Source of the DNA: Bacillota bacterium
GTDB taxonomy: Bacteria > Bacillota > Bacilli > Alicyclobacillales > SLC66
DNA: 64,000 nucleotides
Direction of reading: 5' to 3'
Assembly (NCBI GenBank): GCA_021821055.1
Contig: JAKACX010000003.1
Location: 36,156-100,155 of the forward strand
A model generated the notes under the pieces. The model was not told the DNA's origin. It saw nothing but the letters and a program-made list of their open reading frames with translations, and did no database searches. The translations under genes and the position numbers were made by a program. Positions 1 to 64,000 of the stretch are shown here, one piece after another; positions within the stretch are counted from its first letter, which is position 1, and each line of letters opens with the position of its first letter.

Positions 1-1
1 C

Positions 2-775
2 AAGTACTTCCAGGACCCGCAGATGACAAGCGGATCGAGTCCGGCGCCAAAGTATCCCGGATACCTTGATGTCACGCTGTCTGCGGGCGGGCAGACCATC
101 TACCTGGTGGGCCCCGCCGGTTCGCCGCCGCAGCCGACGCCCACCGACGCCGCGCTGCTCGGAGCGATTACGTCCGGTTCCATCGCAGGAAACATGGCAG
201 GCATCGCGGATGCCCGAAACACGGTCGGCTACCTCAACGCATACGTGCAAAACCTTGCGTCTCAAGTGAACAAGGCCTACGGCAATCCTGTATTTGACGT
301 GAATCCCGCAGGGACGGGCACTCCCCCGGCGGACAGTCCGGTGGTGTACCTGACCGTTGATCCATCCTTTACGGCGTCCTCCCTGTCGACCGCGGGCACT
401 GCAAATCCAGGAAACAACAGCGCGTCGCAGGCCGTCGCAAATGTGCAAAACACGGATACGAGCTTCTCGTACAACACCTATAATTCCATAGCCGGCGGGC
501 CGTCGTCCACGCAGACGTTCACGGGGACATTCGACCAGGGAGTCGCCCAGGTCGTTTCGGCCGTAGGGACCGAAGCGGCCAGCGTCATGTCGGGCGAACA
601 GACGGCAAACGCGCTGGCCCAACAGTCCTCGCAGCTGCGCCAGTCCGTGTCCGGGGTGGACATCAACCAGCAGGCCGCGCAGATGGTCCAGTATCAGAAC
701 GCGTACAGCGCCGCCGCCAAGTTTATCACGGTGTACGACCAGATGATTCAGACGCTGCTGAACAGCGTGCCGTAA
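2..775 (+). CDS. flgK: FlgK, flagellar hook-filament junction protein 1, C-terminal part
   Basis: FlgK is the first hook-associated protein; it joins the hook to the flagellin filament outside the cell. The reading frame is open at the left edge of the window, so only about the last 258 residues are present. The end has the typical flagellar rod/hook C-terminal helix, with residues such as VDINQQAAQMVQYQNAYSAA and a final MIQTLLNSV, which polymerises through coiled-coil packing. The middle is Ser/Thr/Gly/Ala-rich like other FlgK hypervariable domains. flgL follows about 60 bases downstream on the same strand, the usual flgK-flgL order in Bacillota. The gene start lies outside the window. Confidence 0.93.
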   Translation, partial: KYFQDPQMTSGSSPAPKYPGYLDVTLSAGGQTIYLVGPAGSPPQPTPTDAALLGAITSGSIAGNMAGIADARNTVGYLNAYVQNLASQVNKAYGNPVFDVNPAGTGTPPADSPVVYLTVDPSFTASSLSTAGTANPGNNSASQAVANVQNTDTSFSYNTYNSIAGGPSSTQTFTGTFDQGVAQVVSAVGTEAASVMSGEQTANALAQQSSQLRQSVSGVDINQQAAQMVQYQNAYSAAAKFITVYDQMIQTLLNSVP

Positions 776-837
776 ACGGCGCTGGCCTTGGGCGCCTGAG
801 CGGAGGCTTCGCAAAGCGACTGTGTGGGGTGAAGAAT

Positions 838-1758
838 GTGAGAGTTACGCAAAACATGATGACACAGCAGTTTCTATACAACCTTACACAGGACGCACAG
901 CGCATGCAGACCGCCCAGGTGCAGATGTCGACCGGCAAGGTCTTGAACCAGCCGTCCGACAACCCGCTCGCCGTGTCGCAGGACATGGCGATCAACGCCA
1001 CACTGAGTCAGATCAATTCCTACCAAGCTTCGACCACGGCGGGCCTCACATGGCTGCAGAACAGTTCATCCGCCGTGCAGTCGATGGTCACCCAGTTGCA
1101 GGGTATTCAGGGCCTGGTGATTCAGGGCCTGAACGGAACCGCAAACAGCCCGTCCGGGAACGCCGCCCTGTCGCAGACCGCCAAACAGTTGGCGCAGTCG
1201 GTCAACCAGGCGCTCGACAGCCAACAGGGCAACCGCTACCTGTTCGGCGGAACGGCGACCGCCACGCCGCCGTCGAGCTACGCGGGCTACGCTGGGACGC
1301 CGGCCAGCACCCCTGCGGGGGCGTCGCAGTCGATCGCGTACACCGTCGCGACGGGTGTCCAGATCAACGTCAACACGACCGCGAGCGCCATGTTTCTCTC
1401 GACGGCCGCGGGGGCGTCCAGCAACCTGCAGGGAACGCTGCAGAGCATCGTCACGGATCTCGCGAGCGGCAACCACGCCGCGCTGTCGCAAGACCTGACG
1501 AACCTGAACGCCAATCTGAACCAGGTGGTGAATATCAACGCAGACCTGGGGACGCACGTTCAGCGCATGACCGCGGCGCAGAACCTGATGAAACAGTACG
1601 CGCAGCGCATGACCACGCAAAAGGGGGTGATCGTCGACGCGAACATGGCCCAGGTCATCACCCAGTTCAACACTGACCAGACCGTATTCCAGGCAGCGTT
1701 GAAAATGGGAGCCGGCATCCTGTTGCCGTCGCTCGTCAGCTATCTGCCAAACGGTTGA
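838..1758 (+). CDS. flgL: FlgL, flagellar hook-filament junction protein 3
   Basis: FlgL is the second junction protein between hook and filament. The protein starts MRVTQNMMTQQFLYNL and has the flagellin-like N-terminal helix (about residues 1-140), a short Ala/Thr/Ser-rich centre, and a C-terminal helix ending with the flagellin-type VITQFNTDQTVFQAALKMGA. About 306 residues is normal for the family. I chose the GTG at 838, because it has a GGGGTGAAG ribosome site at the right distance and gives the usual family start; the in-frame GTG at 829 would lie inside that site. It is probably co-transcribed with flgK and hag. Confidence 0.93.
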   Translation: MRVTQNMMTQQFLYNLTQDAQRMQTAQVQMSTGKVLNQPSDNPLAVSQDMAINATLSQINSYQASTTAGLTWLQNSSSAVQSMVTQLQGIQGLVIQGLNGTANSPSGNAALSQTAKQLAQSVNQALDSQQGNRYLFGGTATATPPSSYAGYAGTPASTPAGASQSIAYTVATGVQINVNTTASAMFLSTAAGASSNLQGTLQSIVTDLASGNHAALSQDLTNLNANLNQVVNINADLGTHVQRMTAAQNLMKQYAQRMTTQKGVIVDANMAQVITQFNTDQTVFQAALKMGAGILLPSLVSYLPNG

Positions 1759-1834
1759 TCGCGGGCGAAGAGCAGTCGCAAGTGCCTCACAGCAGCGAAG
1801 ACATCCTACTCGGTATTGAAAGGACGTGCTGTAC

Positions 1835-2677
1835 ATGTCGCTCAGCTTCAGCGTAAACAACAACAGTTCGGCGAGTAATATCCTGAGCAACCTCAGTTAT
1901 GTTCAAAACCAATTGAACACGTCATACGCCCAACTGTCGTCCGGCAACCGGATCAACAGCGCCGCGAACGATCCGGCAGGCTACGCCATCTCGCAACAGA
2001 TGATGTCGCAGGTGAACGGCCTCAACCAGGCCACGCAAAACGCCCAGAACGGCGTGAGCCTGATCCAGACGGCGAGTGGCGCCATGAACCAGGTTGAGAG
2101 CATCCTGCAGACGATGAACACGCTGGCTGTAGAAGCGTCCAACGGAACCCAGACATCCAGCGACCTGGCGAACCTGCAGACCGAATTCACGTCGCTGCAA
2201 AATCAGATCAGCAGCATTTCAAAGAACACTCAGTTCAACGGCATGACGCTGCTCAATGGCTCGTATGGCTCCCCCAGCACCCCGATGACGCTTCAGGTCG
2301 GCGCGCAAAACAACCAGACCTTGGCGTTCACGATCGCAACGGTCAATAACACGAGTCTCGGAATCGCAACAACGTCGATCTCCATCACAAGCCAGGCGTC
2401 CGCTCAGGCCGCGATCGCGAGCGTTCAGTCCGCGATCACGACGTTGTCCGGATTTCAGGCCAGTCTTGGCGCGATTCAGGATCAGTTGAACTACACGATC
2501 TCTAACCTCCAGAACTCGTCGCAGAACCTGCAGAACGCGGAATCCACCATCACCAACACCAACATGGCCACCGCCTATACGCAGTTCAGCCAGGAGCAGG
2601 TGCTGCAACAGGTCGGTCTGGCCATGCTCGGCCAGGCGCAGCAGCAACCCGCCGCCATCCTGAAGCTGCTCAGCTGA
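1835..2677 (+). CDS. hag: Flagellin
   Basis: Flagellin is the filament subunit, exported by the flagellar type III system. The roughly 280-residue protein has both conserved ends. The N-terminal D0/D1 carries LSSGNRINSAANDPAGYAIS, and the C-terminal D1/D0 carries ESTITNTNMATAYTQFSQEQ and ends LGQAQQQPAAILKLLS. The hypervariable D2/D3 region is almost absent, so this is a short flagellin like that of many Bacilli. The ATG at 1835 is preceded by AAAGGA about ten bases upstream; the in-frame GTG at 1826 is too close to that site. I did not recognise a sigma-D promoter in the 76-base gap after flgL. The downstream glycosyltransferases suggest that the many Ser/Thr residues may be glycosylated. 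Confidence 0.95.
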   Translation: MSLSFSVNNNSSASNILSNLSYVQNQLNTSYAQLSSGNRINSAANDPAGYAISQQMMSQVNGLNQATQNAQNGVSLIQTASGAMNQVESILQTMNTLAVEASNGTQTSSDLANLQTEFTSLQNQISSISKNTQFNGMTLLNGSYGSPSTPMTLQVGAQNNQTLAFTIATVNNTSLGIATTSISITSQASAQAAIASVQSAITTLSGFQASLGAIQDQLNYTISNLQNSSQNLQNAESTITNTNMATAYTQFSQEQVLQQVGLAMLGQAQQQPAAILKLLS

Positions 2678-2731
2678 GTTTTCCACCGCACATCTCGACT
2701 CGGAAGATTTCGAGCCGCGCACCATCTACCC

Positions 2732-2762
2732 GGCTCCCGCGTGATTTTCTCTCGCGGGAGCC
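2732..2762 (+). repeat. Perfect 10-bp inverted repeat between hag and fliD
   Basis: GGCTCCCGCG at 2732-2741 is perfectly complementary to CGCGGGAGCC at 2753-2762 with an 11-base loop. There is no T-run after it, so it is a weak candidate for an intrinsic terminator. It could partly separate the abundant hag transcript from fliD or stabilise the hag 3-prime end. Confidence 0.55.
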
Positions 2763-2780
2763 CCTTAGGGGGTCACTGGC

Positions 2781-4307
2781 GTGTCGATCAATCTCATGCA
2801 ACAGTTGAATACCATCTCGAACCCTGGCGGCGGCGGCGTTCCCGTGACGCAGTACGTCCAGGAGTATCAGGCCGTCCTCACGCAGCAACTCGAGTCGACT
2901 CCAAAACAGGAGTTGAGCACCTTGTCGACCCAACAAAGCGCGCTCACCGCGCTACAGTCGGCGCTAAACCAGTTCCAGTCCGCCACGCAGACGCTGGCCA
3001 GTCTCCAGGCGTGGACTCCGGTGACGGTGGCCTCAAGCTCAAGCGCATTTTCCGCAACCGCCCAGGCGGGAGCCCAGCCTGCGACATACAGCATCGGCGT
3101 CACGCAACTCGCGCAGAGTCAATTCTCGGTGGCCACGGTTGGGCAGACCACAGAGAGCGGTTCGTCTTCCATAACGGCCGGTTCCCTTACTGTCACATCG
3201 CTGAACGGCGGAGCCGCCACGGTGAGCATCACAGCTGGCGAGAGCCTTGACAGCATCGCCGCCGCGATCAACCAGAACAGTGCTACGACAGACGTTTCGG
3301 CCAGCATCATCAACAGCGGAAGCGGCAGCACACCGTACTACATCGCGCTGCAGTCGACCCAGACAGGGGCGCAGTACGGATTTTCCCTGAGCAGCTCAAC
3401 CAGCAGCACTTACCTGTCGACCAACTTCGGATTCCCGTCCACGCCGAATCAAGCGGCGCAAAACGCGCAAATCACAGTCGACAACTCCGTCAACCTCTCT
3501 TCATCAAGCAACACATTTACCAGTGCGATCCCTAATGTGACGTTGACCGTGTCCCAGCCAACATCGACGGCCGGGACCCTCACCATCGCCCAGAATCAAA
3601 GCGCGATCGTCGGGGCAGTGCAAACATGGATGAAGTCCTATAATTCGCTAATCGATCTCGTGCATAAAGACACTGCGTACACCCCGGGAACAGGGACAAC
3701 ACCCGGCACCTCGGGTCCTCTGTTCAACGATCCAAACGCGGCGGGAGTGCTCGCCCAGCTGCCAGCGGCGCTGAACATGGTCCAGGGATCCGGCGTACAA
3801 AACTCCCTCGCGTCGGTCGGAATCGTGCTGGATCCAAACACCGGGCATCTGGAGTTCCAGCCTGCCGGAGGCTTCGGGTCGACAGGCGGAACACTGCAGG
3901 ATGGGCAGACGATGTTCACCAACGCCCTCCAGTCCAATGCGAGCGCTGTGCAACAGTTATTCGGCGTCGTTCAGAATGCCGGGGCGTCGTCGGCCATACC
4001 GACGACGGGCGTCCTCGGCAGCGTCACCACGACACTCAGCGAGTTCGTCGGCGGAGGAGGCCAGACTGGGACGATCCAGTCCGAACTGACAGGCATCCAG
4101 AGCCAACAGACCAATCTCAACAGCTACATCACCCAGTTGGACCAGATGATCAGCCAGAACGTGGCGAACTTCACCAAACAACTCAACGCCCTGAACGCTA
4201 GCCTTGCCCAGTCCCAGTCCCAGATGCAGATGCTGGCCGCGCTGATGGGCGGCGGGTCGGCTGGCAGCGGGGGTTCAACAGGCGGCACGCCGGCAGGCAT
4301 CCCGTAA
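2781..4307 (+). CDS. fliD: FliD, flagellar filament cap (hook-associated protein 2)
   Basis: FliD forms the cap under which flagellin monomers fold at the filament tip. The 508-residue protein has the FliD N-terminal domain (about residues 15-110, with LSTLSTQQSALTALQSALNQ and the TYSIGVTQLAQSQ segment). The central part is Ser/Thr-rich. The C-terminal domain runs from about residue 255 to 485, with MKSYNSLIDLV, and a helical TNLNSYITQLDQMISQ run near the end. A short Gly/Ser-rich tail (GGGSAGSGGSTGGT) closes it. The GTG start follows an AGGGGG ribosome site. It lies after hag and before a FliT-like gene, matching the fliD-fliS-fliT module except that fliS is not seen here. Confidence 0.92.
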   Translation: MSINLMQQLNTISNPGGGGVPVTQYVQEYQAVLTQQLESTPKQELSTLSTQQSALTALQSALNQFQSATQTLASLQAWTPVTVASSSSAFSATAQAGAQPATYSIGVTQLAQSQFSVATVGQTTESGSSSITAGSLTVTSLNGGAATVSITAGESLDSIAAAINQNSATTDVSASIINSGSGSTPYYIALQSTQTGAQYGFSLSSSTSSTYLSTNFGFPSTPNQAAQNAQITVDNSVNLSSSSNTFTSAIPNVTLTVSQPTSTAGTLTIAQNQSAIVGAVQTWMKSYNSLIDLVHKDTAYTPGTGTTPGTSGPLFNDPNAAGVLAQLPAALNMVQGSGVQNSLASVGIVLDPNTGHLEFQPAGGFGSTGGTLQDGQTMFTNALQSNASAVQQLFGVVQNAGASSAIPTTGVLGSVTTTLSEFVGGGGQTGTIQSELTGIQSQQTNLNSYITQLDQMISQNVANFTKQLNALNASLAQSQSQMQMLAALMGGGSAGSGGSTGGTPAGIP

Positions 4308-4343
4308 TCCACGTTCCCGGACGGCAGACAGGAGGCGTTTCAT

Positions 4344-4655
4344 TTGCGGACCACCCTCGAAATGGCCATGAGCGTGCATGGACTCTATGAGGCCTGTCTG
4401 ACCGCTCTCGATGAGGAACGTAATTATGATTGCTTCGTGCTGATGCTCGAACGGTCCAAGACCATTAGCGAATGGACGGCCTACGCGCCCGACAGCACGA
4501 CGCGTGAACTGTGGCAGTCTACGATGGTCGAGACTGCCCATCTCGAGGGCCGCATCCGCACGCGCCTCCAGTACTACGAAGAATCCATGCAACGCGAGTT
4601 TGCCACAGCTGAACCGCGCCGCGCCTACATGAGAAGCATGGCGTGCAATCGCTAA
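4344..4655 (+). CDS. Small helical flagellar protein, FliT-like
   Basis: The 103-residue product is acidic/helical, with no signal peptide or membrane segment. Its pattern (LYEACLTALDEERNYDCFVL, then a mid-protein ERSKTISEW and a C-terminal charged helix) resembles FliT-type export chaperones, which bind FliD and follow fliD-fliS in Bacilli. The sequence match is weak, so the assignment rests mainly on size, helix pattern and position. The start is a TTG at 4344, eight bases after a clear GGAGG. I could not find a FliS (flagellin chaperone) next to it. It is likely translated from the fliD message. Confidence 0.5.
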   Translation: MRTTLEMAMSVHGLYEACLTALDEERNYDCFVLMLERSKTISEWTAYAPDSTTRELWQSTMVETAHLEGRIRTRLQYYEESMQREFATAEPRRAYMRSMACNR

Positions 4656-4687
4656 CCTGGCCGACTATAGATGAATGGAGGACCATC

Positions 4688-6967
4688 ATGCTCATATCGG
4701 CCTGCCTCATCACACGCAACGAAGAATGGACGATCCAGAGATGCCTGGAGTCACTCAAGGACGTCGTCGACGAGATCATCGTCGTGGATACCGGGTCAAC
4801 CGACAACACCGTCTCCCTCGCCCGGCAAGCCGGCGCGCGCGTCTTCCTGAGCACGTGGAAGGATGACTTTTCGATTGCGCGCAATGAGTCTTTGAGCCAC
4901 GCCAGCGGCGACTACGTCCTCGTGATCGATGCAGATGAATACCTTGACGCGGATCAGCGGACGAACCTCCGCGCCGTGCTGGAGCGCGAGCAGCCAGAGG
5001 CGCTGATCGTCCAGATCCGGAACTATGCAGGCTCACTCGCCAACATCAGCGGTGCATCGATGCTTTGGGTCACGCGCGTCTTCCGCCGTGGGCACCTTTA
5101 TGAGGGCGCCATCCACGAGCAGGTAGCGAATTCGGTCATTTCGTCCGGCGGACGGACGATGCGCATAGACCTGACATTTCACCATCTCGGCTACCTTGAA
5201 GAGTTTGTTCGACTGCGCGGGAAATCCGCCCGCAATGTCAGTCTGTTGAACAAGGAACTGGAGAATGACCCAGACAGTTGGTTTCATCGCTGTAATCTTA
5301 TGGCTGAGCACATGCAGACACAGGAATTCGGGGCGTGCGCCGACCTGGGGATGGACTTGCTGTCTGAGATCAGACAGTCTCCAGTTGAGACTTGGCCGCC
5401 GTACACCGCACGAATATTCAATTTCCTCACAGTAGCCCTATGGCATTCCGGGGACAAACAAACCGCCATGGATGTCGCGCGCGAAGGAATTGGCCATTAC
5501 CCATGGCTGACCGACCTGAAGACTCACTATGGCGAAATGCTGCTGGGAGATGGACGCAAGATAGAGGCCGTCAACGCCCTGATGGAAGCGAGGGCGCAGG
5601 GTGATCCCACAGGCAGCCATGTGGACACACTCGAGGGCATGGGCACCTATTATGCTTCTCTGCGACTGGGTGAAGCGTGGCTAGCTTTGGGCGATGTCTG
5701 GCTCGCGCGCGAGTGGCATCTGCGGGCGTTTGTGGAGCACCCGTCGCTTGCCGGCGCGCTGCATGCGTTGGTGTACCTCCTGCCAAAGGATCCCGTATTC
5801 CTCTACCAGCATCTCGAGTCGCGAATCGGGGATGCGGCCACCTACGCACTCTACGCTGAGGTGTACACAGTCAACGACGTTCCCGACGCCGCAGCGGTGA
5901 TCGAGCGCGCCGAAAGTGCCTTTGGATCATCCTCACTCCTGGTGCGGGCGCGAATGGCGGCCAGTTGCAGAAATTCACCCCAAACGGCAGCCGCGTACGC
6001 AGAGCAACATCCGTCCGAGGAGACCTGGATGCTCGCCGGGATGTATCACGCAGAAGAGAACGACATGACATTTGCGTTGGAGTGCTTCTCCAAGGCTGGC
6101 CCACGCGGTGAATATCTTTCACAGGTCTTGGCGTCGCTTCGTCAACCCAACCTAGAACTTCGACTCGGAGACATTGCCCGCGACATCGTCCTCGCGCACG
6201 CGGCTCGTCTGCTGCGCAAGCTCCTGCCGCACGCCACGGATCTGGAGACGGCTTGGGCCTTTTTTGCCGCATCCCCCCTCGCGCATGTCCTTACGGAGAT
6301 AGAGTGGCCAGGAGCCACTTCCGCCCAGTGTGAGAAAAACGCGCTGCGCGCCTTTCAGTCGGGAGCAGTCCCCGCCGCCGAATACTGGACCGCCAGAGCC
6401 ATGGATTTTGAGCCCACGGTGACGCGTGTGTTGTTGGAGTGTGACATCGCGCTCGCAAAAGGCGGTAGATCATACATGGCGGAGATCCTGCGGCAGGGAT
6501 GCCTGCTCTTCCCGGCGTCAGAAATGCTCAAACGGGTGCAGGAACAGACAGGCGAGACCATTTTGGCCGAGGAGGACCCTTTCATGAATCCCGCTGACAT
6601 CTACCGCAAAAACGCCGTGCTGACCATGCCCCTTCACGTTCAGTTGGTCAAACTGCACGAGCAGGGATCTCTCTTGACACAGGAGATTCTCCAGTGCCGC
6701 GACGCAGATGACATTCCCGCCATGCGCGCTCGCATCTCGCAGCTTCAGGACATCATCACGTATTTGCGCGCGTCGTTGGACCGTTCCATATCACTCGCCG
6801 ACGTCACGGACCAGACGTACGCGTTCTATTATTCAACGCTCGTAAGGTGGTACCTGCAGCCATCCGCTGTCGAAGAGACGTACGACGCGATGCTGGGATT
6901 CTGGACCTCATGGGCGGAGACGTGGATGAAGGTGCAGCCCCAGTCCGCCAGCGCCGAGGCGCGCTGA
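4688..6967 (+). CDS. Family-2 glycosyltransferase with long TPR-like C-terminal region
   Basis: A cytoplasmic GT-A glycosyltransferase of about 759 residues. The catalytic part is N-terminal (about residues 1-240): SACLITRNEEWTIQRCLESL, the nucleotide-sugar loop DEIIVVDTGSTDNT, and a metal-binding DxD motif in VLVIDADEYLD. The remaining two thirds is alpha-helical and repeat-like (for example LRLGEAWLALGDVWLAREWH), as in TPR-containing glycosyltransferases near flagellin genes. The ATG at 4688 has GGAGGA five bases upstream; an in-frame ATG at 4643 overlaps the previous gene and has no such site. Location just after hag-fliD suggests flagellin O-glycosylation; the sugar is unknown. Confidence 0.85.
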   Translation: MLISACLITRNEEWTIQRCLESLKDVVDEIIVVDTGSTDNTVSLARQAGARVFLSTWKDDFSIARNESLSHASGDYVLVIDADEYLDADQRTNLRAVLEREQPEALIVQIRNYAGSLANISGASMLWVTRVFRRGHLYEGAIHEQVANSVISSGGRTMRIDLTFHHLGYLEEFVRLRGKSARNVSLLNKELENDPDSWFHRCNLMAEHMQTQEFGACADLGMDLLSEIRQSPVETWPPYTARIFNFLTVALWHSGDKQTAMDVAREGIGHYPWLTDLKTHYGEMLLGDGRKIEAVNALMEARAQGDPTGSHVDTLEGMGTYYASLRLGEAWLALGDVWLAREWHLRAFVEHPSLAGALHALVYLLPKDPVFLYQHLESRIGDAATYALYAEVYTVNDVPDAAAVIERAESAFGSSSLLVRARMAASCRNSPQTAAAYAEQHPSEETWMLAGMYHAEENDMTFALECFSKAGPRGEYLSQVLASLRQPNLELRLGDIARDIVLAHAARLLRKLLPHATDLETAWAFFAASPLAHVLTEIEWPGATSAQCEKNALRAFQSGAVPAAEYWTARAMDFEPTVTRVLLECDIALAKGGRSYMAEILRQGCLLFPASEMLKRVQEQTGETILAEEDPFMNPADIYRKNAVLTMPLHVQLVKLHEQGSLLTQEILQCRDADDIPAMRARISQLQDIITYLRASLDRSISLADVTDQTYAFYYSTLVRWYLQPSAVEETYDAMLGFWTSWAETWMKVQPQSASAEAR

Positions 6968-6970
6968 GTG

Positions 6971-8071
6971 ATGCCATTCATTTCGGCCTGCATGATCGTC
7001 CGGGACGAGGCAGAGCGCCTTCCCGCCTGCCTTGCGTCCATTCAAGATCAGGTCGATGAGATCGTAATCATGGACACCGGCTCCAGTGACGCGACCGTGG
7101 AGATCGCCCGAGACCATGGCGCGCGTGTTTCCACCATGGCGTGGGCTGGCAATTTTGCCGACGCCCGCAACCGCAGCATGGCCATGGCGCGCGGCAGCCA
7201 TCTTTTCATCATCGACGCCGACGAACTCGCTCCGCAGCATCTGCGGCAACGCATTCTGCATTTTGTGTCCGACCATCCCCATGCGTTTGGGCGCGTCCAG
7301 ATTCGCAGCCCCTTTCGCAGCGCCGCCCGCGCCCTGCACGCAAGCGCGTGGGTCAGCAGACTGTCGCCGCACATCCCGGGCATCGGGTTTTTTGGCGCGG
7401 TTCACGAGCAGTTGCGGCGCCAAGGTACGGACCTGCCGCGGCTGAACACGGACATCGTACTTGAACACTCGGGATACGACCTGTCAGAACAACGGACGGT
7501 CGAGAAATATCAGCGCAACAAAGGACTGCTCGAGAGCGCAGTCCTGGCGGAACCGGAAAATCCATATCTGTGGTTTCAACTCGGAAAAACACTGCAGACA
7601 ATGGACCGCCATGCGGAAGCCGCGGCAGCGTACGAGCGGTCCTGGTCGATTGTGCAGCCGGACGGGGCGCACGCATTCAACTTCACATCCGACTTGCTCC
7701 TGGGTTATCTGCACACGCTCAAGCACCTTCAACGAGCCGATGCATTCTTCCCTCTTATGGAAGCGGCGCTGGGTCTGTACCCCGGCGTCCCGGACCTGCC
7801 GTTTCTGCTCGCGGGTGCGCTGATGGCCTTTGGCATACCCGACTTCGACCGCATAAAGCGGTGCTATGACCGGTGCCTCGCCATCGGCGAACAGGGACAC
7901 CGGCTCGACACTGTCGAGGGCACAGGATCGTATTTGGCGCTCTACAACCTCGGCGTCTTCCATGAAGCACTGGGAGAAGTGGCGCAGGCGCGCGACGCCT
8001 TTGCAAAGGCTGCAGAGTACGGCTATCGGCCGGCCGAACACGCCCTGCAGAGAATCTTGCCGACAATGTAG
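6971..8071 (+). CDS. Second family-2 glycosyltransferase with TPR-like tail
   Basis: A 366-residue paralogue of the upstream enzyme. It starts MPFISACMIVRDEAERLPAC and has DEIVIMDTGSSDATVEIA and the DxD motif in HLFIIDADELAP. The C-terminal 150 residues are helical with TPR-like pairs (YLWFQLGKTLQTMDRHAEAA, LYNLGVFHEALGEVAQARDA). The gene begins directly after the stop of the previous one (GTG at 6968 or ATG at 6971), so translation is probably coupled. It is the last gene of the flagellar block and converges on yvyF with about 33 bases between stops. A role in flagellin or S-layer glycan assembly is inferred from position only. Confidence 0.84.
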   Translation: MPFISACMIVRDEAERLPACLASIQDQVDEIVIMDTGSSDATVEIARDHGARVSTMAWAGNFADARNRSMAMARGSHLFIIDADELAPQHLRQRILHFVSDHPHAFGRVQIRSPFRSAARALHASAWVSRLSPHIPGIGFFGAVHEQLRRQGTDLPRLNTDIVLEHSGYDLSEQRTVEKYQRNKGLLESAVLAEPENPYLWFQLGKTLQTMDRHAEAAAAYERSWSIVQPDGAHAFNFTSDLLLGYLHTLKHLQRADAFFPLMEAALGLYPGVPDLPFLLAGALMAFGIPDFDRIKRCYDRCLAIGEQGHRLDTVEGTGSYLALYNLGVFHEALGEVAQARDAFAKAAEYGYRPAEHALQRILPTM

Positions 8072-8104
8072 CCGCCCGTCCCATGGCGACACCGGGCCCC
8101 TTTG

Positions 8105-8515
8105 TCAGTCCCGGTCCCGCCGCGTGTAGTATGATCCCTTCCCCGCGTCGCTGGCCGAACCCTCTTTGAGCGAACTGCGCAAGACGTTTGCCGCCGAACG
8201 CAGCGATTGGTCGAGTTGCACGCGGCAGCGCAGGCACAGCTTCTGCCCGAACTGTGCTTCCCCTCCGCAGGATTCGCACCGGTTCCGTTGGCTCCCAGAC
8301 ATGACGAGACGTCCCTCTTCGATCAGGCGTGAAACCGTCTCTTCAGCCACGCCCAAGGCATCGCACAGAGTCATCATCGTTGCCCCGGGGTGCTCGTCCA
8401 GGTAGCCGCGAATCGCGAGAAAGTCATCCTCCCCGCGCCGCGCGCAGTCCGGACACAGAACGCTCGTCCGCTTCATGAACACCTTCCCGCACTGTCGGCA
8501 CGTCTCGATCTCCAT
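8105..8515 (-). CDS. yvyF: YvyF/TIGR03826-type flagellar operon zinc-ribbon protein
   Basis: A 136-residue soluble protein with two zinc-ribbon-like cysteine pairs: CRQCGKVF plus CPDC near the N-terminus and CESCGG plus CLRC near residue 95. Between them is a small helix-turn-helix-like stretch (LCDALGVAEETVSRLIEEGR). This is the layout of the YvyF flagellar-operon family, which lies between comFC and flgM in Bacillus and has a regulatory role. I placed the start at the ATG at 8515, as the one at 8521 overlaps the GGGGTGG ribosome site. Here the gene follows comFC and a desaturase and faces the flagellar genes, so the usual comFC-yvyF-flgM-flgK order has been rearranged. Confidence 0.85.
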   Translation of the reverse strand: MEIETCRQCGKVFMKRTSVLCPDCARRGEDDFLAIRGYLDEHPGATMMTLCDALGVAEETVSRLIEEGRLVMSGSQRNRCESCGGEAQFGQKLCLRCRVQLDQSLRSAANVLRSSLKEGSASDAGKGSYYTRRDRD

Positions 8516-8547
8516 GCACATCCACCCCTTTTTGGAGGACTGGGCGC

Positions 8548-9540
8548 TTAACGCCCCAGACTGGGGAATGCAACAAATTTCTTGGCCTGTTCATCCCACA
8601 ACCGATAGCCGAGCGCCCGCAGGCTGGCGAGCAGTCCCACACTCGGCACACCGCAGAGTGCGAGTTTCTGTTCGTGAAACCCCTTCAGGTTGTAGTTTGG
8701 CACGCGCGAACTCAGGTGGTGAATGTGGTGGTACCCGATATTGCCCACCATCCACTGCAGCACTCCCGGCAGCTTATAGAACGAACTCCCACGCAGGGCT
8801 GCGGAGACGTAATCCCAGTCCTTCGCCGGCTCAAAGTACGCGCCGTCGAAATGATGCTGGACGTAAAACAGCCAGATGCCGGCCATCGAGGCGAGATAGA
8901 GAATCGGGCCCTCGACGAGCAGGAACGATTTCCAGCCGAGCAGCCAGCATGCGAGCGCAATCGCAAGCGCAAGCCCCATATTGGTCGCACGCGTGTTACG
9001 ACGCTCGGTCCGGCCCGCGCGTCTCGTGTTGTAACGGTAGGCGACAAGAATCATGTAGACAGGGCCCACGCCGAACATGAAAAACGGGTTGCGGTAGATG
9101 TGATACGCTATTTTTCTCCATTTTGACGCAGCCAGGTATTCATCCACGGTCAGGATCCAGATATCCCCGATGCCCCTGCGGTCCAGATTACCGCTGCTCG
9201 CATGGTGAATGGCGTGCTCGTTTTTCCAGCGATAGTAGGGGAAGGCCGCGAGGAGGCCCGTGATGATGCCCGTAATCTCATTGGCCAGTTTGTTCGGAAA
9301 GAACGCGTAGTGACAGCAATCGTGAAACAGAATGAATGTGCGAATCAGGAACCCCGCCGCAAGCATGACAAATACCATCGTAAGCCAATACGAGAGGGAG
9401 AGGCTGAAGTACGCCAGGCACCAGAGAACAAGAAACGGGGCGATCGTGTTGACCAACTGCCACGCGCTCCTGCCCACGCGCGGGCGCTCGTACGGCGCCA
9501 CTTCCTGCTTCCAGTCGCGCGCTGCATTCTGACCGATCAT
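8548..9540 (-). CDS. Membrane fatty acid desaturase
   Basis: An integral-membrane di-iron desaturase of 330 residues that would introduce a double bond into acyl chains of membrane lipids. All three histidine boxes are present: HDCCH (about residue 93), HAIHH (about residue 130) and HHIHH (about residue 274). About four hydrophobic segments surround them, starting with LVNTIAPFLVLWCLAYFSLS. Length and boxes fit the DesA/Des (delta-5 phospholipid desaturase) type of Bacilli. GAGGAAG precedes the ATG. It lies between comFC and yvyF, where no link to competence or flagella is expected, and may serve membrane-fluidity adaptation. No two-component DesK/DesR pair is next to it. Confidence 0.92.
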   Translation of the reverse strand: MIGQNAARDWKQEVAPYERPRVGRSAWQLVNTIAPFLVLWCLAYFSLSLSYWLTMVFVMLAAGFLIRTFILFHDCCHYAFFPNKLANEITGIITGLLAAFPYYRWKNEHAIHHASSGNLDRRGIGDIWILTVDEYLAASKWRKIAYHIYRNPFFMFGVGPVYMILVAYRYNTRRAGRTERRNTRATNMGLALAIALACWLLGWKSFLLVEGPILYLASMAGIWLFYVQHHFDGAYFEPAKDWDYVSAALRGSSFYKLPGVLQWMVGNIGYHHIHHLSSRVPNYNLKGFHEQKLALCGVPSVGLLASLRALGYRLWDEQAKKFVAFPSLGR

Positions 9541-9569
9541 AACCGGTTCTTCCTCTCCTCAAGCGGACC

Positions 9570-10298
9570 TTACCTCGCCACCGTCAGGACGTGCACGGAA
9601 ACCGCACCGTGCTGGAACAGCACGCGCGCACAAGCATCGGCCGTTCCGCCCGTCGTCAACACATCGTCCACAAGGAGGAACTCGCGCCCGCGCACCGCAT
9701 CCGCTCCGAAATCGCCATTCAAGGCAAACGCGCCCTCCATGGCCCGCAGGCGCTCCTCACGCGTCACCGTGGTCTGACTCTGGTCAAGCCGGACCCTGGC
9801 CAGCGGGCGGGCCGTCTTAAGGCGCAACCTCGCGCTGAGCACTAGGGCGATCTCCTCGGCCTGATTGAACCCGCGGCGCTTTTGTTTCACAGGGTGCAAT
9901 GGCACCGGTGCAACAAGCATGTGTCGATCATCTCCATGATACCGCACATACGTCTCCACAAGCCATTCACCAATAATTGGAATCAACTCGCGTTTGCCTT
10001 GATACTTGAGCGCCTTGATCGCCTGTTCCGCGATTCCGTCGTAGTGCGCGTACGCACGCGCCGTGAAAAATACGTGCGATTCTCGTTGACAGTCCGCGCA
10101 CAGCGCACCCTGCCGCACTCTGCCGCAGACGCGGCACATGGGCTCGCTCACCGCATGGACTCCGGCCAGGCACTGTTCACACAACTCAGGGCCGCGCAAG
10201 ACGCGCCACCACCCCGCGAGCGCGCCGCCGCACAGCACGCAGCGCGGACTCTCTGGAAAGAGCAGTCCCAGGGCCGTCCCCCTCCAAGTCCTGCTCAC
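9570..10298 (-). CDS. comFC: ComFC-type phosphoribosyltransferase-like competence protein
   Basis: ComFC works with ComFA in uptake of transforming DNA. The protein is about 242 residues. The N-terminal half carries two CxxC pairs (CVLCGG, CEQC) followed by CRVCG and CADC for zinc. The C-terminal half is a PRTase fold with the PRPP-binding loop in FLLVDDVLTTGGT and the family segment PVPLHPVKQKRRGFNQAE. I chose the GTG at 10298, preceded by GGGAGGG, rather than upstream in-frame starts inside degV. No comFA helicase gene lies between degV and comFC, although B. subtilis has one. The degV gene ends 14 bases upstream, so the two are likely co-transcribed. Confidence 0.9.
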   Translation of the reverse strand: MSRTWRGTALGLLFPESPRCVLCGGALAGWWRVLRGPELCEQCLAGVHAVSEPMCRVCGRVRQGALCADCQRESHVFFTARAYAHYDGIAEQAIKALKYQGKRELIPIIGEWLVETYVRYHGDDRHMLVAPVPLHPVKQKRRGFNQAEEIALVLSARLRLKTARPLARVRLDQSQTTVTREERLRAMEGAFALNGDFGADAVRGREFLLVDDVLTTGGTADACARVLFQHGAVSVHVLTVAR

Positions 10299-10312
10299 CG
10301 ACAGCCCTCCCG

Positions 10313-11194
10313 TCACGCCTGCGGCGGCGGACCGATGTACACCACTCCCGCGTGCCCCGCGCCCAGGTGCACGCCGAGCGTCGGCCCCATGTCCCGCACG
10401 TGCCACTCCACCCGCGGCGCGACGCGTGTCAGCAACTGCGCCAGAGTCGCCGCGTGCTCCGGCGCCGCCGTGTGCACGACCGCCACCTGCGGCGTGCCGG
10501 CCTCATCCAAGGCCGTAGCCTCGCGCCCCGCCCGCTGCGCGAGAACGTCCAGCGCCCGCTGAAACGTCCGCACCTTCTCCTCCACAGAAACCAGACCGTC
10601 TTTCACCGTCAGAATCGGCTTGATCTGCAAGAGCGACCCCAGCAACGCCGCGGCGCCGCCGATCCTGCCGCCGCGGCGCAGACTGTCCAGCGAGTCCACG
10701 GCAATGTAGGCGTGCGACCTCGCCATGAGACGCCGCAAGGTCTCCACAACCTCCGCCTGCCCCCCGCCGCGCGACGCCACGCGCGCCGCGGCGGCCACCA
10801 CCTGGCCCAGCGCGTACGACGTCGTCCCGGAGTCAATCAACTCGATCGCTCCGTCCATAGCCGCCCCGGAATCCATCACCATCTTGCGCGCCGTTTCCGC
10901 CGCCGCGACCGTTCCGCTCAGCTTGCGGCTGATGAACGCACCCACAATCGCGTCGTGGCTCGTCAGAAGATCGCTGAACACGTCCGCGAACGCCGTCGGC
11001 GACGGCTGCGATGTCGTCGGCAACACGCCTCCCCCGGCCAGGCGGCGGTAGAACTCCGCCGGCGTGAGTTCCGCCCGGTCGAGCAGCGTCTCATCCCCGA
11101 ACCCGATCTGCAGCGGCACCATCGCGACGCCAAGACGCCTGGCTTCTTCGATTGTCAGATCCGCCGTGCTGTCTGTGACCAACGCCACCCGCAT
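10313..11194 (-). CDS. degV: DegV family fatty-acid-binding protein
   Basis: DegV/FakB proteins bind a fatty acid and present it to the FakA kinase for phospholipid synthesis. The 293-residue sequence opens with VALVTDSTADLTIEEARRLG, then VLPTTSQPSP and the later SGTVAAAETARKM and DSLDSLRRGGRIGGAAALLG segments, which are the family hallmarks. ATG start at 11194 behind GGAGGG. degV next to comFA/comFC is also seen in B. subtilis. An extended -10 element (TGCTATCAT at 11235-11243) suggests that degV has its own promoter, separate from the upstream phoPR genes. Confidence 0.93.
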   Translation of the reverse strand: MRVALVTDSTADLTIEEARRLGVAMVPLQIGFGDETLLDRAELTPAEFYRRLAGGGVLPTTSQPSPTAFADVFSDLLTSHDAIVGAFISRKLSGTVAAAETARKMVMDSGAAMDGAIELIDSGTTSYALGQVVAAAARVASRGGGQAEVVETLRRLMARSHAYIAVDSLDSLRRGGRIGGAAALLGSLLQIKPILTVKDGLVSVEEKVRTFQRALDVLAQRAGREATALDEAGTPQVAVVHTAAPEHAATLAQLLTRVAPRVEWHVRDMGPTLGVHLGAGHAGVVYIGPPPQA

Positions 11195-11234
11195 ACGCGT
11201 CCGTCCCTCCGTCGTCCGGCTTCCTGTACATATT

Positions 11235-11243
11235 ATGATAGCA
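11235..11243 (-). promoter_or_regulatory. Probable extended -10 promoter for degV-comFC
   Basis: On the minus strand the sequence TGCTATCAT fits an extended -10 (TGnTATAAT) with no good -35 element. It lies about 40 bases before the degV start. Weak evidence from sequence alone. Confidence 0.4.
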
Positions 11244-11313
11244 CAGGCGCCTCAGGAACCGGCAGCATTCAGGACATGCAGTTTTGCATACAGCGTCCCG
11301 TACGAGTGCGCCT

Positions 11314-11391
11314 CAGACCTCTTCGCCAGACCTCGCCCTCAGACCCCACCCTCAGACCCCACCCTCAGACCTCGCCCTCAGACCCCACCCC
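11314..11391. repeat. Six 13-bp tandem repeats, G-rich on the minus strand
   Basis: Six consecutive 13-base units occur: CAGACCTCTTCGC, CAGACCTCGCCCT, CAGACCCCACCCT twice, CAGACCTCGCCCT and CAGACCCCACCCC. The array spans the phoR stop codon and the phoR-degV gap. The minus (transcribed) strand carries many GGG and GGGG runs, so a G-quadruplex in RNA or DNA is possible. Unit number probably varies between strains. Confidence 0.85.
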
Positions 11392-12703
11392 CGGACTGTC
11401 CCCGGTAAGCCGGAATGTCGAAAAAGAACTGGCTGCCCTTGCCCACTTCGGACTGCACCCCGACGTGCCCGCCGTGCACCTCCACGATGTGCTTCACGAT
11501 CGCCAGGCCCAGCCCCGTTCCGCCCGACTGGCGGCTGCGCGCCTTGTCGACGCGGTAGAACCGTTCGAACACGCGCCCGATGTCGGACGGCGGAATGCCC
11601 ACGCCGGTGTCCTCCACCGTGACAACCACCCTGTCCGCCTGCACCTTCGCCCGCAACCGGATCCATCCTCCAGACGGCGTGAACTGCAGCGCATTGCTCG
11701 CCAGGTTGATCAGCACCTGCTTGAGCCGGTCCTTGTCCGCGTACGCCATGATCCCGTCCGTCTCCTCGGACACCTCCAGCCCCACGCCGGCTTCCGCCGC
11801 CCGTCCCGAGAGCGCCCCGGCCACCTGCTCAAACAGGCGCAGCACCGGCACCGGCTGCAGGTCCAGCCGCGTCTGCTTCGCTTCAATGCGCGACAGATCG
11901 AGCAGGTCCTCCACCAGCCGGCCCAGCCGATCCGCCTCTTCCTTCATGATTTGCACAAATTCCCGCGCCGTGGGCGGATCCGCCAACGCCCCATCCAGAA
12001 GAGTCTCCGCAAAACCCTTGAGACCCGTGATGGGTGTGCGCAACTCATGCGACACATTGGCGACAAAGTCACTCCGCATCCGCTCCAGACGCCGCCATTC
12101 GCTGACGTCGTGCAGGAGCACCACCGCGCCGGAAATCGTGCCGCTCGACTGCAGGATGGGCGTCACGTTCGCTTCGAGCGTCAACTCCTGCGGCTTGTGG
12201 AACTGAACCTCGCGCTTTTGCACCGAGCCGAGCGCGATCGTCTCATCGACAATCGACGCCAGACCGTAGTGGTGCCCGAGCTCCCAGTGCCACCTGCCGA
12301 TCATCTCCACTTCCGTCAGTCCGAACAGGCGCTCCGCCGCCTCATTGGCCAGCACCACCCGCCCCGCCCGGTCAATCACGATCACCCCGCTCAGGATGTG
12401 GCTGAGCACGCCGGCCATCTTGCTGCGCTCCTGAAGCGTCTCCTCGCGTTCCTCGCCAATCGCCGACGTCAGCGCGTGGATCCGCTCCGCCAAGTGGTCG
12501 AGGTCGTCGCGCCAGTTTGCGTCCGCGTGTCCCGCATCCGGCCCGTCGAGCGCGCGCCCCTCGTCGAGCGCCGCATTGATGGCGACCATCAGTTCACGGT
12601 GCGTCCGCTTGACGCCGACCAATTTTGCCGACAGCCACACCGTCGCTCCGGCGAACAGCGTTGCCAGCACCGTCATGCTGTCAGACACGACCTGCCCCGG
12701 CAC
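11378..12703 (-). CDS. phoR: PhoR-like sensor histidine kinase
   Basis: The membrane sensor kinase partner of the adjacent PhoP. There is one N-terminal hydrophobic segment (about residues 8-30), then a linker, a PAS domain (about 95-200, ILSGVIVIDRAGRVVLANEA), and a HisKA domain with phospho-acceptor His near residue 219 in FVANVSHELRTPI. The HATPase domain has N (INLASNALQFT), G1 (VEDTGVGIP) and G2 (GGTGLGLAIVKHI) boxes. At 441 residues it lacks the large extracellular domain and second membrane helix of B. subtilis PhoR, so it may sense the PstSCAB-PhoU state rather than an external signal. It starts directly after phoP. The last residues (GQSGGGV) are encoded by the 13-bp repeat array. 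Confidence 0.92.
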   Translation of the reverse strand: MPGQVVSDSMTVLATLFAGATVWLSAKLVGVKRTHRELMVAINAALDEGRALDGPDAGHADANWRDDLDHLAERIHALTSAIGEEREETLQERSKMAGVLSHILSGVIVIDRAGRVVLANEAAERLFGLTEVEMIGRWHWELGHHYGLASIVDETIALGSVQKREVQFHKPQELTLEANVTPILQSSGTISGAVVLLHDVSEWRRLERMRSDFVANVSHELRTPITGLKGFAETLLDGALADPPTAREFVQIMKEEADRLGRLVEDLLDLSRIEAKQTRLDLQPVPVLRLFEQVAGALSGRAAEAGVGLEVSEETDGIMAYADKDRLKQVLINLASNALQFTPSGGWIRLRAKVQADRVVVTVEDTGVGIPPSDIGRVFERFYRVDKARSRQSGGTGLGLAIVKHIVEVHGGHVGVQSEVGKGSQFFFDIPAYRGQSGGGV

Positions 12704-12705
12704 GG

Positions 12706-13401
12706 TTACGCATCTCCCCTGACAAACTTGTACCCGACGCCGCGCACCGTCTTGATGTGTTGCGGCGACTTTGGATCCTGTTCAATCTTGTCCCGCAGGT
12801 GGCTGATATGCACGTCCACCAGCCGCGTGTCGCCCGCGTACTCGTAGCCCCACACCCGGTCCAGCAACTGGTCGCGGCTGACCACGCGGTCCGCGTGCTT
12901 GAGCAGATAGTGCAGCAGTTCAAATTCCCGCGGCGTCAATTCCACAGGCTGTCCGCGCATCGTCACCTCGTATTTCTCCAGATCCAGCCGCAGCGGCCCG
13001 GCGTCGATCGTCGCGCCCGGGTTTGCCGGTTCCTCCGGGTTGCGCCGCAGCACCGCCCTGGCGCGCGCCACCAGTTCCCGCGGGCTGAACGGCTTAGTCA
13101 CGTAATCGTCGGCGCCCATCTCCAAACCGAGCACCCTGTCGATCTCTTCGCCGCGCGCGGTCAGCATGATGATAGGAATCTTCGCCTGCTCCTGGCGCAG
13201 CCGCTTGCAGAGTTCCATTCCGCCGATGCCGGGGAGCATCAGGTCCAAAATCAACAGGTCGTAGCGCTGCTGGTGCACCATCTCCAGCGCCACTGAACCG
13301 TTTTCCGCAACCGTGACGTCATACCCCGCCTGAGCCAGATTGTATTCGACCAACTTGCGGATCGGCTCTTCGTCATCCACCACAAGTACTCTGTCCGCCA
13401 C
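12706..13401 (-). CDS. phoP: PhoP-like response regulator (OmpR/PhoB class)
   Basis: A two-domain DNA-binding regulator of 231 residues. The receiver has the acidic pocket (VVDDEE, residues 7-12), the phospho-acceptor Asp53 in LLILDLMLPG, and the conserved Lys in YVTKPFSPRE. The C-terminal winged helix includes ELTPREFELLHYLLKHADRV and ends with TVRGVGYKFV. The start is the GTG at 13401, preceded by AAAGGTGGAG; longer in-frame extensions run into recD2. Phosphate control is inferred from homology to PhoP/PhoB, the adjacent phoU and the Pho-box-like hexamers before phoU (16379-16428). Those hexamers imply that PhoP controls its own operon. Confidence 0.92.
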   Translation of the reverse strand: MADRVLVVDDEEPIRKLVEYNLAQAGYDVTVAENGSVALEMVHQQRYDLLILDLMLPGIGGMELCKRLRQEQAKIPIIMLTARGEEIDRVLGLEMGADDYVTKPFSPRELVARARAVLRRNPEEPANPGATIDAGPLRLDLEKYEVTMRGQPVELTPREFELLHYLLKHADRVVSRDQLLDRVWGYEYAGDTRLVDVHISHLRDKIEQDPKSPQHIKTVRGVGYKFVRGDA

Positions 13402-13415
13402 CTTGGCTCCACCTT

Positions 13416-15677
13416 TCACGTGCCTGGCTGTATGGCCCCTTTGGCACCGCGTTCCCGCTCCAGCCTCCACGGGAGGCGACTGTACCGCCGTGCGACATCC
13501 CCGCGCCGCACGGCCGACTGAAACGCGCCGCGCGACCCCACGATCACCAGCAGCAAACGCGCCCGCGTCATGGCCGTGTAGAGCAGTTGCCTGTTGAGCA
13601 GCACCGTGTGTTCGCGAACGACCGGCAGCACCACGCAGGGGAATTCGCCGCCCTGGCTCTTGTGCACTGAAACCGCGTACGCGTGTACCAGTTGACCGCA
13701 CACCGCCTTGTCAAAACGTACATCGCGCCCCTCCGGCCCCTCCCCGAAGCGGACGGTCACACCATCCTCGTCTAGACCGGCGACAAGCCCGATATCACCA
13801 TTATAGACGTCGCGTTCATAGTCGTTTTTCACATTCATCAATTTGTCCCGCAACCGGATGGTCCGCGCCCCGATCTTGACAGCCGGCGCGTCCGGCGCCG
13901 TCAGCCGGTCACTGAGCCGCGCATTCAGCGCATCCAGCCCGCAGACGCCCTTGCGCATGGGCGCGAGCACCTGCACGCCGGCCACCGCGTCGACCCCGAG
14001 ATACGTCGGCAAGCGCGCCGTCGCCAGTTCAACGACCGTGTCCGCGGCCCTTGCGGGATCGTCCTCTTCGATGAAGTAGTACTCCGAATCCGGCAACCGC
14101 GGCAGGTCCGGCGTCCGCCCCGCGCGCACGGCGTGCGCGGCGAGCACGATCTGACTGTGGCGCGACTGGCGAAAGACCAGTTCCAGTTCATACACCTGCG
14201 CCACGCCCGACGCGATGATGTCGCGCAGCACGCTGCCAGGGCCGACCGGGGGCAACTGCTCCGGGTCGCCGACCAGGAGCAGCCGCGCGTGATCCGGCAA
14301 CGCGTCGAGAAAGTGGGAGAACAGCGGAGCATCGACCATGGACGCTTCATCGACGATAAACAGGTCGCCCTCCAGACGGTGCGCCGGGCCCCGGCCAAAA
14401 CCGAACGACCCGCGCGCCTGCTGGCCGACTTCGAGCAGCCTGTGCATCGTGCGGGCGTCCTCTCCCGCTCCCTCAGCCAGGCGTCTGGCCGCGCGACCGG
14501 TGGGCGCGGACAGAACCACCCTCTCCCCGCGCGCCTGCGCGTCCTGCACGACGCGGCGCATCGTCGTCGTCTTGCCTGTTCCCGGGCCCCCCGTGAGTAC
14601 GACGAGGGAATGGCGCCGCACGGCGCGCGCCGCGGCTTCCTGTGCGGGCGACAATTCCACGCGCCCTTCCCCGGGCGCCGCCACCCCGACTGACGCCGTC
14701 GCCCCGCCGGTTTCCTCCCCCGACGCGTCAACCGCACAACCGCCGTCGGGCGCGTCCCGCCCCGCCGCAAGCTCGTCGCGCCGCGCCAACGCGCACAGTC
14801 GCACGGCGATATTGCGCTCGATCCGGTGCATCCGCGGCAGGTACACCGCCATCGCCCCCGCGTCGTCCGCCTCAAACAGCACGCCGCTCTTGTTGGCGAG
14901 GCCCCCGGCGACCTCGTCCACCAAAGCGACGGGAGCGCCAGTCAACTCCTGCGCCGCCGCCACCCACACCGCGTACGGCAGATAGAGGTGGCCGTCCTCC
15001 TCCGCTTGGTCCAGGGCGTGAAACAGCGCCGCCGTCAGCCTCTCCGGGGCGTGTTCAGGCAACCCCATGGCGCGCGCGATGGCATCCGCCGTACGAAAGC
15101 CGATGCCGCGCACGTCCTCGACGACCTGGTAGGGGTTTGCCCGCAACACCTCCAGCGCGGCCGCACCCCCGCCAAACGTCCGCGCCAGCTTCTCCGCGAG
15201 GTGCAACGGCAGGTCGTGCCCCCGCAAAAAAGTCGCCAACCGCGCCACGTCCCGGTGCTCCACGAAGGCGCGCGCGATCGCCGCCGCCTTCTTGCCCGTG
15301 ACGCCGGGCACCCGCGCAATCTCCTCCGGACGCTGTTGCAACACCTCCAGCGTCTCCAGACCGAACTGCTCCACGATCCGCTTGGCCGTCCGCGGCCCAA
15401 CGCCCTTGAAGCGTCCGCTGGCGAGGAACCGTTCGATGCCGACCAGGCTCGTCGCCGCCTGCTCCGTGCGGGCCAGCACGCGAAATTCCCTGCCGTAGGT
15501 CGCGTGTACATGGAACTCGCCGACGAAGTCGTACTCCATCCCGAGCTTCACGCCCGCCAGATCGCCGACCGCCCGGAGCGTGTCGCCGTCCGCCAGGCGC
15601 ACGCGCACCACGGCGTATCCGCGGTCGCTTTGCAGCAGGAACTTCTCCGCCGTTCCCCGCATCCGCTGCGTCGCCAT
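13416..15677 (-). CDS. recD2: RecD2-type ATP-dependent DNA helicase
   Basis: A 5-prime to 3-prime SF1B helicase that acts without RecBC in Bacillota and takes part in repair and replication-fork maintenance. About 753 residues. The N-terminal region (about 1-90) is OB-like, followed by helix-hairpin-helix repeats (FKGVGPRTAKRIVEQFG, VPGVTGKKAAAIARA). Walker A is GGPGTGKTTT near residue 362 and Walker B FIVDEASMVD near residue 445, with VGDPEQLPPVGPGSVLRDI next. The C-terminal motif is VHKSQGGEFPCVVL and LYTAMTRARLLL. The ATG at 15677 lies next to the phoU stop, so the gene sits inside the phoU-phoPR transcription unit, an unusual place for it. A Gly/Ala-rich insert of about 30 residues precedes Walker A. 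Confidence 0.94.
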   Translation of the reverse strand: MATQRMRGTAEKFLLQSDRGYAVVRVRLADGDTLRAVGDLAGVKLGMEYDFVGEFHVHATYGREFRVLARTEQAATSLVGIERFLASGRFKGVGPRTAKRIVEQFGLETLEVLQQRPEEIARVPGVTGKKAAAIARAFVEHRDVARLATFLRGHDLPLHLAEKLARTFGGGAAALEVLRANPYQVVEDVRGIGFRTADAIARAMGLPEHAPERLTAALFHALDQAEEDGHLYLPYAVWVAAAQELTGAPVALVDEVAGGLANKSGVLFEADDAGAMAVYLPRMHRIERNIAVRLCALARRDELAAGRDAPDGGCAVDASGEETGGATASVGVAAPGEGRVELSPAQEAAARAVRRHSLVVLTGGPGTGKTTTMRRVVQDAQARGERVVLSAPTGRAARRLAEGAGEDARTMHRLLEVGQQARGSFGFGRGPAHRLEGDLFIVDEASMVDAPLFSHFLDALPDHARLLLVGDPEQLPPVGPGSVLRDIIASGVAQVYELELVFRQSRHSQIVLAAHAVRAGRTPDLPRLPDSEYYFIEEDDPARAADTVVELATARLPTYLGVDAVAGVQVLAPMRKGVCGLDALNARLSDRLTAPDAPAVKIGARTIRLRDKLMNVKNDYERDVYNGDIGLVAGLDEDGVTVRFGEGPEGRDVRFDKAVCGQLVHAYAVSVHKSQGGEFPCVVLPVVREHTVLLNRQLLYTAMTRARLLLVIVGSRGAFQSAVRRGDVARRYSRLPWRLERERGAKGAIQPGT

Positions 15678-15679
15678 GG

Positions 15680-16339
15680 CTATATGTTCAGGTCCCGCCG
15701 CACCCCTTGGACCATATAGATGACCCACTCGCCAATGTTTGTCGCGTGGTCGCCGATCCGCTCCAGGTGCTGCGAGACCATCATGAGTTGCGTCGCCTGC
15801 TCCACCGCGGCCGGCGAGGACAGCATCAGATCGAGCAACTCGCGGAAAATTTGCGCGTAGAGGCTGTCCACCTCATCGTCGCGTTGCGCCAGACTCTCTG
15901 CAAGAACGGTATCGCGCCGGATGTAGGCCGTCAAGCCGTCGCGCACCATACCTTCCACAACATTCGCCATCCGCGGGATGTCAATCAGCGGCTTGAGCCA
16001 AGGCTGCCTGTTCATGCGCAGGACCACCTTGGCAATATCCACCGAATGGTCCGCGATCCGCTCCAGGTCCGTGACCGCCTTGAGCGCGGTCCCAAGGATC
16101 CGCAGGTCGCCCGCCATCGGCTGCTGCAGCGCAATCAGGCCGAGCGACCTGGTCTCAATGTCGATCTCCATGTCGTCGATCTGGTCGTCCCCGGCGAGGA
16201 TCTCCTGCGCCAGGTCCGGATTCTGATCCGTCAACGCGCGCACGGCCTTGAAAATGGACTCCTCCACCAGAGCACCCATGCGCAGCAAATCCTGCTGCAG
16301 AACCTCCAAGTCGACGTGAAACTGTCTCCTGGCGTCCAA
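15680..16339 (-). CDS. phoU: PhoU, phosphate signalling regulator
   Basis: PhoU links the Pst phosphate transporter to the PhoR kinase. The 219-residue protein consists of two three-helix bundles, each with the metal-binding E/D-x3-D signature: DDQIDDMEIDIETRSL and ADHSVDIAKVV in the first half, QRDDEVDSLYAQIF and GDHATNIGEWVIYM in the second. The start is a TTG at 16339, eight bases after a GGAGGT; the ATG at 16384 overlaps the Pho box. It is the first gene of the minus-strand unit phoU-recD2-phoP-phoR. No pst genes are in the window. Confidence 0.93.
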   Translation of the reverse strand: MDARRQFHVDLEVLQQDLLRMGALVEESIFKAVRALTDQNPDLAQEILAGDDQIDDMEIDIETRSLGLIALQQPMAGDLRILGTALKAVTDLERIADHSVDIAKVVLRMNRQPWLKPLIDIPRMANVVEGMVRDGLTAYIRRDTVLAESLAQRDDEVDSLYAQIFRELLDLMLSSPAAVEQATQLMMVSQHLERIGDHATNIGEWVIYMVQGVRRDLNI

Positions 16340-16373
16340 TGAAAAACCTCCTTGACACACGCCGGGCATGGCT

Positions 16374-16428
16374 GATTGTATCATGTTTATATTAAGGCTT
16401 TGTCAACGACATGTTAAGAGCTTGTCTA
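16374..16428 (-). promoter_or_regulatory. Pho box (five 11-bp spaced hexamers) and promoter before phoU
   Basis: Read on the minus strand, five TTnACA-like hexamers are spaced by exactly 11 bases: TAGACA (16423-16428), TTAACA (16412-16417), TTGACA (16401-16406), TTAATA (16390-16395) and ATGATA (16379-16384). A -10-like TACAAT (16374-16379) overlaps the last. This matches the B. subtilis PhoP binding rule of TT(A/C/T)A(C/T)A repeats with 5-base gaps placed over the -35 region. The start of phoU lies 35 bases downstream of the -10. Confidence 0.68.
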
Positions 16429-16546
16429 AGGAGCCGCCCCGGGATCGAAGAAACAGTCCGGCCGCCCGAGCCATGATCAGCATGAAAATGATAGATATGA
16501 ACCCCGCGGGAGAATTCTTTCAGAAACAGTTGCGCATTGTGTTCAT

Positions 16547-16577
16547 TTGACGTATGATCTGTTCAGGTCAATAATAA
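16547..16577 (+). promoter_or_regulatory. Probable sigma-A promoter of the XRE/TPR regulator
   Basis: TTGACG (16547-16552) is followed 19 bases later by TAATAA (16572-16577). The gene start at 16601 is 23 bases beyond. The -35 is close to consensus; the spacing is slightly long (18-19). Confidence 0.45.
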
Positions 16578-16600
16578 TTAAGAACACGAGGGACATTCCG

Positions 16601-17800
16601 ATGGCTTCCTTAATAGGACAACGCATTCGCGAACTGCGCACAAATGCCGGTCTCACGCAGACAGACCTGGCCAGGGACATCGTCACTCCGAGCATGATCA
16701 GCCAGATTGAGGCTGGCAAGGCGCAGCCCTCGACGTCGCTGCTGAGAAAACTCGCCGCCCGCCTGAACGTCACGGAGGCGGAACTGTTCGTCGAAAAGTC
16801 GCTCGACGTTTCCATCCGCGCGAGACTGCGCGTACTGCGCGTCTGCTCCGAGCAGGGACTGCACGAAGAGGCGCTGAGTCTCGCCCGCGATGTGGAGGCC
16901 GAGTCCGCCGGGCACTGGCAGATCCCCTACGCCCGGGCCATGGCGGCCCTGCACGGTCAGGAGTGGGTGGAGGCCGCGAAGCACACGCGGCAGGCACAGC
17001 GCTCCGCCGCCGGGCAGCAACAGACGGATGTACTCCCCGACCTGTACTCCATGGAAGGAGACATCTACCTCGCCTCCGGGGATCCGGCGCTGGCGCTCCA
17101 CGCCTACCGTCAGGCGCGCATCGCGTTGCGCGCCCAGCAGGCGCCTGGCGTGGTGGCGGACGTCGCACTGACGTTGCGTTTTGTGCAGGCATTCTCCGCA
17201 CAGAACGACGCGGTCGCCGCGGCGCGCCACGTCGACGAAGCCGCCAGGCAGATGGCGCCAAAAGAGAACTCGCGCGGCGCGGCGCGCAGTGAGGCGCTCT
17301 TCGCCTTTCGCGCCCTGTCCACATCGGATGAGGATCATGCGACGCGCGCGGCTGGCCAGGTGGCTGCGCTGCAGGAGATCGCCCAGTGGGTCGACGCCTC
17401 CGCCGCAACCTGCATCGCGCTCGCGGACCGCTTCATGCGGGCGGGAGACCTGTCACGGGCGACAGAACAGCTCGAAAAGTGCCGGGGCCTGCGGGAGAGC
17501 GACTGGAGCGTCGGCGTACGCTCGCACGCGCTGTTCGTTGAAGCGGCCATCAGACTGCAGGAGAAACGAACGGATGACTGGACCGCTCTGATCGGGATCG
17601 CACTGGCGCTGACCCCGGAAGTCCCGTGCCTCGTCCGGGCGACTGACCTGCTCCAGGCGGCTGACGCGGCCATACAAATCGGTCAGTCCGCCTTCGCCTG
17701 CCGCATCGCTAAAGCGGCGCTCGACGCGGCCAAACCGTTGCAACGTCCGGACATTGAAGCACGCGCCGTCATACTGTGCAGGCGTTTGGGCGAGCAGTGA
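16601..17800 (+). CDS. XRE-family helix-turn-helix regulator with TPR-like C-terminal region
   Basis: A 399-residue cytoplasmic regulator. Residues 5-60 form an XRE/Cro HTH (IRELRTNAGLTQTDLARDIV, then TPSMISQIEAGKAQPSTSLL). The rest is an Ala-rich helical array with TPR-like pairs (AAKHTRQAQRSAA, YSMEGDIYLASGDPALALHA). This layout is shared with Rgg/PlcR/Rap-type regulators, whose TPR region often binds a peptide, but no small pheromone gene is visible nearby. The ATG at 16601 has GAGGGA in front. Its last 32 bases overlap the end of the convergent FolC-like gene. The target and ligand are unknown. Confidence 0.85.
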   Translation: MASLIGQRIRELRTNAGLTQTDLARDIVTPSMISQIEAGKAQPSTSLLRKLAARLNVTEAELFVEKSLDVSIRARLRVLRVCSEQGLHEEALSLARDVEAESAGHWQIPYARAMAALHGQEWVEAAKHTRQAQRSAAGQQQTDVLPDLYSMEGDIYLASGDPALALHAYRQARIALRAQQAPGVVADVALTLRFVQAFSAQNDAVAAARHVDEAARQMAPKENSRGAARSEALFAFRALSTSDEDHATRAAGQVAALQEIAQWVDASAATCIALADRFMRAGDLSRATEQLEKCRGLRESDWSVGVRSHALFVEAAIRLQEKRTDDWTALIGIALALTPEVPCLVRATDLLQAADAAIQIGQSAFACRIAKAALDAAKPLQRPDIEARAVILCRRLGEQ

Positions 17801-19244
17801 CCAGCGGGACCACCTCCGCCATGTCGCGCGTATCGATCCCGTAGTACCGGAGCGCGTCGGCGACGAGCGACTGCGTACCCACGATGGCGATCAGCCCGCC
17901 TGCGGATCCGAGGCGGCGTTTCGCCACGCCCACGGCCTCCGCGAGGTCTGCCGCGGCCTCGCTCGGCAGCATCCTTTCGGCAACCTCCAGGGCGTTCGCG
18001 GGAAACTCAAGGTGCGGGTTTGACGCGCAGGTCACGATGATCCGCTCCGAGACGCCGGCCATCACCTCGAGCACGCCGACGTAGTCCTTGTCGGCCGGCA
18101 CCGCGATCACCGAGATGACCGACTGCGCCTCAAGCGTTCCGATGAACTCGCTGACGTAGTGGGCGCTCTCGCGATTGATTGCCCCGTCGATCAGCACCGT
18201 CGGATTGCCTGGAATCACCTGGCATCGACCCGGAAACGCGAGCCGCCCCAGATGGCGGCGCACCGCCTCCGGATCAAGCGGCGCGCCGTGGAACGCCTCC
18301 GCCGCAGCCACCGCCACCGCCGCGTTGTCCGCCTGGTGCCTGCCCCGCAGCGAGAGGTGCTGCGCGCCGTACACCTGTTGCCCCGTCCAGAGCGAGAAGC
18401 GCACCCCATCCGCGGCGGCCGTGACGCCCTCGACGCCAAACTGCCCGTCCAGGCGCCCCGCAAGCTGCCTGGCGCACTGCCCGTCCACCCCCATTGCCCG
18501 CTCCGCGGACTCGCCGCCCAAGCGCAGGACCGGAAGCGCCAGGCGCCCGGCCTCCCGCAGCAGCTGCGCCACGGCCTCCGGCGACTGGCGCCCGAGGATG
18601 ACGCCATGCATGCCGGCGTCCATCACGCCTGCCTTATTGTCAATGATCGAGCGCAGGTCGGGCCCGAGTTGTTCCGCGTGCTCCCGCAGGACAGGGGTCA
18701 GCACCGCCCACTCGCCCGCCAGCTGGTTCACATCGTCATAGCGGGCGCCGCGCCCCAGTTCCACCACATTGACGTCGGTCGCGCGGCGCGCAAAGTAGAT
18801 GCAGGCCACGACGGCCACGAGCCCGACCGGTCCGAAGTACCCGTGCGGCGCAAAATTCGCGGCGATCCGGTCCGCCAGCGGCCGGATGTCCGCGAGAATC
18901 TCCATGAACTCCGATTCACCGATGGCCCTGCCGTCCACGCGGATCCGTTCCGTAAAATCGACAAGGTGCGGGCTGGAGAAGAATCCCACGCGGTAACCGT
19001 GCATCTGCAGGAGACCCGCGATGATGCGTGCGGTGGACCCCTTTCCCTTGCTCCCCGTCACCTTGATCGTCCGCGCGAGACGGTCGGGCGCGCCGAGGCT
19101 GTCCAGCAGCTGCCGCGTGTGCCAAGGCTGGCGCACATCCCTGTCGAGCCCCGGGGGACGGTGCGGCGCCGATTTGACATAGGTGGAAAAGATGTAACGC
19201 ACAGCCTCGTAGAAGCTGTCGAACGCAGATGGACTCCCTTCCAC
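17769..19244 (-). CDS. FolC-like Mur ligase family protein with altered motifs
   Basis: The protein resembles folylpolyglutamate/dihydrofolate synthases, which ligate glutamate to folate using ATP. The P-loop region reads IKVTGSKGKGSTARI near residue 60 and is followed by FFSSPHLVDFTERIRVDG. Three family motifs are changed: the E-x-GLGGRxDxTN box is VVELGRGARYDDVN, the GEHQ-NAA box is RGRHQADNAA, and the LDGAHN box is LIDGAINRESA, losing the histidine. At about 491 residues it is longer than FolC. I placed the start at the GTG at 19244, six bases after AGGAGG. It could be a specialised amino-acid ligase or a divergent FolC. It precedes nothing obviously folate-related, and the GGDEF gene starts upstream of it. 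Confidence 0.72.
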   Translation of the reverse strand: MEGSPSAFDSFYEAVRYIFSTYVKSAPHRPPGLDRDVRQPWHTRQLLDSLGAPDRLARTIKVTGSKGKGSTARIIAGLLQMHGYRVGFFSSPHLVDFTERIRVDGRAIGESEFMEILADIRPLADRIAANFAPHGYFGPVGLVAVVACIYFARRATDVNVVELGRGARYDDVNQLAGEWAVLTPVLREHAEQLGPDLRSIIDNKAGVMDAGMHGVILGRQSPEAVAQLLREAGRLALPVLRLGGESAERAMGVDGQCARQLAGRLDGQFGVEGVTAAADGVRFSLWTGQQVYGAQHLSLRGRHQADNAAVAVAAAEAFHGAPLDPEAVRRHLGRLAFPGRCQVIPGNPTVLIDGAINRESAHYVSEFIGTLEAQSVISVIAVPADKDYVGVLEVMAGVSERIIVTCASNPHLEFPANALEVAERMLPSEAAADLAEAVGVAKRRLGSAGGLIAIVGTQSLVADALRYYGIDTRDMAEVVPLVTARPNACTV

Positions 19245-19275
19245 AACCATCCTCCTGAACCGTTCATTCACCCGT

Positions 19276-21024
19276 TCATTGGACCGCCTCGCCGTAGATC
19301 CCCACGCGATTGCGCCCGGCCTGCTTGGAACCCACGTACATCGCCCGGTCCGCGTTACGCAGCAGGCTCTGCGGGCTGTCCGCCATTTCCGGGTACGTCG
19401 CGACGCCGATGCTGGCCGTCACCCGCACCGGGAGCGCCGCCGTGTTTCCCACCGGCGGCACCGAAATCGGCGTCGCCTCCACGGCCCGGCGCAGCCGCTC
19501 CGCAATCTGCACGCCCGTGTCGATCGACGCGCGCGGCAGAATAATCATGAACTCCTCGCCGCCGTAACGGCAGACCACATCCCGGTCGCGCACCTGGTGT
19601 TTGAGGATCTGCGCCACGCGCTGCAACACGGCGTTCCCCACATCGTGGCCGAACGCGTCATTGACCGACTTGAAGAAGTCCAGATCGACCACGAGCAGCG
19701 ACACGGGCGCCCCCGTCTCGTTCGATTCCGCGCACATCTCCTCGAGAGTCTCGACAAAGTAACGATAATTATACACGCCTGTGAGTTGATCCGTATAGGA
19801 CTGCACCCTCGACTGCTGCAGCTTGCGCGCGTTCCACAGTCCGACCGCCGCCTGCCCCGCGAGAATCTGCGTCATCTTCAGGTCGCGCTTGCAAAAACCG
19901 TTACTCTCCCTGTTCGTCATGACCAGAATCCCCAGTCGATGCTCCTGGTACACGATCGGAACGATGAGGATGGACGGACTGCGCATCCACTCGTCGACAG
20001 TCTCCGGTATACCGGTCAGGGAGCGGGCCGTCCGCCGTTGCAGCAACGGACGCCTGTCGCTGAACTTGCGGCCGATCAGGCCCTCTCCGTCCTGGACGCT
20101 CCAGTTGCTCGCGGCCTCCTCCATGCCCGGAGCGTGCGCGCGCACGACGCTCACGCGCAGGACGCCGAGCTCGTCCGGCAGGAAAAGCACGGCGACGGTC
20201 GCCTGGACCAGATTCGGAACGGTGTCCATGAGCCCCGTGACCAACAGGTCGGCGCTCAGATCGCGGTTCAGCTTGATGGACGCGTCGCTGATCGCCGACA
20301 GTTGTTGATTGGCGATCAAGAGATCGGAGTATATCCGAAATCCGATCAGGCCGATCACAAACGCGCCGAACGCCGCCGGGAACCAGTCCGGGCCGTACGC
20401 GTGCAGGACGATGACAAAGACCCAGGCGAGCAGCAGTTCATTGACCGCGGCGATCAGTTCCCAGAGCACTCCCAGGGGCGACAGGCTTCCGCGGGCGCGT
20501 CCAAGCAGGTGCACGAGGCCCCGCGTCATCAGAAAATTCACCGCCGTTCCCGTCACAAAGAAGGCTGTCACCGGCCAGACGACCCGCCCGAGAGGCGTGG
20601 ACCAGTCGTCGGGCATCAGGGTCCCTCCCGCCAGGTGGAACGCCAGCGCGGCCCCCAGAGCCATCAGGGTGTAAACGGCAAAATTCATCAGCACGCGAAA
20701 CCAGCCCAGGTGCCTGCCCATGACCACCTGGCTCGCCATCCACGAAACGAACGCGAGCAGGACGGCCAGCACCACGCCGAACTGAAGGAACAGCGGGATG
20801 ACGACGCTCAGCACCACGCTGGACCACTGCTCGCCGAGACGCACGGGAAACGCCCAGGCGATGAGGAGAAGCAGGAAATAGGCCGCGAGGAGCAACCAGT
20901 GTTCCCCGGTCGTCGGCCACAAGGGCGGCCGCCGGACGGCGCACCAGACGAGCAATACTGCAGCGAGACTGGACAACACGGCCGCGATTGTGAGAAAGCT
21001 CGCGTGGATGCGCTGCGCCGCCAT
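19276..21024 (-). CDS. Membrane-bound diguanylate cyclase (MASE-like, GAF, GGDEF)
   Basis: This 582-residue protein should make cyclic di-GMP from two GTP. The first 230 residues hold about seven membrane segments (for example TIAAVLSSLAAVLLVWCAV and VVLSVVIPLFLQFGVVLAVL). A GAF-like domain follows (about 250-400, with ILIVPIVYQEHRLGILVMTN), then a GGDEF domain (about 415-575) with DQLTGVYNYRYF and an intact active site RYGGEEFMIILPRA. No RxxD inhibitory site is obvious just before the GGEEF. No EAL or HD-GYP domain is attached. A start ATG follows a G-run. The small membrane gene 21043-21483 lies just upstream in the same direction. A c-di-GMP riboswitch is about 4 kb away. Confidence 0.92.
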   Translation of the reverse strand: MAAQRIHASFLTIAAVLSSLAAVLLVWCAVRRPPLWPTTGEHWLLLAAYFLLLLIAWAFPVRLGEQWSSVVLSVVIPLFLQFGVVLAVLLAFVSWMASQVVMGRHLGWFRVLMNFAVYTLMALGAALAFHLAGGTLMPDDWSTPLGRVVWPVTAFFVTGTAVNFLMTRGLVHLLGRARGSLSPLGVLWELIAAVNELLLAWVFVIVLHAYGPDWFPAAFGAFVIGLIGFRIYSDLLIANQQLSAISDASIKLNRDLSADLLVTGLMDTVPNLVQATVAVLFLPDELGVLRVSVVRAHAPGMEEAASNWSVQDGEGLIGRKFSDRRPLLQRRTARSLTGIPETVDEWMRSPSILIVPIVYQEHRLGILVMTNRESNGFCKRDLKMTQILAGQAAVGLWNARKLQQSRVQSYTDQLTGVYNYRYFVETLEEMCAESNETGAPVSLLVVDLDFFKSVNDAFGHDVGNAVLQRVAQILKHQVRDRDVVCRYGGEEFMIILPRASIDTGVQIAERLRRAVEATPISVPPVGNTAALPVRVTASIGVATYPEMADSPQSLLRNADRAMYVGSKQAGRNRVGIYGEAVQ

Positions 21025-21042
21025 CCGACATCCCCCCCGCGT

Positions 21043-21483
21043 TCAAGGCGCCAATTGAGCAATCATGCGAATGGCGCGACGCACATCTGTCTCGTCCTCC
21101 AGTTCGACAAACAGGGCCTGGGAACGTTTGGCGGCCTCCAGCAAGGCAGCGACGTCCGTCCAGCACCGCTGTTCCGAACTTGGGACATATGTTATGAAGC
21201 GATATGAACGCTGCAGCCTCGTGACGATGAAGGCGATCTCGTCCGAGGCGCTCTTGTCGACAATCAGCACCTCGATCGGCCCGTGAGCCTGAGAGAAGAT
21301 CTCAAGCGACAGTTTGCGGACGAACCATTCGATCCAGTCGCTCGCATGGTCCACCACGACAATGACCGCCGGCACCCCGGCACGGGATTTCCGCTCGCCG
21401 ACCCAACGCCACATCCGCCACGCCAGTGTTACGAAACCATAAACCGCAAACCCCACCACGACGATCGATGCCAACTCGGCCAC
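21043..21483 (-). CDS. Small membrane-anchored protein of unknown function
   Basis: A 146-residue protein that I do not recognise. The first 22 residues form one membrane helix (SIVVVGFAVYGFVTLAW), followed by basic residues, so the rest should be cytoplasmic. The soluble part looks like a shortened GT-A/Rossmann fold: VPAVIVVVDHASDWIEWFVR and IEVLIVDKSASDE mimic the start of family-2 glycosyltransferases. The DxD motif and acceptor part are missing. Start GTG at 21483 with a GGGGGGA site. It ends 18 bases before the GGDEF gene and is likely co-transcribed, so it may be an accessory or regulatory protein for that cyclase. Confidence 0.75.
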   Translation of the reverse strand: MAELASIVVVGFAVYGFVTLAWRMWRWVGERKSRAGVPAVIVVVDHASDWIEWFVRKLSLEIFSQAHGPIEVLIVDKSASDEIAFIVTRLQRSYRFITYVPSSEQRCWTDVAALLEAAKRSQALFVELEDETDVRRAIRMIAQLAP

Positions 21484-21635
21484 CGCTCCCCCCGCAGCGT
21501 AGTCAGACCGCTCAAGTGGAGCCAGTGTATGCCGTTTCGGGGCCGCGCGTGATGATCATGGAATTCCCCAAATACCGCTACAATTTTTCTATCGCTATTT
21601 TACCATTACTCGCTGTTTGGAAACAGTGAATTTGC

Positions 21636-21674
21636 AAAAAAGAGGGCGCACCGCTCTCACAAGGCGGTGCGCCC
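21636..21674 (-). terminator. Intrinsic terminator of metK
   Basis: GGGCGCACCGC (21644-21654) pairs perfectly with GCGGTGCGCCC (21664-21674). On the minus strand the 11-bp stem is followed by TCTTTTTTG. It lies 73 bases past the metK stop. Confidence 0.9.
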
Positions 21675-21747
21675 CAAACGGGGTTAGGGTGTTCTCCGAA
21701 AGCATTCGCGGATTGCCTCGATTTTGTGGGGGTACCCGAGTATTTTT

Positions 21748-22995
21748 CTATTGGATTTCACTCCGGGCTTCTTCACGGTCCCCCTCGGCGTTTGCCGCAA
21801 GTCCGGCGTCGGCGCGCAGCAGGACCGCGCGGTCCGTGCGCTCCCACGGCAGGTCCAGGTCATCCCGCCCAAAGTGTCCGTACGCCGCCGTCTGGCGATA
21901 AATCGGACGGCGCAGGTCGAGCGCCTTGATGATGCCGGCAGGCCGAAGATCAAAGTTGCGCAACACCAGCCGTTCAATCGCGTCGTCGTCAATCGCGCCC
22001 GTCCCGAACGTATCCACCGCGATCGACACCGGCCGCGCCACGCCGATCGCATACGCGATCTGCACCTCACAGCGGTCCGCCAGCCCCGCCGCCACCACAT
22101 TTTTCGCGACGTACCGCGCCGCGTAGGCGGCCGACCGGTCAACCTTGGTCGGATCCTTGCCCGAGAACGCGCCTCCGCCGTGACGCGCGTAACCGCCGTA
22201 CGTGTCGACGATGATCTTGCGGCCTGTCAGCCCCGCGTCCCCCTGCGGTCCGCCGATGACGAAGCGTCCCGTGGGATTTATGAAATACTTCGTTTCCGCG
22301 TCCAGCAGTTCGCCGGGCACCACGGCGTCGACCACCAGTCTGCGCAGGTCCCGTTCGATGGTCTCCTGATCGACAAGCGGGTGGTGCTGCGTCGAGATCA
22401 CCACCGTATCCACGCGCACAGGCTGGTTGCCCACGTACTCCACCGTCACCTGCGTCTTGCCGTCCGGCCGCAGGTAGCTCACCAGGCGCTCCTTGCGCAC
22501 CTGCGCCAGCCGGCGCGCCAAACGGTGCGCCAGCGAGATAGGCAGCGGCATGAGTTCTTCCGTCTCATTGCAGGCGAAACCGAACATCAGCCCCTGGTCC
22601 CCCGCGCCGATCAGCGAGATTTCCTCATCTTCCGTCATGTCTCCGCGCCGCGCTTCCAGCGCCTTGTTCACGCCGACGGCAATATCGGACGACTGCTCGT
22701 CGATCGACGTGATCACGGCGCACGTGTCCGCGTCGAAGCCGAACTTCGCGCGCGTGTAACCCAGTTCTCTTATGGTTTCCCGAACCACGCGGGGAATATC
22801 CACATAAGCCTCCGTCGTCACCTCGCCCGCCACCAGGACCAGGCCCGTTGTGACCGACGTCTCGCACGCCACCCGGGAATACGCGTCTTTTGACAAAAAG
22901 GCATCCAGCAACGCATCAGATATCTGATCACAAATTTTATCGGGATGACCCTCAGTCACCGATTCTGAAGTGAACAATCGCCGCCGCGCCGTCAT
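21748..22995 (-). CDS. metK: S-adenosylmethionine synthetase
   Basis: MetK makes S-adenosylmethionine from methionine and ATP. The 415-residue protein carries the family motifs [20 protein letters not shown] at the N-terminus, [16 protein letters not shown] (ATP/methionine binding), and the P-loop-like [19 protein letters not shown]. Length is typical of, or slightly longer than, the family (about 385-400). The ATG at 22995 is preceded by GGGAGGTGG. A sigma-A promoter is visible at 23106-23134, giving a leader of about 100 bases. I looked for an S-box SAM riboswitch in that leader and did not recognise one, although Bacillota often have one at metK. The gene appears to be monocistronic. Confidence 0.97.
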
Positions 22996-23105
22996 CGAGC
23001 CACCTCCCCAACAGAATACAGGCGGTACACCCGCAGTACGGCTGCAGGGGCAGCGGGGCATCCAAACGCCCGTGCGCGCGCAGCCATGCGGCCACCATAG
23101 CAAAC

Positions 23106-23134
23106 ACTCTAGTACAGACCACCCCCGGTGTCAA
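23106..23134 (-). promoter_or_regulatory. Sigma-A promoter of metK
   Basis: On the minus strand, TTGACA (23129-23134) is followed after exactly 17 bases by TAGAGT (23106-23111). The predicted transcript start is near 23099, about 100 bases before the metK ATG. Confidence 0.7.
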
Positions 23135-23186
23135 CGAATGGGCCCGGGCGAATCCTTCCATAGAATAGATTCGGGATTCCCTGCGC

Positions 23187-23224
23187 CGCAAAACCGTCCC
23201 CGCGAACGAGGGGACGGTTTTGCG
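23187..23224 (-). terminator. Terminator hairpin after the SASP gene
   Basis: CGCAAAACCGTCCCC (23187-23201) and GGGGACGGTTTTGCG (23210-23224) form a perfect 15-bp stem with an 8-base loop. It lies about 60 bases past the SASP stop and before the metK promoter. The T-tract lies inside the stem rather than after it, so efficiency is uncertain. Confidence 0.7.
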
Positions 23225-23284
23225 CTGACCATGCATCGTATTCATTTCCGGGGGGAAGTGTGACGGGAGCGGCGTGCGGGCGGG

Positions 23285-23503
23285 CTAGAGGGGTTTTTCC
23301 TGTGCCAGCGCAAGTTCCGCGAACGCCACCAGCTTCCTCGTCATCTGTCCGCCGACCCGTCCGGCGTCTTTTGTCATGACCTCGCCCCAGTAGTCTTCGC
23401 TGCCCTGGAACACCGGCAGTCCCAGCTCGGACGCGATCTCGTACTTCATGTCATCCAGCGCCTTGTGCGATCCCTTGATGATCTGTGTGAATCCGCTCGC
23501 CAT
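23285..23503 (-). CDS. Alpha/beta-type small acid-soluble spore protein
   Basis: A 72-residue DNA-binding protein that coats and protects spore DNA. The family signature is clear: ALDDMKYEIASELGLPV near residue 15 and the GRVGGQMTRKLVAFAE segment near residue 50. The Glu-Ile in KYEIA fits the site cut by the germination protease GPR. I chose the ATG at 23503, preceded by AAGGAG; a longer in-frame start at 23599 lacks support. Expression should be forespore-specific (sigma-G), but I could not define a convincing sigma-G promoter. This gene is the best single evidence in the window that the host forms endospores. Confidence 0.93.
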   Translation of the reverse strand: MASGFTQIIKGSHKALDDMKYEIASELGLPVFQGSEDYWGEVMTKDAGRVGGQMTRKLVAFAELALAQEKPL

Positions 23504-23773
23504 GACGACCACGCTCCTTCCTGCAGAGTGTCTTGTTGCGACACGCATATTGTGCACCGCCGCGCGGCGTGTCAGGACGTTAGATTTTGTCGCATTCACC
23601 CCGGATCTTCAATGGAATCGAGCCCGTCCGCCGCCCCCTTGCGCCCCTCGCCGCATCCGTCTGACGGCGCGCGGGCGCGGGCTTTGCGCCCCGTGAACGG
23701 CGCCGCATACAGACGGCGCGGACGCGTGCCGGAGTGGATTGCCAGCCAATAAGCGGTTCGCCGTCCGGCTCCC

Positions 23774-24499
23774 TCAGCGCCGCCGTTCGCGCGCCTCGTT
23801 CCAAGCGCGCCAGGCAAACAGCGGCAGCGCGAGCTGGCGCTTGAAACGGCGCGGTTCCTTCACGAGGCGGTACAGCCATTCCAGGTGGGCCCGACGCCAC
23901 ACTAGAGGCGCCCGCTTCACCGTGCCCCCCAGGATGTCGATCACGCCGCCGATGCCCATGGCAAGCGGCGCCCCCAGGCTCTCCCTGTGCTCCCGAATGA
24001 ACAGGTCCTGCCGCGGCTGGCCCAGCCCCACGAGCAAGAGGTGCGGCGCGAACGACCGCACAGACTCGACGACCAACGGGATGTCCGCGGCGCCAAAATA
24101 CCCGTTGCGTCCCGCCGCCTGCACGCCCGGATAACGGGCGCGCACTGTCTCGAGCGCCTTTTGCAGGGAATCCTCTGCGGCGCCGAGAAGGAACACCCGC
24201 AAGCCGTGCCGCGCGGCGTATGCCAGCAGTCGTTCCGTCAATTCCGCCCCCGTCACCCGCTCCGGCAACGGCTCACCGTACCAGCGCGACGCAATGACGA
24301 CGCCCACGCCGTCGGCCGTCACAAGATCGGCGGCGGCGGCGGCCGACCGCAAGTCCCCGCGCTGCTGAGCGGCCATGACAAATTCCGGCCCGGCGGTCAA
24401 CACGACCCGGTTCCCATCGCCCTCCATGTAGGCAACGCAGCGCGCGAACGCCTCATCTTCGCTGACGTGGGCGAAATCGATGCCGAGGATCGATACCAT
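23774..24499 (-). CDS. tagA: WecG/TagA/CpsF family glycosyltransferase (GT26)
   Basis: This family transfers N-acetylmannosamine (TagA/TarA) or a related sugar onto undecaprenyl-PP-GlcNAc in wall teichoic acid or exopolysaccharide synthesis. The 241-residue sequence has the family run VLTAGPEFVMAAQQRGDLRS, then LVTADGVGVVIASRWYG, RVFLLGAAEDSLQKALE, the core LLLVGLGQPRQDLFIREHR and the end AMGIGGVIDILGGTVKRAP. The C-terminal basic helix (about 200-241) is the membrane-associating appendage of TagA. No teichoic-acid polymerase genes are nearby. It is preceded by a 450-base leader containing a cyclic-di-GMP riboswitch and a strong promoter, so control by c-di-GMP is likely. Confidence 0.9.
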   Translation of the reverse strand: MVSILGIDFAHVSEDEAFARCVAYMEGDGNRVVLTAGPEFVMAAQQRGDLRSAAAAADLVTADGVGVVIASRWYGEPLPERVTGAELTERLLAYAARHGLRVFLLGAAEDSLQKALETVRARYPGVQAAGRNGYFGAADIPLVVESVRSFAPHLLLVGLGQPRQDLFIREHRESLGAPLAMGIGGVIDILGGTVKRAPLVWRRAHLEWLYRLVKEPRRFKRQLALPLFAWRAWNEARERRR

Positions 24500-24726
24500 T
24501 TACGAATTCACACGCTTTCCATCGTGGAGATGCACTGCCCCAAGCTACAAACAAAGAACCGAACATCCACGGGGGAGTCCGGTCCAGTTTGAAACATCTA
24601 TTGCTTGATAAAAACATATCTCTCAATCTATATATGTCCATCTATAGTCTGCACCCTATGCCCCGAACATACGCTCTGCACTCTAGACACCGCGCACCGC
24701 ATATTTGCTTGCATCGCCACGCTGTG

Positions 24727-24787
24727 GGGAGAAGGGAACGTGGGGGATTAGTATCCTAGGGGGGACTAGGTTCCGTTCCATTCTCCC
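24727..24787 (-). repeat. Long inverted repeat in the tagA leader
   Basis: GGGAGAAGGGAAC (24727-24739) pairs with GTTCCATTCTCCC (24775-24787) with one mismatch; CCTAG (24755-24759) and CTAGG (24766-24770) can form an inner hairpin. It lies about 55 bases downstream of the riboswitch aptamer in the transcript and could be part of its expression platform. No U-tract follows. Confidence 0.55.
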
Positions 24788-24842
24788 TCAGCCGTGACTC
24801 CGAGCGATCCTCTCTCGTGCATCAACCGTCCGTGCGCGACCA

Positions 24843-24945
24843 CTTTCGGCAGCCCGGCCATCGTAGCGGCTTTCGCCCAAGGCGTCACCCACTCGTAGAT
24901 CCGAGGCTTTGCGTCCCTGCCTTTCGGCAGGTTTGCCTTTATCGA
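24843..24945 (-). ncRNA. Cyclic-di-GMP-I (GEMM) riboswitch
   Basis: The minus-strand sequence has the invariant GEMM-I blocks in order. AAAGGCAAACC (at 24930-24940) comes first, then a GCC/GAAA/GGC tetraloop hairpin, GGGACGCAAAGCC (24905-24917), a variable arm with a GGC-GAAA-GCC tetraloop, and CTACGATGGCCGGGCTGCCG ending with GAAAG (24843-24861). These match the P1-P2-P3 aptamer and tetraloop receptor of the class-I c-di-GMP riboswitch. The predicted transcript start is about 12 bases upstream, and the next gene in the same direction is tagA at 24499. The direction of regulation cannot be read from the sequence. A GEMM-Ib (cGAMP) specificity is not excluded. Confidence 0.92.
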
Positions 24946-24963
24946 GAGGCCTCTCTGGTGCCC

Positions 24964-24992
24964 ATTATACGACCTTCGACAACATTTGACAA
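24964..24992 (-). promoter_or_regulatory. Strong sigma-A promoter of the riboswitch-tagA transcript
   Basis: On the minus strand, TTGTCA (24987-24992) and a consensus TATAAT (24964-24969) are separated by 17 bases. The expected start near 24957 lies just before the c-di-GMP aptamer. Confidence 0.82.
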
Positions 24993-25018
24993 GCTCTGCG
25001 CGAAAAAAATGAGAAAAA

Positions 25019-25996
25019 TCATGGAGTCAACGCCGGGTCAATGAAATCCGTAAAGACAATCGGGTCCGTTTTCGATCCATCGGGATTCTGCGGCGGCGCC
25101 ACATAGCTCTGTCCCGTGGCGTACACCGTACCCTGGGCGTCCTTGACCTGGTACTGGATCTGGAGATTCTGCACGCCCGACACGTCGACCGACACCGCGG
25201 CGGGAGCGGATCCTCCCTGCATCCACGGCGTCTGCGCGAGCGTGACGCCGTCGCCGAGGAAGACGAGGCGCACGGTGCCATTGTAGTTCTTGCTGAGGTC
25301 ATCCACCGCAAACAGGCCCGTGAGTGTGCGGTACCGGCCGCCCAGGTTGTAGTCCAGGCCCGGGATCTTGGACGTCTGGCCGGGCATGATGCCCCATTCC
25401 ACAGTCGACGACCCTGGATACAGTTGGCCAATGACGGTCGCGGGCCACTGGTTGGTCAGCCGGCCGCCCGGGTACAGCGTCGTATTGGCGAAGTCCCCCA
25501 GCAGCGTCGACGGCGTCAGCGCGGTCAGCGCGGTGGCGCCCGCCGGCAGAGAAGATCCGGCAGCGGGCGCAAAGTTTACATTGCCCGCCGTGTCCACCGT
25601 GGTCTTGAGACCGGTCGCCTGCATGTAGGCGGCCGTCGTGGCCGGCACATCGGCGTACGACGTACCGTTCGTCACGCCGCCAGGCAGCGCCGTCCCGTTA
25701 TAGAAGACGCGGAGCGGCTGCGCGGACGGCGGCGCCGTCACCATGACCGCGGCGGGACTGTTCACCCACGCCACGTGCGCCCCGAGGGCGTGGGCAACGG
25801 TACTGATGGGAACATAGACATTGTAGTTGTAGATCATTGGCTGCGCCGTGACCGTGACGGGACGGCCGTTCAGCTGGATGCCAATATTGTCAAATTCGGC
25901 GCGCACCATCTGGACCCCGGTCGACGCGTACGATGCGCCCGCCCACAGCACGGCGCTCGTCGCGACGCCCAGGGCAACGCTCCATTTCGGTTTCAC
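25019..25996 (-). CDS. Secreted protein with copper-amine-oxidase-like stalk and NPCBM-like domain
   Basis: A 325-residue exported protein. Residues 1-25 are a signal peptide (basic start, VALGVATSAVLWAGASYA, cleavage after AYA/YAS). Residues 30-85 form a stalk module of the copper amine oxidase N-terminal type (VYVPISTVAHALGAHVAWVN). The C-terminal half (about 205-325) looks like an NPCBM/NEW2 carbohydrate-binding domain: KIPGLDYNLGGRYRTLTGLF, then VDVSGVQNLQIQYQVK. The GTG at 25996 has GGGAGG eight bases upstream. It is a paralogue of the next gene, 37 bases upstream, and probably in the same operon. A cell-surface glycan-binding role is inferred. Confidence 0.78.
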   Translation of the reverse strand: MKPKWSVALGVATSAVLWAGASYASTGVQMVRAEFDNIGIQLNGRPVTVTAQPMIYNYNVYVPISTVAHALGAHVAWVNSPAAVMVTAPPSAQPLRVFYNGTALPGGVTNGTSYADVPATTAAYMQATGLKTTVDTAGNVNFAPAAGSSLPAGATALTALTPSTLLGDFANTTLYPGGRLTNQWPATVIGQLYPGSSTVEWGIMPGQTSKIPGLDYNLGGRYRTLTGLFAVDDLSKNYNGTVRLVFLGDGVTLAQTPWMQGGSAPAAVSVDVSGVQNLQIQYQVKDAQGTVYATGQSYVAPPQNPDGSKTDPIVFTDFIDPALTP

Positions 25997-26033
25997 ACCA
26001 GACACCTCCCGATGGACCCGCGAAGACGCGCGG

Positions 26034-26984
26034 TCAGTGAACGTTCACATTCGCAAAGTCGATATTGACAGCGTAACCCGCGGGCATGGACTGCCCCATC
26101 GCATACACCTTCGCGCCAATCTTGACGGAAAAGCCGATGGTCAACAACCTGACCCCCGACACATCCACGCTCACCGGCGCCGCCGGTTGGTGCAGGCCCA
26201 TCCAGGGCGACTGGTACAACTGCTTGCCGTTCCCCGATACCGTCAGTTGGACCTGCTCCTTGCCGTCCGACGCGTCGTCAAGCCCAAAATTGCCCGTGAG
26301 TTGCGAGTAGTGGCCCTGCAGATTGTACTCCACGCCAGGCACCTGTGAACCGCCCTTTGTCGAAGACGACCACACCAGGCTGTTCGCGTTCGGATACGGC
26401 ACCCCGTCGATGCGGGGCGCCCCGTCAGCCCAGCCGTAGGTCGGTCCCGCGAGTTGCGGGTGGAGCATCGCGTATGCTCCGTAGTCGCGGACGTCGTAGA
26501 ACGCCTGGATCGGCATGCCTGTCGACGGACCGCGGCCGATGTACGCGACGCGCTGGGCGTAGTTCACGTAGTACGGCTCATTTAGCGCTGTCGCAAGAGC
26601 AAAGGCGGACACATACGGATAGCCGCGGTAGTATGCGGTTTGGGTTCCGTTATACACGGGAAGACCGGCGTAATCCATGTTCCCTCGGCGGATCGTGGCG
26701 GGAGGATTCGCGGTCAGTTCCACCTGGCGTTTGGCGTTGTTCCAGGCGACCGACGCCCCCAGGCCATGAGCCACCGTGCTCACCGGCACGTAGACATTGT
26801 GATTGAAGATAAAGGGCTGCGCCGCTGTGTTGATGGTCGTGCCATTCGTGAGCAGCTTGATGTTGGCATAATGCGCGGCAATCGTCATCATGCCCGTGTT
26901 GGCGTACGTCAGACCGCCGAAACAGAGCGCTCCAATGCCGAGACCGGTTACGTACCCCGACAACGTCCGCTTCCATTTTTTCAT
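26034..26984 (-). CDS. Paralogous secreted stalk/NPCBM-like protein
   Basis: A 316-residue paralogue of the downstream gene. Features are a basic N-terminus MKKWKRTLSGY, a signal peptide ending near TYANTG, a stalk module (VYVPVSTVAHGLGASVAWNN) and a C-terminal NPCBM-like domain (QVPGVEYNLQGHYSQLTGNF; VDVSGVRLLTIGFSVKI). The middle is rich in Tyr (YNGTQTAYYRGYPYV, YVNYAQRVAYIG). ATG at 26984 follows GGAGGG. It has its own upstream promoter candidate at 27023-27051, transcribed away from the cold-shock gene. Both proteins conserve the stalk and the domain but differ in the middle, suggesting duplication followed by divergence of ligand. Confidence 0.78.
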   Translation of the reverse strand: MKKWKRTLSGYVTGLGIGALCFGGLTYANTGMMTIAAHYANIKLLTNGTTINTAAQPFIFNHNVYVPVSTVAHGLGASVAWNNAKRQVELTANPPATIRRGNMDYAGLPVYNGTQTAYYRGYPYVSAFALATALNEPYYVNYAQRVAYIGRGPSTGMPIQAFYDVRDYGAYAMLHPQLAGPTYGWADGAPRIDGVPYPNANSLVWSSSTKGGSQVPGVEYNLQGHYSQLTGNFGLDDASDGKEQVQLTVSGNGKQLYQSPWMGLHQPAAPVSVDVSGVRLLTIGFSVKIGAKVYAMGQSMPAGYAVNIDFANVNVH

Positions 26985-27022
26985 TGCGCCAGTTCCCTCC
27001 TCCGGCCGACAAGTCATGTCCT

Positions 27023-27051
27023 ATGATACTGGTTTGCAGCAGAGGCGACAA
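27023..27051 (-). promoter_or_regulatory. Probable promoter of the stalk/NPCBM pair
   Basis: Minus-strand TTGTCG (27046-27051), a 17-base gap, then TATCAT (27023-27028). It lies 39 bases before the ATG at 26984. Confidence 0.5.
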
Positions 27052-27107
27052 TGTCAATATTGGTCACCAGCGCCATGTCCGCCGTCGCGCGAAGTGTCAG
27101 AAATCGT

Positions 27108-27137
27108 TTGACATCTGAAGCGGCATGGTGCTATGCT
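27108..27137 (+). promoter_or_regulatory. Probable promoter of the cold-shock gene
   Basis: TTGACA (27108-27113) and TATGCT (27132-27137) are 18 bases apart. About 50 bases of leader precede the GTG at 27193, as is usual for cold-shock mRNAs. Confidence 0.6.
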
Positions 27138-27192
27138 ACAAATGCACACTAATTAGTAAGTACGCCTGTACTACTGTAGGGGGACTCAGACA

Positions 27193-27390
27193 GTGCAAGG
27201 AACTGTGAAGTGGTTCAACGGCGAAAAGGGCTACGGCTTCATTCGTGTGGATGGCGGCAACGACGTGTTCGTCCATTATACCGCGATCAACGGAGACGGC
27301 TACCGTACGCTTGAAGAAGGACAACAGGTAGAATTCGATATCGTGGAAGGTCAACGCGGCCCCCAAGCGGCGAACGTCACCAAGCTCTGA
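27193..27390 (+). CDS. Cold-shock protein (CspA family)
   Basis: A 65-residue single cold-shock domain that binds single-stranded RNA and DNA. The RNP-1 motif KGYGFIRV and the RNP-2 motif VFVHYTAI are both present, and the protein begins [17 protein letters not shown]. Start GTG at 27193 after TAGGGGG. The gene is monocistronic, with a promoter upstream and a strong terminator downstream at 27469-27502. It sits between genes for surface proteins, with no functional link implied. Unlike many family members, the N-terminus begins directly with MQGTVKWFN. Confidence 0.96.
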
Positions 27391-27468
27391 GAATATCTTA
27401 CACCTTACGCGATCCTGGCGATGGGCTCATGAAGCCTGTCGTCTTTTTTGTGCGCCCGCACCCACCTG

Positions 27469-27502
27469 AAAAAGGGACGGCGCATGGGCGCCGTCCCTTT
27501 TT
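27469..27502. terminator. Bidirectional terminator
   Basis: AAAAAGGGACGGCGC (27469-27483) and GCGCCGTCCCTTTTT (27488-27502) form a perfect 15-bp stem with a 4-base loop. It has a T-run on both strands. It serves the cold-shock gene and the convergent gene ending at 27562. Confidence 0.92.
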
Positions 27503-27561
27503 GCCTTTGACCGGTCGGTCGCGGGCCCTGTCGCCAGCGGCTCACTCCACTGGTCAAGGAC

Positions 27562-29115
27562 TCAATACGTGAATTGCGCCTGCGTGTTCGTCACGCTCGT
27601 GCCAGCCACTGTCGCGACGATCGCGTCGACCACATCACCATCATTGTCCGCAGTGCTGCTCGACGTGTAGTCGACTGTCGCCTGGCCGTTTGCCCCGGTC
27701 GGCAACTGCGTCACCGAAAGCGTCCCCGCCGCCTCGGAGGTCTCAGCCTGTGCCTCGGCCGACGTTCCCACGGATTGGCGAACCGAGAAGTTGACCATGG
27801 CGTTCGGCACCACATTGCCATACTGGTCCTTCACCGTGTACGTGACCGCCGACATCTGCGATGCGCCGACACCCGCCGCGGTCGTCGTCGAACTGGTGAT
27901 GCTGTAAGCCGCACCCGGATTGACCGTCAAGTCAAACTGCGGCCCGCTCACCGTTGTCCCGCCCGCGACAACGGAGATCGGCGCGCTGTCCGCCGCCGTG
28001 GTCGGCTGCAGTGTGACGCTGAACGCGCCGTTCGCGGCCGTCTGCGTCTGCGCGGAGACACCGTCCACGGTTACCGTGACGGGTGCGCCCGGAATGGCGG
28101 CGTCCGACGTGCTGTAAACAGAACCGGACACCGTGACATTCTGGCCAGCGGTGATCGTCCCTTGCGAAACCGACAGCGTGCTGTAGGACGGCGATACGCC
28201 CGAACCGCTCGGCGGCGTCGGCGTCACCGTCGTCAGCGTGCTCAGATACGCGCCGATATTCGTCAAACCGTGCAGCAACTCCACGCTCGCTTCATTGTAC
28301 GATCTCAACAGCGTCCAAAGAACGTGGGCGTTCTGTGGAGACACCTGGCCGCTGGAATCAGACTGGATGGCCGCCTCGACCCGCGCGTACAGCGCCGCGT
28401 AGCGCCCCTCGGCCGTCTGCAGCTTTGCCTGCATCTGTTGCAGGGACTTCGCGTCTCCACCGGACAGCGAATTCTCCATGTGGCCCAGGCCAAACGCGTG
28501 CAGGATGGCGTTCATCCACGCGACCGCGGCATGGTTGTGATCATCGCCCTTGCCGTGGTCGTCCTGGTGCTGCCGATCTGACGACCGGCTCGTATGCGCC
28601 TTGAGTTCAGAGATCAACTCTTTGACGTGCGAGACGAGGGAACGCAACTGCCCGGGCGACTTCACGGACGACATCTGCGCGATGTCGGCCTGAATCTGTT
28701 GCTCGATGGCCACGTCCGCCGCTGAATTCGCCTGCGGTTGCGCACTGGCCGTCGCGCTCATCTGGATGGCCGCCGCGAGTTCCGTCTGCACTTTCTGCTC
28801 GAGCGCCTGGATGGGCGGGTTGTAGTATGCCGCCGCCTTGCTCAATCCGGCCACGATGGCCTGCACCCGCACCTGAAAGCCAATCTTCTCGCCGTGATCC
28901 CCGCGATCGTGTTCCTTGTGGCTCTTGTATTTGTGATCATTCTGCTGCTGTTGGCCGTGCTGCTGTTGGCCGTGCTCATGTTGACTCTGGCCATGCTCAT
29001 GTTGACTCTGGCCGTGATGGCCCGAGTCGGCCATCGCGAATCCTGGCGCCAACGCCATCGTCATCGTAAGTGCTGCCGCCGCCGTCAAACCTGCCTTGCG
29101 CATTTTCCCGTTCAT
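27562..29115 (-). CDS. Secreted His/Gln-rich protein with helical and Ig-like domains
   Basis: A 517-residue exported protein. The signal peptide (TAAAALTMTMALAPGFAMA) is followed by a His/Gln-rich tract of about 50 residues with direct repeats (HGQSQHEHGQSQHEHGQQQ), a metal-binding-like composition. Residues 75-290 are predicted helical, with a second His/Asp patch (DDHGKGDDHNHAA). The last 200 residues look like two bacterial Ig-like (Big) modules (TITAGQNVTVSGSVYSTSDA; YTVKDQYGNVVPNAMVNFSV). I do not recognise the family. ATG at 29115 after GGGGAGGA. It has no SLH or sortase signal, so it may be released or held through the Ig-like domains. A nickel, zinc or copper binding role is only a guess. 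Confidence 0.72.
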   Translation of the reverse strand: MNGKMRKAGLTAAAALTMTMALAPGFAMADSGHHGQSQHEHGQSQHEHGQQQHGQQQQNDHKYKSHKEHDRGDHGEKIGFQVRVQAIVAGLSKAAAYYNPPIQALEQKVQTELAAAIQMSATASAQPQANSAADVAIEQQIQADIAQMSSVKSPGQLRSLVSHVKELISELKAHTSRSSDRQHQDDHGKGDDHNHAAVAWMNAILHAFGLGHMENSLSGGDAKSLQQMQAKLQTAEGRYAALYARVEAAIQSDSSGQVSPQNAHVLWTLLRSYNEASVELLHGLTNIGAYLSTLTTVTPTPPSGSGVSPSYSTLSVSQGTITAGQNVTVSGSVYSTSDAAIPGAPVTVTVDGVSAQTQTAANGAFSVTLQPTTAADSAPISVVAGGTTVSGPQFDLTVNPGAAYSITSSTTTAAGVGASQMSAVTYTVKDQYGNVVPNAMVNFSVRQSVGTSAEAQAETSEAAGTLSVTQLPTGANGQATVDYTSSSTADNDGDVVDAIVATVAGTSVTNTQAQFTY

Positions 29116-29537
29116 GAAAGTATGTCCTCCCCCTTTTGCGCCCAGTTCCATGAACTGGTGCGCATGTGTCGGCCACGCCAACGAATCTCCCACGTCCGCC
29201 CTGTGCTGTGGAGCGCGCTGCTGGCGGTGCATGTGCAGTGTCTCGGCAAGAACGTCTCGTCACAAGCATTCGCTGGAGGCCAATAGTTTGTGTCGGTCGA
29301 ATGATAAAAATATTTCTGCGCCGTAGCGCGGGCCCGCCGCCCCACCCGATTATTCGCGTCACCTTTATCTATTGATGCACTTCGGGCGCCGATTCACCGT
29401 CTAAGGAAACTATCATACTCAGATTCCATTTATTGAGTTTTCGCTTTCGTATGTCTATGATGATGGAGTGGTTGTCCTTGTGCAAACTCTCACAGCCTAT
29501 CTGCTCCAATTTCATTCGACTCGGGGAGGGATTTTCG
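29116..29537. other. Divergent intergenic region of surface-protein genes
   Basis: This 422-base gap separates the divergent genes 27562-29115 and 29538-31109. It holds the plus-strand promoter listed at 29433-29461. For the minus strand I found no convincing promoter. No gene is supported; short frames here have no family features. Confidence 0.6.
29433..29461 (+). promoter_or_regulatory. Probable sigma-A promoter of the Thr-Pro-linker protein gene
   Basis: TTGAGT (29433-29438), exactly 17 bases, then TATGAT (29456-29461). The ATG lies 77 bases downstream at 29538. Confidence 0.65.
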
Positions 29538-31109
29538 ATGCAGAACAAGCAGCATCCACCCAGACGGCTGCTGTCGCGGCACGCTGCGGTTTCCATTGCA
29601 CTCTCTGTCACTCTGCCCACGCTCGTCATCGCTCCCGCTGCATTCGCTGCAACAACCACCAGCGGGTCGATGTACCCGAACACGACCATCAACGGCACCG
29701 TTGGAGTCGCGTTCAGCGGGGTATCGCTGAGCAATTTCATCACCGGCGGGACGTCGCCATACGTGTGGTCCGTTCCGAAAATCGCGGGCACAGCCCCATC
29801 TGTGGTCGGCAGCGTGTATTCGAGCGCCACGCCGCAGACTGGCTCAGTGGTCGGCACGGTCTACGGGGTTCCGACCATGTTGGGCGCACCTTCAGCGACC
29901 TCTACGGTGACCGACAACGTGTACCAGCACAGCGTAACGGGCAATGTCTACGCGCTGTCGGGCGGCCCTACCGGCATCATGGTGTGGAGCGACGGCAACA
30001 TCTCGGGCACCCCTGCTTCTGCCAATACGATTCCGTTTGAGGGCGCCGTGACGGACGCAACCAACCACATGCTGAACGGGATGTATTCGCTCAAGATCGT
30101 TTCAGCGCCGTCGACCGTCACGACACCGACGACGACACCGACAACGACGCCTACGACAACGACGCCTACGACAACGCCGACCACCACACCGACCACCAAT
30201 CCATACGGCACACAGAGCTTCCAGACCACCGTGAACTCTTCCGCGTTTTCGCAAACCCTCACGACACTCGCCATCGCGTCAACTGGTGGAACGGTGAGCG
30301 CCCACACGACAAACAGTTCGATCAATGTCACCGTCGCGTCAGGCGCGTTTACCACCAGCCAGAATGTCACGGTCAGCCAGGCTCCCACGTCCACCGTGCA
30401 GGCGGGCATGCCGAGCGGCCAGACCGCAGTTGACGCGTTCGGTTTGAATTTCGGCGGAGCCACCCCGACGACGCCGGTCACGCTGTCCATCAGCAACAAG
30501 GCCATACCAACCTCGGCCCTCGTCTACCAGGTGCAGTCCAACGGCATGTGGACCCCCATTCCCGCTCAGGTGAGCAACGGGAAGCTGACGGTATCGGTCA
30601 CCAGCGCGCAGGACATCGTCATTGCCAACCCGCAGCTCGCGACCACGAACAGGCAGATCCTGTGGAATGGCCAACGCGAACAGACTGCACACGGATTTGT
30701 CGCCAAAGACCCGGCCAGCGGGGTCATGACGACGTACATGCCGATCTGGTATCTGATGCAAGTGCTCAAGAGTCAGAACATAACAAGCTCGTGGAACGGG
30801 AAAGTGTGGAACATGACGACGACAGGCTCGACGTTTACCCCGAGCCTGACCAACGCCACGCCGGGCAACGGAACCTACCAGATTGAAATCAATGGTCAAC
30901 TTGTCCAAAATGCCTACGGTCAGATTGCCGTCGATCCTGCGCATGGCAACAAGACAACGTACATGCCGATCTACTGGGTATTCCAGGCGCTCAGCCACCT
31001 CGGCTTGCACAGCACGTGGAACGGGGCATCCTGGAGCATCACGACGCCCACCTCCTCCTCTTCGTCCACGTCAGCCACGTCAGCCACGTCGACCACGTCG
31101 ACGACCTGA
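29538..31109 (+). CDS. Secreted surface protein with Thr-Pro linker and stalk-like C-terminus
   Basis: A 523-residue exported protein. After a basic start and signal peptide (SIALSVTLPTLVIAPAAFA), residues about 40-190 form an unknown domain beginning TTTSGSMYPNTTINGTVGVA with a putative-Ig-like FITGGTSPYVWSVP and repeated VGSVYSS / VTGNVYALS turns. A Thr-Pro linker of about 35 residues follows, then a beta-rich domain (about 235-360). Two short modules, MTTYMPIWYLMQVLK and KTTYMPIYWVFQALS, resemble copper-amine-oxidase stalk repeats. The end is Ser/Thr/Ala-rich. GGGGAGGG precedes the ATG. Its paralogue is 37901-39523, and the two flank the S-layer gene. Confidence 0.75.
   Translation: MQNKQHPPRRLLSRHAAVSIALSVTLPTLVIAPAAFAATTTSGSMYPNTTINGTVGVAFSGVSLSNFITGGTSPYVWSVPKIAGTAPSVVGSVYSSATPQTGSVVGTVYGVPTMLGAPSATSTVTDNVYQHSVTGNVYALSGGPTGIMVWSDGNISGTPASANTIPFEGAVTDATNHMLNGMYSLKIVSAPSTVTTPTTTPTTTPTTTTPTTTPTTTPTTNPYGTQSFQTTVNSSAFSQTLTTLAIASTGGTVSAHTTNSSINVTVASGAFTTSQNVTVSQAPTSTVQAGMPSGQTAVDAFGLNFGGATPTTPVTLSISNKAIPTSALVYQVQSNGMWTPIPAQVSNGKLTVSVTSAQDIVIANPQLATTNRQILWNGQREQTAHGFVAKDPASGVMTTYMPIWYLMQVLKSQNITSSWNGKVWNMTTTGSTFTPSLTNATPGNGTYQIEINGQLVQNAYGQIAVDPAHGNKTTYMPIYWVFQALSHLGLHSTWNGASWSITTPTSSSSSTSATSATSTTSTT
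30118..30205 (+). repeat. Thr-Pro coding tandem repeat
   Basis: Imperfect repeats of ACGACACCG-type 9-12 base units encode the TTPTTTPTTTP linker of the gene 29538-31109. Such linkers in secreted proteins are often O-glycosylated. Confidence 0.8.
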
Positions 31110-31163
31110 CGCTGATCCTATCCCGGGATTAACCGGGCCGCCACATCGCCGGTCGACGCATCA

Positions 31164-31202
31164 CGCAGAGAAAAGGCCGCGCCACGCGGCCTTTTCTCTG
31201 CG
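31164..31202 (+). terminator. Strong terminator after the Thr-Pro-linker gene
   Basis: CGCAGAGAAAAGGCCGCG (31164-31181) is perfectly complementary to CGCGGCCTTTTCTCTGCG (31185-31202), an 18-bp stem with a 3-base loop and an internal T-tract. It lies 55 bases after the stop at 31109. Confidence 0.85.
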
Positions 31203-32073
31203 TGCGCGATTCTGTACGTATGGTCGCAGCACCCTCAGCAGCACCCTCAGCAGCACCAGAATTCTGCGACGACATGCGACAGTCAATCAAGTCAATACCT
31301 CACATCCAGGTTGCACGGCGTCGGTCGTGGTTTCGGTTCCGGGATCGGTCCCGAGGCCAGTGTCCCGGGGTCCGATTTGATGCGAGAAATTAGTTCACGC
31401 GGTAACTGAAGGAGTCCACAAGCCCGCCACGGAGACCCCCACGGGACGGATTCCAGCGGGCGCCTTTCGTCACTGTTTGGAAGTCTAAATTCCGAAGCGG
31501 GGAAAGACTCTCCTCACAGCACACAATGGAACCACCGACGAAGAGCGGCGCGTATGCGGTGAGCGACGCATCCACCAATCACCTTCGTCCCATGCCAGAA
31601 TGAGCGCGATCGCGTCGTGCGCGACGCCGAATTCGCGAGTCGGTGCATGAACGTCATTCCCCGCAGGATTCCCAGCGGGATTCACAGCGGGATTCCGATC
31701 GCATTCCCGGCGAGTCCAGACAGACGGGTGACCGCGCCTTTTCGGTGCGGCATCCGGTTTGAGGGATCTTGGAAGGTGCTGGAGAAGCATGATTGACGCT
31801 TGGCTTGGCAGACGACACAAGACCTGAAATTGTGCTTATAGTTCCTTTTATTACTAATTTCGAGCGATTTAGCGATAGGATTTGGGCCTATTTCCGAAAT
31901 AGAACTCGAAATGACATCTAATATGTAATTTATTGGGTGGCATAAGCCCAATTACTTGTGTTATCTCGGCAGCGACCATACCGCGCATCGCGCGCACCGT
32001 ACCCGCGCACCCCGCGCACCGTACCCGCGCACCCCGCGCACCGTACGCGCGCACCGCATGCCAGACAGAACGA
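31203..32073. other. Long intergenic region without a supportable gene
   Basis: This stretch between a terminator and the S-layer gene holds short repeats and no recognisable protein. Three GCGGGATTC-like copies lie near 31670-31695, and a CAGCACCCT triplet repeat near 31231-31258. Around 31810-31965 the DNA turns A+T-rich and can fold: TTTCGAG/CTCGAAA (31858-31864 with 31905-31911) encloses ATAGG/CCTAT, and ATTGGG/CCCAAT (31932-31952) follows. It ends in a 22-bp repeat array. Short open frames on both strands lack family features, so I did not call genes. It may be a remnant of an older mobile region or contain a small RNA. Confidence 0.55.
31992..32057. repeat. Three 22-bp tandem repeats
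   Basis: Two identical units begin GCGCACCGTACCCGCGCACC and end CC (31992-32013, 32014-32035). A third diverged copy is 32036-32057. Each unit itself contains two GCGCACC halves. The array sits just before the S-layer terminator. No spacers, so not a CRISPR array. Confidence 0.85.
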
Positions 32074-32096
32074 GCGGCCCCCAACGAGGGGACCGC
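32074..32096 (-). terminator. Possible terminator of the S-layer gene
   Basis: GCGGCCCCC (32074-32082) pairs with GGGGACCGC (32088-32096) with one mismatch and a 5-base loop, about 50 bases past the S-layer stop. The U-tract is poor. Confidence 0.42.
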
Positions 32097-32145
32097 CCGC
32101 ACCACGCCACATCTGTTGCCTTGCCCTACCTTGCCCTGCTCCGGA

Positions 32146-35082
32146 TCACGTCGTGGACGCCGTCGCCGCCACGAGAGCCGTGGTGTTGTTCGGGTTCACA
32201 TAGTACACCGGGATTCCGCTGCTGCCGGCCGGAATCTGCACCGAGCTTACCGTGGCGCCGGCCGCACTCAGTCGGAAGCTTCCGCCCGCGCCGCCATCGC
32301 TCAGGTTGAACGTCTGCGCCGTCGAACCCTCGATCACCGAGTTACCCTGCGAGTCGACAGGCCGCAGGAAGAGTTGCACAGGCTGGTTCGCCGTCACCGA
32401 CAACTCGTTGGCGCTCGTGACCTCCTGGCCGGACGAGTTGAACAGCGCCGCGCCAACCGCCGGGCCCGGGACGATGTTCATCGTCGCGCTGCCCGTCACA
32501 TTGCCCGTTCCGACGCTCAGATCCTGGACCTGCATCGTCGCCGGCCCGGCTTGAGCGGCCGTGGCGGTAAACGTCACCGTTCCCGCTGAGGACCCGGACG
32601 TCGGCACGGTAACGTCATACACATTGGCTGTGGCTGTCGCCGTGATGCCGGAACCCTGCGGGTTGCTCAGTCCGGCCGGAAGTGTGACCTGCAGCAGGTC
32701 ACCGTTCGTGCTCGCATTGCCATACGCGTCGGTCGGCGTGATGTTGACCGTCACCGTGTCGCCCGCTTGCGCGGTGGTCGGACTGTTCAGGTACACCGCG
32801 TTGTTGCCGGCGTGGGTTGCCGTGTCCTGCATGGCAATCTTCAGCGCCGTGGGCACGATGCTGACCATTGAGATCTTGACCGGGGCGACGGAGACCGACT
32901 GCCCGTTCACCTGGTTGGCCGACACGTTCCACGCATCGCCCGCCAGATGGCTGCCCACAAACGGCATGGTGATCTGGCCGCTTGAATTGCTGCTCGCCGT
33001 CACGGTTCCCGAGGTGGAACCGTTCAGGGTCGCGGTGTCGCTGCCCGCCGCGTTGCTGACGACGAACTGCACGGGAACGCCGGACTGCGCCACCGGGTTG
33101 CCATACGTGTCCTCAACCTGCGCAACGATGTTCATCGTGTTGCTGGCGATCGGCAGGTCCACATTCGCCGTGGGCGACGTGAACGCCACTTTCGCCGCGG
33201 CCGCCGCCTGGATTGTGAAGTTTGCGCTGGCCGGCGTGAGGTTGTCGCTCGAGAAGACCTTCAGCGTGTAGCTGCCCGCTTTGGTTCCGGTGACGGTAAT
33301 CGTGCCGCCCGAGACCTGCGCCGTCACGCCGGAGGTGATCTGCGTGTTGCCCTGCCAGACCTGCGCTGTGAAACCGCTGTTGTTCGGATCGGACACGGTG
33401 TTTCCGTTCGCATCCACCGTCGTCGCATCGAACACGCCGCCGCTCGACCCCGCCGTGATGGTGCTGCTGCTGTTCGGATTCACCGCAACGTGCACTGCCG
33501 CCGGACTGCCCACAACGGTCGACTGGATATTCGCCGTCCCGGTCTGCAGCCCTTGCGACGTCGCCGTCACCGTGATCGTCCCAGACTGTCCTTGCACCGA
33601 CTGCAGCACGCCGGAAACCGCGGAGTTCGACGAACCGTTGCCCACGTACGCCGTGCTGGTCGCCGTGCTGGTCGTGAACTGGCCAGGGCCGGAAATCGCC
33701 AGGGTCACAGGATACACGCCGCTCAGCATCGGCTCGCCATTTTGGTCGAGCACCTGCACTGTGAACGCGTCCTGCGTCGACTGGTTGTTCTCGACGGTCG
33801 TGGCCGCAGGCACGACCTTGAGCGAGGTCGCCTGCTGCGCAACCTCCGTCACGGACACCTGCGCCGAAGCCGCCTGGCCGTTGGTCTGCAACGGCTGGGC
33901 CGAGCCCGTCGCAACGATGTTCGAACCCGTGATCGTATCGGACGTGCCAGCGTTCGTGTTCGCCTTCAGGTTGATTTTCGCCACGCCGTTCGTGACCGGG
34001 ACGTTCGTCACGGTGTTGGCGGTCGTACCCGAACTGGTCACCAACTGTCCATTGGTGTCCGAGAAGGTCATGGTGCCGTTGAAGCTCGTCACCGGATTGC
34101 CCGCCGCGTCGACGATCGTCGCAATCACCGTGTCGCCCGCCTGGCCGTCCGCCACAAAGGACGACTGGCTCGTGGACAGCTTCACGCCGCTCGCCTGACC
34201 GTACACCGTGATGGTCAGCGGAGCCGAGGTCACGCCGTCAATCGTCGCGGTGACGTTGTACGTGCCCGCCGCAGTCGCGACAAACTGGCCGCTGCTGCTG
34301 ACAAACGCGTTTTGCGTCGCCGCCCCGTTGCTGGTGACCGCATAAGTTACCGGCGCGGAGCCATAATTATAAGGATTGCCGCTCGCGTCCTTCATGGAGA
34401 CCGACAGCGCCTCGTTGCTGTTCATCGCCATCTGTGACGCGCCGGTCAGCGAGACCGTCGCTCCCGACGGCACCTGGCCCTGCGTCTCAAACTTGAGGAT
34501 GTTCGCCAGGACGACCGCCGCGCTGGCGCGGTTCAGGTAGATCTGGTTCTGGCTCGACGGAATGCCGTTGAACAGTCCGATCGACTTTGCGTACGCCAGA
34601 GGCGCCATGCCGTTGGTCGTCTTGATCAGGCCGGCCTGCTCGAATGCCGCGACGAAGAATGACGCCGCGTCGCCCCAGGATGCGTGAAAGTTTTCGTTGA
34701 AGCGGCCGTGCAGTTTCACATTGATCCAGTAGGGTTTGATCCAGCCCGCCTGCTGTGCGGCCCCGATGTAGTTGTAATCCCAGTTGCGCGGAGGGATGTC
34801 GGCGTAGTACTGCGCGTGCGCCACCGGCTCCACATGCGTCACGCTCTTGGCCACGTTCAGGAAATAAGCCAGGAACTGACCTCTGGTGACAGGCGCGTTC
34901 GGAAGAAATGTCCCATTGCTGAAGCCATGAATGAAGCCCTGCTGCGTGAGTGTGATGATGTCCTGCTGGGCGAAGTTGCCGCTGATGTCCGTGTAATTCG
35001 CGGTCGTCGCCGCGAACGCCATCGGAGCGAAATTACCCACGAGCAGAGCCGCCGCGGCGATACCGGTAAGCGTGCGTTTCAT
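32146..35082 (-). CDS. S-layer protein with N-terminal SLH domains and Ig-like repeats
   Basis: A 978-residue exported protein that probably forms or contributes to the crystalline surface layer. A signal peptide (MKRTLTGIAAAALLVGNFAP) is followed by three SLH modules (about residues 25-210). The first is QGFIHGFSNGTFLPNAPVTR, and the third is marked by YLNRASAAVVLANIL. SLH modules bind pyruvylated secondary cell-wall polymer. About eight beta-rich Ig-like/Big modules fill the rest (for example VQVLDQNGEPMLSGVYPVTL and ATIVDAAGNPVTSFNGTMTF), rich in Thr/Ser/Asn. The sequence ends without a wall-sorting signal. ATG at 35082 with GAGGAGAG. manC lies just upstream, and paralogous secreted proteins flank it, pointing to a glycosylated S-layer. 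Confidence 0.9.
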   Translation of the reverse strand: MKRTLTGIAAAALLVGNFAPMAFAATTANYTDISGNFAQQDIITLTQQGFIHGFSNGTFLPNAPVTRGQFLAYFLNVAKSVTHVEPVAHAQYYADIPPRNWDYNYIGAAQQAGWIKPYWINVKLHGRFNENFHASWGDAASFFVAAFEQAGLIKTTNGMAPLAYAKSIGLFNGIPSSQNQIYLNRASAAVVLANILKFETQGQVPSGATVSLTGASQMAMNSNEALSVSMKDASGNPYNYGSAPVTYAVTSNGAATQNAFVSSSGQFVATAAGTYNVTATIDGVTSAPLTITVYGQASGVKLSTSQSSFVADGQAGDTVIATIVDAAGNPVTSFNGTMTFSDTNGQLVTSSGTTANTVTNVPVTNGVAKINLKANTNAGTSDTITGSNIVATGSAQPLQTNGQAASAQVSVTEVAQQATSLKVVPAATTVENNQSTQDAFTVQVLDQNGEPMLSGVYPVTLAISGPGQFTTSTATSTAYVGNGSSNSAVSGVLQSVQGQSGTITVTATSQGLQTGTANIQSTVVGSPAAVHVAVNPNSSSTITAGSSGGVFDATTVDANGNTVSDPNNSGFTAQVWQGNTQITSGVTAQVSGGTITVTGTKAGSYTLKVFSSDNLTPASANFTIQAAAAAKVAFTSPTANVDLPIASNTMNIVAQVEDTYGNPVAQSGVPVQFVVSNAAGSDTATLNGSTSGTVTASSNSSGQITMPFVGSHLAGDAWNVSANQVNGQSVSVAPVKISMVSIVPTALKIAMQDTATHAGNNAVYLNSPTTAQAGDTVTVNITPTDAYGNASTNGDLLQVTLPAGLSNPQGSGITATATANVYDVTVPTSGSSAGTVTFTATAAQAGPATMQVQDLSVGTGNVTGSATMNIVPGPAVGAALFNSSGQEVTSANELSVTANQPVQLFLRPVDSQGNSVIEGSTAQTFNLSDGGAGGSFRLSAAGATVSSVQIPAGSSGIPVYYVNPNNTTALVAATASTT

Positions 35083-35172
35083 TTCGATGAACTCTCCTCT
35101 CGTTCGGGTCAATGAATGCCCCGTGTTCACGCAACCCATCATACGGGGGCCGCGGATAGAATACTAGCGCCA

Positions 35173-36573
35173 TTAAGTCGCTAGCGCGGTACAATGTGCC
35201 TTGATGTCCTGCCAGTTGACAAACCGGCGCACCACGTCTTCCTCCACCAGGGATGAACCGCGCTGTACTTCGATGAACGTGAGCTGAGTCTGCGCGCGGA
35301 TCGCGTGCCACTGGTCGGGCAAGACGCGAACGACATCTCCGGGTGCAATTTCCACCCGCTGTGTACCGAGGAACAGTTCGCCCGTCCCTTCAATCGCAGT
35401 CCACACCTCTGTGCGCATGAGATGCTTGTGGTAGCTTATGTTTCTGCCCGCTGAGAGCACGACGGTCTTGGTCAAGACCTCGGTCCCGTCTGCGAGCTTT
35501 GTGTAGTCCAGCACGCGGTAGTGACCCCAGCGCCGTTCCTCGTACATCGGGCGTTCCGGATACCGCAGCAGCCCCAACGCGCGCTTCAGTTGTCCGCTTT
35601 GCGATTTGTCCGCCGCCAGAATGCCGTCCGGCGTCGCCACCACCATCACATCCTGCAGGCCGATCGCTACCAGCGGGATGCCCAGTTCATTAATGACGTG
35701 CGTACCGACGCATTCGACGGCGACGCCAAGGCCCGCGACTTGCCCGGACATCTCGCCGGACAGTGTCTCCCATGTTCCGAGGTCCTTCCACGCGCCGCCG
35801 TATGCGGCAGCCACGACCGATTCCGCCTGCTCGACCACTTCATAGTCAAAACTGCGCGATACCACTTCATCATAGTGCGCGCACAACTCCCCGTAACTAT
35901 ATGGATACTCTTTCCGTCTTAAAATCTCCTTTATATAGCCGGCGCGAAAACAGAAGACGCCGCAATTCCACAACGCGCCCCCGGCCATCAGCCTCTCCGC
36001 CGCCGCGCGTTCCGGCTTCTCGACAAACGCCTCCACACGCATGTACCCGCGGGGCTCCCCATGCGCGACGTTCCCGTCCGCGGCGTGGCGCGCCACCTTG
36101 ATGTACCCGAACTTGCCCGACGGTTCCGTGGGCTCGACCCCGAGCAGCGCAAGATCCGCGCCCGACGCGCGCAGGTCAAACTCCAGGTCGACGAGCGCGG
36201 CAAAATAACCGTCCTCCACGTACGGATCCACCGGAAGAACGATGATCGCCTCGTCGTCCGGCACACCGCACACGTCGGTGAGATACAGCGTCGCCAGGGC
36301 GATGGCGGCAAACGTGTCCCGCCGCGCCGGCTCGACGATCAAGGGCACGTCTCCCACCTGCGATTCGATCATCTCCACCTGCGCCTTCGACGCGCAGATG
36401 TACGCGTCGCCCGCCAGACCGGCGCGTTCCAATTGGCGCCACACGCGCTGCACCATCGACTGCATCGAACCCTCGCCATCGGTCAATACCTTCAGGAACT
36501 GCTTCGACCGACTGTCGTTCGACATCGGCCAGAGCCGCTTGCCAGATCCACCGGACAGCAGAACGAGTTTCAT
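35173..36573 (-). CDS. manC: Mannose-1-phosphate guanylyltransferase with cupin domain (first copy)
   Basis: Makes GDP-mannose from mannose-1-phosphate and GTP. The 466-residue protein starts VLLSGGSGKRLWPMSND, the pyrophosphorylase signature. It also has VEPARRDTFAAIALATLYL, FVEKPERAAAERL, and WNCGVFCFRAGYI. The C-terminal 115 residues are the type-II mannose-6-phosphate isomerase-like cupin (SYHKHLMRTEVWTAIEGTGE, then VRVLPDQWHAIRA), so it may also have isomerase activity. A start ATG follows GGAGGGGGTG. It is transcribed with the S-layer gene, 90 bases downstream. A second copy is at 59239-60675; the two share the same overall architecture but clearly different sequence. Confidence 0.93.
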   Translation of the reverse strand: MKLVLLSGGSGKRLWPMSNDSRSKQFLKVLTDGEGSMQSMVQRVWRQLERAGLAGDAYICASKAQVEMIESQVGDVPLIVEPARRDTFAAIALATLYLTDVCGVPDDEAIIVLPVDPYVEDGYFAALVDLEFDLRASGADLALLGVEPTEPSGKFGYIKVARHAADGNVAHGEPRGYMRVEAFVEKPERAAAERLMAGGALWNCGVFCFRAGYIKEILRRKEYPYSYGELCAHYDEVVSRSFDYEVVEQAESVVAAAYGGAWKDLGTWETLSGEMSGQVAGLGVAVECVGTHVINELGIPLVAIGLQDVMVVATPDGILAADKSQSGQLKRALGLLRYPERPMYEERRWGHYRVLDYTKLADGTEVLTKTVVLSAGRNISYHKHLMRTEVWTAIEGTGELFLGTQRVEIAPGDVVRVLPDQWHAIRAQTQLTFIEVQRGSSLVEEDVVRRFVNWQDIKAHCTALAT

Positions 36574-36615
36574 CTCCGCACCCCCTCCGAATCCGCGTCA
36601 TTCCCGCACGTCCCA

Positions 36616-36624
36616 ATTATATCA
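36616..36624 (-). promoter_or_regulatory. Extended -10 promoter before manC and S-layer gene
   Basis: The minus strand reads TGATATAAT, a perfect extended -10 element, 42 bases before the manC ATG. No good -35 is needed for this type. It may drive manC and, by read-through, the S-layer gene. Confidence 0.6.
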
Positions 36625-36797
36625 CGGACTTGCGGAATTCTAGCACAATCTGGAAAGTAATCTGCGAAGATTTGTGGCTTTGTTCGCGAGCTCGGGCGCC
36701 CGTCCGCCATCCGCCATCCGCCGCACGCCCGCGCGGCCCAGGCTTGTCCATCCGGTCACCGGGGAACGGTGCCGGAGGCAGGACCGCGCGCCGCCGC

Positions 36798-37691
36798 TCA
36801 CGCGTCCTTCGCTGGCCCCCCGCCTGTGCCGCCGCTTCCGCCGCCTGCCACTCCTCCCCCGTTGCCCGCCGTCTTCGCGGACGCCTGCCTCATGAGAAAC
36901 GCGCTGCCCGTGACGCGCGACGCGAAGATCTCCGTCAGTTGCGCGGCGAATTTCTCATTGTATCCCCCGAAGAAGGCGACCAGCACATAGAACAGCCAGC
37001 CGGTTCCGGCATGCGCTGTGGACAGTCCGCCGCCGGTCACGCTCTGCGCGAGAAACAGCGCAATGTTGGCCACAAACGCGCCCATCACGCCGCCAGTGAT
37101 CGGTTTGACGACGTACCACAGGAGCGCGTCGCGATCCAGCGTCCGGTGCAGCGCCCCGACATAGAGACTGTAGAGACTGTACACCGACCCTCCGACAGCC
37201 GCCGCCAGAAAGCTGAGCACAGCGGCCCCCACAGCACCCGCACCGCCGACTCCCGCCGCGCCGCCCGCACCTGCGCCGTGTACGACCGCCGCGCCAAAGC
37301 CCGCCGGGCTCAAAACTCCCACCGCCGTCCACGCCGCGGCGAGCCATCCGACGCCCGCAACCGCCAGCGCGACCACAGCAAATTCGTACAGCGCCAGCCA
37401 CCAGACCGTGCGCGAGGAGGAGAACGCCGCGCAGTCGGCCGCGTGCGCCGCCGCGTTCTCCGCCCTCGCGACCGCATCCACCCACGCAGACACTGCCGCA
37501 AGATCGCCCGACTGTGGCGCCGCATCCAGCGCCGCCTTGTACAGCGCGCCCACGGCCGGCGGCAAGACCCCCCGCTCCGCAAGCTGCTGAACCTGCGCGT
37601 CGACCCGCACGAAGCGACCGTCCCACTCCGCCTTCAGATCCGCCAGAACCAGTGTCTCCGGCGCCCCTTCGCCCGCCTGTCCACCCATCAT
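36798..37691 (-). CDS. Polytopic membrane protein of unknown function
   Basis: A 297-residue protein that I do not recognise. The N-terminal 110 residues are soluble and Ala-rich (LADLKAEWDGRFVRVDAQVQ, then an Ala-rich helix). Four to five hydrophobic segments follow (WWLALYEFAVVALAVAGVGW; VGAAVLSFLAAAVGGSVYSL; YVVKPITGGVMGAFVANIAL; WLFYVLVAFFGGYNEKFAAQ). The tail after residue 278 is a Gly/Ala stretch (GGGVAGGGSGGTGG). The ATG at 37691 follows GGAGGTGG. GC content is extreme, with Ala/Gly/Val coding bias, but the codon pattern and site look genuine. A role next to manC and the surface proteins is unknown. Confidence 0.65.
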   Translation of the reverse strand: MMGGQAGEGAPETLVLADLKAEWDGRFVRVDAQVQQLAERGVLPPAVGALYKAALDAAPQSGDLAAVSAWVDAVARAENAAAHAADCAAFSSSRTVWWLALYEFAVVALAVAGVGWLAAAWTAVGVLSPAGFGAAVVHGAGAGGAAGVGGAGAVGAAVLSFLAAAVGGSVYSLYSLYVGALHRTLDRDALLWYVVKPITGGVMGAFVANIALFLAQSVTGGGLSTAHAGTGWLFYVLVAFFGGYNEKFAAQLTEIFASRVTGSAFLMRQASAKTAGNGGGVAGGGSGGTGGGPAKDA

Positions 37692-37837
37692 CGCGATCCA
37701 CCTCCACCATGCAACAGTGTATGAGCATCGCGCGTCGGGGGACACTGGTCCGTCCACGATTCAGCCGGTTCACGACTGCCGGGCAAAGTCCTCAAGGCCA
37801 GCGCCGTTCTGCGGCGCCGGGACCGGACGCGCAATCG

Positions 37838-37868
37838 AAAAAAGGGCCGCGCAGGCGCGCGACCCTTT
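37838..37868 (-). terminator. Terminator of the second Thr-Pro-linker gene
   Basis: AAAGGGCCGCGC (37841-37852) pairs with GCGCGACCCTTT (37857-37868) with one mismatch; on the minus strand it is followed by TTTTTT. It lies 33 bases past the stop at 37901. Confidence 0.85.
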
Positions 37869-37900
37869 CTCGCAAACTGGTTCCTCACCCCAACCTGGCC

Positions 37901-39523
37901 TCAGGAAGTGGATGTGGGCGACGAGGATGTCGAAGTGGAAGACGTGGTCGTGCTGGTCGAAGAGGAACTGGATGTCGTGATACTCCAGGACGAGCCATTC
38001 CAGGAACTCTGTATACCGAGATGGCTGAGCGCCTTGAAGACCCAGTAGATCGGCATGTAGGTCGTCTTGTTGCCGTGGGCCGGATCGACCGCGACCTGGC
38101 TGTACGCACTTTGCACGAGTTGGCCGTTGATCACAATCTGACTCGTTCCCTGGCCGGGACTGACACCTGTCAGAGACGGGGTGAACGGCGATCCGGAAGT
38201 CGACATGTTCCACACCTTGCCGTTCCACGAGCTTGTGATCCCTTGCTGCTTGAGGATCTGCATCAAATACCAGATCGGCATGAACGTGGTCATGTTCCCG
38301 TGAACAGGGTCCTTCCCGAGCAACGCATGGGCCACCTGCTCACGCTGTCCGTTCCACAGGATCTGCCTCTGATTCGAGGGCAGGTTCGGATTGGCAATGA
38401 CGATATCCTGCGCACCGGTGACAGGGACGGACAGACGCCCGTTATTCACCTTCGCCGGCACAGGCATCCACATTCCGCTGGAGAGAACCTTGTAGACCAG
38501 AGCCGAAGCCGGAATAGCCTTGTTGGAAATGGACAGTGTCGCAGGCGTCGTGGGCGCGGCGCCGTTAAAGTTCACGCCAAAGCCCGCGACCGGCGTCATC
38601 CCGGATGGCGCTCCGCCCTGCAGACTCGACAGGGGCGCCTGATTGACCGTGACATTCTGGCTCGACGTAAAGGAGCCAGCTTGAATCGAGAGTGAGAGGA
38701 AGCTGTCCGTCGTATGCGCGTTCACCGTTCCGCCAGACGAACTGATGGAGGCGGATGTAAGGTTCAATGAGAACGCGGACGACGTGACCGTGCTCTGGAA
38801 GCCCGTTACGCCGCTCGGCAGTGTTGGCGTTGGCGTTGGTGTAGGCGTCGGTGTTGGCGTCGGTGTTGGCGTCGGCGTTGGCGTTGGCGTTGGTGTAGGC
38901 GTCGGTGTTGGCGTCGGTGTTGTGGTAGGCGCCGACACGATCTTCAGCGCGTACATCGCGTTTGCCGTCGAATTGTTCTTGTCCGTCACGACGCCGTCGA
39001 ACGAAATCGTTCCGGCGGAGGCCGGCGTGCCCGAGACGTTGCCGTCGCTCCACACCTTGATGCCGCTGGAACCGCCGGACAACGCGTACACATTGCCCAC
39101 CACGCTGTGCTGGTACACATTGTCAACCACAGTCGGCTGGTACACATTGCCTGTCACCGTGGAACCGGAACTGGTCGTCAACAAAGACGGAACTCCGTAT
39201 ACCTTGCCGACAACGGAACCCGCCTGCGGCGTAGCGCTGGAATAGACGCTCCCGACGACTGACGGGGCCATGCCATCGATTTTCGGAACCGACCACGTGT
39301 ACGGCGAGGTTCCACCCGTGATGAAGTCACTCAGAGATGTGCCTGTAATCGGGACTCCAACCGTCCCGGGAATCGTGGTGCTGAGGAACATCGATCCGCT
39401 GGTAGTAGTTGCCGCGAACGCGGCAGGCGCCGTCGCGAGCGCAGGGAGAGTGACCGACAGAACCATGCAAACGGACGCCCGCCGTGAACGTCTTCTTCCC
39501 GGTGGCTTTTGTTTCTCCTGCAT
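37901..39523 (-). CDS. Second secreted Thr-Pro-linker surface protein
   Basis: A 540-residue paralogue of 29538-31109. It shares the signal peptide with charge pattern (RRRSRRASVCMVLSVTLPAL), the N-terminal domain (TTTSGSMFLSTTIPGTVGVP, SVPKIDGMAPSVVGSVYSSA), the beta-rich middle and the two stalk-like modules (NMTTFMPIWYLMQILKQQGI; KTTYMPIYWVFKALSHLG). The linker is here an almost perfect Thr-Pro dipeptide repeat of about 40 residues. It ends with a long Ser/Thr run. The ATG at 39523 follows GGAGGG. It sits on the opposite strand to its paralogue, with the S-layer gene between. Pairs like this often encode alternative surface adhesins or wall-binding accessory proteins. Confidence 0.75.
   Translation of the reverse strand: MQEKQKPPGRRRSRRASVCMVLSVTLPALATAPAAFAATTTSGSMFLSTTIPGTVGVPITGTSLSDFITGGTSPYTWSVPKIDGMAPSVVGSVYSSATPQAGSVVGKVYGVPSLLTTSSGSTVTGNVYQPTVVDNVYQHSVVGNVYALSGGSSGIKVWSDGNVSGTPASAGTISFDGVVTDKNNSTANAMYALKIVSAPTTTPTPTPTPTPTPTPTPTPTPTPTPTPTPTPTPTLPSGVTGFQSTVTSSAFSLNLTSASISSSGGTVNAHTTDSFLSLSIQAGSFTSSQNVTVNQAPLSSLQGGAPSGMTPVAGFGVNFNGAAPTTPATLSISNKAIPASALVYKVLSSGMWMPVPAKVNNGRLSVPVTGAQDIVIANPNLPSNQRQILWNGQREQVAHALLGKDPVHGNMTTFMPIWYLMQILKQQGITSSWNGKVWNMSTSGSPFTPSLTGVSPGQGTSQIVINGQLVQSAYSQVAVDPAHGNKTTYMPIYWVFKALSHLGIQSSWNGSSWSITTSSSSSTSTTTSSTSTSSSPTSTS
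38819..38935 (-). repeat. Thr-Pro dipeptide minisatellite
   Basis: GGCGTTGGCGTTGGTGTAGG-like 6-base units (Thr-Pro codons on the minus strand) repeat about 19 times inside the gene 37901-39523. Copy number is probably variable. Confidence 0.9.
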
Positions 39524-40106
39524 CTGTGAAGTCCCTCCTTGAGTCGAGTAAAATCGGGACACCTACCCCGAGCCGTCCACACCTCCCACCCTGAGAGTCA
39601 TGTGAACACCCCGACAACAAAAGCGAGACCCCTGCTCGCAAAGCCTCCCTGAACCGACCTGAGATTGAATCTTCAGCAAATCGGAGCGAGAAATGTATTG
39701 TGCGTTTCTATTTTTCGACGAGACGTGTTGCGAGGTTAGGATAGCCCCAAGGCGGAGAAAAATCAATAAGTGGATTCTGAGACAAGCCGCCGCGCAGGGC
39801 GGCGCACAGCGGATCGGCCGGCAGGATGGCTGCGCTCGCCATCGGGCGGGGCGCCTGCAGGCACGGCCACGCCGGGCCCGGTTCCTCACTTCACGGGCTT
39901 GTGCCGAGTCCAAAAGCCAGCCGTGATGATAGAACGAGAATTGCGATGGACAGAGCAAGCGGTCAAGACCTGGCGATCGAACGCGCCAAGATGCACCTTT
40001 CCCTGCACTCGGGCGCCCAATCCCCTCGCACGGACCCCTCGACCACGGTGCACCTCCTCGTGATGCAACCCCGTCGCTTCATGAGATGAGCGGCGGCATC
40101 AATGGG
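39524..40106. other. Long leader and intergenic region of the second linker gene
   Basis: About 580 bases without a supportable gene. A promoter candidate at 39738-39766 would make a leader of about 205 bases. In it, GCGAG/CTCGC arms near 39620 can form a small hairpin. Beyond the promoter, 39770-40106 has only short frames. No riboswitch consensus was recognised. Confidence 0.5.
39738..39766 (-). promoter_or_regulatory. Probable promoter with a long leader
   Basis: Minus-strand TTGATT (39761-39766), 17 bases, TATCCT (39738-39743). It lies 215 bases before the ATG at 39523. Confidence 0.45.
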
Positions 40107-41030
40107 TCATCGCGGGAACCGCCGCCTCACCCGGCGACCCCGCTTTGGCAGTCCTTCCTCACCGTACAGCCACCGTCGCGCCGAGACAAACCTATTGTCC
40201 AATCGATCCTTAAGCACCCCCGAGATCCCCCCGAACTTCACCCCCGCGTCCCGTCCGGACGCCTCTGCGAGTATCCGGTCGCGCCGCTCGGACACCTCGT
40301 CCAGCGGCATGCCTTCTCTATCGGCCTGCCTGTTCAAGGCGAGCAACGCCTCCACGGCGGAGGGACCGATACTCTCATTGGCGGTGTACTCACCGGAGAG
40401 TTGCGCATGGAATTCGTCCAGACCCACGGTGTGAAAGAACTGTTCCACAGTCCCTTTCCCGTACGCACGCCAGAGAACGCGGTCGGCGCCAAACACCCCT
40501 TGGAACCCTGCCACGATCCTCGAATAATCAAAGCAAAACCGCCAGCCCGCGGGCGCCACAAACTCTCCCTGCAGGATGATGCCGTCCACAAACTCCTCCA
40601 CGCTCTGCGTAAGTCCGTACTTGATCAGTTCGGCGTACAAGGAATTCGCGTAACTTGCCCATTCTCTAAAAAAGACCACCACGTAGGCGTCATAGCCCAA
40701 GGAATCCGCAAGGGACTTCACGACACTCATCCGCTCAGGCCGACAGTAGAGATACTCGAAGTCTTCCGAGGAGAGGATGACCGTCGAGTGACCGGCGCTT
40801 GCGATCTCCTCCCGAAGCGCGTTCACGTCGCCCAGGGAGGGCTCGAACCTGGGGTCGTCATTCAACTGCCACGCCAGGTTGTGATGCCCGGAAAACATGG
40901 AACTTCTTCCCGCCCGGGGAATGCAGACCCCGCGCTCCCCCAACTCCGCCTCCATGGTCGTCAGGATAGTCTGCAACGACGTGGTGCCAGTCTTGTGCGT
41001 ACCGATGTGCAGGAAGAGTGATTTGCCCAT
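40107..41030 (-). CDS. Sulfotransferase-like protein
   Basis: A 307-residue protein with the PAPS-binding signature of sulfotransferases. The 5-prime phosphosulfate loop is LFLHIGTHKTGTTSLQTILT near residue 6, and a 3-prime phosphate-binding stretch is STVILSSEDFEYLYCRPERM near residue 80. It would transfer sulfate from PAPS to a hydroxyl of a glycan or lipid. No membrane segment, so it acts in the cytoplasm on a sugar precursor. The C-terminus is very basic (RRWLYGEEGLPKRGRRVRRR). Start ATG at 41030 after GGAGG. It lies at the edge of the glycan cluster, separated from it by a decayed methylase. A glycan substrate is inferred from context. Confidence 0.8.
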   Translation of the reverse strand: MGKSLFLHIGTHKTGTTSLQTILTTMEAELGERGVCIPRAGRSSMFSGHHNLAWQLNDDPRFEPSLGDVNALREEIASAGHSTVILSSEDFEYLYCRPERMSVVKSLADSLGYDAYVVVFFREWASYANSLYAELIKYGLTQSVEEFVDGIILQGEFVAPAGWRFCFDYSRIVAGFQGVFGADRVLWRAYGKGTVEQFFHTVGLDEFHAQLSGEYTANESIGPSAVEALLALNRQADREGMPLDEVSERRDRILAEASGRDAGVKFGGISGVLKDRLDNRFVSARRWLYGEEGLPKRGRRVRRRFPR

Positions 41031-41229
41031 TCTGGTCAAGCCTCCACGTGCGGATGGCGCTGCGCGTCTCACCCCTGCCACCGCTGCAAACTTGGCTCCT
41101 GTCGCTGCCTGCCATCGACCGTTGAGCAGTCCTGCCATTATTTCCATGGTATCCTGCGCAACTCCCAACTGAGTGTGCCCTCGTACATTCGCTCACAAAG
41201 ATCGCGAAAATCCGCAGAAGCATCCCCAG

Positions 41230-42255
41230 ATCACCTGGGCCGCCTTGCCGCCACCCCCTTGGCAGCAGCCTCTTGAGATATTCTACGTCGGCCTTCGTTT
41301 GATTGCGGTTAACGATCAACACAGGCAGTTTTTGCTGTTCCAAAATGTCTGACGGATCCAGGAAGCCAAGATATGCTAAATTGAGACTCAGCGCGGCAAT
41401 GCGCAACGCATCGCCGTTTACATCCATACCAGCTATCTGTCGCGCGATGATTCCCTTAAGAAATTCCTGATCTACATGCACCTCAGGATGGGAAGCAATA
41501 TGGTAGCGCACGATACGCTTAAAGCATTCCACAAGGAAAATTCCGGACCCGCAAGCAGAATCCATTACGCGGGGCTCATGGCGAAGGCGCTCGACGGTCA
41601 ATGTATGGGACAATACAAAATCCGCAAGCGACGTGGGCGTGTAGTGAGTGCTGTTGTCTTTGACCTGAATCCTGCTGGTTTGAGCAGTGTTTTCAGAGTG
41701 AAAGAACTCTTCATGGATGTTCCTGATGAGCTCAACGGGAATTACGTCAAACTTGTACGCCCATAAGAATAACCGCGATTGTTGACCGACGTCTCCGATC
41801 AGCAGCCTTCGCAAGCACTGTAGGTGGGCTTCCTTCACGATGTGGATCTCCAACTCATCGTGAGGGAACATATCGCCATAAAAATCCACTGATAATTGGT
41901 TGAATATGGCGCATATAAACTCCTTTTAAAGCCTCACACGGAATTGTAATTCTTATCCACCAATGCCTTGTAGTAGTCGGCCGTCAATATACCCCGATCT
42001 TCAAGATGACGAATAAAAATGGAACGGGCAATCAGGGTGTGCGCGGACCGAATGTTGCGACCTCCCAGACCGAGTTTTGTGAGTTCGGACCGAACCGTCT
42101 TCAGGTCCTCCATGAATCGCCAGTCCGCTCTTCCGTCGGTGGTCCGAAACCGCTCCGATCTGAAGAACAGCCCAGACTCTATGTTCTCTCGTGTACAGAA
42201 TTTCAACCGATCCTGTATATCCGCTACAGAACGAACGATTTCCAGATGAACGCCC
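41230..42255 (-). pseudogene. Remnant of an N-6 adenine DNA methylase (restriction-modification type)
   Basis: Two reading frames on the minus strand encode adjacent parts of one protein. The upstream part (42206-41934) has RSAHTLIARSIFIRHLEDRG, a conserved N-terminal helix of type II/IIG-like methylases. After a frameshift near 41905-41935, the second part (41889 to about 41236) has SVDFYGDMFPHDELE, HYTPTSLADFVLSHTL and the SAM-binding motif MDSACGSGIFLVECFKRIV. Homology then stops: the NPPY catalytic motif and target-recognition region are missing. The 5-prime end is also truncated, overlapping the neighbouring glycosyltransferase end. So it is cut at both ends and frameshifted. A+T content is higher than in flanking genes, supporting acquisition by transfer. 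Confidence 0.78.
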
Positions 42256-42277
42256 TGGGATTGTGGACTGGCTGATC

Positions 42278-43444
42278 TTAGAAGAGGGAGATCACGCTGA
42301 CGGGAGATCCCTTCTCGTCCTTTCTGAAAGTTTCAATCAAGAGCGAGAAGTCATCTAACCCGCGCCAATCTACGATTTTGAAGCCGTCATATCCCGCAAT
42401 TGAAGACACTGGCCCGTCGTCCCGCAAGAGACCCTCAAACTCGCCCTGTGCAGTGGATACGACAAAATTATTGTGTTTTGTTAAGTGAACCGCATATTGC
42501 TTGGCTGCCGCGTCGGCGTCGCAGTCGACCAATAGCAGCCTATCGCCAGACTTCATGTTGCCAATGATCATTTTCGAAGTCCGATAAAGCGATCTGATAT
42601 TCCGACGACAATGCACAACAAAGAGCAATGGTGTCTTGTGATGACCACTCGTGCCGGGCAACTCGAAGCTCATCTGAAACAGTCTGCGGTTCAACCACTT
42701 TTCGTTCAGCAACTCCAGATTCCATTCGTCACGCGTTGTATTGCCAGGCTCTTCCGCGCGTGTCTTGGATTCCAGATGAATGAGTGTGGAATTTGCTTCA
42801 TACCATACGACTCTTCCAGCTTCGATGACTTTTAGGCACAAATCGATGTCCTCTGCCGAGAAGACGTACCGCTCATCGAACATACCGATTGCATCAAACA
42901 GCTCCCGTTCAATCATAAAAGCTGCACCTGTGACTGCAGGATACGGCCGAGAGATCAAAACGTTCGGATCATCATGGGCCATCCCCCTATAAACGTGCAC
43001 CGGGTGAAGCGGAAAAATCCCCTCTGTCGCAAACACAATACCTGCATGCTGAATCGTCATGTCAGGGTACAGCAGACGGGAACCAACTAGACCGATGGCC
43101 GGATTGGCCTTGAAGGCACTCAGCATCGGGCTGATCCAGTCCGAAAAGGTCACCGTGTCGTTGTTAAGAAAAACGATATGCCTCCCGGAACTCGCTTGTG
43201 CTCCGAGGTTGCATATCCGAGAGAAACTGATGTTGGTCGGCTGGCGAAGAATCGAGACACTCTTTCCAAGAGCATTTTCCACTTGATCTATGGTCCCCGG
43301 GGTAGATCCGTTATCAACAATAAGCACTTCAACAATGTATTGTTGAGGAATATATGGAAGTAAAGATGTTACACACTGAACTGTAAGTTCCGGCTTATTG
43401 TACTGCGTGATCAGAATGGATATGTCTACCGACTTCGAACACAT
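42278..43444 (-). CDS. Family-2 glycosyltransferase, rhamnosyltransferase-like
   Basis: A 388-residue cytoplasmic GT-A enzyme. The N-terminal 240 residues match GT2 rhamnosyltransferase-like enzymes: DISILITQYNKPELTVQC, VEVLIVDNGSTPGTIDQVE, the DxD-type HIVFLNNDTVTF, and GAAFMIERELFDAIGMFDER followed by AEDIDLCLKVIEAG (acceptor/metal motif). The C-terminal 130 residues are a separate small Rossmann-like region (KTPLLFVVHCRRNIRSLYRT). It is the last gene of the minus-strand rfb operon. It probably adds a deoxy sugar made by the enzymes upstream, but the sugar donor cannot be read from sequence. Confidence 0.87.
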   Translation of the reverse strand: MCSKSVDISILITQYNKPELTVQCVTSLLPYIPQQYIVEVLIVDNGSTPGTIDQVENALGKSVSILRQPTNISFSRICNLGAQASSGRHIVFLNNDTVTFSDWISPMLSAFKANPAIGLVGSRLLYPDMTIQHAGIVFATEGIFPLHPVHVYRGMAHDDPNVLISRPYPAVTGAAFMIERELFDAIGMFDERYVFSAEDIDLCLKVIEAGRVVWYEANSTLIHLESKTRAEEPGNTTRDEWNLELLNEKWLNRRLFQMSFELPGTSGHHKTPLLFVVHCRRNIRSLYRTSKMIIGNMKSGDRLLLVDCDADAAAKQYAVHLTKHNNFVVSTAQGEFEGLLRDDGPVSSIAGYDGFKIVDWRGLDDFSLLIETFRKDEKGSPVSVISLF

Positions 43445-43486
43445 AGTTATTCCCTCCTTCGCTGAGTGTGGTTGCTCTTGGTAAGT

Positions 43487-44794
43487 CTACCCCAAGGCGT
43501 CTCGCAGGTTCTGGATCAGATAGTCCATCCTTCTTTCGTCAATACCCGGATAAACCCCCACCCAGAACGTTCTTTCCATGACTGCATCCGTATTTTCCAA
43601 GGAACTTGCGACACGGAAATTGACACCTCTAAAGGCCAGTTGTTTCGTCAAATTGCCCCCAAACAGCAATCGAGTGCCAATGCCACGCTCATTCAGAGCC
43701 TCAGTAAGTGTGCGCCTGTCCCGAAACCCGTCTCTCCTGAGGGTGATGGGAAACCCAAACCATGAGGGATCCGCATTCTCTTCCGGTTCTGGAAGTATGA
43801 TACGGTCCTCCAGGTCTCGCAACCCACTGTATAGTGCACTAAAATTGCTTTTCCGGGATGAAATAAATCCTGGGAGTTTCTTTAGTTGCGCAAGCCCGAT
43901 CGCCGCCTGCATGTCTGTCACCTTCAAATTATACCCCAGGTGTGAGTAGACGTACTTGTGGTCGTATCCGTAAGGCAGGTCGCCAAACTGTTGCTGAAAT
44001 CGGACTCCACAAGTATTGTCGCACCCGGGATCGCACCAGCAATCACGCCCCCAGTCCCGAAATGACTCAACAATTCTCTTCAAGGACGGACTGTCAGTCA
44101 GTACAGCCCCTCCTTCCCCCATCGTAATGTGGTGCGCCGGATAGAAACTGACGGTCGCGATATCGCCAAACGTCCCTACCTGACGGCCAAGATAGGTCGA
44201 TCCCACCGCGTCACACGCATCCTCTATCAGGAAGAGATCGTGGCGTTTTGCAAAATCAGACACGACCTGCACATTAAATGTGTTGCCCAAGGTATGCGCA
44301 AGTACAATCGCTCCAGTCCGTTCTGAAAAGGCAGCCTGAAGCAAGGTCTCATCTACATTGTAGGTTGGGAACTTGACGTCAATGAAGACGGGCACCAGGC
44401 GATTCTGGACGATTGGGGCAACGGTCGTGGGGAAACCAGCGGCGACGGTGATGACTTCGTCACCGGGAAGCAGTCGCTTGCCGCCCAAGGACGGAGATGT
44501 AAGTGCAGAGATGGCTAACAAATTCGCGGAGGACCCTGAGTTGGTCAAAATTGCGGCACGAACGCCCATGAATTTTGAGAATTCCTTCTCAAACTCCGCG
44601 GCAAATCGCCCACTCGTCCACCAGCCGTCCAAGACGGCGTCCACAGCAAGACACATCTCTTCGGCATCAAACACTTTCCCCGAAACGGGAACGTTCGTAG
44701 GATCGTTCGCGGGCATCAACGTGGGCGCAGATTCGCGAATCAGGTCAGCGATTTTCTGTCTCACCGACGCGTTTTGCTCGTTCACCTTGTCCAA
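43487..44794 (-). CDS. rfbH: CDP-6-deoxy-L-threo-D-glycero-4-hexulose-3-dehydrase (E1)
   Basis: E1 removes the 3-hydroxyl of CDP-6-deoxy-4-keto-glucose with PMP and a 2Fe-2S cluster. It is an aminotransferase-fold protein of about 435 residues. The usual Schiff-base Lys is replaced by His in [16 protein letters not shown], exactly as in AscC/RfbH/DdhC. The four cluster cysteines have the family spacing C-x57-C-x1-C-x7-C (first in EDACDAVG, the others in [12 protein letters not shown]). Start is uncertain: TTG at 44794 or GTG at 44785. The E3 reductase that delivers electrons (AscD/RfbI) is not in the window, so another gene must supply it. Confidence 0.94.
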
Positions 44795-44825
44795 ACATCC
44801 TCTCGGGCTTGATGGGCGCCACCCT

Positions 44826-45917
44826 CTACGGCGTCCATGCCAGACGTTCACGCTCGGCTGCCGCGACATAGTTCGAAATGTATGTGAGGCCCCGCTCCAG
44901 ATCAACAGAAGACAGGTAATACGTTTGGTACCAACTGACGACTTCCCTGATCCCCTCGTCCAACGTGAACACAGGGCGCCATCTCAATTCAGATGCTGCT
45001 TTTGTCCAGTCCAGCTTCAACAGGTTTGCCTCCGGCATTGTTTGTGGACCAGATTCTACGATACTGTACGATCCGCCCCACTGGTTCCCGACACGACTCG
45101 TAAATTCCCTCACCGATAACGCATTTGAGGCCACGGGCCCGAAGTTCCACTGACCAACAAACTTGGCCGGACTTAAATACATCTCCGCCGCGAGGGAAAG
45201 GTAACCAGATAGCGGCTCCAGCACGTATTGCCACGGACGTACAGATCCAGGGTTACGCAGATGAATCGGCGCCCCCTCGACAAGGGACCGCACGATATCC
45301 GGCACAAGACGCTCGTCCGCCCAGTCTCCACCGCCATAGACGTTTCCTGCGCGTACCGTTGCTATCCCAACTTCCTTATGGTGGAACGTGGGTTGCTGAT
45401 ACACTGCCGTCAGCAGGTCGGCGCAGGCCTTACTGGAACTATAGGGATCGAGTCCCCCCAAAGCATCGTTTTCCCGATATGCAAACACCCATTCTCGGTT
45501 ACTGTAAACCTTGTCACTCGTGACATTGACGACGGCCCTTGTTCTATCCGCCCGCCGGACGGCCTCCAAGAGATTGACCGTGCCCATGACGTTTGTCGAA
45601 AAGGTATCTCTTGGATTTCTGTAGGAACGGCGAACCAACGCTTGCGCAGCCAAGTGCAGTACAATATCAGGCTCGTACTTGGCCACCACCCTTTGGAGAC
45701 CGTCGAAGTCACGCACATCCCCGTCAATATGGTCGATCTGGGCATCCATACCCAATGCCGTAAACATACTTGGATTCGTTTCGGGAGGTAGCGCAAATCC
45801 AATGACGTTAGCCCCCATTTGCAGAAGCCAAAGACACAGCCACGTTCCCTTAAAGCCGGTGTCGCCCGTCACAAGAACCGTCTTGCCTCTGTAAACATTC
45901 CCGAATAGTCCTTCCAA
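44826..45917 (-). CDS. rfbG: CDP-glucose 4,6-dehydratase
   Basis: An NAD-dependent SDR that turns CDP-glucose into CDP-4-keto-6-deoxyglucose. About 363 residues. It has the NAD loop [33 protein letters not shown] and the catalytic YxxxK in [13 protein letters not shown], plus the family stretch [20 protein letters not shown]. The start is a TTG at 45917, nine bases after GGAGGT, giving the family-like [18 protein letters not shown]; longer starts overlap rfbF. It lies between rfbH and rfbF in the usual order of CDP-3,6-dideoxyhexose operons, with 20 bases to rfbF. Confidence 0.94.
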
Positions 45918-45937
45918 GGGGGCGTGACCTCCGGCGA

Positions 45938-46708
45938 TCAAGGTATTTTCCAAGGTGCATTCCCGCTCTTCCAGAGACCATCGAGAAGCATTTTGTCACG
46001 AAGTGTATCCATGGCCTGCCAGAATCCACGGTGACGGAAGGCAGCAAGCTGCCCCTGCGCGGCCAGGTTTCTTAATGGCTCTTGCTCGAAAATGGTTTCA
46101 TCGCCGGTGATATACTCGAATATCCCCGGCTCCAGGACAAAATAACCCCCATTGACCCAAGCCCCGTCGCCAGGTGGTTTCTCCACAAATGATCGCACGG
46201 TGGAGTCCGGCCCCATTTCCAGAGCGCCGAACCTCCCTGAGGGCTGAATGGCCGATACAGTTGCTATCTTACCATGTCCTTCGTGAAATGAGAGCAGATC
46301 ATTTAGATTGATGTTGGAGAGACCGTCACCATACGTCAGGAAAAATTTCTCATTCCCCACGTAGGGCGCAATTCTCTTGATCCGCCCTCCGGTCATTGAG
46401 GACAACCCAGTATCCACCAACGTCACACGCCATGGCTCCGCAGCGTTGAAGTGTACCTCCGAGGCATTTGTCCTCAAGTCAAAAGTCACGTCACTGTTGT
46501 GCAAAAAATAATTTGCAAAGTACTCCTTTACCACATAGCCCTTGTAGCCAAGGCAAATGATGAAATCGTTGTATCCATAATGACTGTAGTGTTTCATGAT
46601 ATGCCAGAGGATTGGCTTGTCCCCCACCTCTACCATCGGCTTGGGTTTCAGAACGGTCTCTTCACTGAGCCTGGTTCCCAGCCCGCCGGCCAGAATGACA
46701 ACTTTCAT
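45938..46708 (-). CDS. rfbF: Glucose-1-phosphate cytidylyltransferase
   Basis: Makes CDP-glucose from CTP and glucose-1-phosphate, the first step of the pathway. The 256-residue protein starts MKVVILAGGLGTRLSEETVL with the NTP-binding signature. The family continues with KPKPMVEVGDKPILWHIMKH, and then FIICLGYKGYVVKEYF, FFLTYGDGLSNINL and FVEKPPGDGAWVNGGYFVLE. Length and motifs are those of RfbF/AscA/DdhA. The start ATG at 46708 is chosen over a longer frame because it begins at the motif. It is followed 20 bases later by rfbG. Confidence 0.95.
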   Translation of the reverse strand: MKVVILAGGLGTRLSEETVLKPKPMVEVGDKPILWHIMKHYSHYGYNDFIICLGYKGYVVKEYFANYFLHNSDVTFDLRTNASEVHFNAAEPWRVTLVDTGLSSMTGGRIKRIAPYVGNEKFFLTYGDGLSNINLNDLLSFHEGHGKIATVSAIQPSGRFGALEMGPDSTVRSFVEKPPGDGAWVNGGYFVLEPGIFEYITGDETIFEQEPLRNLAAQGQLAAFRHRGFWQAMDTLRDKMLLDGLWKSGNAPWKIP

Positions 46709-46774
46709 GTAACATTCTCCCAATCCTAACAATGGATTCAGTGCCAACCCGGCACGTTCATACAAGACGGTCTC

Positions 46775-47707
46775 TTAAGAGTTGTCTTTGGAATTCATCG
46801 CATTCTCGGAATGATCGGCCTCCATTCGCCTGATGCCGTCTGCCAGACTGACGATAGGCTGCCATCCCGGCAACCACCGCCCAGTTCGCCACGGGACCAT
46901 GACCTCTCGCTTTCGGTATGCGCGGCCACCCCACTGTACCTGCAAATTGACCTGCGCAATGTCGGCGTACATTTCTACCACTTCCCTCAATTTATACAGT
47001 TCCGTCGATGACACGGAGTATTCTTCCCGGCAATCCGTGGTATTCAGCAGTCTTTCGGCAGCAACGACATACGCCTGCACCACATCATCGATGTATACCA
47101 AATCGACGAACTGCTCCCCTGGCGACATCAGGATTGAGTCCTGCCGCTCTGCGGAATCCCTGAGCAGTGTGAAAAGTTTTCTCCTTCTGTCACCAGGGCC
47201 ATAAGTATCGCTTAACTTCAAGGTAATCACCTTCAAATGTGATGACTCGACATAGAATGCGATTATGGCCTCGAATGCCTGCTTTGTCGCTGCGTATAAA
47301 GAGACCGGGTTGTAGGCGTCACCATTATAGTGCTGCCATGATGTCCCTGTGTTAATGAAGTTTCTCACACCGTTTTCAAGCATCGCGTCGACCAATTTCG
47401 CCCCGAATGCGATGTTGCTTTCAATCAATAATGGTATGTCCCCGCGTTTGTGCTCCGCCTGAAACAAGGAAGCGAGATGAAAAACGATTTGCGGATTAGC
47501 CGCTCCGATGATGTCATAGAGATCTCCACCGTTACGGTGCCCGTCCATGACATGAAGTTCAATCTTGTTTGCCATTCTCGCCAAGGCACTGACACTCGAT
47601 TCCCGGCGAATGAGAGCGTGAACATCCCATCCCATACCCACGAGCCTGGCGACAACATGAGATCCAATGTATCCAGTGGCTCCAGTCACGAGTGCAACTC
47701 TTTTCAT
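46775..47707 (-). CDS. NAD-dependent epimerase/reductase (SDR extended), CDP-4-ketosugar reductase candidate
   Basis: A 310-residue extended SDR. It has the NAD(P) loop LVTGATGYIGSHVVARLVG, the YxxxK pair in SLYAATKQAFEAI, LSDTYGPGDRRRKLF and FVDLVYIDDVVQAYVVAAER. Relatives in dideoxyhexose operons are the last reductases (paratose/abequose synthase, AscF), which reduce the C4 ketone. The gene lies between rfbF and the epimerase gene, so it is the expected reductase. Its stereochemistry cannot be predicted. ATG at 47707 after GGAAGGG. Confidence 0.82.
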   Translation of the reverse strand: MKRVALVTGATGYIGSHVVARLVGMGWDVHALIRRESSVSALARMANKIELHVMDGHRNGGDLYDIIGAANPQIVFHLASLFQAEHKRGDIPLLIESNIAFGAKLVDAMLENGVRNFINTGTSWQHYNGDAYNPVSLYAATKQAFEAIIAFYVESSHLKVITLKLSDTYGPGDRRRKLFTLLRDSAERQDSILMSPGEQFVDLVYIDDVVQAYVVAAERLLNTTDCREEYSVSSTELYKLREVVEMYADIAQVNLQVQWGGRAYRKREVMVPWRTGRWLPGWQPIVSLADGIRRMEADHSENAMNSKDNS

Positions 47708-47724
47708 GGCCGTCCGCCCTTCCG

Positions 47725-48291
47725 TCAACTCTCATACACGAATGGAGACACGAAATCGGACAAACGTGGAAACTTCACGTCACGATCAGACAGTATCGGA
47801 GAATCGCTTGGCCATGGAATCCCTGCCGAGTCCCATCGAATACCACTATCGTGTTCTGCCGAATATACGCTGGTGACCTTGTACATGACCATGGCGGTAT
47901 CGCTCAGTGTATAGAACCCATGGGCAATTCCCGGTGGAATGTATATGAGGCTTGCGTCATCCTCGCTTAGCACCATTGATTGCATCTTTTTGAACGTAGG
48001 TGAACCAACGCGCAGATCGACTATGACGTCAAATATCGAACCTTGAACGCAGCAAACCACTTTCGTATGGTCGCAGGGTGGGGTCTGAAAGTGAAACCCC
48101 CGCAAGACATTCCGTTTCGAAGTCGAATAAAAATCCTCTTTGAAATCAGTGGATAGACCATGAAGAGAAAAATAGTCCGCGTTATACGTCTTGACGAATC
48201 GCCCTCTGACATCTTCATTTGAAAAAGGAACAATTACGAAAGCCCCTGGAATAAGACTATCTCTGATCTCGATGAGTGCACCTCCTTGCAT
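47725..48291 (-). CDS. RmlC/AscE-like cupin epimerase
   Basis: A 188-residue cupin resembling dTDP-4-dehydrorhamnose 3,5-epimerase. Family features are RGRFVKTYNADYFSLHG, the catalytic-His segment LRGFHFQTPPCDHTKVVCC and GIAHGFYTLSDTAMVMYKV. In CDP-3,6-dideoxyhexose operons the equivalent enzyme is AscE, which epimerises C5 to the L-series. It is the first gene of the minus-strand operon. The start is odd: an ATG at 48291 has no clear ribosome site, while AAGGAGGT precedes an in-frame ATC at 48273 where the conserved protein begins; a non-canonical start is possible. Confidence 0.82.
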   Translation of the reverse strand: MQGGALIEIRDSLIPGAFVIVPFSNEDVRGRFVKTYNADYFSLHGLSTDFKEDFYSTSKRNVLRGFHFQTPPCDHTKVVCCVQGSIFDVIVDLRVGSPTFKKMQSMVLSEDDASLIYIPPGIAHGFYTLSDTAMVMYKVTSVYSAEHDSGIRWDSAGIPWPSDSPILSDRDVKFPRLSDFVSPFVYES

Positions 48292-48594
48292 GTGAACTGC
48301 TTTTCCCCAGCGCGACGCTCACCAACGGATTCTCAAATACTACACGGGGGCCACCGCTGTCGCTTTCGAGACTATGCCTCTTGCGTATTCTTGTCAATCC
48401 CGCCATGTCGATCGGTTCCACCGCGTCTCTCTACATGCCGCCCTCCTGCTTGTCCGTTGACACAGCAGCGGATGGTTGACGCGGTGGCGATGTCCACGCG
48501 CTTGGCGCGCCTGCCCAGGACAATGACGAGTTGCGCTTCATCCAGGAATACGGACGCCGGCCCGAATCCCTGCCGTGCGCATGGCGACAGCCGC
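48292..48594. other. Intergenic region before the dideoxyhexose operon
   Basis: About 300 bases between the dideoxyhexose operon and the SMP-30 gene. It holds the operon promoter at 48369-48397 and no convincing gene. Short frames exist on both strands without family features. Confidence 0.5.
48369..48397 (-). promoter_or_regulatory. Promoter of the CDP-dideoxyhexose operon
   Basis: Minus-strand TTGACA (48392-48397), 17 bases, then TAGTCT (48369-48374). The predicted start near 48362 is about 70 bases upstream of the first gene. Confidence 0.6.
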
Positions 48595-49461
48595 CTAGAG
48601 TACGTCGGCAATCTTCGTGATATGCCACCGTCCCAGGTTGGACACAAACAGGTCCTTTCCCCGAAACGCGCAGTTCGTCGGATGACAGAGCGTGTGCGCG
48701 ATCACATCATGGTAGAGCAGTTCCAGTCCCGCCTGAGCGGAGAAACGGTACAGGAGTGATGGCTCATAACAGGCAATGTAGATCCGACCCATCGCGTCCA
48801 GAGCGATCCCGTCGGGGAGCGCGGGAACATCTGTCACCTTCTCTTTGACGCCGGGAGTGCCATCCTTTTTGATGCGAATGCGGCTGACACAGTAGTCGAA
48901 GGTCTCGGCCACAAGCAGTTCGTCGCCGCTGTCCGACATGGCCAGCCCGTTGGCGAACCGCAAGGGAAGCTCGTACCACAGTCCGCCGCGGCCCGTTTCC
49001 AGATCGAATCGCCAGACACCGGGCCCGGCCCGGCCCGCGTCAAAGCTGTCGCTGACATAGAGAAAACCGTTCACCGCATCCACCACAGGAAAATTGGGAA
49101 TCCGGATCTTCCCGCCCCGCCCGCCGCCGTCCGCAAATCGCCTGAGCTCTCCCGTCTTCGTGTTCAGCTTGAAGACGGCCGACAGCTTCAAGTCACACGT
49201 ATACAGGTTCCCCTGATGGTCAAGGGCCACGCCGAGCGTGAACCCCCCTGTAGAGGCAACCTGTTCCATGTGCCGGCCGTCCGGATCAATGCGAAAAATC
49301 TCCCCTGCCTCGCCGCCGCACCAGATGCATCCCTCGTGATCAATGGCAATGCCTTCGGGATGATTGAGCCGCGGTTCGGAGAAGGTCCCATCGAAAAAGA
49401 CGCTCACCTGATCCTCCGCGACAACGGCCCCTTGCCCCCCCACACCGGAACGCTCGTTCAT
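48595..49461 (-). CDS. SMP-30/gluconolactonase family lactonase
   Basis: A six-bladed beta-propeller hydrolase of 288 residues that opens sugar lactones. The SGL family pattern is clear: EGIAIDHEGCIWCGGEAGEI, TLGVALDHQGNLYTCDLKLS, VSDSFDAGRAGPGVWRFD, and LPDGIALDAMGRIYIACYEP. The metal ligands are a Glu near the N-terminus (HPEGIA), the Asn in RFANGLAMSDSG and the Asp in LPDGIALD. ATG at 49461 after GGGGGGAATGAC. It ends the catabolic operon with the dehydratase upstream (29 bases). Together with the SDR and dehydratase it would complete a non-phosphorylative oxidation of a sugar to a 2-keto-3-deoxy acid. Confidence 0.88.
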   Translation of the reverse strand: MNERSGVGGQGAVVAEDQVSVFFDGTFSEPRLNHPEGIAIDHEGCIWCGGEAGEIFRIDPDGRHMEQVASTGGFTLGVALDHQGNLYTCDLKLSAVFKLNTKTGELRRFADGGGRGGKIRIPNFPVVDAVNGFLYVSDSFDAGRAGPGVWRFDLETGRGGLWYELPLRFANGLAMSDSGDELLVAETFDYCVSRIRIKKDGTPGVKEKVTDVPALPDGIALDAMGRIYIACYEPSLLYRFSAQAGLELLYHDVIAHTLCHPTNCAFRGKDLFVSNLGRWHITKIADVL

Positions 49462-49490
49462 GTCATTCCCCCCTCATCCGCCGCCTGGCA

Positions 49491-50711
49491 TTATCGCAAC
49501 GGATCTGCCCAGCGCTCGTTGGGCAGCAGCGGAAACCATTCGGGACGAGTCGGGTCCCGGTCATACGGGTAACCGCCCAGTTCACGATACAGTTCCGCGT
49601 ACTCGCGAATCTTGTCCGGATCAACCTCGACGCCCAATCCCGGGCCCTCCGGCACAGCCATGTTGCCGTTGCTGTAGGGCAATTTGCCTCCCTTTAAAAT
49701 ATCGTCCTGCAGATGATGATAGTGTGCATCGGCCGCGAAGGACAGGTTGGATACAACCGCGCCCAGATGAAGCATGGTGGCCAGTTGAATGCCGAGTTCT
49801 CCGGAAGAATGCACGGCCACGCCCAGTTGGAACGTTTCGCACACGCCCGCCGCCTTGATGCAGGCACGGACGCCGCCCCAAAACGTCGTGTCCAGCAGTA
49901 TGACGTCGACCGCAGGATCAAGGATGTTGGCCGCCAGTTGTTCGAAGTTCACGACGACTGTGTTGGTTGCCAGCGGAATGCGTGTCATCGACCTCACGCG
50001 GCGGATTCCATTGAGTCCCCAGGTCGGATCTTCCAGATAATCGTTGTTGAGACCTTCGATGGCGTGACTGAAACGAATCGCCTGTTCCACGCTCAATACG
50101 CAGTTCGGGTCGTAGCGCAGCCTGTCATCCGGGAACGCGTCGGCCAGCGCGCGATAGCATTCCAATTCGAAGTCGGGGTGAAAGACTCCCCCCTTGAGCT
50201 TGTGCACGGTGAATCCATGCTTTTGCTTCAATTCTCCACAATGGCGCACCAGTTGATCGACCGTCCGGACCTCCCCGACGCCCGTCCCCTCGTCCGCAAA
50301 ACGATAGAACAAGTAACTGGCGAACGGCACCTCGTCACGGACCTTGCCTCCCAGCAACTGATACAGTGGAACACTCAGCTTCTTGCCCATGATGTCGAGA
50401 CACGCGAATTCGACGGCGGCATGCAGTTGTGTCCGATTGTTATACAGAGATGCGGTCGGGTTCAAGATTTTAAATCTCAGTTCTTCCAGTTGAAACGGGT
50501 CATGCCCCAATAAATAATGCTTCAGTCCAGCGAATGCGAGCTCGGCGCTTTCCCCGCCGCCCCCCATTTCGCCGTAGCCTATAATTCCTTCATCCGTATG
50601 GACCTCCACAATCGTACGCACAAACCGTCCCCAATGAGCGCCATTGGCGTGTCGCAATGGCGCCTCCAAAGGCACCGTGACCGTCGTCGCACGAATATCC
50701 GTAATCTTCAT
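49491..50711 (-). CDS. Enolase-superfamily sugar-acid dehydratase, glucarate-dehydratase-like
   Basis: This 406-residue enzyme should dehydrate an aldonate or aldarate to a 2-keto-3-deoxy acid using Mg2+. The KxK base motif is [11 protein letters not shown]; metal ligands are the Asp in [10 protein letters not shown], the Glu in [11 protein letters not shown] and the Asn in [11 protein letters not shown]. The catalytic His lies in [15 protein letters not shown]. The C-terminal [16 protein letters not shown] is typical of the GlucD subgroup. No H-x-x-x sign of muconate cyclase. Start ATG at 50711. The exact substrate (glucarate, mannonate, gluconate or galactonate) cannot be fixed from sequence. 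Confidence 0.83.
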
Positions 50712-50723
50712 GGCGGTGTCTCC

Positions 50724-51515
50724 TTACTCCGGAAGTGCGACCCCGATGGCAGACAGCAGACCTCCGTCGATCTTGATGTCCGCTCCTGTGATGAAGGAAG
50801 CCTTGTCACTGCACAAATACGCGATCAAATGCGCGATCTCCTCAGGCGTGCCGACCCGCCCGATCGGGTGCATGGCCCCCCACGTCTCGACCATGGACTC
50901 CTGCGACATTTCACCGCGCAGCAGATCCGCCGCAAAGCGCAACATCGGCGTATCCACCGACGCGGGACATACGGCATTCACACGAATGCCGTCCGCCGCG
51001 TGGTCCACCGCCATCGCCCGCATCAGCGCGTTGATCCCCCCTTTCGAGGCGCTGTAGGCCGCCACCCCCTTCTGGGCCGCATACGCCTGAACGGATGAGA
51101 CGTGCACGATGGCGCCGCCGCCCCGTTTTCTCATGGCCGGGATGCAATACTTGGAGGTCAGAAACATGCCCTTCAAGTTGGTGTCGATCACCTGGTCCCA
51201 CAGTTCCTCATCTGTGTCCACCACGTTCCCATACCTCTGGATACCGGCGCTGTTGACCAGAATGTCGACGCCCCCAAAGGCGTCTGTCACCTGCTGCACC
51301 ATCTGCCGAACCTGTGCGGCGTCCGACACGTCCGCCTGAATGCCGATGACTTGATCATGGCCCGCAGTGCCGCGTATTTCCCGCACAACGTCGCCGGCGT
51401 CATGAAAGGAAACAACCGCTGTCGACGCCCCTTGACCCGCCAACAGCCGCGCCGCCGCCAGGCCGATCCCCTTGGAACCGCCCGTCACCACCGCGACTTT
51501 GCCGCGAAATGACAT
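50724..51515 (-). CDS. SDR family oxidoreductase
   Basis: A classical NAD(P)-dependent dehydrogenase of 263 residues. It shows the nucleotide loop VVTGGSKGIGLAAARLLAGQ, the NSAG motif in DILVNSAGIQRYG, catalytic Ser in VHVSSVQAYA and YxxxK in AAYSASKGGINAL. The C-terminal GADIKIDGGLLSAIG is usual for SDR. Many sugar dehydrogenases (glucose, mannose, rhamnose) belong here. It lies between the dehydratase and the GntR gene, and probably oxidises a sugar to its lactone for the SMP-30 enzyme. ATG at 51515 behind GAGAGGGG. Confidence 0.88.
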   Translation of the reverse strand: MSFRGKVAVVTGGSKGIGLAAARLLAGQGASTAVVSFHDAGDVVREIRGTAGHDQVIGIQADVSDAAQVRQMVQQVTDAFGGVDILVNSAGIQRYGNVVDTDEELWDQVIDTNLKGMFLTSKYCIPAMRKRGGGAIVHVSSVQAYAAQKGVAAYSASKGGINALMRAMAVDHAADGIRVNAVCPASVDTPMLRFAADLLRGEMSQESMVETWGAMHPIGRVGTPEEIAHLIAYLCSDKASFITGADIKIDGGLLSAIGVALPE

Positions 51516-51597
51516 CCTTACTCACCCCTCTCCCGTGCCGCCATTCCGTCAAGGGAACAATCCGAATCCGCCTGGCATCCAGAAGCGACAGCAACAT

Positions 51598-52272
51598 TCA
51601 CAACCGCACCCCTGCGTTTTGCACGATCCCGAGAACTCCTTCCTTCGCATCGGTGATGTGACGCAAAACCAGATTCCGAGCCCGCCCATAATCCCGTCTG
51701 ACGATGGCTAGGTAGATATCCCGGTGGTCGTCCTCGTTGGCGATCGCCTTTTCCAAAGCCCTGCCGAAGTAAGCGCGGGCCGTCACGAAATGGGCGTGCA
51801 GGGAACGGTACAAACGCAGCAGTTCCGGGTTCCCGCTCAACTCAACCAGCGTCTCGTGAAATCCGATATCCGCTTCGTTGTACGCTCCGAAACGAAAGGG
51901 TTCTTCATTGGCCACGCCACTCAGCACCGCCGCCTTTTCCGCCAGGACGGCCAAAGAGTCGGGGCTTGGGTCGCTGATGGAAGACACGGCGAACGTCTCG
52001 ATCATTAATCTGGCATCGAGGATATGGTGGATATCCGGCAGTGTCAGCGTCCGGATGAATGTGCCGCTTCGCGGTTTGACTGTCACAAGGCCCTCCAGCG
52101 CCAGGCGGTTGAGAGCTTCGTTGACTGGGTGGTTGCTGACGCCAAACTCCTCGGCCAGACGTTTGATGTCCAGTCGCTGGGCAGAAGCCAGTTCTCCGCT
52201 AAAGATCGCGTCGCGTAGTCGCCGATACACATCGTCGCTGATGAGAGTGTGTTTCACCTGCGTCACATGCAT
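51598..52272 (-). CDS. GntR-family regulator with FCD domain
   Basis: A DNA-binding repressor of 224 residues. The N-terminal winged HTH is SDDVYRRLRDAIFSGELASA, then LAEEFGVSNHPVNEALNRLA. The C-terminal FCD domain (about 85-220) has the metal/effector-binding His/Asp pattern (DIHHILDARLMIETF; EADIGFHETLVELSGN). I chose the ATG at 52272, since the one at 52281 touches the GGAGG site. FCD regulators usually respond to sugar acids or other organic acids, which fits the surrounding lactonase and dehydratase genes. It sits in the middle of the operon and could repress it. Confidence 0.9.
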   Translation of the reverse strand: MHVTQVKHTLISDDVYRRLRDAIFSGELASAQRLDIKRLAEEFGVSNHPVNEALNRLALEGLVTVKPRSGTFIRTLTLPDIHHILDARLMIETFAVSSISDPSPDSLAVLAEKAAVLSGVANEEPFRFGAYNEADIGFHETLVELSGNPELLRLYRSLHAHFVTARAYFGRALEKAIANEDDHRDIYLAIVRRDYGRARNLVLRHITDAKEGVLGIVQNAGVRL

Positions 52273-52368
52273 GCGCTGCATCCTCCTTTATCAATGTCAG
52301 TGTAACATCTGAAATCATTGGATCCGTGTCTGGGCGGACCGCCAGGGTTCCAGCCATGGGACATGCCG

Positions 52369-55119
52369 TCATCCGTTCGCCATAAAATGGTAGGTTGCGA
52401 TTCCTTTCGGAGCGAGCGAGACGTTGAAACTGCGTCCCGCGCTGGCGCCGTCCGCACTCAACCCGTCGGCCATCGGCTCTTCCAGCAGATTCACCTGATA
52501 CACCCGATCCGGCTGCCGACAAAAGCGCATGTCCACGGAAACGTCCTTCTCTTCCACGTTGTAGAGCCGGACAATCACTCCCTGCCCGTCTTCCGCCCAT
52601 TTCACCGCGGACAGCAGCGCCTCGCCGTCCAAGGCCATGAAGGTGTCGACTGCCGCAAGCCGTTCCTTGTGTCCATTCGGATCCGGCCGCATGAATGTGC
52701 CTGTCAATTTCGAACCTTGCACCCACGGCCTCCCCTGCGACCATCTCTCCTCGTCCACCGCCAATAACCGGGTCCTGACCCCCTGGTGAAACGCCTCCGC
52801 CTCTTGATACAGTCGGGTGGCCGAGTCGCCGCCAGTCGTGTCGCCAGTCGTGTTCCCGGCCTTATCGCCGGTCGGGCGAATGGCCAGCTCGAACCTGTGC
52901 TTCCCCAGACACTGCCCCTTCGGCTGCACATCGGTTTCCAACGGCACCGCCGCCCGAACGTTGATGTTCTCAGCGCCGCGCAACACGGTGATGGCCATCG
53001 TCCTGCCGTCGTGCGATGTCTCATACGCGTGCAATCCCTTCGCAAATACCGCGAAACCGCCGTCGCCGCCCTGGAAGTCCACGGCCGCCGCCCATTTCCA
53101 AAAGGGCTGCTGGTTGCTTTCGCGGTCAAACTCCCGCCCCTCGCCCCAGGCTCTTCTGACGGCGTCAAACTGGCCGCCGGCCAGGACGTGCGCGACTTCG
53201 CGCGGCGCAGGAAACAGCAGGCGCAAACGGTGATCCCTGGCCTGGTTGTCCACTTCGGCCGTGAAGTCGAGCTGGCGGGAGTCTCTCCCCAGACGGAGCG
53301 TCACCTCAAACGCGCAGGAAGCGGTCTCCGTCTGCCTCTGTGTGCAGGTATGGTCCAATCCCGCCGGCAACTCCCACACGAACCGGTAACGGCATTCGTC
53401 GTACAACGCGTTCGAGCGCCGATCGAGGAACTCCACGGCCCGTGACCAGACACGGGGCTGCTCGCCGGGGACCGCCCGGAACACGTACAAATCGCCGCTG
53501 TCCCCGGCGTCCTCCCACTGCCCCAAACGATCCAGAATCGCGCCCGTGTGCTTGTCCGTGACGCGAAACGCGCCGTCGGTCTGCACATCGACCCGCAGAT
53601 GCCCATTTTCCAGGACCGGCAGCCCGGACAGCCCACGCTCCGTCACCTGTTTGCCGGCCATGTGCGGACGGACGCGGTACGCCGCATACCCCAAGGCCGG
53701 AACAGACGGTGTCCACTCGATGTCAAAGCGCTTGACACTGAGTACGCCCGGGAGATTGATGGGGCTGAGCACCTGAATGCGACTCGGCTCACTGCGGAGC
53801 ACGCGGTACTCGACAGAATGGCCCTGCGCGTCTTCCAGACAGAAATCATGGACGTCATCCTCTTCCAGGAAATACACGCTCGACTTCACCACCGGACGAG
53901 AGTCGAGTTGCGATGTGTTGACCACAAGCAACTTGAGGTCCTGGCGGTCGAGTGAATCCATCCGGACTTGTCGCGCCAGCACCTGCAATTTCCGGTCGAT
54001 GAGCTCCTCAGCGACTTCTTTTACGGACGCGAAACGATCCATCATGTGGTCGTGGACGGCATCCTGGCTGCACCCGCAGATACTGTCATGCGGATGGTTT
54101 TCCATGTACGACCGCCACAGGTGCCGAATGATTTCGTGGTCGTAGGGATCCAGGCCGAGCATCGCACACCAGGCGGAAAGTGGTTCCAGCCACTTCTCCA
54201 GCAGATCATGGCAGTCCACATTCGCCTGTTTCAGGTAGACGCGACTGGACAGGGTGCCGCTGAGAATCGAAAGGTCGGGCCCCTCGCGCAATTCTCCGCA
54301 TACCGTGGGCCATGATCCATCCGGAAGGCCGGCCGGCCATTCCTTTACGGCGTCCACGTAGTTCGGCAGGGTATCATGCACAAATTCGCATTCCTCCGGG
54401 TAGAGGCTTTGCAACATTTCGAGCACGGCACTCAGATTCTCCTGCGCTTCCAGGTGGTCCACACCGTTCATCAACAGGTAGTGGGGCAGTGCGGCGACCC
54501 GCTCTTCGCGGGTGCGGATCTGGTCAAAGATGGTTTTCAGGCCGCCCATTTCATCCGGCAGTCGCTGCGCGTTGTTGTACCAATACGTCATCAGGATACC
54601 GGTGACCTCACTGCCGTCCGGTGCGCGCCAACGAAAGTGTGGACTCCCGTGGCGCCGGATGTCGTATCCCCGTCCGAAAACGGCGTTGTCAATACCTACA
54701 CCGCGCAGGATCTGGGGCATCTGCCCAATCAGTCCAAAATGGTCGGGCAGGTACCCCACCTTCATCTCGCTGTCGATCTCCCGTGAAATTCGGATGCCCT
54801 CGATCAGATTCCGCACCGTCGATTCGGCGCTGGTGAGAAACAGATCGTTTTGCTCGTACCATGGTCCGACAAGAATTCTGCCCTCCTGAATCCGCGTTTT
54901 CAGGCGTTCCCGTTGACTGGGCCGGACCGCGAGATAATCGCCGATGACAATCGTCTGCCCGTCCAAATGAAAGTGCCGGAACCGTTCATCTTGGTCCAGC
55001 AGATCAAGGACGTTGTCCACAAGATTGACAAGCCGCAGGCGGAACTGTTCAAAGGTCAGATACCATTCCCGGTCCCAGTGCGTATGGGATATAAAGTGAT
55101 ACGTCGGCTTATTTGACAT
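52369..55119 (-). CDS. GH38 alpha-mannosidase
   Basis: A cytoplasmic GH38 alpha-mannosidase-like hydrolase of 916 residues. The zinc-binding N-terminal motif HTHWDREWYLTFEQFR is at residue 12, the nucleophile Asp lies in VGYLPDHFGLIGQMPQILRG, and a third zinc-site His-Asp pair is in MENHPHDSICGCSQD. The usual C-terminal beta domains follow (SLAPKGIATYHFMANG at the end). Members such as MngB cleave mannosyl-glycerate derivatives, others cleave mannosyl glycans. ATG at 55119 with GGGAGGTG. It follows the other GH38 gene and is 96 bases before the GntR gene, with which it may be co-transcribed. Confidence 0.9.
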   Translation of the reverse strand: MSNKPTYHFISHTHWDREWYLTFEQFRLRLVNLVDNVLDLLDQDERFRHFHLDGQTIVIGDYLAVRPSQRERLKTRIQEGRILVGPWYEQNDLFLTSAESTVRNLIEGIRISREIDSEMKVGYLPDHFGLIGQMPQILRGVGIDNAVFGRGYDIRRHGSPHFRWRAPDGSEVTGILMTYWYNNAQRLPDEMGGLKTIFDQIRTREERVAALPHYLLMNGVDHLEAQENLSAVLEMLQSLYPEECEFVHDTLPNYVDAVKEWPAGLPDGSWPTVCGELREGPDLSILSGTLSSRVYLKQANVDCHDLLEKWLEPLSAWCAMLGLDPYDHEIIRHLWRSYMENHPHDSICGCSQDAVHDHMMDRFASVKEVAEELIDRKLQVLARQVRMDSLDRQDLKLLVVNTSQLDSRPVVKSSVYFLEEDDVHDFCLEDAQGHSVEYRVLRSEPSRIQVLSPINLPGVLSVKRFDIEWTPSVPALGYAAYRVRPHMAGKQVTERGLSGLPVLENGHLRVDVQTDGAFRVTDKHTGAILDRLGQWEDAGDSGDLYVFRAVPGEQPRVWSRAVEFLDRRSNALYDECRYRFVWELPAGLDHTCTQRQTETASCAFEVTLRLGRDSRQLDFTAEVDNQARDHRLRLLFPAPREVAHVLAGGQFDAVRRAWGEGREFDRESNQQPFWKWAAAVDFQGGDGGFAVFAKGLHAYETSHDGRTMAITVLRGAENINVRAAVPLETDVQPKGQCLGKHRFELAIRPTGDKAGNTTGDTTGGDSATRLYQEAEAFHQGVRTRLLAVDEERWSQGRPWVQGSKLTGTFMRPDPNGHKERLAAVDTFMALDGEALLSAVKWAEDGQGVIVRLYNVEEKDVSVDMRFCRQPDRVYQVNLLEEPMADGLSADGASAGRSFNVSLAPKGIATYHFMANG

Positions 55120-55214
55120 GCCACACCTCCCGCGTATGATGGATGCCAGCAGATATACCCGTCGCGAATGGCGCGGACCCAGATTCGGCGGCACCAAGTA
55201 GAGATGGAGGATTA

Positions 55215-57896
55215 TCAGACGGGATTGGACCGGAACACGGGAATGCCGCGGTTGATCCGCCTGCACCACGAGAGCGCCTCGCGGTGGTCCCCGAACGCGG
55301 ATCCCCAGGAGACGCGATAGGTGAACTCGTAGAAACCGCCGGCCTCCGGCGCAAAATTGGTCTCCCAGAAGTTGTTGATCGCCCAGGCGTACAGGACCGT
55401 CCACGGCGCATCGGGCCTCCGCTCCCCGTGCAACCGGCGCCGTCCATAGGAAAGCGGCCCGAGTTGCAGCAGCGGCGTGTCCGGCATCGCGACCGCCACT
55501 CCGAAGTCCGGCGCAACGACGGCAAACCCGTCGGAAATACAGTAGAAATCGGTTCCCGTCCCCGGCAATTGGTCGATACACGGCCGCACCCCGCCGCCCA
55601 TCTTGTCGAGCCACACGCTCGGCGCCCCGCGTGGCCCCTCGCCCGCAGCACTCTCTCCCCTGTCCTCATGGTCCAGCTGCGCGACAGCGGGCGCTGGCCC
55701 TTCCGTCCATTCCACAGAGGCGTCCGCGCCTCGCACAGCGCACACCGGCAGCGCAATGTACACATTCTCCGGCTCCCGCACGCTCTCCTTGTGCATGCGC
55801 ACAGCGGCGTCAACCCTTGGAAAATCGGCGTACACCGTGATGACGACCACGTATTGGCGCATCCCCGGCGCCTCGTGGACGAGTTCCACGGAAGCCGCAA
55901 GGGGTCCGTCAAGGCCGCGCCGCACTTCCACCAGTTCGCCCTGCGTCCGCCTGCACGGCATGCCCTTGCGGTTGCGTCCCATCGCACCGCGCACCTGCAC
56001 CTGGGATTGACCGTCGCGCGGCGCCGTCACCTCGTAGATGGGCGCAAATGCCCCGGCGCCGCCATCCTGGACGAGCAGTTCGCGATTTCCAGCGCGCTCG
56101 CGCATGGAAATCACGCCACGGCCAACCTCCCACGTCACGCAAACGAACGGCGATGTCAGGGACGTCTGTGTAAACACAAACGGCCCTTCGCCGATTTCCT
56201 CGTGCGCCACGTCAGCGACGCCGTCCGTGATCGTCCGGCGTTTGACCGCTTCGGCCTTGCCGTCTGTTGGCCGTGCGGCTCCGGGCCGCAGGACCTCCGC
56301 CTCCTGCGCCAGTTCCACTTTCCACGCGGCGCGCGCGCCCGCCCCGAGCACCGCCGGCACCGCCAGGTGCGTTCTGCCGTCACAGCGCAGCCGCTGTGCG
56401 ACGACCGCCTGACCTGTCGCCGCGTCGACAACGCGCGCCTCTCCCTGTCTGGAGGCTTCCCACGCCTCCAGCGGCAGCATGGCGAGGCCCGACACAGCCT
56501 GCGCGTAGGGATTGACGGCCTGGAAAAACAGTGGACGGCGCGCGGCCAGCCCCAGGGCGCCGTACGCCTCCAGGACATCGTCCAAAACGGTCATGGCCTT
56601 CTCGTGGGCCGCTACCGCATACGCCTGTTTACGCGCCTGTAGCCCCTGGACGCCAATCGTCCACGGCTGATCGACAGACGCGTGGTGGCCCCAGGTGTGC
56701 TCGGCGTACAGCATGAGATCGTCCACGGCCGAGTCCCTCCACACCTGAACCGCCCGCCGTGTGATCCCTCCTGATTGTCCAGTTGCAGTCTCCGCATGTC
56801 GGTCGACCGTCTCCGCCGTCTCCGCCGTCTCCGCAGATCCGGCTTCATCCTCCGCACTCGCGCGCGCTGCCGCCGCCAGTCGGTCGGCCGTCTCAAGCGT
56901 CCGCTGCGCCTCACGGAAGATCTGCGTGTACAGCGGAGTCGACGCGACGCCGTCAGACCACCAGTCGGGCCAGTCGCCGCGGTACACGGGAATCTCCGCC
57001 GCCGCCTGTTCCACGCTCGCGAAGAACTCCCGGAGCGTGCTCGGTTCCAGGCGGACCTGGTCCGCGTGTCGCCCGTTCCAGCGATGGATGAATTCGATCA
57101 CGGCCGGATTGGGCGGTGCGTTGTCCGTGACCAGACCCGACACGGTCACGGGGACGAAATCATACGGGTAGTCCCTGTCCTCCAGTTCGCGCAGGAAGGC
57201 CTCGACGCGCACCTGGGAGACCTCCCAGCCATCCTTGACCGCCCCGTACGCGGGGATCCCGTCGCGAAACGTGTACGTGAGAAATCCCTCCGGACTGATG
57301 CCCAGTTCGTTTCCGAGATTGTAGTGGTCGCCAATCCACACGAGCAGGCGTTCCCCGCCCTGCGTCTCCCACCAGAACGGCGTCTGCGTGCGCGCCGCCG
57401 GATACATCCCGTGATGTGTGTGGACACACGAGAGCAGACGGCGAACCCCGGCATCATGCAGACACTGCGCGTAACCCCAGCTGTACCCGTTGATGTCCGC
57501 CGTCATCGCGGCGTCGGCCGTCGCGCCAAGCGACCGGGAGAAGACCTGCGCCCTCTGCAGGGCCTCGCGCAGCGGCCGCCCGTCGATGAGTTCCGTCATG
57601 TTGAGGTAATTGCCGGTCAGCTCAATGTCTCCGCGCCTGACCGCCTGCGCCAACGAGGCCTTCTCCTGCTCCGTAGACCGCAGCAGGAACTGCTCGACGC
57701 CCCAGTGCGTCTCGCACGTCCAGCGAAACGATTCCCACTCGGGGTGCTGTCCGGTGTGCGCCGCTTCGCTGATCGCGATGGCCTGGCGGATGTAGTCGGC
57801 GTGGGCGCGCCCGATCACTTCCTGTCTGTCCGTGTACCCGATGTCGGTATGCGCGTGATGAATGACGTGCACGGTCCAACGCCGCTTGAGTCGCAT
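55215..57896 (-). CDS. Divergent GH38-like glycosidase
   Basis: A cytoplasmic protein of about 893 residues, related to GH38 but divergent. The N-terminal zinc motif reads HVIHHAHTDIGYTDRQEVIG. The nucleophile region is MTADINGYSWGYAQCLHDAG, and a second His region is YAEHTWGHHASVDQPW. A Glu/Ala/Thr-rich repeat (AETAETAETVDRHAETA) near residue 375 is encoded by a CTCCGC-type microsatellite. The C-terminal half is beta-rich. ATG at 57896 after GAGGAGG. It differs from the neighbouring GH38 in most residues, so it may use a different linkage or sugar. The pair suggests degradation of a mannose-containing glycan or glycoside taken up by the ABC system. Confidence 0.85.
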   Translation of the reverse strand: MRLKRRWTVHVIHHAHTDIGYTDRQEVIGRAHADYIRQAIAISEAAHTGQHPEWESFRWTCETHWGVEQFLLRSTEQEKASLAQAVRRGDIELTGNYLNMTELIDGRPLREALQRAQVFSRSLGATADAAMTADINGYSWGYAQCLHDAGVRRLLSCVHTHHGMYPAARTQTPFWWETQGGERLLVWIGDHYNLGNELGISPEGFLTYTFRDGIPAYGAVKDGWEVSQVRVEAFLRELEDRDYPYDFVPVTVSGLVTDNAPPNPAVIEFIHRWNGRHADQVRLEPSTLREFFASVEQAAAEIPVYRGDWPDWWSDGVASTPLYTQIFREAQRTLETADRLAAAARASAEDEAGSAETAETAETVDRHAETATGQSGGITRRAVQVWRDSAVDDLMLYAEHTWGHHASVDQPWTIGVQGLQARKQAYAVAAHEKAMTVLDDVLEAYGALGLAARRPLFFQAVNPYAQAVSGLAMLPLEAWEASRQGEARVVDAATGQAVVAQRLRCDGRTHLAVPAVLGAGARAAWKVELAQEAEVLRPGAARPTDGKAEAVKRRTITDGVADVAHEEIGEGPFVFTQTSLTSPFVCVTWEVGRGVISMRERAGNRELLVQDGGAGAFAPIYEVTAPRDGQSQVQVRGAMGRNRKGMPCRRTQGELVEVRRGLDGPLAASVELVHEAPGMRQYVVVITVYADFPRVDAAVRMHKESVREPENVYIALPVCAVRGADASVEWTEGPAPAVAQLDHEDRGESAAGEGPRGAPSVWLDKMGGGVRPCIDQLPGTGTDFYCISDGFAVVAPDFGVAVAMPDTPLLQLGPLSYGRRRLHGERRPDAPWTVLYAWAINNFWETNFAPEAGGFYEFTYRVSWGSAFGDHREALSWCRRINRGIPVFRSNPV

Positions 57897-57943
57897 CCCG
57901 TCAGCCTCCTCTGCGGTTACGGGCGCCGCCGAATGCCTCGACA

Positions 57944-58195
57944 CTACATCTTCATGGCGCCGCTGGTCATGCCTTCTACAAAATAGCGCATTAAAAAAGT
58001 AAACAGAAGCGCAAGCGGAATACACGAGAGCGTAAACGCGGCCAACTGAATGTTGAAGGCGTTTCCCACGGGCGCGAAGGGAGGCGGCTGAAAGTTCACG
58101 ATGGCCACCGCGAGCGTCGGGTCCGAGGTCCCGAGCACCAGTGACGGCAACAGATAATCACTCCAAAGTCCTCCGAGATACGGGATAGACGGGTC
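57944..58195 (-). pseudogene. 3-prime fragment of a sugar ABC transporter permease
   Basis: About 85 residues match the C-terminus of MalG-type (carbohydrate ABC-2) permeases: GGLWSDYLLPSLVLGTSDPT, then FNIQLAAFTLSCIPLALLFT, and the typical end YFVEGMTSGAMKM. Everything before the motif is missing, including the EAA loop region, and the upstream sequence is unrelated. The break is near 58190. So an intact permease once stood before the GH38 genes. The partner permease, solute-binding protein and ATPase are absent. Confidence 0.8.
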
Positions 58196-58234
58196 TACAA
58201 GCGAATCGATTTCGAGAAGAATCGTTAGCCGAAC

Positions 58235-58402
58235 GTGGAAGAAGGATACGTGGGCCCTGCACACTGCGTACAACGCCCGCAAAACGATACTGCATATGAT
58301 ACCATAAGGCTGGAGGCGACGAACGCGAGCCGGTTCGAAACGTTGTTGGATGCAATTGTACACATGATTATCGAGGCGCTCAAAAAGGAGGGTCTGCTCT
58401 AA
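58235..58402 (+). CDS. Small open frame overlapping the HicB-like gene
   Basis: A GTG-start frame of 55 codons ending in the TAA whose last A is the first A of the following ATG. The C-terminal half (FETLLDAIVHMIIEALKKEG) is a good amphipathic helix, but there is no HicA motif (no GSH-like double-stranded-RNA-binding core). The first 25 codons look less protein-like, so the true start may lie further in. It could be a partner of the HicB-like protein with a non-HicA fold. The start has no clear ribosome site. Confidence 0.4.
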   Translation: MEEGYVGPAHCVQRPQNDTAYDTIRLEATNASRFETLLDAIVHMIIEALKKEGLL

Positions 58403-58800
58403 TGGAGGAGAAATCGCTCGATCACTACCTGTCGCTCCCCTATTCGATTACGTTGGTTCCGTCGCCGGAAGGAGGATTTGCTGTGAAAATCAATGAATTG
58501 ACAGGCTGCATCAGCCAGGGAGAAACGGTTGAGGACGCATACCGAATGATCGAAGACGCGAAACGGGAATGGCTCGCGGCCGCTTTGGAGATGGGTATAG
58601 AGATCCCTGTGCCGGCTGCCGATCCAGAAGAATTCTCCGGCAGGTTTATCGCTCGACTGCCGAAGTCTCTTCACAAGACCTTGGTCAAGAAGGCGCGTGA
58701 AGAAGGCGTCAGCCTCAATCAGTACGTGGTGTACCAACTGTCCAAGGGCATCGGAATGCCCACGGGAAACAACGAGCAGGCTGCCGCTTCCGTGAAATAG
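58402..58800 (+). CDS. HicB-like antitoxin-type protein
   Basis: A 132-residue protein in two parts. Residues 10-75 have the HicB fold: YSITLVPSPEGGFAVKINEL, GCISQGETVEDAYRMIEDAK and EWLAAALEMGIEIPVP. Residues 80-125 are a ribbon-helix-helix-like DNA-binding segment (FIARLPKSLHKTLVKKAREE, then GVSLNQYVVYQLSKGIG). HicB blocks the HicA RNase and represses its own operon. HicA is usually encoded next to it, but no HicA is seen. ATG at 58402 behind AAGGAGG. It may be an orphan antitoxin or belong to a non-HicA system with the small frame upstream. Confidence 0.83.
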   Translation: MEEKSLDHYLSLPYSITLVPSPEGGFAVKINELTGCISQGETVEDAYRMIEDAKREWLAAALEMGIEIPVPAADPEEFSGRFIARLPKSLHKTLVKKAREEGVSLNQYVVYQLSKGIGMPTGNNEQAAASVK

Positions 58801-58924
58801 CAGCGCTCCCTCCATCGGACGCGGCAGCGACACATGCTGCTGACGCTGTTTGTGCGACGGGATCGAGATCCACGCCGTTTCTCCACTCAATCGTATGGGG
58901 CTCGCGTACTCGAACGGTCGGAAA

Positions 58925-59290
58925 GGAGGAACTGCCGCCCCTCCCCGTCGTGATCCTCGATAACGCGTCGCAGGACAACACTGCCGATGTCCTGCGCCAA
59001 CACGTCGCGCAACCCGTCGCTGTCCACCCCGCGTCGATCGACCTCAGCATCCACATCAATCAGACCAACATCGGCTACGCAGCCGGGCACAACCACGGTC
59101 TGCGCGCAGCGCCCGGGAAGCTGTTGAGGGCGGGATCGACAACTGAATCGACACATGGACCCGAATCGACGCGCCGTCCTGTCAAGCCCCCAGTCGCCGC
59201 CACGATTGACAGCGCCGGTCTGCGCATGGGGGCTTTCCTCATGGCGCCGACGAAATGGAACTGGTCTTCATCGACAATGCATCGACACTT
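58925..59290 (+). pseudogene. Remnant of a family-2 glycosyltransferase
   Basis: The plus-strand frame PLPVVILDNASQDNTADVLR, then HINQTNIGYAAGHNHGLRAA is the nucleotide-sugar loop of a GT2 enzyme. After about 30 residues, ATIDSAGLRMGAFLMAP follows, a segment that lies much further along in full-length enzymes. The missing DxD part in between and the lost 3-prime half show internal deletion. The end overlaps the convergent manC gene. An intact relative (42278-43444) is elsewhere in the window. Confidence 0.65.
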
Positions 59291-60675
59291 CGCCGGTTTC
59301 CAGTGATGGCGAGATAGTCAACAATCTCCCCCCATGTATGATAGCGCCGAATGATGTCATGCTCCACGATCTCCGATCCCCGTTGGACCTCTATGAAGAC
59401 GAGCTTGTCCCGTGCGCGGATCGCATGCCATTGCTCAGGGTGGATCCTGACAACATCGCCGGCGGTGACATGGACCAAGCGCCCGTCGATGGCCACTTCT
59501 CCGCTCCCCTCCAGGACCGTCCACATCTCCGCGCGTCTCTCGTGCTTTTGATAGCTGAGATTATGGCCCGGCAGCAATTCGATCCACCTTGTCAGGACTT
59601 CCGTGCCGTCAGACAGCTCCTGATAGTCCATGACGCGATACAATCCCCACCGACGTTCCTCAAACATCGGGCGTCCCGCATAGGGAGCCACGATTTCCTT
59701 CACCTGGGTGCTCATTTCCTTGTCGGCGACCAGCATCCCGTCGGGCGTGGCCACGACGATCGCGTTCCGCAACCCAATCGCCAAAAGAGGGATCCCCAAC
59801 TCATTGATGACATGCGTTTCCTCACAACGAAATTGTCGTCCTTTGCCGATGAATCGATCGACGATCCGTTGCGAGAGCGACCCCCAGGTACCCAAATCCG
59901 TCCAGAGGCCCGAAAACGGATGGACGGCGACGGAGGACGCCTTTTCGACGACCTCGTAGTCAAAGCTCCGTTTTGGCAGCGAGAGAAACTCCTCAGAGAG
60001 GTTCCTGTAGGACAGCGGCAACCCGCGATCACTGAGCGCGCGCTTCATGTAACCGAGCCGGAAACAGAACACGCCGCAGTTCCACAGGGATCCTCGCGCC
60101 ACCAATTCCTCTGCCACGTCCCGGGTCGGCTTTTCCACAAACGAAGAGACACCCTTCCAGTCGAAGACACCGTTCGGGTGCAATTCTGGCTCAGTGCATA
60201 TGTAGCCAAACTTGCTGCTGGGCTCAGTGGGACGCACACCCATTAGCACCATATCGGCATCCGATTCCATCAGCACCTGAGGTAGCGACTTGAGGCTTGA
60301 AAAGAACTCACCGTCCACGTATGGGTCAATAGGCATTACGACAACTATTTCATCCTCCGAAGCCGCCTCCACATCCAATAAATAGGCAGATGCCAGCGAA
60401 ATGGCCGGAAAGGTGTCCCGGCGCGCAGGCTCTTCAATGAACGAGGCCTGCCCGATCTGTGCCTCAATTACGTCAAGTTGCACCCGCGACGCACAGATGT
60501 GCGAACTCTCTCGAAGACCCGCCTCGCCGAGCTGGGTCCAGACCCGTTGCAGCATGGACACGGATTCTCCATCCTCAGTCGGCAGGACCCGCAGGAACTG
60601 CTTCGAGCGGATGTCGTTGGACATCGGCCAAAGACGCTTCCCCGATCCACCCGACAGCAGCACCAGTCTCATCAT
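59239..60675 (-). CDS. manC: Mannose-1-phosphate guanylyltransferase (second copy)
   Basis: A 478-residue homologue of the first ManC with the same domain order: LVLLSGGSGKRLWPMSNDIR, EEPARRDTFPAISLASAYLL, FVEKPTRDVAEELVARG, WNCGVFCFRLGYM, and the cupin tail SYQKHERRAEMWTVLEGSGE with RIHPEQWHAIRARDKL. It makes GDP-mannose, which gmd at 63702 can convert. The C-terminal 20 residues (RRSVDALSMKTSSISSAP) are extra. ATG at 60675 behind GGAGGAGG. It is placed after the membrane glycosyltransferase gene in transcription order, 35 bases away, and the pair may be an operon. Confidence 0.93.
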   Translation of the reverse strand: MMRLVLLSGGSGKRLWPMSNDIRSKQFLRVLPTEDGESVSMLQRVWTQLGEAGLRESSHICASRVQLDVIEAQIGQASFIEEPARRDTFPAISLASAYLLDVEAASEDEIVVVMPIDPYVDGEFFSSLKSLPQVLMESDADMVLMGVRPTEPSSKFGYICTEPELHPNGVFDWKGVSSFVEKPTRDVAEELVARGSLWNCGVFCFRLGYMKRALSDRGLPLSYRNLSEEFLSLPKRSFDYEVVEKASSVAVHPFSGLWTDLGTWGSLSQRIVDRFIGKGRQFRCEETHVINELGIPLLAIGLRNAIVVATPDGMLVADKEMSTQVKEIVAPYAGRPMFEERRWGLYRVMDYQELSDGTEVLTRWIELLPGHNLSYQKHERRAEMWTVLEGSGEVAIDGRLVHVTAGDVVRIHPEQWHAIRARDKLVFIEVQRGSEIVEHDIIRRYHTWGEIVDYLAITGNRRSVDALSMKTSSISSAP

Positions 60676-60710
60676 CGCTCCTCCTCCGAGTTGTTGTGCA
60701 TTACACTATA

Positions 60711-62417
60711 TCATACATGCTGGTACGTCTCGGACGCCAACGACACGCCGCCATGGCCGGCGAGCGGTGCGTTCGGAGTCAGCGAAATCCAGTAGCCCGG
60801 CGTCAAGTGCTTCGGGACCGCACGTACGTTCCACCCATCGAATGCACCCGGCGGAACGGCGTAGATCCTCACCCCCACGGCCGCGCTGGCTTCATACAGC
60901 CACACCACACGCGGATTCATCGAACCGCCCACGATCACATGAAGATCAGGGATGTCTTTTCCCCTCCAGGCAAGAGGGAGCAGATCTTGATAAGACTTAT
61001 AAAGGTGACCGTCGCTTATGACCTGCGCGCCCGCACCCGACACCGTTAGACCGAGCAGAACGAGTCCAATTACGAGCACCGGGGTCCGCATCCCTTTACT
61101 CTCCTGCCACCGCGCGCGGCGAAGATTTGCCCAGGCGTCGAGCCAAATCCACAGACCAATGGCTGCCACGACCATCGAGATTATCATACCGAGCTTTCGG
61201 GCCAACGCAGTGAGCAGGATCAGAGACGGTGCATCGGTCATCGACCAGCCCTGTGCATAAAATGGCAACGCAGCAGCACACGCGGCAGCGATGCCCACGA
61301 GGACGAGTCTCGAGATCGGCGTGCCAGCTTTGACTGACTTTCCCTTTATGCCCGGCCCGCACAGCCAAAGGCCCATGACAAAGGGGATGAACACATACCA
61401 GTAGCGCTCATGCACTCGCCAATTATGCGCCACCCCGTCATTAATCACGGACATCACGATGACGATCAGACTGGCGATGAGCAAAAATGCGGCCAGAGAG
61501 CGTTCGCGGCGATCTGCTCCTTGGTTGCCCAGCCAAATTGACACGGGAAAGAAACCTGCTAGCACAGTAAAGCCCGACACATTGGCCACCAGGCTTGTCC
61601 CTGCAATGGAGAGGCTTATGCCGCCCGTGAGTCCGGAGGTATAGAAATTGTTCGTGAACCCACTCCCTGTCATCCATACGAGCAGAACGTAGAAGAGCAA
61701 GAAACCGAGGAGATAGGCGCCAGCATGAAGAACGCCGACACCCCATCTTCGCGCCCGCCAGGTCTCCGTGATCAGCCACGCCACGGTAGCCGCGACCAGC
61801 GCCAGCCCCGTCACCTTCGCCGAAAAAACCGCTCCCGCGAGCGCTCCCATGCCGAGAAAGTCCCATATCCAAGTCCTCGACCTCTCATGCCTGTAGACGC
61901 CGCCAAGTGACACGAAGGCGTACACATACCAAGCGATCAGAGGAATGGCCAGATTCTCACTCATCACCGTCTCAGCAAACAGGGTAATGGGTGATGCAGC
62001 GAACAGGACAGCAACGAGCAACCCAACCTTGCGCCGTCCAAGACGCGCGAACGTCAGGTACAGCGGAACGACCGTGCTTCCCAATGTGATGCTGTTCCAC
62101 AAGAGTGTAAGATGGTACCACTTGCCCAAGGATGCGAGGAAAGATATCCAGATCGGATAGCCCAGTTGCAGAAAGTGCACGGACCCGCCGCGAAATGTCG
62201 TCCCTGCCCCATGAATCAGATGGACGGACAATTTGTGATAAAGGAGTTCATCGATGAAGATGAACGGACCCTTGATCAGCAGCGAGACCGCTGAATGAAA
62301 GATGACGAAGGCGAGCCACAGCGCGAGGATGACCGTCCAATACCGTTTCTTGTCGTCTGACCCAACACTAAACCATTGTGAAAATCTCGACCAAACTATC
62401 AACACCATTGCCTCCAT
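60711..62417 (-). CDS. Polytopic GT-C-like membrane glycosyltransferase
   Basis: A 568-residue protein with about 11-12 membrane segments (for example RYWTVILALWLAFVIFHSAV and LGMIISMVVAAIGLWIWLDA). The first loop has an acidic FIDELLYHKLSVHL motif, as in GT-C enzymes that use a polyprenyl-phosphate sugar. The last 90 residues are a soluble extracytoplasmic domain (LHVIVGGSMNPRVVWLYEAS). I do not recognise the exact family. It probably transfers or polymerises a sugar on the outer face of the membrane. The ATG at 62417 is the longest start; ribosome site is weak. Divergent from the GT4 gene, sharing an AT-rich 140-base promoter region. Confidence 0.72.
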   Translation of the reverse strand: MEAMVLIVWSRFSQWFSVGSDDKKRYWTVILALWLAFVIFHSAVSLLIKGPFIFIDELLYHKLSVHLIHGAGTTFRGGSVHFLQLGYPIWISFLASLGKWYHLTLLWNSITLGSTVVPLYLTFARLGRRKVGLLVAVLFAASPITLFAETVMSENLAIPLIAWYVYAFVSLGGVYRHERSRTWIWDFLGMGALAGAVFSAKVTGLALVAATVAWLITETWRARRWGVGVLHAGAYLLGFLLFYVLLVWMTGSGFTNNFYTSGLTGGISLSIAGTSLVANVSGFTVLAGFFPVSIWLGNQGADRRERSLAAFLLIASLIVIVMSVINDGVAHNWRVHERYWYVFIPFVMGLWLCGPGIKGKSVKAGTPISRLVLVGIAAACAAALPFYAQGWSMTDAPSLILLTALARKLGMIISMVVAAIGLWIWLDAWANLRRARWQESKGMRTPVLVIGLVLLGLTVSGAGAQVISDGHLYKSYQDLLPLAWRGKDIPDLHVIVGGSMNPRVVWLYEASAAVGVRIYAVPPGAFDGWNVRAVPKHLTPGYWISLTPNAPLAGHGGVSLASETYQHV

Positions 62418-62559
62418 AGGCCTGTCTGTCCTGTTGCAATTCTATCATTCTATCCTATTTCGAGCGACCATATGATAAACTCAGTTCGTTGCGCGACGCT
62501 TGTGTCTTTATGGAGACTGCCGTGGGGATCTGTGTTCATCCATCTGGAAGGATTGTCTC

Positions 62560-63705
62560 ATGGAGAATCAGAGTGAAACTGTGAGAGTTGCACTTGTACA
62601 CGAGTGGCTGGTAAATTTCCGCGGATCCGAAAAGGTTCTACTGGAATTGGCACGCATGTTTCCAGACGCGGTGATCTACGCATCTGTGCTGCGCCGTTGC
62701 GAATTGCCAGAAGAACTGGCCAAACGGGACATTCGCACGACATTCATTCAGCGGCTGCCGTGGGCGCATCGTCTCTATCAGATGTACCTGTTCCTGATGC
62801 CACTCGCCTATTCCTGGCTCGACATGTGGCCGTACGACCTTGTCATCACCAGCAGCCACGCGTGCGCCAACGGGGTCCGGCCCAGGGATGGCGCCACGCA
62901 CGTCAGCTACTGCTATACGCCCATGAGATACGCCTGGAGTGGATACGAGGACTACCGCAACAGTTTGCGGTCGCCAATGGCACGAGCAGTCATGTCATTA
63001 TTGATGCGCTTGATGCGCCGTTGGGATTACAGCACCGCGCAGCGCGTTACCCAGTATATCGCGTGCAGCGGCGAAGTGGCTGCACGCATTAAACGCTACT
63101 ACCACCGGGAATCGACCGTCATTTTCCCGCCTGCGACCATGGATACGGCGGAACCACAGGGAGCCATCGCCGATCTGCTTCCAGAGTTGGCGGGAGGTCC
63201 ATTCTACCTGTCGCTCGGCAGGCTGGTTCCCTATAAGCGGGTTGACCTTGCAATCGAAGCATGCAGGCGCCTTGGACGCCGACTGGTGATCGCAGGAACC
63301 GGTCCTGAACTTGACCGTCTGCGCGCCCTTGGTGGCCCTGCGGTCCACTTCATCACGTCCTTTTCCGACGACGATGCAAAAATCCTTTATGGGAGTTGTT
63401 CCGGATTTCTCTTCCCCGGCGAAGAGGATTTCGGCTTGACCCCAGTGGAAGCGCAGCTTTTCGGCAAACCAGTCGTCGCCTTCGGAAGAGGCGGGGCTGT
63501 CGACACCGTCATACACATGAAGACCGGGGTTCTCTTTGACGAACAGTCTCCCGCAGCGGTTGCGAAGGCCATCGAACTCCTGGAACAGACGAGCTTCGAC
63601 GCGGAAGCCATTCGACGACATGCTTCTCAGTTCTCGTCAGCGACGTTTCGTTCCGCTATACTCAAATCAATCCAAACCATTCCGCGAGGTGGAAGACAAC
63701 TTTGA
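62560..63705 (+). CDS. Family-4 glycosyltransferase
   Basis: A retaining GT-B enzyme of 381 residues. N-terminal VRVALVHEWLVNFRGSEKVL and the YYHRESTVIFPPATMD hinge mark the acceptor half. The donor half has FYLSLGRLVPYKRVDLAIEA and the E-x7-E motif of GT4 in FPGEEDFGLTPVEAQLFGKP, followed by VVAFGRGGAVDTV. Close in pattern to mannosyltransferases such as WbaZ/GumH types. ATG at 62560 with GGAAGGA. The stop overlaps the TTG of gmd by three bases, so the two are translationally coupled, and the enzyme may use GDP-mannose or GDP-rhamnose. Confidence 0.9.
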   Translation: MENQSETVRVALVHEWLVNFRGSEKVLLELARMFPDAVIYASVLRRCELPEELAKRDIRTTFIQRLPWAHRLYQMYLFLMPLAYSWLDMWPYDLVITSSHACANGVRPRDGATHVSYCYTPMRYAWSGYEDYRNSLRSPMARAVMSLLMRLMRRWDYSTAQRVTQYIACSGEVAARIKRYYHRESTVIFPPATMDTAEPQGAIADLLPELAGGPFYLSLGRLVPYKRVDLAIEACRRLGRRLVIAGTGPELDRLRALGGPAVHFITSFSDDDAKILYGSCSGFLFPGEEDFGLTPVEAQLFGKPVVAFGRGGAVDTVIHMKTGVLFDEQSPAAVAKAIELLEQTSFDAEAIRRHASQFSSATFRSAILKSIQTIPRGGRQL

Positions 63706-64000
63706 GAAAGACAGCACTGATAACAGGAATCACGGGTCAGGATGGTGCGTATCTTGCCAAGCTCCTGGTTGGTAAGGGATATCGCGTGGTGGGAACCTAT
63801 CGCAGGACGAGCAGCATCGATACGTGGCGATTAAAGTATTTGGGCGTTGAAAGTCAGATCATACTGGAGTGCATGGACCTTGAGGACCTTTCTGGCCAGA
63901 TCCGTATGATGCAAAAATACCAACCGCACGAGGTGTACAACCTTGCTGCACAGAGTTTTGTCGGAATATCATTCGACCAGCCCGTGCTCACAGGACAGGT
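63702..64000 (+). CDS. gmd: GDP-mannose 4,6-dehydratase, N-terminal part
   Basis: Converts GDP-mannose to GDP-4-keto-6-deoxymannose, the precursor of GDP-D-rhamnose and GDP-fucose. Only the first 99 codons are in the window. The start is a TTG at 63702 overlapping the previous stop, behind GAGGTGGAAG. The sequence reads KTALITGITGQDGAYLAKLL, then VVGTYRRTSSIDTWRLKYLG and EVYNLAAQSFVGISFDQPV. The TGQDGAYLAK loop is diagnostic for Gmd. Together with the two ManC enzymes it points to a GDP-6-deoxysugar in the surface glycan. The gene continues beyond the right edge. Confidence 0.94.
   Translation, partial: MRKTALITGITGQDGAYLAKLLVGKGYRVVGTYRRTSSIDTWRLKYLGVESQIILECMDLEDLSGQIRMMQKYQPHEVYNLAAQSFVGISFDQPVLTGQ

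Follow-up and report, generated by a model that had tools for sequence, protein, structure and literature searches.

Genomic context of the tagA leader

The window analyzed here, a stretch of 64,000 nt, contains at 23774-24499 a gene encoding a WecG/TagA/CpsF-family glycosyltransferase of 241 amino acids (tagA), the presumed target of the RNA leader that precedes it; this and all other features of the window described below lie on the minus strand. The product matched PF03808 (Glyco_tran_WecG) with 194.1 bits (cut-off 27.4), in agreement with the family named in an earlier note on this DNA. On the other side of the leader are two genes for secreted Cu_amine_oxidN1-NPCBM proteins (25019-26005 and 26034-27017), recognized by Pfam and synteny, the first of which ends just before the leader promoter. 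An ortholog of the first gene was located upstream of the leader in 15 of the 17 family relatives, and the contig was cut in the other two. These tandem paralogs (25019-27017) accompanied the leader throughout the family wherever the contig permitted.

The general gene order in the family was two secreted Cu_amine_oxidN1-NPCBM genes, leader, LCP (LytR_cpsA_psr), tagA, often a second LCP gene, SASP and metK, except that in genera g5 and g6 the leader was separated from the secreted genes by additional frames. The gene that came first after the leader in most relatives was the LytR-CpsA-Psr glycopolymer transferase and not tagA. Both the window and genus g2 had no LCP gene before tagA, and the window had none behind it either; the two LCP genes detected in its own genome were on other contigs. 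Genus g2 thus also had tagA in first position, with about the same spacing as in the window.

A GAF-GGDEF diguanylate cyclase, with RxxD before GGEEF by reading, is encoded at 19276-21024 (PF00990, 152 bits). This is the GGDEF enzyme to whose vicinity the earlier note had drawn attention, and it is a possible but unproven source of c-di-GMP for the aptamer described below. Its proximity is weak evidence, because c-di-GMP acts globally and the GEMM-I aptamers of this genome number at least seven.

A class-I c-di-GMP aptamer upstream of the wall-polymer operon

Analysis of the whole window with cmscan revealed a single Rfam match, to RF03167 (c-di-GMP-I-GGC) at 24946-24844, with 75.2 bits (gathering score 59 bits) and an E-value of 5e-16. 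The earlier note had proposed a class-I c-di-GMP riboswitch and had made this claim depend on a significant match to RF01051 (GEMM-I); such a match was found at the same site, with 76.2 bits (gathering score 35 bits) and an E-value of 2.9e-15 genome-wide. The conserved GEMM-I blocks, AAAGGCAAACC, a GAAA tetraloop, GGGACGCAAAGCC and GGGCUGCCGA, were all recovered by sequence reading. The residues that we take to be equivalent to G20, A47 and C92 of Vc2, by reading rather than by a Vc2 alignment, are G, A and C, which is as expected if the aptamer binds c-di-GMP rather than cGAMP. Judged from these sequence features, the element is a genuine class-I c-di-GMP aptamer and a member of a known family. 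Outside the core (24844-24946), GGCC (24951-24948) can pair with GGUC (24841-24838) and extend P1 to 24838-24951; this GACC/GGCC...GGUC extension was common to all 11 aptamer-bearing loci.

A GEMM-I aptamer occupied the same slot in 10 of the 17 family relatives (G001, G004, G006, G007, G008, G011, G013, G014, G016 and G017), while the contig of G009 started inside the leader. Together with the window's own genome, synteny of the aptamer and (LCP)-tagA was observed in 11 genomes belonging to six genera. Because this synteny links the aptamer to the LCP/tagA operon, the direct tie to anionic-polymer genes that the earlier note had suggested is reasonable. In the sister family, none of 12 tagA loci had a GEMM-I aptamer within 1.5 kb of tagA. 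Our literature search found no paper joining c-di-GMP riboswitches with LCP genes or with an LCP/tagA wall-polymer operon, and, judging by titles, abstracts and counts, we regard the co-mentions with TagA and teichoic acid as incidental.

The genome-wide set of at least seven RF01051 aptamers includes the one at the tagA locus. Other members (L016, L017, L018 and L019) preceded small secreted-protein, CheY-like and HD-GYP-like frames, as assigned by reading and without profiles, and had no C-loop hairpin of the kind described in the next section, nor was one found at the other GEMM-I loci of this genome. A further aptamer (L020, 10976-11062 of G000:C42, minus strand) was directly before a frame that by eye looked like a GH92-type glycoside hydrolase; the ribosome-binding region of this frame contains a G6 run.

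The aptamer is separated from the tagA start codon by 345 nt. Neither this distance nor the structured RNA within it was part of the earlier note. Judging by position, with a candidate terminator weaker than those of relatives in between, control of tagA by the aptamer appears plausible, and the arrangement is conserved.

A conserved C-loop hairpin between aptamer and operon

The structured RNA is a hairpin at 24715-24796 (inverted repeat I3), which we refer to as the C-loop hairpin. In its outer stem, 24787-24774 pairs with 24740-24727; the inner stem CCUAG/CUAGG (24770-24755) closes a hexaloop UCCCCC (24765-24760), and a second unpaired C-run, CCCCC, is present on the 3' side at 24746-24742. 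The aptamer-bearing loci of the family shared this design: the hairpin was located some 45-75 nt 3' of the aptamer, the outer stem varied in sequence, the inner stem had five pairs, the loop was C-rich (mostly UCCCCC) and a second unpaired C-run followed on the 3' side.

With a covariance model (R1), the hairpin was detected in 15 of the 18 family genomes, once in each and always at the tagA-operon locus, and in none of 41 genomes of the sister family. The window copy scored 57.8 bits and was the only one in its genome; the R1 search found no copies elsewhere in the family genomes, a weak match in G015 (21 bits, on another contig) being judged a chance hit. The exact core CCTAGTCCCCCCTAGGAT occurred in six records of a collection of 85,462 species, all of them Bacillota metagenome bins. 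Comparison with Rfam 15 gave nothing at the gathering score and nothing overlapping the hairpin up to an E-value of 10.

In a sequence-only alignment, both sides had changed in 10 of the 15 stem pairs. None of 500 shuffles matched the observed values on four of five measures (including pairing, double changes and covariation score), and the covariation signal was gone when the stem partners were slid against each other. A wider set of 14 distinct sequences showed double changes in 12 of the 15 pairs, although this alignment was fitted to the model and therefore leans towards it. In these 14 sequences the stems varied, whereas loop positions C33-C36 and second-run positions C51-C53 were invariant. 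These patterns point to a structured RNA with compensatory changes significantly above the shuffled control. To our knowledge, this conserved RNA has apparently not been described so far, and its combination with the aptamer is a new arrangement for a known riboswitch class; no paper linking c-di-GMP riboswitches with a C-rich-loop sRNA was found in the literature search.

Loci with the hairpin and without the aptamer

INDEPENDENCE of the hairpin from the aptamer was observed in G002, G005 and G012, where the promoter was followed by the C-loop hairpin within a few tens of bases and no aptamer was present between them. Sequence reading showed the hairpin directly behind the promoter, which rules out a failure of aptamer detection in these genomes. 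In the TagA tree, the aptamer-less G002 was sister to the aptamer-bearing G008 (97/95 support) and G005/G012 formed a separate branch. Since these branches are separate, the aptamer was gained or lost at least two times while the hairpin stayed. Of the RNA elements at this locus, the C-loop hairpin and not the aptamer is the most constant, and because these three genomes keep it alone, it is more than an appendage of the switch. The unit of G002 consists of promoter, hairpin and T-run, about 105 nt in total. Genus g4 had a promoter and a terminator and neither the aptamer nor the C-loop hairpin; thus, the operon can do without both modules. Three genomes of this genus (G003, G010 and G015; loci L084, L091 and L096) were noticed to have a short leader of another kind, which contains a small hairpin of its own (AGAGCUU...AAGCUUUU).

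Accordingly, the idea of a riboswitch for tagA stands only in part. The real aptamer and the synteny in 11 genomes agree with it; however, it is incomplete, because the C-loop hairpin persists where the aptamer is absent, and an LCP gene comes first in most relatives. The presence of the conserved hairpin even in members without an aptamer indicates that the leader does more than the earlier note saw.

Promoter and Spo0A-box-like motifs

The consensus promoter reported just upstream of the aptamer was also recovered: it is a sigma-A promoter at 24964-24992 with -35 TTGTCA (24992-24987), a 17-nt spacer and -10 TATAAT (24969-24964), matching 11 of 12 consensus positions. Two candidate Spo0A-box-like heptamers with 10-bp spacing lie within it (24975-24991), one overlapping the -35 element (TGTCAAA, 24991-24985) and the other in the spacer (TGTCGAA, 24981-24975). 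The Spo0A box, or 0A box, has TGTCGAA as its core (PMC3485338). All 17 readable family loci had TTGTC-N6-TGTCG plus a -10 element, and the second heptamer was TGTCGAA at 15 and TGTCGTA at 2 of them. Across the 18 genomes, TTGTCN6TGTCGAA matched at 33 sites and its reversed control at 3; 15 of the 33 were the tagA-leader locus.

Elsewhere in the family, this motif was found near fliQ-, GGDEF-, exopolysaccharide-, FlbD- and HAMP/MCP-like frames (L130, L132, L144, L148 and L151). Such placements suggest that one regulator might serve motility, c-di-GMP and wall genes. Control of the leader promoter by Spo0A is a reasonable guess, and we treat it as a guess rather than a result because other matches are close to flagellar, GGDEF and exopolysaccharide frames.

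Alternative pairing and terminators

The 5' strand of the aptamer, ACCUCCCGA, can pair either with the 3' side of P1 or with a downstream strand, UCGGGAGG. The latter pairing was better than dinucleotide shuffles in 7 of the 11 loci (G004, G006, G007, G008, G011, G013 and G016). In the window, the candidate anti-P1 strand is CGAGAG (24812-24817), which is complementary to CUCUCG of the aptamer 5' strand and matches the position of the relatives' strand. Its pairing energy, like that in genus g2, was no better than that of dinucleotide shuffles, and we therefore do not regard an anti-P1 switch as proven there. When the full leader was folded, the minimum-energy structures disagreed among relatives and thus did not reveal the sign of regulation.

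Clear intrinsic terminators were found between the C-loop hairpin and the operon in most relatives. The candidate in the window (24547-24591), a hairpin CAAACUGGACCGGACUCCCCCGUGGAUGUUCGGUUC followed by UUUGUUUGU with a local fold of about -19 kcal/mol, is weaker than these and was not reported by a simple terminator scan. In G013 and G016 the scripted search was empty, and a short T-run behind a GAAGCTGCC...GGCAGCTTC hairpin was visible by eye. A T-run was directly 3' of the C-loop hairpin in G002, G008 and G009, whereas at most loci the terminator was a distinct element farther downstream and the hairpin had no good T-run. By direct reading, the distance from the terminator T-run to the first start codon ranged from about 37 nt (G004) to about 60 nt (G001 and G006). 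Such short gaps leave little or no room for another promoter, and thus the operon mRNA is most simply explained by read-through. The window also has a promoter-like site with 9 of 12 consensus positions upstream of tagA (24640-24613), which could serve tagA on its own.

Proposed mechanism and alternative explanations

Putting together the computed elements, namely aptamer, promoter, synteny, covarying hairpin and the terminators of relatives, we favor, with moderate confidence, the view that the leader is a c-di-GMP-responsive attenuator of a wall-glycopolymer operon that carries the C-loop hairpin as a second conserved element. The conserved sigma-A promoter with its Spo0A-box-like motif would start the leader RNA, and the GEMM-I aptamer would sense c-di-GMP, its 5' strand pairing within P1 or, clearly in 7 of the 11 loci, with the downstream anti-P1 strand. 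The C-loop hairpin would come next, then the intrinsic terminator and (LCP)-tagA(-LCP). By altering the fold, c-di-GMP would change, in one direction or the other, the share of polymerases passing the terminator into tagA, most likely by transcription attenuation. The C-loop hairpin would expose its unpaired C-runs, probably for pairing with G-rich RNA such as a Shine-Dalgarno region, in cis or in trans. The window itself fits this view less well than its relatives do: its anti-P1 pairing is no better than shuffles, its terminator candidate is weak and the LCP gene that follows the leader in most relatives is missing.

These same features could mean that the aptamer does not control tagA here, the RNA stopping before tagA, tagA having its own promoter (for example, 24640-24613) and the leader being a relic after loss of the LCP gene. 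The 345-nt spacing also agrees with this explanation. However, aptamer and hairpin score high in the window with their conserved positions kept, and genus g2 is likewise tagA-first with about equal spacing; we consider it quite unlikely. The locus could also be an ordinary GEMM-I riboswitch whose C-loop hairpin is merely the terminator of the expression platform and has no further role. Because a T-run follows the hairpin in G002, G008 and G009, part of its conservation could indeed reflect terminator function, and in Bc1 of Bacillus thuringiensis a GEMM-I aptamer is known to be followed by two terminators (PMC11218506). On the other hand, a stem and a U-run suffice for a terminator, and an invariant C-rich loop with a second C-run is unneeded; moreover, most loci have a separate terminator and the hairpin persists where the aptamer is absent. 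We therefore regard this explanation as very improbable.

A different product is also conceivable, and we rate it as fairly unlikely: a c-di-GMP-gated sRNA, in which the main product is the terminated transcript of about 100-400 nt, other mRNAs are bound by the C-loops at their G-rich ribosome-binding sites, and the operon is a neighbour or read-through target. The promoter-hairpin-T-run unit of G002 is built like an sRNA gene; G002 (sister of G008) and G005/G012 retain the hairpin although they have no aptamer, and neither unpaired C-run varies, in contrast to the stems. In addition, C-rich sequences of RsaA from Staphylococcus aureus are established to bind Shine-Dalgarno regions (PMC3961350), an analogy which suggests that the C-runs may act by RNA-RNA pairing, in cis or in trans. 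Yet the hairpin is always upstream of the LCP/tagA operon and some genomes hardly fit another operon promoter, which favors a role in cis. A G-run near the start of the first gene (about 5 of 9 genera, compared with 13% of background ORFs) equally fits a cis target. Pairing with the operon's own Shine-Dalgarno region is suggestive at best: G5 runs in only about 5 of 9 genera (the start codon of G002 being uncertain) do not make it a rule, 29 of 216 background ORFs had such a run near the start, and none was present at tagA in the window.

In the attenuator model that we prefer, the terminated leader product is C-loop RNA and may also act as an sRNA. A more far-reaching proposal, which we regard as rather doubtful, is that the hairpin represents a new C-loop regulatory RNA family, which is transcribed from a promoter of the Spo0A type and usually carries a removable c-di-GMP sensor fused to its 5' side, so that c-di-GMP chooses between a trans-acting sRNA and a wall-polymer mRNA.

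Significance and comparison with known systems

Riboswitches for c-di-GMP are usually located in front of genes for motility, adhesins or signalling. A conserved association with LCP/tagA would tie a sessile-lifestyle signal to wall-polymer synthesis and attachment. Furthermore, related genomes that carry this promoter and hairpin either with the sensor or without it represent a natural experiment, by which the combining and separating of riboswitches and small RNAs in evolution become directly testable.

With regard to the protein, the tagA product belongs to the same glycosyltransferase family as TagA of Thermoanaerobacter italicus (PDB 7mpk and 5wb4), with an E-value of 3.7e-42 to 7mpk over nearly the full length; it differs in falling below the NCBIfam TarA equivalog cut-off (175.7 versus 350 bits). 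Compared with the riboswitches of RF01051 and RF03167, the window aptamer is well above both gathering scores and keeps the key binding positions, whereas the putative LCP/tagA wall-polymer target, the extra C-loop hairpin behind the aptamer and the extension of P1 by GACC/GGUC are different here. Bc1 of B. thuringiensis likewise combines a GEMM-I aptamer with a long expression platform and two terminator-like hairpins before the gene; however, it precedes mcpE, and the consulted part of its description mentions neither a C-loop hairpin with invariant C-runs nor aptamer-less versions (PMC11218506). Finally, the C-loop hairpin resembles RsaA (PMC3961350) in having an unpaired C-run able to bind Shine-Dalgarno-like G-runs, and differs from it in having no Rfam match and in usually being located between a c-di-GMP aptamer and a wall-polymer operon.
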